DNA of 31,962 nt, taken from a virus. This document shows, piece after piece, positions 1 through 31,962 of this stretch. The notes below the pieces were generated by a model. The model had not been told where the DNA came from, ran no database searches, and saw nothing but the letters and a program-made list of their open reading frames with translations. Position 1 is the stretch's first letter. Each line of letters opens with the position of its first letter. The stretch spans positions 1-31,962 of the IMG/VR virus record IMGVR_UViG_3300020471_000265, one strand, 5' to 3'. The position numbers were made by a program, and so were the translations under genes.

Positions 1-2
1 AA

Positions 3-905
3 GGATCACCAGAAACAGAAGGCGATGCGATTACAGCAGAAGCAGTAGTCTATGAAATCGACTTTGGTGATGTAGACAAAGAAGGAAACAAGAAAAAGCG
101 AAATCTGACAGAACAGCAGATTAAAGCTACCTTCGACAGATATTCTGCAATGAATTACAAGAACGCACAGTATAAGCCTGTGCAAGACGTGATTGAGCAG
201 ATCGCCAAACAAAACCCAGGTATGGATATGAATACCATGGCGCAAGAGATGATTAACATCTACAACGCCCAGGTATCTAATCCGACTATGGGCAACACCC
301 AAGGCGATGCATCTGGTAAAGATCAGACAGGTGCTCCACCTGAAAGCCTCGCAGGTATGCTAGGTAAATGGGAAGAAGAAAACGCAGTTTCTCTTCCTCC
401 TGGTTACAAAGACATGCTTACTCGCGGCGCAGGTGAGATGGAATTTATGAAGCAGGAGTTAGCTCAGACGAAGAGAGCACTTCAGCAAGTTCTAGCACAA
501 TCACAAGGCGTAGCAGACGCAGCCAAGAACCAAGTCCAGAACAGTAACAAGGACAAAGTGACTGCTGTGCGTCAGCAAATTGCTAACAACCTCGACAGGA
601 CACAGCAGGCATTAGGTTTGCCAGACGACAAGGCAGACGACTTTATGACCTTCTTTGCCGAGCGAGGATTTACACAAGAAGACTTTATTGATCCTCAGCT
701 AACCCTAAAGGTTATGCAGGATTTTAAGAACAATATGGATAGCCCAGAAATGGAGCGTATGCGTGGCATCGCCCAAAGAAGGCAATCATATACAGGTTCT
801 TTAGGATCAACACCGTCGGCTGGTGGTATGGATACTCAGCAACAAGGCGACTCTACATTTGATAAGATGTCTGCCGCTATAATGAGTAAGAAAGGAATTG
901 GATAA
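3..905 (+). CDS. Probable capsid scaffolding protein (5' truncated)
   Basis: The reading frame is open from the window edge, so the true start lies upstream and about 300 residues are visible; the ATG at 150 is internal. The protein is Gln-, Lys-, Asp- and Glu-rich, has no hydrophobic segment, and contains helical coiled-coil-like stretches around the sequence MEFMKQELAQTKRALQQ. It ends in a low-complexity Gly/Ser/Gln tail followed by a short helical end. Composition and position directly upstream of the major capsid gene are what is expected of a scaffold, which guides procapsid assembly and then leaves. The assignment rests on context and composition, not on a conserved motif. The next gene, the PqqA-like peptide, starts 15 bases after the stop. 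Confidence 0.65.
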   Translation, partial: GSPETEGDAITAEAVVYEIDFGDVDKEGNKKKRNLTEQQIKATFDRYSAMNYKNAQYKPVQDVIEQIAKQNPGMDMNTMAQEMINIYNAQVSNPTMGNTQGDASGKDQTGAPPESLAGMLGKWEEENAVSLPPGYKDMLTRGAGEMEFMKQELAQTKRALQQVLAQSQGVADAAKNQVQNSNKDKVTAVRQQIANNLDRTQQALGLPDDKADDFMTFFAERGFTQEDFIDPQLTLKVMQDFKNNMDSPEMERMRGIAQRRQSYTGSLGSTPSAGGMDTQQQGDSTFDKMSAAIMSKKGIG

Positions 906-920
906 AACAGGAGGTACGTT

Positions 921-995
921 ATGAAATGGTCTAAGCCAACATACGAAAACATTCGTCTTGGATTTGAGATCACGATGTATGTGAAATCCTTATAA
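921..995 (+). CDS. pqqA: PqqA-like precursor peptide of PQQ biosynthesis (24 aa)
   Basis: This 24-codon frame follows a perfect Shine-Dalgarno sequence (AGGAGGT, 909-915) by five bases. The peptide begins MKWSKP and contains RLGFEITMY. It matches the PqqA pattern of the families I remember: W3, K5-P6, R12, G14-F15, E16, T18 and Y20. In known PqqA, PqqD presents the peptide to the radical SAM enzyme PqqE, which links the Glu to the Tyr three residues later; these become the PQQ skeleton. E16 and Y20 have exactly that spacing. The C-terminus (VKSL) lacks the final Arg common in gamma/betaproteobacterial PqqA. No pqqB, C, D, E or F is in the window, so any PQQ made would need host enzymes. It sits between scaffold and capsid genes and is followed by a strong terminator. 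It is below the length limit of many gene callers. Confidence 0.85.
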   Translation: MKWSKPTYENIRLGFEITMYVKSL

Positions 996-1012
996 TTCTC
1001 TCCCTGAGACTG

Positions 1013-1065
1013 CCCCTTTGAGGTGATAGCTTGAATCACTCCCACCTCTTAGGGGATTTTTTTTT
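1013..1065 (+). terminator. Rho-independent terminator after pqqA-like gene
   Basis: A 5' arm CCCCTTTGAGGTG (1013-1025) pairs with CACCTCTTAGGGG (1043-1055), leaving a two-base internal mismatch. Inside it a smaller stem GTGAT/ATCAC can form. A run of nine T follows (1057-1065). It would end transcripts carrying scaffold and the PqqA-like gene before the capsid gene. Confidence 0.85.
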
Positions 1066-1226
1066 CTAAATAGGGACGAAAAACCTCTTCGTCTGGCATA
1101 CTATATCCTCATACGACAACCACAACGCTAAGGCTTTGTGCGTATACATAATGGGAATTGGGATGTTTTGACCCCGTTTTCTCGACCGAAACCCTCTTTT
1201 TAACCTGCTATATAGGAGATTTAACC
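1066..1226 (+). promoter_or_regulatory. Capsid gene leader, probable promoter region
   Basis: These 161 bases follow a strong terminator and precede the capsid gene, so a promoter is expected here. A small hairpin GACGAA/TTCGTC lies at 1075-1093. A TTGACC at 1168-1173 has no matching -10 box at normal spacing. I could not identify a convincing sigma70 pair; a phage-specific promoter is possible. The capsid ribosome binding site (AGGAG, 1214-1218) ends the region. Confidence 0.35.
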
Positions 1227-2414
1227 ATGGCAGCTATTCAAGGATTGCGGGGAACAGGCGAGTTCACGACTGATTTCCGCCCGAAAAACTATCGAGAGCT
1301 TTTTACGCTCTTGGAACCAAATGGTAATGCGCCTCTAAACGCATTGCTTGCTATGGGATCATCAGAAGGTACAGATGACCCAGAGTACAAAAACTTTAGA
1401 GACGAGCTTCCTGATCGTAAGTTGAAGGTCAATGGTGCTGTATCGTCTACTTCGACGACCACTGTTACTATTGATGCATCTGACGACAATAAGTTCGCAA
1501 TCACTGGTGCTATTGTTGTGAACAGTGAAACAGGCGAAGTAATGCATGTTACTGCCGACACCACTGCAACAACTTTAACAGTAGCTAGAAACATTGGTGG
1601 CACTTCCCACCAGATTGCAGATAACGCTGAACTCTTCATCGCTGGCTTTGCGGCGGCTGAAGGTGGAAATGCGCCTACTGCTATCAGTTTCGACGCAACT
1701 GTTGCAAGCAACTATACGCAAATCTTTAGGACTGCGTTCCAAGTATCAAATACTTTGAACTCAACCTACCTGCGTACAGGTGACAAAATGGATGAGGCTA
1801 TGACTAAGGCTCTCAAACTCCACATGTCAGACATCGAAAGAGCTATGTTCTTTGGTGTTAAGCATGAAGAGAATGGGTCTTCTGCACAGCCAACCCGTTT
1901 CACTGGTGGTTTGTTAAACAGTCTTACTAATGTTGTAGACGTTACGACAGACTTTGCCTCATACGGTGGTTCTACTGCTGGTCAAATGACTGAAGCAGGC
2001 TTTGATAGCCTACTGATTTCATCCGTATTCAAATACGGTTCCAAGCAGAAGATCGCTTTTGTTGGTGAAACTGTTGCTAACCAACTTCAACAGATCGGTA
2101 AGGATCGTTGGAAGCCAACAACTTACGAAGGTGCATACGGAGTTAATTTAACTCAGTACACCACTTTCGCAGGGGACTTAATGGTTCACTTGCATCCTCA
2201 GTTCAGACAAATTCCGAACATGAAGAACGCAATGATTATCGTTGATTTCCCATATCTGAGCTATCGCTACCTTGAAGGTAGGGACACTCAGTTGTTGGAG
2301 AACAGACAAGCACCTGATGCAGATAGCATCAAGTCAGAATATCTGACTGAGTGTGGCTTGGAACTTCTTCAAGACAAGGTACATTCATATATCAAGAACT
2401 GGTCTTCTCGATAA
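1227..2414 (+). CDS. Major capsid protein
   Basis: The protein is 395 residues long if it starts at the ATG at 1227, which has AGGAG eight bases upstream. An earlier in-frame TTG at 1158 adds 23 unlikely residues and lacks a ribosome binding site. The sequence resembles the DUF5309/SU10-type major capsid family (HK97 fold): an N-terminal arm, a beta-rich Thr/Val insertion with alternating residues at about 80-140, the segment FRTAFQVSNTLN, and a C-terminal region with YLEGRDTQLLENRQA. It forms the icosahedral shell. Scaffold upstream and connector downstream agree, and terminators on both sides suggest it is expressed as its own strong unit. The family name is from memory; the role is secure from position and sequence. 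Confidence 0.88.
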   Translation: MAAIQGLRGTGEFTTDFRPKNYRELFTLLEPNGNAPLNALLAMGSSEGTDDPEYKNFRDELPDRKLKVNGAVSSTSTTTVTIDASDDNKFAITGAIVVNSETGEVMHVTADTTATTLTVARNIGGTSHQIADNAELFIAGFAAAEGGNAPTAISFDATVASNYTQIFRTAFQVSNTLNSTYLRTGDKMDEAMTKALKLHMSDIERAMFFGVKHEENGSSAQPTRFTGGLLNSLTNVVDVTTDFASYGGSTAGQMTEAGFDSLLISSVFKYGSKQKIAFVGETVANQLQQIGKDRWKPTTYEGAYGVNLTQYTTFAGDLMVHLHPQFRQIPNMKNAMIIVDFPYLSYRYLEGRDTQLLENRQAPDADSIKSEYLTECGLELLQDKVHSYIKNWSSR

Positions 2415-2447
2415 GGGACGACCGTTACTGGTAAATGACTATACTAG

Positions 2448-2473
2448 GGGGGTGCATTTGCACCCCCTTTTTT
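2448..2473 (+). terminator. Rho-independent terminator after capsid gene
   Basis: A perfect eight-base-pair stem GGGGGTGC/GCACCCCC (2448-2455, 2460-2467) with loop ATTT is followed by six T (2468-2473). It insulates the capsid transcript from the tail genes; some read-through would be needed unless another promoter exists. Confidence 0.93.
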
Positions 2474-2490
2474 ATTGTTAGGAGGAAAAC

Positions 2491-2820
2491 ATGACAAAAG
2501 ACAAAAAACCTGTCCGAGCTAGGACAAAAAAAGGACACTATAAAGCTGACGATCCTTCGACCCCAGATGTAAATGAAGCATACGTCCAAGACGAAAAACC
2601 TACCCCTGCCCCCTCACCTGCTCCTGCCCCTGCCCCTAAAGCAACAGGAAGCGTTTGGTTTGAGTCCAGGGAAAAAGAGCCATCAATGTTTGAAGTGGCT
2701 GGCATAGGCCCGATCCGTAATTTTTCTACTGGTCGTCTTGAGTGGGAAGTTCCCGCCGCAGATGTCGATAGATTTATGGCTAATCACTTTGTAAACAATG
2801 GTCGTGTAAAAAAGAAGTAG
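2491..2820 (+). CDS. Small head/connector-region protein with Pro/Ala linker
   Basis: This 109-residue protein has a very basic N-terminus (KDKKPVRARTKKGHYK), a Pro/Ala linker at about 35-50 (PTPAPSPAPAPAPK), and a compact C-terminal part ending VNNGRVKKK. The start has an ideal AGGAGG seven bases upstream. I do not recognise the family. Its place between the capsid and connector genes suggests a minor head or head-decoration protein, with the Pro/Ala stretch as a flexible spacer. That role is inferred from position only. Confidence 0.7.
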   Translation: MTKDKKPVRARTKKGHYKADDPSTPDVNEAYVQDEKPTPAPSPAPAPAPKATGSVWFESREKEPSMFEVAGIGPIRNFSTGRLEWEVPAADVDRFMANHFVNNGRVKKK

Positions 2821-2827
2821 GTGACTT

Positions 2828-3298
2828 ATGGCTGAGACTTTTACAAGTAATAGTAATCCACATAGACGGGATAAATACTCACCCCTGTCTACGTTGGTTA
2901 TGCAAGCACTCAGACGATTTGGTGACTTCCACCCTGGAACCGTAGACGGCGACGTAATGTTGATGTTCTTGGAATTTGCGAACGCAATAATAGACGATAT
3001 TCGTCTTCACCCATATCACGACACTACGAAGCCTATTGATTATTACGAGTCACCAGAAGAGTGGAGGGCGATCCCAGACATAATTCTAATCAACGGGATG
3101 CTGTATCACTATGCGCTTCAACAAGGCAGTGACAAGTTACAGATGTATATGCCGCTGTATAACCAAACGATAAATTCTCAGCTTTGGCAGCAGCATAACG
3201 GTAACACCAAGATACAGATGAAAGTCGTTGATGACGGAACTAACGAACGTAACTCGTCTGGCAAGACGAGTAATATCAACGGGACTGTAACAGCGTGA
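2828..3298 (+). CDS. Probable head-tail connector (adaptor) protein
   Basis: This 156-residue, mostly helical protein has a ribosome binding site (TAGGTGA) overlapping the preceding stop. The helical core (VMQALRRFGDFHPG, FLEFANAIIDDIRLHPY, ILINGMLYHYALQQG) resembles podophage adaptor/head-completion proteins that bind under the portal ring. The C-terminus is polar and Asn/Ser/Gly-rich. It overlaps the next gene by four bases, so translation of the two is probably coupled. The position just before the tail stabilisation protein supports a connector role. No exact family can be named from the sequence alone. Confidence 0.65.
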   Translation: MAETFTSNSNPHRRDKYSPLSTLVMQALRRFGDFHPGTVDGDVMLMFLEFANAIIDDIRLHPYHDTTKPIDYYESPEEWRAIPDIILINGMLYHYALQQGSDKLQMYMPLYNQTINSQLWQQHNGNTKIQMKVVDDGTNERNSSGKTSNINGTVTA

Positions 3299-4806
3299 CA
3301 TCATCTATAAAATCTCCCAGTGGAGTTAAAGCTAAGACATACGCATATGAAGACTTTCAAGGTCTTGATACATCGCGTGATGTAACTTCGCTAGATACTG
3401 GGAAAGCACAACATCTTGCTGGTCTTGTAAATGCAACGTGTGATTGGAGGGGTCAGATAGTTAGAGACCCTGCCTGTGTCCACGTTCAAGGACAGCAGAA
3501 GGTAACGCACGTTGCTTTCTACAGTAAGAATGAGGTTTGTTTTGCAGAAGAAGACGGTGAAGCAATGAATTTTGTTTCTGACCGTGGCCACACTGTAGAT
3601 AAAGTTCACGACTTAGGAACGGTTGTTTCATCAACAGTCTTTAACCAATCTGTCTTCCTCGCTGCGCGAGGGCGACAAATGTACCGATACGATGGTATCA
3701 ACTTTAACGTAAACCAATCGCCATCTCTGGATCAGTTGAGGCCAGCTTACTGTGCGTCTGTTCAAAGGCGTCTTGCTGTAGCTGGAATCCCTGGTAAGGA
3801 AACGGAAGTTCATATTTCTAGGGTAGACCAAGACGAGATTTGGCCAGATGACGAAGCAGATGGAGAGGTCAGTACATTACGGGCTGGATTTTTTGATATA
3901 GCAAATAATCTTGGCACAGCAGATCAAATAACAGGTCTAGGTGCTTTCGAGCAAAATAGACTTGTGATCTTCACAGCAGACCGAGCACTCGTATACAAAA
4001 TTGACCCTAACATAGATCAATGGATAATCGACGACAACGCAAACATCTATATCGGCTGTGCGAGCCACAATACAATAACCAATGCGGGGACAGATTTACT
4101 TTTCTGCTCGCGATCTGGTATCCACTCGATAAAGAGATCGGAAGAGAACGGAATCCTAGTATATTCCTACAGCATCTCGGACAAGATAGACCTCCTCTAT
4201 CGCGAATTATTCAACTCGGTAGACGACCCAGAGACGATCTCAGCCGTATTTGACCAAGACGAAGGCCAATACCACATCTATTTTCCGCAGCCTGGAGGGA
4301 AGCTCTGTAGGCGTCTAACGCTTGCTATGAACCCTGAAGGCGGAGAACCTCAACCTAAGTTTAGTGAGGGAGAGTTCTTAAATGCACGATGTGGTGCGTT
4401 TCTTAATGGACGCTTTGTTATTGGCACGACGGGTGGCATATATGATGTGTTGAAGGTAGAGCAAGAGCTAGATGACTCATTTACCCCAGACATGCAGATA
4501 ACAACACCCCTTTTATGGCACGGAAGTCTGCAAGATATAAAGGAAACACAAAGTATAATTATCCAGGCAGCAGGTAAGGGCATCATCAACCTAACTGCCC
4601 AAGACCAAAAGGGTAATATCATCGGTGAATTAGTGATAGAAGTTGATGACACTGTGGACGACAACTACTTCGCAGATGTGCCATTATCCAGACAATACGA
4701 AAGAAAGTGGTCTCACCGCTATGTCGCCGCACAATACAGGATCAAAAGTAGCGGGGGCGCGGGGCTTCTGAGGATCATTGGCTTCGCAATTACAGTGAGG
4801 AATTAA
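3295..4806 (+). CDS. Tail stabilisation / tail tube protein, P22 gp10-like
   Basis: The 503-residue protein starts with GTG overlapping the preceding TGA. It has little ribosome binding site, consistent with translational coupling. The N-terminus has the phrase YEDFQGLDTSRD followed by residues on gene-specific counts such as LAGLVNATCDWRGQIVRDP, the usual opening of podophage tail stabilisation proteins. The body is rich in beta-propeller-like repeats (VFNQSVFLAARGRQMYRYDG, RLVIFTADRALVYKI, TDLLFCSRSGIHSI). Such proteins close the connector channel and form the short tail tube. The match is by recognition of overall pattern. It lies between the connector and the tail fibre gene, as expected. 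Confidence 0.72.
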   Translation: MTSSIKSPSGVKAKTYAYEDFQGLDTSRDVTSLDTGKAQHLAGLVNATCDWRGQIVRDPACVHVQGQQKVTHVAFYSKNEVCFAEEDGEAMNFVSDRGHTVDKVHDLGTVVSSTVFNQSVFLAARGRQMYRYDGINFNVNQSPSLDQLRPAYCASVQRRLAVAGIPGKETEVHISRVDQDEIWPDDEADGEVSTLRAGFFDIANNLGTADQITGLGAFEQNRLVIFTADRALVYKIDPNIDQWIIDDNANIYIGCASHNTITNAGTDLLFCSRSGIHSIKRSEENGILVYSYSISDKIDLLYRELFNSVDDPETISAVFDQDEGQYHIYFPQPGGKLCRRLTLAMNPEGGEPQPKFSEGEFLNARCGAFLNGRFVIGTTGGIYDVLKVEQELDDSFTPDMQITTPLLWHGSLQDIKETQSIIIQAAGKGIINLTAQDQKGNIIGELVIEVDDTVDDNYFADVPLSRQYERKWSHRYVAAQYRIKSSGGAGLLRIIGFAITVRN

Positions 4807-4809
4807 AGC

Positions 4810-6369
4810 ATGGCAAGAATCAGACAACAGTATCCTCAGAATTATGGTTCATCGGGCAATATTAATACCGAGTTTGAGACCTTAATTCGCTATTTAAACG
4901 CAGCAGAGCTAGGAGATAACACTGTTGGAGAATTGCTTGGCAAGATATTTGATGCAGATGGTAATTGGTCTGGCCCTGTAGAGTTTAGAAAAGATAGCTC
5001 TGCTGGTATCCAGTACAGAATTGGTACTTACTCAGATGCCTCTCTTGGATGGCAAACTCTCGTAACCCTCGATGAAATCAGGGGTGCAGCAGGACAACAA
5101 TCATCAGAGATTGGTGCGCCTATATTCTACGCAAGACAAGATAGTGCGGCCACGTCTGGCCAAACTGAATTTGACTATGCGTTTGTAGCAACAGATGAGC
5201 TTCTCGTTTATGTGAATGGTGTTCTTCAACAGGAAGGCGCACTAAACGATTACACGAAAAGCACAACAGGTGGCAGCACAAGCAACGGCTCAGTAACCTT
5301 TAACAGCGCGGTTACTACTGGTCAGGTTGTCTCGATATTCAAAGTCCGAGCAACATCCATCACTGGCTACACAAGATCAGACACAGTTACGACTGCCACG
5401 CAGATTAACTTTCCGTTTACTTTCGACGTAAACACAAAGTTGCAGGTCTATAAGAACGGTATTCTTCAGAGAGAAGGTGGTACGTTCGACTACACGTCTA
5501 TTCCTGCTCAGAATGTTATCCAGTTCAACACAGGTGTGCCAGCAGGTAACACTATTTCAATCATCACAGTTGAGAACACATCTGTTCAGGCCGTGACAGG
5601 ATTGATGTTTGAGGAAGCATTTGTAAATACTGCTACTGGCCTAATTGAATTTGACAAGATTGGTATTGCAGACGCGGATATTGCCCAGGCAAAAGTAAGT
5701 GGTCTTGTAAGTGGTCTTGCAGAAAAAGCAAAAATTACTGTTGGATCGAACTCTCCTACTACACCAGCAACAGGAGATATTTGGCACGACACATCAATTC
5801 AGCCAAACCAGTTAAAGTTTTATGATGGAACTCAATGGTTGAAGACATCTCCAGAGTCATCTCTACCTACATTCTCTACACCCGATGCTGGTAAGTATGT
5901 AAAGGTAAATGGAACTGGTACAGCCCTAGAATATGGGACAATAGATTTAACATCAGTTATTGCCACAAACCAAAAAGGTGCGGCGTCTGGTGTTGCCTCT
6001 CTTGACTCAAACGGAAGATTGCCAACAAGTCAGCTACCAGAAACACTAGCTTCTGATAGTTACTATCACATAGAAGCGACTGCTTCTAATGGCACTTACG
6101 TTATTAAAAGAATTTTTAAGCAAGCTATTTCAATCGACGCACTCTCGCTCATGACCACATCTGGTACATGTAACGTACAGCTTGCGGTTGATGGAACTGG
6201 CGTGGGTAGCACTTATAGCGTGTCATCTACACCAAATGAAATAGCATTGGGTACGCCTATTCAGGTCATTGCGAACACTGCATCCCACAGTATTGGGTTC
6301 ATTGTTACTAGCGCAAGTTCTGCGGCTAACCTTGAAGTAACCTTAGCTATAGCGATTGCGAGTGATTAA
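4810..6369 (+). CDS. Tail fibre protein
   Basis: The protein is 519 residues and starts MARIRQQYPQNYGSS; GAGG lies upstream of the ATG. Two related beta modules follow one another: LLVYVNGVLQQEG...DYT (about 130-180) and LQVYKNGILQREG...DYT (about 200-255), each ending in a VVSIFKV/ISIITV strand. This NG-x-LQ-x-EG...DYT module is typical of adhesin-type tail fibres. A later part contains the tail fibre-type phrase GDIWHDTS...QLKFYDGTQW and ASLDSNGRLPTSQLPE. The last 100 residues are a Ser/Thr/Ala-rich beta domain, the likely receptor-binding tip. It binds the host surface and should vary between relatives. Confidence 0.85.
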   Translation: MARIRQQYPQNYGSSGNINTEFETLIRYLNAAELGDNTVGELLGKIFDADGNWSGPVEFRKDSSAGIQYRIGTYSDASLGWQTLVTLDEIRGAAGQQSSEIGAPIFYARQDSAATSGQTEFDYAFVATDELLVYVNGVLQQEGALNDYTKSTTGGSTSNGSVTFNSAVTTGQVVSIFKVRATSITGYTRSDTVTTATQINFPFTFDVNTKLQVYKNGILQREGGTFDYTSIPAQNVIQFNTGVPAGNTISIITVENTSVQAVTGLMFEEAFVNTATGLIEFDKIGIADADIAQAKVSGLVSGLAEKAKITVGSNSPTTPATGDIWHDTSIQPNQLKFYDGTQWLKTSPESSLPTFSTPDAGKYVKVNGTGTALEYGTIDLTSVIATNQKGAASGVASLDSNGRLPTSQLPETLASDSYYHIEATASNGTYVIKRIFKQAISIDALSLMTTSGTCNVQLAVDGTGVGSTYSVSSTPNEIALGTPIQVIANTASHSIGFIVTSASSAANLEVTLAIAIASD

Positions 6370-6371
6370 TA

Positions 6372-6857
6372 ATGAAAACAAGAATGGCAACTCCTGAAGA
6401 CATCCCTATCGGAATAGCGATGTCCAGAATTTTCTACGAAGAAGGTGACTTCGAGGGTGGAATATTCGAACCAGAGGTAGCTGAAAAATTTGCATTAGAC
6501 GTTATGGAAAGCCCGCAAGGGTTTTGTTGCGTTGCGGAAGACGATGATGGAAACATCAGAGGTATGCACCTGGGCGGTATCGTTCAGCACATGTTTGGCT
6601 CTAGTGGCCAAGCAATTAGCTACATCTTCTTTGTTGAGCCAAGCTCAAGAGGAGGAACCGCAGGGCGACAAATGGTAAAGAGATTTGAGAAATGGGCTCT
6701 AGGAAAAGGGGTATTGGATGTCTTGGCAGGCAACGACTCTGGAATAGAGATAGAGCGCACTAAAGGTTTTTACGAAGCACTAGGTTACAAAGTTGTAGGT
6801 TATCAGTTCAAAAAATTGCTGACCGAAGATACAGAAAAGGAGAATGAAAATGGGTAG
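6372..6857 (+). CDS. GNAT-family N-acetyltransferase
   Basis: This 161-residue protein has the GNAT fold order. It opens with MKTRMATPEDIPIGIAMSR, then beta strands around GFCCVAEDDDGNIRGMHLGG. The acetyl-CoA pyrophosphate-binding motif A is at 89-102 (EPSSRGGTAGRQMV). A final FYEALGYKVVGYQFKK is the common GNAT C-terminal strand. It would move acetyl from acetyl-CoA to an amine, but the substrate is unknown. It is embedded between the tail fibre and ejection-protein genes and overlaps the next by eight bases, so it is expressed late with structural genes. It may modify virion or host proteins; nothing in the sequence decides this. Confidence 0.85.
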   Translation: MKTRMATPEDIPIGIAMSRIFYEEGDFEGGIFEPEVAEKFALDVMESPQGFCCVAEDDDGNIRGMHLGGIVQHMFGSSGQAISYIFFVEPSSRGGTAGRQMVKRFEKWALGKGVLDVLAGNDSGIEIERTKGFYEALGYKVVGYQFKKLLTEDTEKENENG

Positions 6858-8751
6858 ACGTTCTAGGCCAAAGCCGCCACCAGATTATACGCCTCAGCGT
6901 AATGCAGCGAGGGACTCAACAATGCAGACGTATCAGCAGCAAGCTGATGCGTATAACGCTGCTGTTGCTGATTATAACCAAAAGATAACTAACGCCCAAA
7001 ATACCCTTTCTAATATTGGGGAAGGTTTGCGTGGAGCTAGTATCAGTAACATCTGGGACGACCCAACAACTGCTGATGTAAATGAAAACTATCTTATGCA
7101 GACGAACGCACAAGGTCTGACTTATGACGATAGATTAAGAAACGCAGCCCATACACTGCGTAATTTGCAGGCTCCTGAAAAACCTATTTTTAATCCTACT
7201 GTTACACCAACTCAGGGTGGGGTTGTTACATTAAATAATCTACCCACACTGAACGCCCTAAACTCAACTGATATTTCTGGGTTACAAAATCAGGTTGGTG
7301 GATACCGAAGTCAAATAGACCAGCTTTATGCTGATAGACAGGCTGAGGAAGACAGGGTTAGGGGAATCTATGGTCAGTACCTTGTAGACACAGCAAACTT
7401 CGATAACGATATTGACAGCTTTGGTATTAGTGATCTGTCTGGTATTAATCAGATGCAGAGAGACCTTAACACTATGCAAGCAGGTCAGTATGGAAATAGA
7501 AGCGTACTACTAAACCAGCTTGATCTTGATGGTGATGGGGTATACGGAAACGAAGAGCAAGGCGTTCAGGCAGATTTCAATCGCTGGAAAAACAGACTTG
7601 GCGATCTCCTAAGAGAAAGAGGGGAAGAGGAAACACGTATTAATGATTTCTCTAATCAGCTTTATGCCGACATCGACGCAGCCATGGGGACAGCAGGTGG
7701 ATTAGGCTACACCCAGACAGGTGAAATCGCGGCCCTAGAACAGCTTATTGCTCAGAAAGAAAGAGAAGCAAGACGATTTAGTTCTGAGTTAGGTTTTGAC
7801 TTTAGTGGTCAAACAGCAGAGCTAGGTGTATTAAAGGATCGTCTGGCGGCTTTAAGAGCAGAAGGCGCAGCAGAACAAAGCAGAGTTTCTGACTTTATAA
7901 GTGGTCAGAATCAGCAGTATCAAAATCTTTTTGATACAGCTATGAATACAGGTATCTACAGCAAGGCTGGTATTGATGCTCTGGAAACACAGCTTGGTGC
8001 TCTTAACTACGGTAGAGATAACTTCTCTGGTTGGGGTTACAGCCCTGGCAGCGTAGGCGGTTACTACGGTGGTCTTATTAATCCACAAATTCAAAACCTC
8101 AGAGAAAGAAGGAGTTCTGCATTAGATCAAATCCAAGCAGGTATTCAGGGCGCAACATCAGGTCTTGACGCAATTCCTTTGTATGACGAAGACGCTATTC
8201 GAGGAATGTACGATCAGGTAGATGCGGCTGCGGCTGGTCTGAATCGTTTCTCTGGAGGTAGAGCAGACACCATGGGTAGTGAAATTGCTACTCAGCGACA
8301 AGCTATTGATAGCAAGTTGCAAGAGCTTATGACCTACAGAAATCAGCTTGAGGAAGATGCTCAGGCAATGATGGAGCAAATTGAAAGTGCTGATTACTAC
8401 AGCCTAGAAGATTTAACTGATCCACAAGCTAGAGCGAAGCAAATGCAAAGTAACATTGATCTCTACAGAGCAAGACAAGCTATGGATGAGATTGAGTTAA
8501 TTATGGAGCAGCTTGCTGGTCAGAAGCAGAGGTTGGAACTTGACGCGGCAAACGTGGCGGCAAGAACAGCAAATGCTCAGGGACAGTTAAATATGGTTGA
8601 TGGTGTTCCTCAGTTCGGAAGCTCAATCATAATGCCTCAAGGAGCGCAGCAGTTCTATAACACCTTTGGAGATGACGAAGAGGAACAAGCATACACCGCG
8701 AGCAGATCACCATTTAGTAATTCGCTTAATGCAATAACTATCGGCGGTTAA
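6850..8751 (+). CDS. Coiled-coil internal virion-type protein with EF-hand-like loop
   Basis: I take the ATG at 6850, six bases after AGGAGA (6838-6843); an ATG at 6844 touches the ribosome binding site. The product is 633 residues: a Pro-rich N-terminus (RSRPKPPPDYTPQRN) followed by long Gln/Asn/Ala-rich helical and coiled-coil stretches with almost no hydrophobic segment. Residues 225-236 read DLDGDGVYGNEE, a canonical calcium-binding loop with Asp at 1, 3 and 5, Gly at 6 and Glu at 12. Position between tail fibre and further coiled-coil proteins suggests a virion protein ejected with DNA. The family was not recognised, and the calcium site is predicted from motif alone. Confidence 0.7.
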   Translation: MGRRSRPKPPPDYTPQRNAARDSTMQTYQQQADAYNAAVADYNQKITNAQNTLSNIGEGLRGASISNIWDDPTTADVNENYLMQTNAQGLTYDDRLRNAAHTLRNLQAPEKPIFNPTVTPTQGGVVTLNNLPTLNALNSTDISGLQNQVGGYRSQIDQLYADRQAEEDRVRGIYGQYLVDTANFDNDIDSFGISDLSGINQMQRDLNTMQAGQYGNRSVLLNQLDLDGDGVYGNEEQGVQADFNRWKNRLGDLLRERGEEETRINDFSNQLYADIDAAMGTAGGLGYTQTGEIAALEQLIAQKEREARRFSSELGFDFSGQTAELGVLKDRLAALRAEGAAEQSRVSDFISGQNQQYQNLFDTAMNTGIYSKAGIDALETQLGALNYGRDNFSGWGYSPGSVGGYYGGLINPQIQNLRERRSSALDQIQAGIQGATSGLDAIPLYDEDAIRGMYDQVDAAAAGLNRFSGGRADTMGSEIATQRQAIDSKLQELMTYRNQLEEDAQAMMEQIESADYYSLEDLTDPQARAKQMQSNIDLYRARQAMDEIELIMEQLAGQKQRLELDAANVAARTANAQGQLNMVDGVPQFGSSIIMPQGAQQFYNTFGDDEEEQAYTASRSPFSNSLNAITIGG

Positions 8752-8762
8752 GGAGGTATTGC

Positions 8763-10256
8763 ATGGCTTTTGGTGCAATAGTTGGAGGCGCATTAGGTCT
8801 AGCGGGTTCCGTATACGGAGCTAACGAGGCAGGTAGGCAAGCACAGGCAGACCGTGAGTATGCTATGTGGGAGGCTGAACAGGCCCGTAATCAAGCCGCC
8901 GCTGAAATGGCAATGACCGAACAGGATCGTAGAGATCGTCTGGAGGAAAATGCCTATCAACGTGTAATGAACGCAATGAACCGCACTATCGCGGGTCAGG
9001 AGCGTCAGTACCAGCTTGATGAATTAGCAGACTATAAGCGTACTCTTCTAGCAGAACGTGCGGAGGATATTCGCAGGCAAGTCATGGAAGACAGAAATGC
9101 TGCAAGACAAAGAGCATTTCAAATCCAAGAGATGCTAAAAAACCAAGAGCTTACGGCAGACGAAAGAAGGTTTGCTATAGATCAACTCGAAAGAGCACAG
9201 TCTATTGCTGAGGGTGAGCGAGAAGAAGAGTTAATTAGGTTCTACGAAGATCGTGCTGAGAAGCAGATAGAAAGAGACTTCTATCTTCAACAGATGCAAA
9301 TGGCTCGTGGCGACTTCCAAAGAGAACGTGAAGACGACTTCCAATTTAGACAAGACATCATGAACAGGATTGATCGTGTCGGTGGTGCTGTACAAGCAGC
9401 ATACGACGAATTGGATTATGTCCCACGCATGAGAACAATTAACCAGGAAGATATAGACGTAGAAGCTGCAAGACGAGAAGCTGCCTATGTTGGCGATGTG
9501 GATCGTGCGGCTAAGGTTGTTGCATCAATAAACGAAGCAGACCTTATACGTGGTGGTATAGACGTAAGTACTACTGGTACAGCCAGAAGAGGCCAAGTTG
9601 CTGCTCGTCTTGCAGGAGAGTATTCCGATGCAAGAGAAAGAGCTTACAACGAGGCTGTTGATTATATAGCTGGCAAGACAGGTGCTATTAACGCAACTAT
9701 ATCTGGATTGATGGATCAGCAAGACCAACGTCTTGCACAAGTGGCTGGTGTAGCTAACCAAGGCATGCAGTATCTAAGTGCAATTCCTGGCGTATCTTCA
9801 GCAACAGGCGCATACCAACTGTTGTCTGGTACACCTACTGGCATACTAGATAGAGGAATTTCCTCAGCCAACAATTACAGATCACCAGTAAACATTAACA
9901 CTGCTGTCTACGACAGGATTATGCCTGGTTCTGGTCTTGCAAGTTATATGAGACCAGGAACTACGGCAGACACCCAGGGCTTTAATATTAGGTCTGCTAT
10001 TTACAACCCATATATGGCCCAGTTGGGTACAAATATGGTTGGCAATCCTATGGCCGCTTACACATCTAATGCTGCAAATGCTAATGCTCTTGCGAGAAGC
10101 ACGGCGGAAGCAGCAGCAAATGCAGGTCGTGCTGTTGGTCAAAGTTTTAATAAGTTTTACAACGACAGCTTATCGGGAGTACTAGACGATTGGGCAGCAG
10201 GTAAAGCAGAAAAAGCCCCAGAGGGTAGCTTCTGGAAATGGTTTGGGGATTCATAG
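8763..10256 (+). CDS. Internal virion-type protein with glycine-rich hydrophobic N-terminus
   Basis: The 497-residue protein starts after a strong AAGGAGGT. The N-terminus (AFGAIVGGALGLAGSVYG) is a short Gly-rich hydrophobic segment that could insert in membrane. From about 25 to 225 there is a very charged continuous coiled coil (repeated QAQADREYAMWEAEQARNQ, ERQYQLDELADYKR style). The C-terminal half is Ala/Gly/Asn-rich. This layout resembles podophage internal/ejection proteins of the T7 gp14 class, which enter the outer membrane during DNA entry. The class is inferred from architecture and gene order, not from sequence identity. The next gene begins with the base after its stop. Confidence 0.68.
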   Translation: MAFGAIVGGALGLAGSVYGANEAGRQAQADREYAMWEAEQARNQAAAEMAMTEQDRRDRLEENAYQRVMNAMNRTIAGQERQYQLDELADYKRTLLAERAEDIRRQVMEDRNAARQRAFQIQEMLKNQELTADERRFAIDQLERAQSIAEGEREEELIRFYEDRAEKQIERDFYLQQMQMARGDFQREREDDFQFRQDIMNRIDRVGGAVQAAYDELDYVPRMRTINQEDIDVEAARREAAYVGDVDRAAKVVASINEADLIRGGIDVSTTGTARRGQVAARLAGEYSDARERAYNEAVDYIAGKTGAINATISGLMDQQDQRLAQVAGVANQGMQYLSAIPGVSSATGAYQLLSGTPTGILDRGISSANNYRSPVNINTAVYDRIMPGSGLASYMRPGTTADTQGFNIRSAIYNPYMAQLGTNMVGNPMAAYTSNAANANALARSTAEAAANAGRAVGQSFNKFYNDSLSGVLDDWAAGKAEKAPEGSFWKWFGDS

Positions 10257-12350
10257 ATGTTTGGCAATATAAATATGTCCCAATTCGGGACGGGTTGGAA
10301 TCAAAGCCAAGAAAACATGGAGCGAAAGCGTGTTGAACTTGCTAAAGCCTTTGAGGAATTTAAGGCATCGAACCCCTATGCCACCGTCCAAGACTTTCAG
10401 TCATTTATTGATATGGCTTCGGGAGGAAGCAATTATGTTCGCGGAGGGGCTCCCTCTGCTGATGTACTCACGTCTCTCGCTGAAAGAAATAAGACGGAGT
10501 TTGACAAGAAACAAAGGATGGACAGAATAAACGAGCAATCAAAACTTGCTAGTCTTCGAGATCAGGTAACTCCATTATTCCAAAATGTTTTAATGTCTGG
10601 CAACAGAGAAGGTGTAGATCAGCGAATAGCCGATGCATATAAAGACAATAAAGAACTGGTTGATATGCTTGGTGGAAAAGATTTTCTCACTACATTTAAT
10701 CAAACAGCTTATGACAGAGGTATGTTTGACATAACCTCTAAAGCATTGCCAACAATTAAAAACATGATAGCCATGAGTGGCGGGAAAGTTGATAAAGATG
10801 CTATTTCTCGTGCCACAGGCATAAGTCCAGATTTGCTTGACGGTGCTATTAAACAAGCACAAGCAGCAATACAAAAAGAAAACGACACCTACTTTTTTAA
10901 TCAGCAAGCAGAGTTATCACGACAACTTGCAGAGCACATAAGTGATGGCGGTGATGCTCAAGAATGGCTTGATGGATTTAATAAAGAAGGAATTACTCAA
11001 TTAACTGAGTCTCAACAATCAGCCTTATTAAGTAGAGCCGAGGGTATTGAGGAAAAAAGGATAAACGATCTAAAAGAAGATGCTCAGGTTGATTTTAATA
11101 AGGTAATAGCAGGATTTAGAACCGATCAAGAAATAGATAAAGCCATGTATCGGATGGATCGTGTTCAACTGCGAGAATTATTAAAGAATAATATCATGCA
11201 GAGTGTAGTTCCAAGACGATTAAATGCATTGTACCCAGACGGTATTACAGATGCAGACCTTGATCGAATAATTGATACTGAGATAGCTGCAAGATCAACA
11301 GAGCAGCAGGCCGCGAATGAACTCAAAGCATCGGAAACACGCACAGCAGCCGTCAGTTTTGTAGATGACGACATGGAAGCAAGATCAAACGCATTTACAT
11401 CCAGCTTTACTGGTTCGAAGGTCGATCCAATTATCACTCAAGCTGCAAATGCCTTTGCTCAAAGGTACTACATGGATGGTGTTACCGAAACAATTCTTAC
11501 GCAGGCTTTTGCTGATTATGCCGAGAAGAATGATGGCAAATTAAATATGCAAGACATGATTAACTTTGCTGAAGGTGAGTTGAGAACACAGCATCCGAAC
11601 GTAATGAGCAAGCAAGATGCTAGAGCTATGAAGATTAACTCATATCAAGACACGCAAGGTATGTTTAAAGTTGAAACACTAGATCAATCTCTAGCAGGTG
11701 AGCAAGCCGCTATTCAGAGCTTTATTACCAGTGCCAACAGCGATCTCGATAACATAGCTAATAACCACGAAGAAACTTTCGCTAGTGCCAGAGATATGAT
11801 GACTGCCATTAACGAATTGGAAGCTCAGGTAATTAACGTCGCTAATGCAAGTAGGACAGAGCTAAATGCAAGACAAATGAACCTGAACAAGTGGAAGTTG
11901 CCTGGAACTAATTCAGACTTTAGAGGCTGGGCATCAGAGTGGGAGAAGTTGTCTGAGCCTCTCGCTCCATTGCAGCAACAACTACAAGAGCTTAAAGCTA
12001 TTGCACAAAATCGTCTTGACGCAGAAGCAGATGCAGAAGCCAAGAAGATGGCCTTCACAGGTAATAACAGAACCGCTATGAACAATATACTCGCTGGTGC
12101 TGAGATTGGCGAAGTCATAGAAATGAATGGACAGCTAATGCAAGTCGTTAGAGATAGGGGACAAGGAAGTAGAAACTCTGGCGGTAAGAAACTTGTACCT
12201 GTACCTGGGCCGACACGAAAGGAAACATTAGAGTATCTAGCTAATGGTCAGCTTGGCGACATAATCACGCATAACGGCATGGAATATGAGATCGTCCAAA
12301 ACACTGGTAGAGCAGCGCGAAATCAACCTACAAAGCTAGTACGTCGGTAA
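10257..12350 (+). CDS. Large coiled-coil internal virion-type protein
   Basis: The 697-residue protein starts at the base directly after the preceding TAG, with GGGGA seven bases before the ATG. It is mostly soluble and helical, rich in Gln, Asn, Asp and Ala, with a coiled coil around 540-600 (LAPLQQQLQELKAIAQNR, DAEADAEAKKMA). Near the C-terminus two similar short phrases occur: GAEIGEVIEMNGQLMQVVRD and NGQLGDIITHNGMEYEIVQN. They look like a duplicated roughly 30-residue beta module. Order and size fit a T7 gp15-like ejection protein, placed just before the giant gp16-position protein. No enzyme motif was seen. Confidence 0.68.
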   Translation: MFGNINMSQFGTGWNQSQENMERKRVELAKAFEEFKASNPYATVQDFQSFIDMASGGSNYVRGGAPSADVLTSLAERNKTEFDKKQRMDRINEQSKLASLRDQVTPLFQNVLMSGNREGVDQRIADAYKDNKELVDMLGGKDFLTTFNQTAYDRGMFDITSKALPTIKNMIAMSGGKVDKDAISRATGISPDLLDGAIKQAQAAIQKENDTYFFNQQAELSRQLAEHISDGGDAQEWLDGFNKEGITQLTESQQSALLSRAEGIEEKRINDLKEDAQVDFNKVIAGFRTDQEIDKAMYRMDRVQLRELLKNNIMQSVVPRRLNALYPDGITDADLDRIIDTEIAARSTEQQAANELKASETRTAAVSFVDDDMEARSNAFTSSFTGSKVDPIITQAANAFAQRYYMDGVTETILTQAFADYAEKNDGKLNMQDMINFAEGELRTQHPNVMSKQDARAMKINSYQDTQGMFKVETLDQSLAGEQAAIQSFITSANSDLDNIANNHEETFASARDMMTAINELEAQVINVANASRTELNARQMNLNKWKLPGTNSDFRGWASEWEKLSEPLAPLQQQLQELKAIAQNRLDAEADAEAKKMAFTGNNRTAMNNILAGAEIGEVIEMNGQLMQVVRDRGQGSRNSGGKKLVPVPGPTRKETLEYLANGQLGDIITHNGMEYEIVQNTGRAARNQPTKLVRR

Positions 12351-12383
12351 GGACGACAGCACACCCATACATTAGGTAAATTA

Positions 12384-12406
12384 TCTCCAGAAGCGGAAAC
12401 TGGAGA
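12384..12406 (+). promoter_or_regulatory. Hairpin covering the ribosome binding site of the giant gene
   Basis: A perfect seven-base-pair stem TCTCCAG/CTGGAGA (12384-12390, 12400-12406) with a nine-base loop lies nine bases before the ATG at 12416. GGAG (12402-12405), the only good ribosome binding site, is in the 3' arm. When folded, the stem would hide it and lower initiation. There is no T run, so it is not a terminator. Confidence 0.5.
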
Positions 12407-12415
12407 ACCGTACTA

Positions 12416-15400
12416 ATGTCTGATAAATATGGATACAAGTCTGTACTGCCCTCGGCGCAATCATCATCGCCATTTGATACAGATTACCTTGATGATATTG
12501 ATGGCAAAACTGCCCTTCAAGACCCTAGAGTTCTAAACGACCTAAGAAAGTATTATTACGAGCTAGGACACGACACCACCCAGATGTCTGACGAAGACTT
12601 GGTGGATGAGTTCTACTCAGATAAGACGTGGGGTCTGCTTAATACAATATCAGCAGGTAAACGTGCCTACGAGACTATGACCGCATCTCCTGAGCAACAG
12701 GAACGTATGCGTCGTCTTGATGGATTGTACGAAAAACTCCCTAGCTTCTGGCAAGAAGGTGGTCGAGGCGCAATGTCTGCTATCGCAGACGGAACACTCG
12801 CTGTTATTGCCGACCCAATTAACTTAATCCCTGGTGGTAAAGCTCTGCAAGCTGGTGCTAACGCAGCAAGAATAGGCGGTAAGTCTATTGGTCTTGGAAG
12901 AGCAGGTTGGGAAGGAGCTAAGACAGGTGCTAAATACGAAGCTGGTATAGGTGCTGCACAGAATACTTTAATGGGTGTGGCTGACCAGACAAGAGACATT
13001 AATCTTGGATACCGTGATGAATATTCTCAACTTGGATTACTGGGCGATGCCACTGTTGGCGGTGTTGTGGGTGGTGCTGTTGGTGCTGGCATTGGTGCTG
13101 GCGCAGGTATGTACGGTAGGCGTACAGGTCTTCAGCAACGTATGGGCGCACGTTACCTCGGCAAGACGGAAGACGAAATAGCAGAAATGACCTTCCGCGA
13201 AGCGGAAGAAATGAAAAAGAAAGCTGGATTTGACCCAGAAACAGGTACGTTCAGGGGAGAAAAAGGATCAGAAAAGACTCCAGAAGAGGTAGATGAAGCA
13301 CCTTTGTCTGCTGAGGAGACACTTAGCCCAGACGAATTAAAAATTATCGAGAATGAAGCTGCCCTGGATGCAGAGATCAGGGCTCTCGAAGAGGCTGAGA
13401 CAAGCGCAAGAGTTGACGAGCTTGATGATGAAGTAATTCTTGATCTGCAAGATCGTATTACCAAGCTAAACGAAATCAAAAACTTTGGTCGTCGTCTTCA
13501 GACAGAAAAAGAAGAGATCGACGAGTTAATATCTAACGTCGGAGCAGATAACGCAGAGGCTATAAAGCGTAGAGACGCTTTCACAAAAGCCGCATCAGAC
13601 TACAGATATGCAATAGCTAACATTGACGACAGTGAAAAACTCACTGCGGCTGTTGATCGTATTATTGAGGGTCTTAAAAGACCAGATGTAGACGCGGAAG
13701 CACCAGAAGCTCCCACAGCACCAGAGGCTACTGGCGGTGAACCACCAGCAGGAGCCGCTGCCGCCCCAGAACCTACAGTAAAGACCGAAACTCCAACGCT
13801 AGAAGAACCAGTTGCAGGGGGAGATACTACGCCTGTTACACCGTCTGATGCTCCCCCTGTGCCAGAGGTTCAGACAGAAGTAGCTATTCCTTATAGAAAC
13901 AAAAATCAGGAAACACAGATCAAGACAATTCTCAGTGACAACGGTCTTACTGAGTCTGACCTTGATGCAATACTTAGGAATCCAGATAACGACGTTGTTA
14001 TTACTAGCAAGGACGGCAAGCTCACACAGAAAAACATTCAGCAGCTAAAGGATAATATAGCTTTAAAGCAGGCTGACAGTGATGCTCCTCCCCAGCTAGA
14101 CACAACACCACCTGAAGCACCAAAGTTAAAGTCGGAGCTTCGTGGTCTTGCAATAGCCAATGGCGTTGATCCCAAGACATTAACACCCAGTGGACGTGCT
14201 AAGTCCATAAGTAAGGCTCGTGTCCAAAAAGCTATAGACGAGGCCGAGGGTGAGTCGGAATATACTTCCCAGGTTAAAACTGAACTAGACGAAATCCTAG
14301 ATTTAATAGGCCCAGACGAAACAGACCCAACGGTTGTTCAAAGGGCAATCAGGTCTATGGCAAGTGCATCTGGCTACAAAAGTGATGCCGATGATTTAAT
14401 TGCTTTGTATGACCATGGCTACTCAAGTGTTGTTCGTAACGAGAGTATTGTTAAACCTCTCACCAAGACAGAACAGAAGAAAATAAAAACCTTAGCCCGT
14501 GCTATGAAGAAGCGTCCAGAGTTCGCAGAAACTCCCATGGACGTTATGGAAACACTAGCAAGACAAGAGATCATTGCACAAAGGTCGATAGACAAGACAC
14601 CTGTGCGTGGCACAGGTGAGGCTATTGCAGACGCATCAAAGTTTACGACTGCTGGAAGATCGGCGTCTACTGGAAAAATCCAAGGGTTCCTCAAGCGAGG
14701 CACTAGGATTAAGAAAGGCTCAGACTACACACTAACTGATGGTGTGAAAGTAGGACGAGCACAGTTTGGTTTTGAAGCTGCACTTATCAAGGCGCGATCT
14801 GGCGGTGTTGATATTGTTGAATACATAACACTTGGCCCAGAAAAGATTATGACCAGAAATGGTTATGTTGATGTGCCAAAAGGAACCGTTGCGTTTGCCG
14901 ATGGCGTGTCTGGCAGGCCGTTTGACAGCATGGAGTTTGCTCTTGAGTTCAGGAATGGTGGCAAGCCTAAGAGGGCTGTGGCCGCTCAAGCTGCTGAAGT
15001 TCCAGTAAGTAGAGGTGCAGAAGAGGCAGAAGGTCTTACTAACCCTGACGCCATTAATCTAGCCGACTTACTAGAGAAATTTGGCGATGATCCTGAGACT
15101 CTTGTAAGAGTTTTAAAAGAAAGAGCTAGAACAGACAATACTCCAGCCAAGCCTAAACAGGAGATGCTTCCTGTTCAGCGTGGTAATAAGTATTTAATCA
15201 TTCGAAACAAAGAAAACCCTACAGATGTAAGGCTTATTGGGCGTTCGCAGATTGCTGCTGGTGCAGATATGTCTGCTCTTCTTGGTAAGAATGGCGATCC
15301 AGCTAAGTGGGAAGCTAGGTATCTCCCTGAAGAAAACTACACCCAGAGAAAAACCAAACTACAACAGCTATTCGATCAGCTTCCTGAAGAACCTGAAGGT

Positions 15401-18400
15401 ACAGTAGCGGGAACTCGTCTTGAGGTTGGAAATCAATCTGGCCGAGGAGATCCAATAGCCTTCGAAGATATGGCTGATGTCAGGATAGACGCAGACAAAC
15501 TACAAGACGAAAGAATTGTAGAGGCGTTTGGTTATGTTAGGCGACCGATTACAAAAAATACATCGTTAATGGATGTGTATAAAGTTGCTCGCCAGCTAGA
15601 CATGAGCACAAACTGGTTTAGAAACGGCGAGTATGCAGACGCACACATCAAAAGGCTAGAGGCTATCTATTCCTACATTGATGAGGTGGCCCCAAACGGA
15701 TTTATCAATAACCAGACAACTAGGGCTCAATCTGTTGCAGATGTTAGGGATGTATTCTCTAAGTATTCTAAAGAAGAGATTGAGAACGCTGTTGATTTTA
15801 TTGAGAGGTTGGGTGGCGATCAAACCATTGGCCCGAAATTCAGAGAAAGTATTAGTGGTAACTACCAAGAAACTAATTTCAAAAAAGATGGTGGTATATC
15901 TCAGCAAATTAAACTTGATGGACGCTCTGGATCATTTACTGACAGGACAACTACTCTTTATCATGAGGTAGCTCACTGGGCTTACGAACACATTCTTACT
16001 CCTAGAGATAAGTTAGAGTTCTGGCGCAGTATGAACAAATACTACGATCCTAAAACTGGAGCGTTAGATTTTGAAAGGCTGAAAACTGGTGTCTCTATAT
16101 ACGGTAGAGGCGGCGATAGGATGCCTGGAATTGCAGACGAAATAGTTGAAGTAGAAGGTGCTGCACGTGGTGATGGTTCTCTAATTGTTAATTCATTAGA
16201 CAGCCCACAAGAGTTCTTCGCTCAACAGTTTGAGGTATGGGCTACTCGACAAAGAAACATTGGTAACGATAGTTTCTGGTTAAAGATTACCAAGTACGTC
16301 AAAGGCATTATCAACAGGTATGCCCGTGATGTTGAGATTGATCCAGACCTAGAACATCTCTTTGCCAAGATATTGCCAGACGACCAGCGAGCTAAGTTTA
16401 AGCTAGGTGATGCTACTGATGCTAAGTCAAAACGTGGCCCACATATTATACGTCGGGCAGACGAGCTTAAATATATAAGACGAGAACTCGAAGACGCAAT
16501 AGATCGAGACAGTGCAAGCGGAATTGTAAATGCAACCCGTGAACTCCTTGGTTATATGCTTTCTGTTGCGCCTCGATATTCAAAAGGTAAGCGAGCAGAC
16601 CTAGCCAAGAAAAAACTCAAGGCATCTTCAACTTTCAGTCCGTTTAACGGCATGAAAGGAAAGATACACAACCGCATCGACGAGTTATCTGGGATATTAG
16701 CTATCAACAGAAACTCCTTAGATGGCCTATCACCAGAGTCAGAAGGCATTGGTTCGTCTTACTGGGATGATGGTTTGTCTGAGGGTCTCGATGAGCAAGC
16801 TGCTGCCGACAAAATCATGGAGATATTTGCTCGTGGTGGTCTTGGAGACGAGGCTATTCCTCTCAACAATACGCTGGATGAAATGTACCAGGCACTTGAG
16901 ACTGCTTTTCAGGTTGCTGAAGGCGGGGCTATGCGGGGTTCTAAGCCAAATGTCACTGGCACTAACCCTAAAAGACCTACAAGAAGTAAGGCGGCTAAGA
17001 AAGCCAAGACGAGAAAAGCTAGAGAAGAAGCCGCGCTTGATGGTGATGCAGCACAAACAGCAAGAACTACGCCAAACAAGCGTAAGCGTGTAACTCGTGA
17101 TGACAATAAAGGTCTCGATCCAGACAGTGTAGGAAGCATACAAGACTTACCAATTACAGAATTGCGTAAGTTGTATGTTAAACACAGAGGCACTGATATG
17201 GGCGATCAGATCGCCATCCAGTTGCTACGCAAAGAAAAGTCAAAACCCCTCAAGTCAAGACTTGTTCCTGTTCCTAAATCTATAGGTCAAGCAGGTAAAG
17301 CAGACTTAGAGAATGGTTATCTTGATGCCTTAGAAAGTGGAAACCCAGAGTTAATAACTCAGTATATATCTGAGCTTAACAGGAGAGCACTCAACAAAGG
17401 CAAAAAGAGAGGCGATCCTACAAAGGTTCAGCCTAAATACCTGTCTTCCAAAGTAATCGAGCAAGAAGTCAGAGACATGGTTGGTCTTGCATCTAGCGAT
17501 GGAATACCTCCCTCTGCTCGTGCTGGAATACGTGACCTGTTGAGTTTCATTACTCATCGTGATCCAGAGGTACAAAACACCTCTCGTGTGATGACGTACA
17601 GGATGCTCAACCTACTCAACAAGACGACACGAGACTCTCTTGGCGAGACGAATATATTATCTGCCGATGATTTAGCCAGGGTAGCTAATGTCCAGCCTAG
17701 TGAAGTTGGCACGTCTGTCTTTGTTGATGTCAGAGGCCCAGAGTTTAAGAAGTACCGATCAGATATACGTCGTATGTCTATTGGTCTTACAAAAGGTAAG
17801 TCCTCTCCTTTCGATCTCATGCATGAGATAGGTCACATGGTTGTTAGGTCTGGTGTCTTGGAGCCAGGTGAGCGTGACGCAATCGTTGAGGCTTACACAC
17901 GAGCTAACAACAAGACGAAAGACCGTATCGAGAAGTTATATGCAGGGAAATATGCAGACCGTACAGACGAAGCAAGAGAAGACCTGTTAGCACAGGAGTG
18001 GTTCTCTGAGTCTTTGGCTGAGTACATGGCAGAACGTGTAGCAAAAGGCGACATATTAAAAGCCTCTACCACGGGAGATGTTTCATCTCTCAGGATGATG
18101 AACACATTCGAGCGAACGCTGGACAAGATGCTTGAGTATGTTGCTTACATGGTCAATGGACTGATCGGAAGGAATGATATTAAGCAGCAATTCAGGCGTC
18201 TTGTTCTCTTCGGAGATATGTTTGAGAAGCCAAGACCAAACGCCTTAGCTGATGTCGTGCGATCTGGCCCAGCAATACACCCAGACCTTGCCGCTGATGC
18301 TGTAAATGACTACATAATGGCGTCTCCTCGTGCCAAACGAGAGAAGATGCTTGAGTTTGTAGAGAATGGACTGAGCAGAAGTGGGGACGAAGTTGTTCCG

Positions 18401-21400
18401 TTCTATCACGGCACACCAAACGGGTATGCATTTAACAGAGCAGACAACCCTAATGTCGTCATGAGACCCAGTGCTAGAGGTTTCTATGGGCCAGCAACAT
18501 ACTTAACAGACAGCCCAGGAGCCGCATCTCAGACGTATGCCAAGAAGCCAACACCTGAGTCCATAAGGAATCAGATCATGGACTTGGATGTGGCAGACGA
18601 TGTGAAAGAAGAGCTTCTTTACGATGCTTATGAGTTGCATGATGTTAGGAAACAAATATCAGCAAAACGTCGTGACTATTACATCGCTAATGCTGGTGAA
18701 GAGGCCGACACTGTAAACACACTGAAGGATGAGCTTGATGAACTTGTTGACATGGAACAGTCACTTCTTGACAACTTGTCAACACAGGGTGTCAAAACCG
18801 ATCCCCTTGTAGTTCCTGTGCTTGTGAGGGTTCGCAACCCAATTAACTTTAGACATAACGCTAGTTATGAGTCTATAAATGATCCTGCTCTGAGAAGTAT
18901 CGTTGACTACTTCAATATGACAGACACACTCAACCTCAAGGCAATGCAGAGATTTGCGGCAGCTTTTGAAGCTGGCCCAGTGACAGGTAGAGACACCTAC
19001 CTTGGTCTTGTTCGCATGCTCCAAGATTCTGGTCGTGGCAAGTTAGCCGCTCAAGCAGAATTAAATGAAGCGTTAGATGATCTTGGCTATGACGGGATGC
19101 TAACGACTCACTACAACACCTTGGACTCAGTTGGTGCTGACTCAAGGATGTTAAACGGTGAGACTTATGAGGGTGAGCAGATGCCTCATATGGGTTTACT
19201 TGTCTTTGATAGCCAAAACATCAAGCACGTAGACGCAAACGAGTTCGACTCGTCTGATCCTCGTCTCTATCATCGTCTTGAAGAAGGCTCGATGAAGTCA
19301 GGTACGCTTGGTGCTGTTGTTAGATCAATGGCAGACGAGCAAATAGACAGCGTTGCCGATCTCAATATGGGTGCTGTTGGTGAGGTGCTTGAAGAATCTC
19401 AGGTAGAAAGATCACTAACATCAGCCATCATGTCTATGGGTCGAAGACGACCTGCTACTGATGCTGAAGTTAAAGCACTTCGCAAGCATGGCCCTCTTGG
19501 ATGGTTCTCAGAAACATCGAAACGCCTGAAGGATATGGGCGCACACTGGTATGGAGATTGGTTTAAGAACCACTTCCCAGACGTACACCAGACGTTTGCC
19601 AAGAAATACTTCCCACTGTACGACGCAATGAAGTCATTACCAGACGCACAGGGTTGGGTTGGTAGCTGGGTTCAACGTGGGCCAGTAGCTCTTGGACGTG
19701 CTGTAACTGGAAAGTCTCCTAATCAACCTAAGAGCTATACACGAATTGTGTCTGCTTTAAGGCGAGGAGATAAATCAAGACAATACGCGGCTCTCAGTGA
19801 CAAAGAGAAAGCAGTGTACTCCAAGATAAGAAATGCTCTTGATGCTGAATGGTCTGAGATGTCTGCACAAGGCATCATGGTTGGACGTAGAGCAAACTAC
19901 TTGCCACAAGTCTGGAATAGAGACGCCATCAACTCAAACAGAGATGAGTTTCTAAACGCCATGGCTAACTTCTATATCAGAGAGGGAGATCGAAACGGTA
20001 TCCCTGCTAGAACTAAAGAAGAAGCAAGCAAGTTCGCTGACTCCATGTATTACAAACTGGCCGCAGACGATGCTGATGGTGTGTTTATCCCAGAAGCAGG
20101 AGGTTCACGTAATGCAACGTCAGATCATATTGATTTTACTCGTATGCTTGATCTTGAAAACGACCCTTATAGTCTTAATGAGCTAGAGAAATTCTTAGAG
20201 GGAGACCTCCAGAACCTCCTTGTTAAATACTTCGAGGGTACATCAAGACGACTTATCCAGACGAAACACTTTGGTAATAACGTACATGGTTTCCACGATT
20301 ACATTAAAGCTGCGAGCCAGGGAACACGTGGTATTGCTGATCTCTTGTCATCAAACAAGATATTCAGGAAAGACTTCGACACCCTGAACAGTGCAGGAGA
20401 AGTAGAAACTGTTGAGGTTATTGATACAGTCGCTATGCCTTTCTCTGGAGCAAGAGATAACTCAGCTAATGAGTTCTCAGAAAACCTACTTAATGTATTC
20501 AAGTCCAGTGGTGAGGCTGCTGCAAGACAACTTCTTAAAGATATAGCTCCAACAGGTGCGGGCGGAAGAGTTCCGCAAGCATATGAAAGACGAGTAGATG
20601 CAATCGTCGCCGCCCTTAAAGATTACAAGGGTGAGTCAGTAGATTGGGATCAAAGCCAGTACTACATGATGATGAACTCTATGCGTCTGGCACTCAAGAA
20701 GCCTATGAATGGTGTCGGTGGTAAGCGAGTAAACGAAATCACCAAAGCTATCAAAGGATTTAACAGTGTAACTCTACTTGGTTGGACAACTCTAACATCT
20801 CTTGGCGACCCTGCCCTTACCCTAATCCGATCTGGCTCTTTCCAAGATTGGTACAAAGGTATGAAGACAGCCGCCCTTGATGAAGATTACAGAAAGATGA
20901 TCCATGACGTAGGTGTTGCGATTGAAAACATCGTACATGAGCGTCAGATTTATATGTATGGAGCATCTAACTCCAAGCTAACTAACGCATTTTTTAACGC
21001 GACTATGCTGACGCCATGGACAGACATGAATAGGCAAGCCGCTGGTGCAGTTGGTTATGAGTCTTTCAAGACAATGCAACGCAAGGCTAACAACTTCTAC
21101 CGAAGGGGTGTGCCTATTGCGGAGCAAAGCCGAGACTACAAGAAGGCACATAGATATTTAATGTCTTATGGTCTTGGTGAGTTCTTACCTACTGGTGATC
21201 GACACAAAGAAAGACTGTCAAACATGAAACTGCTGAGTGAAGACGATGCAGTTCGTCGTGCGGTCATTCAGTTCGCTGACCAATCTATCTTCCAGCCGAA
21301 TCCAAATGACATACCTATGTGGGCTCAGACACCTATAGCCTCCCTGGTATTCCAGTTGAAGAGCTTCCCACTGATGATGACTCGTCTTGGAAAGTACACG

Positions 21401-21997
21401 CTGGACGAAATGTTTGGTGATATGGAGACAGGAAAGCTAACAGTTAATCCAAAACGCATGAACAGAAATGCTTGGCCATTATTGTATATGGCATCAGCAG
21501 GCCCACTGTTCGGCGGTATGGCTCTCACAGCGAAAGACTTCTCTCAAATGAGAGGTGGCGACACTGGTGAAGAGATGGATATTCGTAACCGTAATATTCT
21601 CAAGACCCTTGGGTATAACGAGAAAATACACGGCAACGAAAATGATTTCGCTGGATGGTATGTAGAAGGGATGATGCAAATGGGTGGCCTCGGATTATTC
21701 GGGGATGTCTTGCACTCTGTAGCAACACAAGCAGACAACGGAGCTTACGGCGAGCAACGCATAACAAGCGCATTGCTTGGCCCATCATACGGCCTCTTGT
21801 CTGGCGGGGTTAGAACCTTCGCTGGTGCTAAGGATTGGGCATTGGATTCTACGCCTAGCAACGCGAAAGAAAGACAAGCTGCTAGAGAAGTTCTCGGCAG
21901 AGTTCCTGTATTTGGTGGCATCAGGTCACTCAAAGAGGCTGCGGTGGATTTCGTCGCAGGTGAATCAAGTAAAGAAAAGAAGGAGTGGTGGGAATAA
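12416..21997 (+). CDS. Giant polyvalent ejection protein: two HExxH domains plus ART-like domain
   Basis: The 3193-residue protein occupies the slot of the largest podophage ejection protein. Features in order: Gly-rich hydrophobic segments (about 115-165 and 208-235); charged helices (245-420); a Pro/Ala linker (425-490); a metallopeptidase-like site HEVAH (1183-1187) with E1266-FFAQ as likely third ligand; a Lys/Arg-rich linker (about 1520-1560); a second site HEIGH (1803-1807) with E1861-WFSE; and an ADP-ribosyltransferase-like domain starting FYHGT (1996-2000), with YLTDSP and later LGYDG and LLVFDSQNIK (2261-2270). The C-terminal 850 residues have hydrophobic stretches near 2783, 3019 and 3085, probably for membrane passage. 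Such fused 'polyvalent' proteins are known to enter hosts with the DNA and act early. I saw no lysozyme or transglycosylase motif. Confidence 0.82.
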   Translation: MSDKYGYKSVLPSAQSSSPFDTDYLDDIDGKTALQDPRVLNDLRKYYYELGHDTTQMSDEDLVDEFYSDKTWGLLNTISAGKRAYETMTASPEQQERMRRLDGLYEKLPSFWQEGGRGAMSAIADGTLAVIADPINLIPGGKALQAGANAARIGGKSIGLGRAGWEGAKTGAKYEAGIGAAQNTLMGVADQTRDINLGYRDEYSQLGLLGDATVGGVVGGAVGAGIGAGAGMYGRRTGLQQRMGARYLGKTEDEIAEMTFREAEEMKKKAGFDPETGTFRGEKGSEKTPEEVDEAPLSAEETLSPDELKIIENEAALDAEIRALEEAETSARVDELDDEVILDLQDRITKLNEIKNFGRRLQTEKEEIDELISNVGADNAEAIKRRDAFTKAASDYRYAIANIDDSEKLTAAVDRIIEGLKRPDVDAEAPEAPTAPEATGGEPPAGAAAAPEPTVKTETPTLEEPVAGGDTTPVTPSDAPPVPEVQTEVAIPYRNKNQETQIKTILSDNGLTESDLDAILRNPDNDVVITSKDGKLTQKNIQQLKDNIALKQADSDAPPQLDTTPPEAPKLKSELRGLAIANGVDPKTLTPSGRAKSISKARVQKAIDEAEGESEYTSQVKTELDEILDLIGPDETDPTVVQRAIRSMASASGYKSDADDLIALYDHGYSSVVRNESIVKPLTKTEQKKIKTLARAMKKRPEFAETPMDVMETLARQEIIAQRSIDKTPVRGTGEAIADASKFTTAGRSASTGKIQGFLKRGTRIKKGSDYTLTDGVKVGRAQFGFEAALIKARSGGVDIVEYITLGPEKIMTRNGYVDVPKGTVAFADGVSGRPFDSMEFALEFRNGGKPKRAVAAQAAEVPVSRGAEEAEGLTNPDAINLADLLEKFGDDPETLVRVLKERARTDNTPAKPKQEMLPVQRGNKYLIIRNKENPTDVRLIGRSQIAAGADMSALLGKNGDPAKWEARYLPEENYTQRKTKLQQLFDQLPEEPEGTVAGTRLEVGNQSGRGDPIAFEDMADVRIDADKLQDERIVEAFGYVRRPITKNTSLMDVYKVARQLDMSTNWFRNGEYADAHIKRLEAIYSYIDEVAPNGFINNQTTRAQSVADVRDVFSKYSKEEIENAVDFIERLGGDQTIGPKFRESISGNYQETNFKKDGGISQQIKLDGRSGSFTDRTTTLYHEVAHWAYEHILTPRDKLEFWRSMNKYYDPKTGALDFERLKTGVSIYGRGGDRMPGIADEIVEVEGAARGDGSLIVNSLDSPQEFFAQQFEVWATRQRNIGNDSFWLKITKYVKGIINRYARDVEIDPDLEHLFAKILPDDQRAKFKLGDATDAKSKRGPHIIRRADELKYIRRELEDAIDRDSASGIVNATRELLGYMLSVAPRYSKGKRADLAKKKLKASSTFSPFNGMKGKIHNRIDELSGILAINRNSLDGLSPESEGIGSSYWDDGLSEGLDEQAAADKIMEIFARGGLGDEAIPLNNTLDEMYQALETAFQVAEGGAMRGSKPNVTGTNPKRPTRSKAAKKAKTRKAREEAALDGDAAQTARTTPNKRKRVTRDDNKGLDPDSVGSIQDLPITELRKLYVKHRGTDMGDQIAIQLLRKEKSKPLKSRLVPVPKSIGQAGKADLENGYLDALESGNPELITQYISELNRRALNKGKKRGDPTKVQPKYLSSKVIEQEVRDMVGLASSDGIPPSARAGIRDLLSFITHRDPEVQNTSRVMTYRMLNLLNKTTRDSLGETNILSADDLARVANVQPSEVGTSVFVDVRGPEFKKYRSDIRRMSIGLTKGKSSPFDLMHEIGHMVVRSGVLEPGERDAIVEAYTRANNKTKDRIEKLYAGKYADRTDEAREDLLAQEWFSESLAEYMAERVAKGDILKASTTGDVSSLRMMNTFERTLDKMLEYVAYMVNGLIGRNDIKQQFRRLVLFGDMFEKPRPNALADVVRSGPAIHPDLAADAVNDYIMASPRAKREKMLEFVENGLSRSGDEVVPFYHGTPNGYAFNRADNPNVVMRPSARGFYGPATYLTDSPGAASQTYAKKPTPESIRNQIMDLDVADDVKEELLYDAYELHDVRKQISAKRRDYYIANAGEEADTVNTLKDELDELVDMEQSLLDNLSTQGVKTDPLVVPVLVRVRNPINFRHNASYESINDPALRSIVDYFNMTDTLNLKAMQRFAAAFEAGPVTGRDTYLGLVRMLQDSGRGKLAAQAELNEALDDLGYDGMLTTHYNTLDSVGADSRMLNGETYEGEQMPHMGLLVFDSQNIKHVDANEFDSSDPRLYHRLEEGSMKSGTLGAVVRSMADEQIDSVADLNMGAVGEVLEESQVERSLTSAIMSMGRRRPATDAEVKALRKHGPLGWFSETSKRLKDMGAHWYGDWFKNHFPDVHQTFAKKYFPLYDAMKSLPDAQGWVGSWVQRGPVALGRAVTGKSPNQPKSYTRIVSALRRGDKSRQYAALSDKEKAVYSKIRNALDAEWSEMSAQGIMVGRRANYLPQVWNRDAINSNRDEFLNAMANFYIREGDRNGIPARTKEEASKFADSMYYKLAADDADGVFIPEAGGSRNATSDHIDFTRMLDLENDPYSLNELEKFLEGDLQNLLVKYFEGTSRRLIQTKHFGNNVHGFHDYIKAASQGTRGIADLLSSNKIFRKDFDTLNSAGEVETVEVIDTVAMPFSGARDNSANEFSENLLNVFKSSGEAAARQLLKDIAPTGAGGRVPQAYERRVDAIVAALKDYKGESVDWDQSQYYMMMNSMRLALKKPMNGVGGKRVNEITKAIKGFNSVTLLGWTTLTSLGDPALTLIRSGSFQDWYKGMKTAALDEDYRKMIHDVGVAIENIVHERQIYMYGASNSKLTNAFFNATMLTPWTDMNRQAAGAVGYESFKTMQRKANNFYRRGVPIAEQSRDYKKAHRYLMSYGLGEFLPTGDRHKERLSNMKLLSEDDAVRRAVIQFADQSIFQPNPNDIPMWAQTPIASLVFQLKSFPLMMTRLGKYTLDEMFGDMETGKLTVNPKRMNRNAWPLLYMASAGPLFGGMALTAKDFSQMRGGDTGEEMDIRNRNILKTLGYNEKIHGNENDFAGWYVEGMMQMGGLGLFGDVLHSVATQADNGAYGEQRITSALLGPSYGLLSGGVRTFAGAKDWALDSTPSNAKERQAAREVLGRVPVFGGIRSLKEAAVDFVAGESSKEKKEWWE

Positions 21998-22263
21998 TGG
22001 CAAAAGCAAAGTCAAAACGAGCAAGCAAGAAGTCTATGCCTTGTAATAAACCTCGTCGTCAGACGAGTGGGGGTAAGAAGTTTGTGGTCAAAGCCTGCCA
22101 GGGCGGTAAGGAAAAGATCATCCGTTTTGGTGACGCGAACATGTCCATCAAGAAGAGTCAGCCAGCCCGTAAAAAATCTTATTGCGCTAGGTCTGGCGGT
22201 ATCAAAGGTAAGAACAACAAACTATCAGCTAATTACTGGTCACGTAGAGCATGGGGGTGCTGA
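21997..22263 (+). CDS. Small basic marine-phage conserved protein (88 aa)
   Basis: The ATG overlaps the giant gene's stop (TAATG), and GGAG in the giant gene's last codons serves as ribosome binding site. The product is 88 residues and strongly basic. It has MPCNKPRRQTSGGKKFVVKA, then GGKEKIIRFGDANMSIKK, then KKSYCARSGGIKGKNN and a C-terminal YWSRRAW. I remember this pattern (GGKK...VVKAC..GKEKIIRFGD...R.K.F.AR....YW....W) as widespread in marine phages, with no established function. Relatives usually carry more Cys and His in the second half. Here that metal-binding set seems incomplete (Cys at 15, 34, 63 and 88). A DNA-associated virion protein is possible. Confidence 0.75.
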   Translation: MAKAKSKRASKKSMPCNKPRRQTSGGKKFVVKACQGGKEKIIRFGDANMSIKKSQPARKKSYCARSGGIKGKNNKLSANYWSRRAWGC

Positions 22264-22395
22264 ATGAGCTTAGTACGAAACATTAACAAACGTCGCAAGG
22301 CGGGAACTTCACGGAGTAAAAAGAACTCCACAATTTCACCAAAGGCATACTCGGATATGAAGAAGGGTTGGCCTAAAAAGAAAGGAAAAAAATAA
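22264..22395 (+). CDS. Small basic protein (43 aa), probable virion protein
   Basis: The ATG follows the preceding TGA immediately, and the TAA overlaps the next ATG (TAATG). The peptide begins MSLVRNINKRRKAG, contains TSRSKKNSTISPKAYSDM and ends in GWPKKKGKK. It is Lys/Arg-rich with no hydrophobic segment. I recall similar short proteins next to the preceding 88-residue gene in marine podophages; no function is known. Strict coupling on both sides and no intergenic space support it being real. Confidence 0.72.
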   Translation: MSLVRNINKRRKAGTSRSKKNSTISPKAYSDMKKGWPKKKGKK

Positions 22396-22784
22396 TGGCT
22401 ATAACAAGTCTTGTTAGTTCATTAGTTGGGCCTGTAAGTGGCATCTTGGATAAGTTTATCGAAGACAAAGATCAAAGAGCACAGCTTGCCCATGAGATAG
22501 CAACGATGACAGACCGTCATCATCAAGAACTTATGCTCGCACAGTTAGAGATTAATAAAGCCGAGGCAGCGGGCAACTGGTTTCAGTCGTCTTGGAGGCC
22601 CGCAACCGCTTGGGTTTGTGTGCTGGGTTTCACTGTGAATTTTTTGGTCTCTCCTCTTGCTGCACCGTTTGGCTTCATCGTTCCTCAAGCAGACATGTCA
22701 ATCATGATGCCTGTCTTGATGGGGATGCTTGGATTGGCGGGCGCAAGAACATTTGAAAAAGTAAAAGGTGTTAATAAAGGATAG
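22395..22784 (+). CDS. Holin, GTA-type 3TM family
   Basis: The 129-residue protein matches the 'holin of 3TMs' family named from gene transfer agent release (PF11351). It has an N-terminal amphipathic part (ITSLVSSLVGPVSGILDKFI), a charged helix, the hallmark phrase NWFQSSWRPATAWVCVLGF, then hydrophobic segments around 63-85 and 100-117, and a short charged tail. It makes lesions in the inner membrane at the end of infection, letting the endolysin reach the wall. The start overlaps the preceding stop. The endolysin follows four bases after its stop, giving a standard holin-endolysin pair. Confidence 0.88.
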   Translation: MAITSLVSSLVGPVSGILDKFIEDKDQRAQLAHEIATMTDRHHQELMLAQLEINKAEAAGNWFQSSWRPATAWVCVLGFTVNFLVSPLAAPFGFIVPQADMSIMMPVLMGMLGLAGARTFEKVKGVNKG

Positions 22785-22788
22785 GTAC

Positions 22789-23241
22789 ATGGCTTTTAAG
22801 TTGTCTAAGAAGTCGAAAAATAAACTCGAAGGAGTTGATAACGACCTCATAAAGTTAGCTGAGTTCGCAATATCAGTGAGCACGGTTGATTTTGGAATAT
22901 CAGAAGGGCTTCGAACCATTGAAAGACAAAAGGAGCTAGTAGAGCAAAAGCGATCTCAGACGATGAAGAGCTTACATCTTGAAGGTAAAGCCCTGGATGT
23001 TTTTGCTTTCATAAATGGTGAGGTTTGCTGGGAGCTTACTGTGTACGACGAGATAGCTGATGCTTTTGCAATGGCTAGTCGTGCCAAAGACATACCTTGT
23101 ATGTGGGGTGCGGCATGGACAGTACCAGACATAGGTCAATGGGAAGGAACCATGGAACAAGCCATGCACTCTTACATTGATCTACGAAGATCGCAATCAA
23201 GGAGGCCATTCTTGGATGGCCCACACTTCCAGCTTGCGTAA
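22789..23241 (+). CDS. Endolysin, M15-type D-Ala/L-Ala-D-Glu peptidase
   Basis: The product is 150 residues from the ATG at 22789, which lies four bases after the holin stop. It has the M15 (VanY/T5 endolysin-like) pattern: ISEGLRT (37-43), the zinc site SLHLEGKALD with H63 and D70, and C-terminal DGPHFQL with H146. These residues bind the zinc that cleaves peptide bridges in peptidoglycan. There is no signal peptide, so it depends on the holin. All catalytic positions are present. Its TAA overlaps the ATG of the next small gene. Confidence 0.9.
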   Translation: MAFKLSKKSKNKLEGVDNDLIKLAEFAISVSTVDFGISEGLRTIERQKELVEQKRSQTMKSLHLEGKALDVFAFINGEVCWELTVYDEIADAFAMASRAKDIPCMWGAAWTVPDIGQWEGTMEQAMHSYIDLRRSQSRRPFLDGPHFQLA

Positions 23242-23411
23242 TGATGGACAGCGTGACCCTTTCGGACATATTGAATGTCCTTGTGCCTGTTATCGGAGGG
23301 TTATCGGTAATTATTTATTCGCTGATAAAGTTACACGTCGATGTTGGACATATAAAAAAACAAATAACAACTTTGTTTGACCTGCATAACAACAAAAAAG
23401 AAAAAGATTAA
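23241..23411 (+). CDS. Small single-TM protein of the lysis cassette (56 aa)
   Basis: The ATG overlaps the endolysin stop (TAATG). Residues 11-30 (LNVLVPVIGGLSVIIYSLIK) form one membrane helix. The remaining 26 residues are polar with a weak coiled-coil look (VGHIKKQITTLFDLHNN). Size, position and layout suggest a lysis accessory membrane protein, such as an inner-membrane spanin-like or holin-regulating peptide. The periplasmic part is much shorter than typical i-spanins, so I leave the role open. It has no ribosome binding site of its own and relies on coupling. Confidence 0.68.
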   Translation: MMDSVTLSDILNVLVPVIGGLSVIIYSLIKLHVDVGHIKKQITTLFDLHNNKKEKD

Positions 23412-23416
23412 CAACA

Positions 23417-23563
23417 ATGGAAGACAAAAATAACAACAAAGAAGTCAAATGTGAGCGATGCGGCTCCAGAAAAGAACCCAACTATTGTCACGGACATACA
23501 CAATGTGCGGATTGCAAGTGTGTAATTGATGACTGCTGTCAGGGTGAGTGTGTAACTGATTAG
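23417..23563 (+). CDS. Cys-rich putative zinc-binding small protein (48 aa)
   Basis: The frame starts at ATG 23417, five bases after the preceding stop, and ends just before the ribosome binding site of the next gene. The 48 residues contain nine Cys in a tight array: C12-x2-C15, C24, C30-x2-C33-x-C35, C40-C41 and C45, plus H25 and H27. This is a zinc-ribbon/knuckle-type arrangement. The Shine-Dalgarno sequence is weak, which lowers confidence. No transmembrane or signal segment is present, so it is presumably cytoplasmic. I do not recognise the family. Confidence 0.6.
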   Translation: MEDKNNNKEVKCERCGSRKEPNYCHGHTQCADCKCVIDDCCQGECVTD

Positions 23564-23572
23564 GAGAGTGAA

Positions 23573-23788
23573 ATGTTTATCCCTGTGATTTTAATCTGCA
23601 TGACGGTTCATGTTTCGTCTTGCACATTGATAGCTAAACCAGGGGACTATCACGATACCTTAGAGGCTTGCCAAGAAGAAGCCGCATTAGTTGCTAATAA
23701 TATGCAGAACTCAGAAAAATATAGAATAGCCGCAGCTATTCCTTACTGCGTTCATGCGAAAAACGCGAGGACATCTATAAAATGGTAA
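23573..23788 (+). CDS. Small exported or membrane-anchored protein (71 aa)
   Basis: GGAG lies seven bases before the ATG. The N-terminus (FIPVILICMTVHVSSCTLIA) is a hydrophobic signal or anchor segment. The rest is short and polar, with Cys at 33 and 59 that could form a disulphide after export (KPGDYHDTLEAC...IPYCVHAK). Similar short 'GDYH...C' proteins are common in phages, without a known role. It overlaps the following lipoprotein gene by seven bases. This pairing recalls i-spanin/o-spanin gene organisation, but no coiled coil is visible, so spanin identity is only a possibility. Confidence 0.68.
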   Translation: MFIPVILICMTVHVSSCTLIAKPGDYHDTLEACQEEAALVANNMQNSEKYRIAAAIPYCVHAKNARTSIKW

Positions 23789-23943
23789 ATATATTAAAAA
23801 TAATGTGTGTCGTCTTGCTTGCTGGCTGTGTCTCTGCACCGCATGCTCCGCCAGAACAGCAAATAGAAATCAGCTTTGACGTTGATTGGGATTGTATTAA
23901 TCAGTTCGACGAGCCACTGCCTTTCTTACATCCAGAGTGTTAA
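23782..23943 (+). CDS. Small lipoprotein, possible o-spanin (53 aa)
   Basis: The 53-residue product starts inside the preceding gene. It has a short lipoprotein signal: a basic/hydrophobic start MVNILKIMCVVLL and the lipobox LLAGC (12-16), so C16 would carry the lipid. The mature 38 residues are Pro-rich then acidic (PHAPPEQQIEISFDVDWD). Small lipoproteins that overlap the preceding membrane-protein gene, located after holin and endolysin, are typical outer-membrane spanins. Its TAA overlaps the stop of the convergent leftward gene (TTAA at 23940-23943). No terminator lies between. Confidence 0.7.
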   Translation: MVNILKIMCVVLLAGCVSAPHAPPEQQIEISFDVDWDCINQFDEPLPFLHPEC

Positions 23944-24137
23944 AAGAATAAATCTGGGCTAGGAAGTATATCTTTGGCAGACATATATGATTTTAGTCTG
24001 CGGTAGGATTTAGCTGTTTTCTTTTCGTTAAATACAGTCGGGTCTCGACGATACCTTCTCTCTCTTAAAACCCAATCAGTCTTGAGAGCGTGGTATAAAA
24101 CGTAATCCTCATCACTCAGTAGGTGGATCGTCTTCAC
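23940..24137 (-). CDS. Small basic hypothetical protein (65 aa)
   Basis: The start is a GTG (24135-24137) with GGAGGAG six bases upstream, an excellent ribosome binding site placed inside the end of the preceding gene, which it overlaps by 26 bases. The product begins with KTIHLLSDEDYVLYHAL, then has an Arg/Lys/Tyr-rich middle (RERRYRRDP, KSYRRLKSYM). I do not recognise it. It is the last gene of the leftward early operon and meets the rightward late operon stop-to-stop. Strong initiation signals make it likely real. Confidence 0.68.
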   Translation of the reverse strand: MKTIHLLSDEDYVLYHALKTDWVLRERRYRRDPTVFNEKKTAKSYRRLKSYMSAKDILPSPDLFF

Positions 24138-24408
24138 TCATTTCTCCTCCGAGAGCCGCATATGATGCAAGGTCTACCCAAGAGTCTTCATGATCTATCG
24201 TATTACAAAGCCTAGAGATTTTTACCCAAGCCATCATTAAGGCAACATGACTAGGTTCTAGTCTATCTCCGTGTTCCCAAGCAGAATTAATAATAACATT
24301 CCACCCATCAGCAATTCTCTGATGATTGACTCTTGTATCTCCATAGTCTTTTGCTCTCTGTCCGTTAATTAATTCAGCACTTAACTTTAAAATATCATCA
24401 CGTTGCAT
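24112..24408 (-). CDS. DUF6378-like protein
   Basis: The 98-residue helical protein has the phrase RAKDYGDTRVNHQRIADGWN, then a helix with MMAWVKISRL and the C-terminal DLASYAALGGEM. I associate this with the DUF6378 phage family, related in style to MazG-like all-alpha folds, but activity is not established. GGAG lies seven bases before the ATG. It overlaps its upstream neighbour by 11 bases. Position in the recombination operon suggests an early role, possibly nucleotide-related; this is inference. Confidence 0.72.
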   Translation of the reverse strand: MQRDDILKLSAELINGQRAKDYGDTRVNHQRIADGWNVIINSAWEHGDRLEPSHVALMMAWVKISRLCNTIDHEDSWVDLASYAALGGEMSEDDPPTE

Positions 24409-24697
24409 TGCAGAACTCCATTTCTACAGCCTTTATCTCTGCTAGTTTTAATCTGGCAGTGTGATTTAATTCGGCTATCGTTTCTCTTATTCTTTTCCTT
24501 TTATCCCTAGCCTTCGTCACCTGATCTTTAAATTCTTTAGTTGTCTTATCGACCAGATGATTGGGAGTGTCCTCTAGGGTTTGTATCCTCTCAGAGATAG
24601 ATATTATTTCATTCTGAAACTGCTCTATCTCCAAGACAATCTCTGAATACTGTTTATTCAGCATAGAAAAATCATTTAGTTTTGCCTGTTTATCCAT
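24398..24697 (-). CDS. Coiled-coil hypothetical protein (99 aa)
   Basis: The protein is almost wholly a charged coiled coil, with heptad-like stretches (YSEIVLEIEQFQNEIIS, ISERIQTLEDTPNHLV, FKDQVTKARDKRKRIRET). There is no membrane segment or known motif. The ribosome binding site GAGGT lies five bases before the ATG, overlapping the end of the nuclease gene. I do not recognise a family. In this operon it might be a partner of the nuclease or the annealing proteins. Confidence 0.65.
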   Translation of the reverse strand: MDKQAKLNDFSMLNKQYSEIVLEIEQFQNEIISISERIQTLEDTPNHLVDKTTKEFKDQVTKARDKRKRIRETIAELNHTARLKLAEIKAVEMEFCNAT

Positions 24698-24699
24698 GT

Positions 24700-25530
24700 C
24701 TACCTCTTCTCCATTGGTTTGTAGACAAGGTAATCATCGCAGACTTCATCAGCCCTGCTGTCATGTTTAATACACCACCACCCACCATTCTGGTCTGGTC
24801 TGGCTTGTTCACAAAAATTACATTGAGGTTCAACCTGTTTGCCCTGCCAACATATACTGTTTTTAAAACAACCTTTGCATCGCCAATCAGTTCCATCTGT
24901 ACTGATTTTACCTGCCCTGTTGTTTATTGCTCTCTCAATTCTTTCTTTTAAATATGCCCACTCAAACTCATCATAGTCCACAATCTGTGCGTGATAGTCA
25001 CAGTTGTTTTTATTCATGGCTATAAACAAAGTTTGTTGCAGACCAGACATACCCATCATCATGGTGCATTGTGCATAGTATTGTGGGTGTGAAATCTTTA
25101 CGCCGCTTTTCTGAAACTTTTTAAACGACGCATCGTTCATGGATTTAATTTCCAAGATCATTGGGTCGTCTTGCTCTAACTCTATGAGCCCATCTGTGTG
25201 GCAAACGACGTGGCCACCTAGCTCCTCGTATGTGTGCTGTCTTCCTGTAAGACCATCAACTTCCCATACCTGTACGCCAGCTTTCTTTTTTAAGTCCTTA
25301 ACAATCTCGTCTTCGAGAATGTGACCTAAGTTAAAAATTCTTTTGAGTCTGGGGTTTGGCTCGTCATTAGGGAAACCCCTCAAGTTGTAAGCAAGTAGAG
25401 CATCACAAGGATTCCCAACGATAGAAGCACCGATATACTGGCGAGCTTTTTCTCTTCTTTCCGCATCGTATCCACCGTCTATTTTATTTATTAAGTCGAG
25501 TGCTTTTTCTTGGCTCACATCATTATCCAT
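24700..25530 (-). CDS. PD-(D/E)XK exonuclease, Cys-rich C-terminus
   Basis: I choose the ATG at 25528-25530 (276 residues); the longer frame would run through a terminator and the end of the preceding gene. The nuclease core has H70 in FNLGHILED, D113 in CHTDGLIEL, and E127-I-K129 in LEIKSMND: the motifs of the PD-(D/E)XK fold (Cas4/RecB-type). The C-terminal 60 residues hold at least seven Cys in paired and single positions (RCKGC, ICWQ, QCNFC, WWCIK, EVC), suggesting a metal or Fe-S site. With the neighbouring annealing ATPase and DUF669 protein it completes a phage recombination set. Its ribosome binding site is poor and lies in a hairpin. Confidence 0.82.
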   Translation of the reverse strand: MDNDVSQEKALDLINKIDGGYDAERREKARQYIGASIVGNPCDALLAYNLRGFPNDEPNPRLKRIFNLGHILEDEIVKDLKKKAGVQVWEVDGLTGRQHTYEELGGHVVCHTDGLIELEQDDPMILEIKSMNDASFKKFQKSGVKISHPQYYAQCTMMMGMSGLQQTLFIAMNKNNCDYHAQIVDYDEFEWAYLKERIERAINNRAGKISTDGTDWRCKGCFKNSICWQGKQVEPQCNFCEQARPDQNGGWWCIKHDSRADEVCDDYLVYKPMEKR

Positions 25531-25558
25531 AAAAAAAGGGGGAGTTCCCTCCCCCTTT
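25531..25558 (-). terminator. Terminator inside the recombination operon
   Basis: Reading leftward, a ten-base-pair stem AAAGGGGGAG/CTCCCCCTTT with loop GGAA runs into seven T, directly followed by the ATG of the nuclease gene. It fits a Rho-independent terminator (or attenuator) between the DUF669 gene and the nuclease gene. The same sequence makes a weaker terminator on the plus strand. Confidence 0.85.
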
Positions 25559-25564
25559 ATAGAT

Positions 25565-26044
25565 TTAGAAAGGAATGTCGTCGTCCAATGTGGTAGATTC
25601 CTCACCACCACCATTGGCAAGAGGGTTAAAATACTTCACCTCTTTCATGTCTTTGATTGTCTCACCGTCTCTATTAGTCCACGGCTTCGCCAATCCCACG
25701 ACGATTTCACATTTAAGACCTTGCATCGACTCAACGTCACCAGGCTGGTCAGGATTTTTATGTCCCGCTGCAACCAAAAACGATTTCAGTTGTCGTCTTG
25801 CAATCTCTTGTGCCTGAGCACTGGTGTGAGCAATGTTCAAGTTGGCTCGAATCTGCCCTGCCCCACCATCATCAACAAAAAGAAGAACCAACTTCTTATT
25901 ATTACTGTCTCCGACTGTCTCTATTTTCGCCTCTTTGCAGGTAGCTGTATATTTACCTACATCCAAGACAGGAGTCCTTGGTGTCATCTCACCGAGTTCA
26001 ACACTCGATAAGTCCAAGTCCCCGAATCCACTCCAATTACTCAT
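25565..26044 (-). CDS. DUF669-like protein with SSB-type acidic tail
   Basis: The protein is 159 residues, with AGGAG before the ATG. The N-terminal and middle parts (LDVGKYTATCKEAKIETV, KKLVLLFVDDGG, IRANLNIAH) resemble DUF669, a phage family found beside recombinases and thought to bind single-stranded DNA. The last residues are DDDIPF, the same six-residue tip that in bacterial SSB recruits partner proteins such as exonucleases and RecO/PriA. It overlaps the annealing ATPase gene by eight bases. Thus it probably coats single-stranded DNA and recruits host or phage replication proteins; the tail is seen, the role is inferred. Confidence 0.82.
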   Translation of the reverse strand: MSNWSGFGDLDLSSVELGEMTPRTPVLDVGKYTATCKEAKIETVGDSNNKKLVLLFVDDGGAGQIRANLNIAHTSAQAQEIARRQLKSFLVAAGHKNPDQPGDVESMQGLKCEIVVGLAKPWTNRDGETIKDMKEVKYFNPLANGGGEESTTLDDDIPF

Positions 26045-26810
26045 CTTTCTCTCCTTTCTGAGTAGAACCTTTAGCCATCTTCGCTAAAAGATCGGTTACG
26101 TTATCGCACTCCTCAAAAGGTTTGAGGACATTACGAGGGTCTCTAGCCTTACCGTGCCAACCAGACACTTCGTCAGTTACAATGTATCGACGCACTTTAG
26201 GATGTCCTCCATCGGTCTTCTCCGTTGTTCGGACACCGCACATAACGTGATCGAAAATTGCAGGAACATGCTTGGCTACAGCATTTCCTTTCACCAATGG
26301 CCAGTATTGAGTTACGTCGTTTGCATCTTTCTCTTCTTTAGCAAGACAAGAAACATAGACATGTACTGGCAAATCTCTGAACCATTTGAGAGCCCCTAAG
26401 AGGTGGCGAGAATAATCTCCCCAAAGAGCCCAAGAGTTGTTTCCACCCTCTTGCTCGTTCTCAAGTTGCTCAAGTAGACGCTCAGAAAGTTCTGTTAGGG
26501 AGTCGAGTGCGATCCACTTATAACCCATAGCTTGAAACTCATCGCTCATCATCATCTTAACGATGCCTCTAAAACTATAGAGTCCTTTGTCTGGATCGTG
26601 CTTTCCATCCCATGAAGAGAAAGGAAGGTAGTCAATACCTACATCTTCTACTGACTTTAACCCTGCCTCTCCACTGAGGATCAGACCTTTACCGTATCTC
26701 TTCTGGTAATGTCTGCATTGGTAGGTTTTGCCCCATCCATGGTGGGCATATAGCAATACTTTTGTTGGCCCTGATTGCTGAAGGTCTGCTGTTGACATGA
26801 CTTTAAACAT
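26037..26810 (-). CDS. Sak4-like RecA-fold annealing ATPase (AAA_24)
   Basis: The 257-residue protein has a Walker A-type loop AHHGWGKT (22-29), where Ala replaces the usual first Gly, and a Walker B strand KWIALDSL with D103. Further beta strands (VHVYVSCLAKEE) and a C-terminal helical part follow. Pattern and neighbours match the Sak4/AAA_24 phage nucleotide-binding family, a small RecA-like fold that helps single-strand annealing with its paired SSB. It overlaps genes on both sides by eight bases. Family placement is from motif and context. Confidence 0.82.
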   Translation of the reverse strand: MFKVMSTADLQQSGPTKVLLYAHHGWGKTYQCRHYQKRYGKGLILSGEAGLKSVEDVGIDYLPFSSWDGKHDPDKGLYSFRGIVKMMMSDEFQAMGYKWIALDSLTELSERLLEQLENEQEGGNNSWALWGDYSRHLLGALKWFRDLPVHVYVSCLAKEEKDANDVTQYWPLVKGNAVAKHVPAIFDHVMCGVRTTEKTDGGHPKVRRYIVTDEVSGWHGKARDPRNVLKPFEECDNVTDLLAKMAKGSTQKGEKDE

Positions 26811-27312
26811 TTTTCACCACCTTTACTTTCGGTGAGTTGAGGTGACGGGTCAGAAAAGATTTTATCTTTGCTTGCTCGTCTGCTGGCAGGCGTTTGAACT
26901 TCCTCTTATCCACAGATAAGGCTCTGTTCACATAGTCAGGGAGTTCAGTTTGGCCGAAATACTTCTCAAGCTCTTCCTTGTCCCATGCCCACCTCTCGCT
27001 TCTAGTAACGGTGACGCCATATCCCTTGGTGTGCTTGTATAGTTCACCCTCTTCCTCTGGGAAGTAGTGCGCTATCTCACCCTCGATCATGGCTAGTTCT
27101 TCGTCGATCTCAGCTTTGGTCTGGTTGAGTTCATGGCATCGTTCAGCGAGATCATCTAACCTATCGTTTCGCCTTAGTTCTGCCTCAGTGAGTTTAGTTT
27201 GGGAGTCAGAGGTAGATGTACTCTTTACCTCATCATCCACCGCCTTTAAGATCGGCGGCCCTTGTGTCGGGTCATAACCCGACCACGCGGTGTCGTCGGT
27301 TTTTGTTTTCAT
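26803..27312 (-). CDS. Hypothetical recombination-operon protein (169 aa)
   Basis: This is the first gene of the leftward operon, with AAGGAG before its ATG. It has a disordered acidic N-terminus, a charged coiled coil at about 40-80 (LRRNDRLDDLAERCHELNQ, KAEIDEELAMIEGEIA), and a globular C-terminus including GYGVTVTRSERWAWDKEELE and KRKFKRLPADEQAKIKSFL. The combination of coiled coil plus small beta domain recalls Gp157-type phage proteins found next to recombinases, but I cannot assign it. It overlaps the ATPase gene by eight bases, so the two are co-expressed. Confidence 0.75.
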   Translation of the reverse strand: MKTKTDDTAWSGYDPTQGPPILKAVDDEVKSTSTSDSQTKLTEAELRRNDRLDDLAERCHELNQTKAEIDEELAMIEGEIAHYFPEEEGELYKHTKGYGVTVTRSERWAWDKEELEKYFGQTELPDYVNRALSVDKRKFKRLPADEQAKIKSFLTRHLNSPKVKVVKNV

Positions 27313-27383
27313 CGTTTCTCCTTTATCTCAGGCCACCAACAATGTCTGGCCTTTCTCATAAGGTGTCTTTACAACACCATGCA

Positions 27384-27396
27384 GTGTATGATACAC
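27384..27396. repeat. Operator-like palindrome GTGTAT-G-ATACAC
   Basis: A perfect 13-base inverted repeat with one central base lies in the intergenic region between the leftward operon and the Cro-like gene. It overlaps the -10 box of the predicted leftward promoter. A near-copy (GTGTATTTAACAC) is at 29969-29981. It is a likely binding site for a dimeric regulator, perhaps the adjacent gene product. Confidence 0.55.
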
Positions 27397-27415
27397 AATA
27401 CAATACTAATGGCAA
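27388..27415 (-). promoter_or_regulatory. Leftward early promoter
   Basis: On the minus strand TTGCCA (27410-27415) and TATCAT (27388-27393) are separated by 16 bases, a good sigma70 pair. It would drive the recombination operon starting at 27312. The -10 box lies within the GTGTAT-G-ATACAC palindrome, so a repressor there would block it. Confidence 0.6.
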
Positions 27416-27433
27416 GTGAAAAAGGAGACACCC

Positions 27434-27667
27434 GTGGAATGTAGGCTGAATATAAGTCGTTTAGTACAAGACGTTGGAGGTGCAACCAAGGCAGCGACGA
27501 CCGCAGGCGTTGTAAGAACTGCTCCATACGGATGGATTAAACGCAACTATATCGGCAGTCCTGTTCTCGAAAAGTTACTCTCCGCTAACCCTGACATTAA
27601 AATTGATGATTACTTTGAACTAACGGAGACAACGAGTGAGCGAGACAACGAAGGATCAGGCTCTTGA
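27434..27667 (+). CDS. Cro-like helix-turn-helix regulator
   Basis: I start at GTG 27434, six bases after AAGGAG (27422-27427); a GTG at 27416 is upstream of the ribosome binding site. The 77 residues contain a small HTH: GGATKAATTAGV (15-26), followed by the recognition-helix phrase RTAPYGWIKRNYI (28-40) and VLEKLLSANPDI. The pattern (GG..KAA..AGV.R..PYGW.KR) is that of phage Cro/CI-type regulators. The C-terminus is Thr/Glu/Ser-rich. It sits beside a palindromic operator-like site and the leftward promoter, which it probably controls. The next gene starts inside it. Confidence 0.72.
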   Translation: MECRLNISRLVQDVGGATKAATTAGVVRTAPYGWIKRNYIGSPVLEKLLSANPDIKIDDYFELTETTSERDNEGSGS

Positions 27668-29534
27668 GTATTTGGATCGTGGATGGTCAATCATCCCTAT
27701 ACGACCGAGTACAAAAAGACCCGCGATAAAGTGGCAAGAATTTCAAACAAGACAACCTACTGAGGAAGAGGTTGAAAGATGGTGGACACAGTGGCCCGAC
27801 TATGGGATCGCACTGGTAACAGGTGAACTCAGTGGAGTTGTAGTCGTAGACTGCGACAATGATGAGTCAATCAAGGCCGCAGAAGATGCGGAAATGTTTA
27901 CCCCCGTAAAGGTCAAGACGAAGCGAGGATTACATCTCTACTTCGAGCATCCCAGGGACGGCAAAAGACGAGGCCCAAGGGCAGGTGTAAACAGTCGAGG
28001 AACAGATTGGCCTCAGATAAACGGACTAGATTTCAGAGGCGACGGTAGCTACGCACTCTTACCCCCATCAAAAAACTACAAATGGCTTGCACCAGAAATA
28101 GATTACTCAGACATGTCTCCATGGAGAGATTGGGTTCCATCAATCCAAAGAGACGAAGGTGATTTTCATTTTAGCAATCTCGATCTCACTGGTGTTATAC
28201 CAATAAGTGAAGACGATCTACTTGGAGAGTGGGATCGCACAGCTAAATATGTGAGGGATAGCTTTCCAAATACATTAAAGATACCTACTGGTATGGGTAA
28301 TGGCCGTAATGAAAGGGTCATGAAATACATAGCGGAAGGTATTAAAGAAGGGTACTTCGGAGCAGAGCTTCGTGTAAGAGCTATGGCTTTTATGCGTGAG
28401 TTCTTTGAGCAGGCGTTGGACGAGAGAGAGTTCGAAGCCACATGCGAAAGTATCGAGCAGGCCGAAAGACGAAACCATCCAGAGAACTTTGCTCCTGATG
28501 GTAAGTTTCTTTTGGCTCCACAAAACCCCGAGACGTTAGAGGAAACACGTAAGCGAAAGCTAATCCACATGTCTGACGCAGAGCAGTTGCTCAAAGAGGC
28601 AGATGCAAAGACATATCTAATTGAACCTTGGTTGCCATCGAACACGATAGTCCAAGTATTCGGGTACAGCGGTCATGGCAAATCTCTCTTTGTTCAACAC
28701 GCCATGGCCGCACTTTCGTCTGGGAAAAAATACTTTGGCCCCTTCGAAATCGGTCGCGCAGCGAGCGTTTTGTATTTTGATTTCGAGATGGGAATGGCTA
28801 CGATTGCTCGTCGTCTTATAGACCTAAGAGATATTCATGGTGACAGCCAAGATAGGTTGAACATATGGACTCCCTTTGTTGATGATAAAGAAATAGATAT
28901 GAACACCCGCGAAGGCATTGTGGAATTAGAGGGCTGGATTAAATACGCAAGACCAGATGTGGTTGTAATCGACACGATACGATCAGCTTATCCTGGCCTG
29001 GGAGAAAACTCAGCAGACGAATGGGCTCGCGTCAATAAATTGGCGGTTCGTCTGAGGAACTCTGGGATGTCTGTAATCATGATCCATCACAGCAATAAAC
29101 CTAGTGAGAATGGGATTGGTAGGGAAGCAGGAAGTACTAACCAGCTTACTGTTCTGGAGACTCAGATAAGAGTTGCTCAGGTATTCCGAGACGAAGAGAC
29201 AGCTAAACAGAACGCTGCATTATATGATGGGAACTATGAAACCCCCGTATATCCTATGCTTGAGGCAAAGATACCCGATGGGTTCCAGTTGTATATGGTT
29301 ATGGAGATTAGGTACGGAAAGGTAAGAGAGTGGACGGAGATGCACGACAGAGTTCAGTGGGTTGGGTTCGCCTCTCATAATACGACAGACGAGAAGATGG
29401 TTGTGTCTAGTATGTCTACAAAACAACGTGCCAAAAATTTGGCACTTGATGGTGTAGACCCATTAGATATAGCTAACCGTCTAAATCGTCCGTTGCGTCA
29501 GGTAAGGGAATGGTTAGGTCTTTATGTGGAGTGA
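27636..29534 (+). CDS. Bifunctional primase-polymerase / helicase
   Basis: The 632-residue product starts at GTG 27636, seven bases after CGGAG, overlapping the regulator gene by 32 bases. The N-terminus is a PrimPol-type domain (PF09250): LDRGWSIIPIRPSTKRPAI, VVVVDCD with D72 and D74, HLYF with H100, and later DFRGDGSYALLPPS. The second half is a RecA-fold helicase of the RepA/AAA_25 type: Walker A GYSGHGKS (343-350), LYFDFEM, Walker B VVVIDT (D446), and IMIHHSNKP. It would make primers and unwind DNA at the phage replication fork. The C-terminal 30 residues look like a small HTH (ALDGVDPLDIANRLNRPLR). All key residues are present. Confidence 0.88.
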   Translation: MSETTKDQALEYLDRGWSIIPIRPSTKRPAIKWQEFQTRQPTEEEVERWWTQWPDYGIALVTGELSGVVVVDCDNDESIKAAEDAEMFTPVKVKTKRGLHLYFEHPRDGKRRGPRAGVNSRGTDWPQINGLDFRGDGSYALLPPSKNYKWLAPEIDYSDMSPWRDWVPSIQRDEGDFHFSNLDLTGVIPISEDDLLGEWDRTAKYVRDSFPNTLKIPTGMGNGRNERVMKYIAEGIKEGYFGAELRVRAMAFMREFFEQALDEREFEATCESIEQAERRNHPENFAPDGKFLLAPQNPETLEETRKRKLIHMSDAEQLLKEADAKTYLIEPWLPSNTIVQVFGYSGHGKSLFVQHAMAALSSGKKYFGPFEIGRAASVLYFDFEMGMATIARRLIDLRDIHGDSQDRLNIWTPFVDDKEIDMNTREGIVELEGWIKYARPDVVVIDTIRSAYPGLGENSADEWARVNKLAVRLRNSGMSVIMIHHSNKPSENGIGREAGSTNQLTVLETQIRVAQVFRDEETAKQNAALYDGNYETPVYPMLEAKIPDGFQLYMVMEIRYGKVREWTEMHDRVQWVGFASHNTTDEKMVVSSMSTKQRAKNLALDGVDPLDIANRLNRPLRQVREWLGLYVE

Positions 29535-29823
29535 TTGAAACAACCTTCACATCAGGGCCGAATACTCTCCTACATTCATCTACGAAGGCGGCGATTTCTG
29601 GGTACTTCGCACGATTTGCGGCCCGTTCCTCTGCTTTTGTCTTGCTTGTAGTCGCTGGTACGAGATTAGGTTTTTGTACTCTGGACTGTTGTCGTTCGAC
29701 ACTATGTGAGACCTGACTAGGGGATTGGTCAGAGCTAACTTCACTATCTCGTCCAGAGTATTTTTGTCGCTTCCATTCTTCATAAAGTTTCTCTTGTCGC
29801 TTCTGTTTTTCTGTCTTGGCCAT
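29473..29823 (-). CDS. Hypothetical charged protein convergent to the primase-helicase
   Basis: From ATG 29823 the product has 116 residues. A basic coiled-coil start (AKTEKQKRQEKLYEEWKRQ) leads to a Ser/Gln-rich linker, then a small domain (RAKYPEIAAFVDECRRVFG, DVKVVSITPHKDLTIPL). Its 3' end overlaps the end of the primase-helicase gene by 62 bases on the opposite strand. The nearest AAAGGAG is 17 bases before the ATG, too far for a standard site, and lies in the stem of the structured element upstream. So the start is uncertain. Family not recognised. Confidence 0.6.
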   Translation of the reverse strand: MAKTEKQKRQEKLYEEWKRQKYSGRDSEVSSDQSPSQVSHSVERQQSRVQKPNLVPATTSKTKAEERAANRAKYPEIAAFVDECRRVFGPDVKVVSITPHKDLTIPLPDATDDLDG

Positions 29824-29833
29824 GTCTACTAAG

Positions 29834-29938
29834 CGATACACTCCTTTAACGTAACGTTCGTTACGAGTCCTTTGTCCAAGCCGACCCACCTACGGTGGGA
29901 TCGGCTCGTCCTTAGTCAAGAACTCACGGAGTGTATCG
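29834..29938 (-). ncRNA. Structured leader candidate (three-way junction)
   Basis: A perfect 11-base-pair stem P1 (CGATACACTCC 29834-29844 with GGAGTGTATCG 29928-29938) encloses two inner elements. P2 is the palindrome GTAACG-TT-CGTTAC (29851-29864). P3 is an arm of 8 pairs (29865-29872 with 29918-29925) capped by a GC-rich hairpin with one bulge (AGCCGA, CCCACC, loop TAC, 29879-29906). The P3 arm is fully paired only in the minus-strand RNA, by a G-U wobble; the plus RNA has a C-A mismatch. So it probably works as the leader of the leftward gene ending at 29473. An origin or protein-binding role is the alternative. Confidence 0.45.
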
Positions 29939-29959
29939 TCTGAACGTGTAAAGATCAAC

Positions 29960-29988
29960 CCTAAAGTTGTGTATTTAACACCTAAAGT
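29960..29988. repeat. Direct repeat CCTAAAGT x2 around an operator-like site
   Basis: CCTAAAGT occurs at 29960-29967 and 29981-29988, 21 bases apart (two helical turns). Between and overlapping lies GTGTATTTAACAC (29969-29981), a near-copy of the palindrome at 27384-27396. The cluster ends one base before the -35 box of the promoter at 29990. It looks like a regulator binding region. Confidence 0.5.
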
Positions 29989-29989
29989 A

Positions 29990-30018
29990 TTGCCAAATCA
30001 CTTTGTATAACCTACATT
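29990..30018 (+). promoter_or_regulatory. Rightward early promoter
   Basis: TTGCCA (29990-29995) and TACATT (30013-30018) are 17 bases apart, with the same -35 box as the leftward promoter. Transcription would start near 30025, giving a short leader before the AAGGAGG site at 30035. It would drive the operon from 30051. Confidence 0.55.
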
Positions 30019-30050
30019 ACCAAATTAACTACAAAAGGAGGTACGATCTA

Positions 30051-30347
30051 ATGCCACGTAATGTTAGCGTCTCGAACGCTGACTTGAAGTGGCTCCAGAA
30101 AAATCATTTAAATCACTCTTACTCTGAACTAGCGCAACGAGTTGGATGTTGCGTGGACACCTTAAAACGGATTCTTGTACGAGAAGGACTACAAGAATTT
30201 GAAGGGGCCAAATATCAAGTCCGTAGAGACTTCGAAGGGAAAACTTGGACACGTCCCTGTTTGTCTTGCCGCGACACTGAAGAACGCCCTAAGAACTGGT
30301 TTTTTTGCAGGTCATGCCGAAAGACAATGGGGTATGAGGACGTATGA
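30051..30347 (+). CDS. HTH / zinc-ribbon DNA-binding protein
   Basis: The ATG at 30051 follows AAGGAGGT; the longer frame from 30003 has no site. The 98 residues have an HTH at about 24-46 (YSELAQRVGCCVDTLKRIL) and a C-terminal zinc ribbon with C70-x2-C73 and C86-x2-C89 (CLSC, CRSC). Such small two-domain proteins act as transcription regulators or DNA-binding adaptors in phage early operons. It is first in its operon, behind a predicted promoter and operator-like sites, so autoregulation is plausible. The next gene overlaps by four bases (ATGA). Confidence 0.75.
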   Translation: MPRNVSVSNADLKWLQKNHLNHSYSELAQRVGCCVDTLKRILVREGLQEFEGAKYQVRRDFEGKTWTRPCLSCRDTEERPKNWFFCRSCRKTMGYEDV

Positions 30348-30754
30348 GTGGTAGAGGTATGAAACAAAAGGGCGATAACTACGAACGTGAGTTAGCCGCC
30401 TACATCAACGAACACACTTCACTTCAATCTTTTAGAGCACCTCTGTCTGGGGGAGGACACGTAGGTTTGTCTGGTGGTGCAGACATACTCGGAGTTCCTA
30501 GTTTATTTATCGAAGCCAAGCGAGTGGAACGCCTGAACTTTCATGACGCTATGCGACAGGCTGAGACAAACATAGAAAAAACACAGTCGGATGACGTAGC
30601 CATCGTCATGAATAGAAAGAATCGAATGAAGACGGGGGATAGCCTCTGTTTACTTCGTCTGGATGACTTCCTTGTTTTTTACAATGCTTTTCTCAGAGAG
30701 AAAGGTTTTGCAAAAGATGAGGGAGAAGACGAAACATTGTCCACACTGCAATAG
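30344..30754 (+). CDS. PD-(D/E)XK nuclease, Holliday-junction resolvase-like
   Basis: The 136-residue protein begins by the ATGA overlap. It has the archaeal Hjc-like/phage resolvase nuclease pattern: E14/E16 in GDNYERELAAY, then LSGGADILGV with D47, and FIEAKR with E57 and K59. These are the acidic and Lys residues of the PD-(D/E)XK active site. Similar small nucleases resolve recombination or replication branches, or act as packaging-associated nucleases. The exact substrate cannot be told from sequence. The next gene starts inside it. Confidence 0.78.
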   Translation: MSGRGMKQKGDNYERELAAYINEHTSLQSFRAPLSGGGHVGLSGGADILGVPSLFIEAKRVERLNFHDAMRQAETNIEKTQSDDVAIVMNRKNRMKTGDSLCLLRLDDFLVFYNAFLREKGFAKDEGEDETLSTLQ

Positions 30755-31214
30755 AACTCTTAGTATTGACAGATTTTATAAGCGAACTGGCCCAGTAGCA
30801 GAGCAGGAAGGCAGAGCAGGACAACCATACGGATACTGTAAGCACTGTAATAAAAAGAGAATGACAGGTACTCCGTATAAGTATTTTTCTGGAACAATGC
30901 ACCGTATCAGACGACGTTCCGAATACAAAAACCTAGAACACGACGTTGATAAAGACTATCTGGTTGAACTCTACAATCAACAGAAAGGTAGATGTGCCAT
31001 CACCAACGTCCCCCTAAAGCTCGAACGAGGAGAGGGAGATGTCTGGGAGAACTGCTCAGTAGACAGGATTGATAACTCCATCGGCTATATGCAAGGCAAC
31101 ATTCGTCTTGTCTGTAGAGCCGTAAACATGATGCGATCTAACATGGGAGACGAGCTTTTATATTACTGGTGTAGAAAAATACTTGGACAACTGGACGACC
31201 ACTCGGGTTATTAA
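30717..31214 (+). CDS. HNH-type endonuclease with N-terminal zinc site
   Basis: I start at ATG 30717 (165 residues), with AAAGG 11 bases upstream. An N-terminal zinc pair (C8-x2-C11, C41-x2-C44) precedes a helical linker and the HNH-like core: GRCAITNVPL (91-100), SVDRIDNSIGY (114-124), GNIRLVC (127-133), and NMMRSN. This is the phage form in which 'DRID' stands where the classic core has 'DHI'. It would cut DNA, possibly near replication or packaging sites. It overlaps the resolvase gene by 38 bases. A role as a stand-alone homing-type nuclease is the alternative. Confidence 0.75.
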   Translation: MREKTKHCPHCNRTLSIDRFYKRTGPVAEQEGRAGQPYGYCKHCNKKRMTGTPYKYFSGTMHRIRRRSEYKNLEHDVDKDYLVELYNQQKGRCAITNVPLKLERGEGDVWENCSVDRIDNSIGYMQGNIRLVCRAVNMMRSNMGDELLYYWCRKILGQLDDHSGY

Positions 31215-31245
31215 TTGCAATACTGGTACTGGAGCACTTCGCTTC

Positions 31246-31261
31246 ACCCCCTGTAGGGGGT
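31246..31261 (+). promoter_or_regulatory. GC hairpin before the CPFA-motif gene
   Basis: A perfect six-base-pair hairpin ACCCCC-TGTA-GGGGGT, flanked by a possible outer GAGC/GCTC pairing, lies 17 bases before ATG 31279. No T run follows, so a terminator is unlikely; a leader or processing element is possible. Confidence 0.35.
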
Positions 31262-31278
31262 TCGCTCAGAGGTACTTA

Positions 31279-31893
31279 ATGACAGAAGAAGAATGGGAGA
31301 CCGAAAGCATACTGATAGCGAACCGCATCAGAACTTGGTCACATAATGTAGTCGAAAAGAAGCACAAAGCGTTTAACAATCTGCCTGCTTGTCCATTTGC
31401 ACGTAAAGCATGGCTGCAACACAAAGTTATGATCCATGTTACGGAGTCCCTGGATGCTGTCTTGGAGATTAAAGCTGTCAATCCTCCCACCCAGGACATC
31501 ACGTATATATTTGCCTGGACGGGATGGAAGGATATGTCACAAGACGACTTTGCAGATTGGGTATATGCACAAAACGAAAACCATTTCGGAGTATGGCTGG
31601 CGGCTTTTCATCCTGAAGGATACGAGGCAAGCCCCATGTCAGCCGAGGGAAATGTTGACGAAATTTTCGCTGAGGTGGACGACATATGTATCATTCTCAT
31701 GCAAGAATACGACCATCTCGTAGCATCGTCTGAGCAGTTAGAGAAGTCAGGCTACTACGACAACTATTCGGAGGAAGAGAAATCTGTACTCCGAGAAAGA
31801 CAGGAGAAACTTCATGCGTGGAAACGTCAGCAAACGCACATCAACCAAGCGAGCCCCTTTGAAGAAGAAGAAGGCTACGAAATCACCCACTAA
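31279..31893 (+). CDS. Hypothetical CPFA-motif protein (204 aa)
   Basis: The start is at ATG 31279, preceded by AGAGGT; the longer frame upstream includes the hairpin region and the end of the HNH gene. The protein has helices with Trp (IRTWSHNVVEKKHKAFN) followed by LPACPFARKAWL (C38), which recalls the 'CPFA' segment of DUF1415-type proteins. An FGVWLAAFHPEG motif and a very acidic C-terminal third (SEEEKSVLRERQ, SPFEEEEGYE) follow. No catalytic role is known to me. It is in the early operon after the HNH gene. A short basic gene starts inside its 3' end. Confidence 0.72.
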   Translation: MTEEEWETESILIANRIRTWSHNVVEKKHKAFNNLPACPFARKAWLQHKVMIHVTESLDAVLEIKAVNPPTQDITYIFAWTGWKDMSQDDFADWVYAQNENHFGVWLAAFHPEGYEASPMSAEGNVDEIFAEVDDICIILMQEYDHLVASSEQLEKSGYYDNYSEEEKSVLRERQEKLHAWKRQQTHINQASPFEEEEGYEITH

Positions 31894-31915
31894 AAAGGCT
31901 AAGAGGAAATACTAA
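31814..31915 (+). CDS. Lys/Arg-rich small peptide (33 aa), nested start
   Basis: The frame starts within the 3' end of the CPFA-motif gene in another frame. AGGAG lies seven bases before the ATG. It runs past that gene's stop and its TAA overlaps the following ATG (TAATG at 31913-31917). The peptide is MRGNVSKRTSTKRAP followed by KKKKATKSPTKKAK and RKY: nearly half Lys/Arg, with no acidic residues. It looks histone-tail-like and could bind nucleic acid. The ribosome binding site and coupling support a real gene, though low complexity leaves doubt. Confidence 0.6.
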   Translation: MRGNVSKRTSTKRAPLKKKKATKSPTKKAKRKY

Positions 31916-31962
31916 TGGCTAGAGGAAGAATACGCAGAGACCGAGGCATCGTCTTCGGAACT
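31915..31962 (+). CDS. Unknown protein, 3' truncated
   Basis: The ATG at 31915 overlaps the preceding stop, with AGAGG upstream. Only 16 residues are visible (MARGRIRRDRGIVFGT). They are strongly basic, and no family can be named. The gene runs off the window. Confidence 0.6.
   Translation, partial: MARGRIRRDRGIVFGT

Follow-up and report, generated by a model that had tools for sequence, protein, structure and literature searches.

Why would a phage carry a gene for the precursor peptide of PQQ, and none of the enzymes that turn it into the cofactor? The question is raised by a 24-codon gene in a virus record of IMG/VR (IMGVR_UViG_3300020471_000265, positions 1 to 31,962), the full stretch of 31,962 nucleotides that we refer to as the window. 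The encoded peptide, MKWSKPTYENIRLGFEITMYVKSL, contains W3, K5-P6, R12, G14-F15-E16, T18 and Y20, with E16 and Y20 forming an E-x3-Y motif. Its scores passed the thresholds of both PqqA models, PF08042 (E=2.6e-9, 37.3 bits; gathering score 21.1) and the equivalog TIGR02107 (E=1.9e-11, 43.5 bits; cut-off 20), and it was the sole PqqA match in the record. Under a PqqA HMM built without the window sequence, the peptide scored 53.2 bits, whereas the top score of the same HMM across 1.28 Mb of dinucleotide-shuffled window was 13.6 bits, which excludes a chance match. The peptide is like bacterial PqqA in its length, its W-x-K-P leader, its R-x-G-F-E-x-T-M-Y core and its E16/Y20 pair, but its last four residues (VKSL) are variable and its gene lies in a phage head operon, unaccompanied by pqqB-E. 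PHROGs holds no family for these peptides. On sequence grounds, the window gene is a true PqqA. A preliminary description of this DNA had proposed a PqqA-like peptide with these residues, encoded by 24 codons behind an AGGAGGT and a five-base gap, inside a phage morphogenesis operon; each element is borne out by the sequence, the profile searches it called for, and the head genes on either side (Table 1).

Table 1. Features surrounding pqqA in the window
Feature	Position	Strand	Basis and remarks
Scaffold-like head morphogenesis gene	150..905	+	Position before capsid gene, L432 homologue; start uncertain, frame open to contig end
Shine-Dalgarno AGGAGGT	909..915	+	Sequence; ATG at 921, gap 5 nt
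pqqA, 24 aa; E16 and Y20 are the PqqE cross-link pair	921..995 (stop codon included)	+	PF08042, TIGR02107
Intrinsic terminator, stem-loop then T run	1013..1064	+	Directly 3' of pqqA; MFE -23.9 kcal/mol, z -3.9, then T9
Major capsid protein	1227..2414	+	phrog_1328 major head protein, E=4.1e-43; next gene downstream of pqqA

The surroundings of the gene indicate how it arrived. Pfam and PHROG searches of the scaffold-like gene gave no match, and a consensus terminator scanner did not list the stem-loop, which is nonetheless kept in aligned relatives that have no pqqA. The nearest annotated relative of the window by DNA is Roseobacter phage CRP-810, which has no pqqA anywhere. Among 80 capsid relatives (IMG/VR loci found by capsid similarity, with up to ~6 kb on each side), pqqA lay near the capsid gene in only one, the closest (L271, 91% capsid identity), and at the same spot. 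A third carrier of this type of insertion, L432, is a contig filed under a Euryarchaeota genome. When aligned, the three carriers read from the scaffold stop through the ribosome site and pqqA to the terminator, whereas relatives without pqqA pass from the scaffold stop directly to the terminator. This clean empty site shows that pqqA was inserted between the scaffold and capsid genes, as a unit of its own ribosome site and 24 codons placed ahead of a pre-existing terminator. Of the expression signals expected of a moron, an autonomous inserted phage gene, the window gene has its own ribosome site, and a search for a promoter of its own found none. The GC content of pqqA is 34.7% against 44.7% overall, and the window and L432 are 97% identical in pqqA against 60-66% in the scaffold gene, a similarity that points to recent exchange between phages. 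Hence, as is asked of auxiliary metabolic genes, pqqA sits in a genuine phage genome beside virion genes and has a cellular homologue, and the empty site and GC content indicate that it was acquired.

In the order of their capsid, stabilisation, fibre and GNAT genes, CRP-810-type marine phages (PMC11288001) match the window; they differ in that pqqA is absent from CRP-810 and, near the capsid gene, from 79 of the 80 capsid relatives sampled. Two further features of this genome type deserve mention. A single 3193-codon frame at 12416-21997 probably encodes a giant virion or DNA-ejection protein; its CRP-810 counterpart is annotated as a hypothetical protein of ~2,000 codons plus an 'internal virion protein D'. 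A likely GNAT acetyltransferase at 6372-6857 lies between fibre and internal virion genes, an unusual place for an enzyme, and shares this position with CRP-810 gp40.

The window is not alone. We searched 50,697 phage records by tblastn with three PqqA queries (the window peptide, a methylophage consensus and a canonical gammaproteobacterial sequence), and all three returned the same 12 records. Since the canonical query found the same set, a common gammaproteobacterial-type PqqA in other phages would have shown; an alphaproteobacterial-type query added nothing among the phage records. Nine of the 12 are phages isolated on methanol-oxidising Methylophilales (four Melnitz records, Venkman, MEP301, MEP401, MEP402 and P19250A). 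The others are a spring podovirus, ctXG6705, and two records of one bacterial contaminant, 'Acinetobacter phage MD-2021a' (L006 / CAKLQF020000010.1), which we rejected as a phage case: it contains ppk, fur and the complete pqqABCDE operon of a bacterial chromosome. All copies in the carrier phage records are intact, with start and ribosome site, yet in the annotation tables pqqA is absent or overlapped by a wrong-strand hypothetical gene. Between Venkman and ctXG6705, pqqA is the only common DNA in 8 kb, and the MEP402 stretch matches the Melnitz, Venkman, MEP301 and P19250A genomes solely in pqqA. With pqqA the main or only DNA shared by the compared pairs, the carrier phages are unrelated. 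These records show, at the level of sequence, an association of lone pqqA with methylotroph phages, the gene occurring in at least five separate lineages isolated on methanol-oxidising bacteria.

Environmental genomes extend this distribution widely. We scanned IMG/VR four times with degenerate DNA patterns, each scan matching between 107 and at least 120 loci; in two of these the pattern stopped at F15 and left out E16 and Y20, to avoid circularity. IMG/VR thereby adds at least ~300 carriers to the sequenced phage records, and at least 306 pqqA copies were extracted from phage loci, a total that covers the isolates, the window and three contigs assigned to genome bins. The matches listed comprise at least 87 strict context clusters, with at least 115 upstream and at least 130 downstream neighbour families. 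In several clusters pqqA adjoins a capsid gene, and these capsids fall into four further PHROG head families (371, 267, 138 and 334); pqqA lies beside a capsid gene in 41 of 70 cases against 13.7 expected, a figure we do not use as a statistic because the capsid queries were picked from its neighbours. Judged from these genomes, lone pqqA genes occur widely in phages and have almost no annotation.

Several candidates called for reclassification. Two loci that appeared to be fusions (L203 and L254) have an apparent GTG start in front of a terminase gene and no ATG, and were rejected as such. Hits labelled Euryarchaeota and Neomarinimicrobiota were rejected as bacterial, the former being a CRP-810-type phage and the latter a large phage contig; a genome-collection hit labelled Verrucomicrobiales was likewise not counted as bacterial. 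The first two (L432 in ARS60 and L400 in RS350) are phage contigs binned into unrelated genomes, where their pqqA would falsely credit those lineages with PQQ synthesis.

A separate observation concerns ~18 phage contigs of up to 340 kb, in which two secreted proteins with CxxCH haem motifs precede pqqA (L258:2540-5105, L400:4632-5930, and L194, L204, L221, L244, L248, L264, L268, L270 and L281). The two are 27% identical to one another, match cytochrome c weakly and fall into no named family; they resemble redox partners, and a connection with pqqA is possible. Close to pqqA in one of these, a marine large phage (L258:5788-7857), Pfam identifies a CHASE2 plus adenylate/guanylate cyclase protein, and a similar-looking protein is found at L483:11643-13652, in a T4-like contig that also carries a methanol dehydrogenase.

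If the phage peptide is to become PQQ, the enzymes must come from somewhere. No PqqE above cut-off occurred in 49 true phage records, whereas the contaminant record, serving as a control, was positive; we saw no pqqB-E remnants in the phage loci read. The 32-kb window record itself has no PqqE and no PqqC, although for PqqC no control genome gave a match either; the earlier statement that the window lacks a partner pqq gene is thus borne out for PqqE and, weakly, for PqqC. A PQQ methanol dehydrogenase was found in one of 50 records, the T4-like contig just mentioned (IMGVR_UViG_3300025120_009955), with 607.9 bits (cut-off 480), followed by a formate dehydrogenase. The gene immediately after pqqA in this contig encodes a quinoprotein dehydrogenase-associated SoxYZ-like carrier (TIGR04557; 197.5 bits against a cut-off of 140), and exonuclease, minor-head and tail-fibre matches mark the contig as phage. 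Its methanol dehydrogenase, formate dehydrogenase alpha, pqqA and carrier together make up a small methanol-oxidation module (L483:1990-10787). A formate dehydrogenase raised the suspicion that contig L061 is host DNA, but its matches to exonuclease, minor-head, tail-fibre and curli proteins, together with RNR-like ORFs, led us to accept it as T4-like.

We propose that the phage provides the consumed substrate and the host the enzymes, a reading to which we assign a probability of roughly 0.75. In the pathway, one PqqA is consumed per PQQ, while the enzymes turn over; supplying the peptide alone is therefore the cheapest way to sustain PQQ. Under this model, pqqA would have been picked up as single-gene cargo, a ribosome site and 24 codons, between the scaffold and capsid genes. 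Late in infection, transcription along with the head genes, followed by translation, would yield the peptide; host PqqD would bind the N-terminal leader of the phage peptide, host PqqE would cross-link Glu16 to Tyr20, and a host protease, PqqB and PqqC would complete PQQ. Host enzymes, being catalytic, could outlast host shut-off, so that the peptide would be the cheapest help a phage can give, and PQQ-dependent alcohol or methanol dehydrogenases would be kept supplied while virus is made. We infer that the phage gene is expressed, that host enzymes process its product and that the phage benefits.

Work on bacteria bears on this scheme. The Glu16-Tyr20 chemistry and the binding of the leader by PqqD have been described (PMC10906245), and cell extract makes PQQ from PqqA supplied to it (PMC9851590). 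In Gluconobacter, overexpression of single pqq genes is cited as raising PQQ, with pqqA second only to pqqB (cited in PMC7936290). One methylotroph has five pqqA copies, three of them alone (PMC9851590); like the phage gene, these are lone genes adding substrate for one enzyme set, but they are chromosomal and host-regulated.

The preliminary description had likewise read the peptide as feeding a host PqqB-E pathway, and the matches to PqqA models, the constancy of E16/Y20 described below and the lack of a phage PqqE support that. So do the distribution of the gene, in phages of methanol oxidisers and one other carrier, and the PQQ-enzymology neighbours in the T4-like contig. Phage pqqA probably keeps cofactor production going during infection of methanol-oxidising bacteria.

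The two residues joined by PqqE allow this reading to be set against its rivals. The F15-ending patterns matched 107 and at least 120 IMG/VR loci, giving 108 and at least 139 copies. E16 and Y20 are kept in 108 of 108 and 139 of 139 copies listed (247 in total), with the stop following within a few codons, and T18 is likewise invariant. The underlying codons vary: Y20 is TAT in 80 and TAC in 31 cases in one set and TAT in 62 and TAC in 77 in the other, T18 uses all four of its codons, and between the window and L271 the E16 and Y20 codons both differ synonymously. The tails vary too, with 30 different ones in the first F15-pattern set. Invariant residues amid varying codons and tails indicate strong purifying selection on the PqqE-joined pair, the outcome for which the preliminary description had proposed a test across relatives. 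In the leader, predicted to bind PqqD, W3 and P6 occur in 305 of 305 copies and K5 in 226, positions partly required by the patterns.

These counts bear on a decoy, in which the peptide would occupy PqqD/PqqE (or PqqB/PqqC) and shut down PQQ synthesis in the infected cell. Conservation of the PqqD-binding W-x-K-P leader region and the lack of an encoded biosynthetic partner would suit such a role. But binding alone needs neither chemistry residue, and in a decoy their loss or replacement would be expected, whereas both are invariant in 247 copies drawn by patterns requiring neither; one phage contig, moreover, adds a PQQ dehydrogenase and a quinoprotein-associated carrier, the opposite of pathway shutdown. 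The decoy, raised earlier as the alternative to precursor supply, is for these reasons improbable.

We attach a similarly low probability to a PqqA-derived signal or RiPP with a non-PQQ product, or a structural or regulatory peptide acting, for example, in anti-defence or lysis timing. A 2024 study described a bacterial PqqA-annotated RiPP family co-expressed with defence systems (PMC11118758), and the very many phage contexts of pqqA could accord with a role of this kind. The phage sequences, however, stay within the bacterial PqqA equivalog, and the carriers of known host among sequenced phage records are all phages of methanol oxidisers.

Neutral hitch-hiking of functionless host pqq operon fragments is very unlikely. 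The gene is short and easily carried, and its presence is patchy within one phage family, as such a process might produce. Against it, pN/pS is ~0.13 within types (a value partly forced by the search patterns), E16, T18 and Y20 are invariant in the unforced samples, the ribosome site and start are intact in nearly every copy, the loci read hold no remnants of the remaining operon, and the many neighbour families indicate that the gene was taken up repeatedly. Bacterial contamination or host DNA in viral contigs, of which the chromosomal pqqABCDE fragment under an 'Acinetobacter phage' name is a real instance, is most improbable, given complete cultured-phage genomes that carry pqqA, its place between scaffold and capsid genes in the window lineage and the absence of PqqE from the 49 other records.

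Substrate supply requires a host that makes PQQ. The bacterial PqqA nearest to that of the window belongs to marine, Pseudohongiella-like Gammaproteobacteria; the bacteria with the nearest PqqA also carry PqqE, in one case as pqqA-B-D-E, and PqqA occurs in only ~20% of the genomes sampled in the Pseudohongiella-like order. Known hosts of the CRP-810-type phage family are mostly alphaproteobacterial (PMC11288001), and the nearest isolate, CRP-810, infects a CHUG roseobacter, without pqqA, whereas the window PqqA resembles the marine gammaproteobacterial type. A search of 274 gammaproteobacterial genomes for prophages with a related capsid turned up two matches, both distant (33% and 28%), which did not reveal the host. 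A pattern search for methylophage-type PqqA in 369 genomes of the class found none, and thus no PqqA of the Methylophilales hosts themselves.

A viral PqqA has been reported before, a possibility for which the preliminary description had allowed. In Lake Baikal, Coutinho et al. (2020) found PqqA with methanol dehydrogenase in one T4-like virus population, VP_266, with a predicted Methylophilaceae host, and likewise read it as boosting PQQ for methanol dehydrogenase (PMC7678222). That report concerns one metagenomic population, and does not extend to breadth, cultured methylophages, recurrence in unrelated phages or insertion at an empty site. The viral genes that a 2026 survey reports from reservoir sediment include pqqA, pqqD and pqqE (PMC13188868). 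Descriptions of MEP301, MEP401/402, Venkman, Melnitz and CRP-810 make no mention of pqqA in their main text. Measured against open-access full texts, what is new is how widely the gene occurs, its recurrence in phages unrelated to one another, the conservation of the cross-link pair in samples not selected for it, the insertion at an empty site, the passage of the gene from phage to phage and its link with methylotroph phages.

The length of the gene probably explains why it has gone unseen. Prodigal, the usual gene caller, has a 90-nt minimum, and lone pqqA falls below this standard gene-calling length. Like the auxiliary metabolic genes psbA, phoH and mazG, pqqA comes from host metabolism and is retained by selection in lytic phages; it differs in yielding a consumed RiPP precursor and not an enzyme, from only 72-75 nt. 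Auxiliary metabolic genes are usually enzymes; here the phage would bring only the stoichiometric part of a pathway, encoded in 24 codons, while the catalysts would be those of the host.

Taken together, we consider it fairly likely that this is a general viral strategy, in which unrelated phages independently acquire and exchange a lone pqqA and thereby sustain PQQ-dependent, largely methanol, oxidation in infected aquatic bacteria, some adding a quinoprotein module (methanol dehydrogenase, SoxYZ-like carrier). Every methylophage record touched by our searches carries the gene, and Venkman, Melnitz, MEP301, MEP401/402 and P19250A offer existing culture systems for testing. In uncultured phages, pqqA may mark a PQQ-dependent host. 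With hundreds of environmental phage carriers, methanol oxidation in lakes and oceans may be under viral influence by way of a gene invisible to annotation pipelines.
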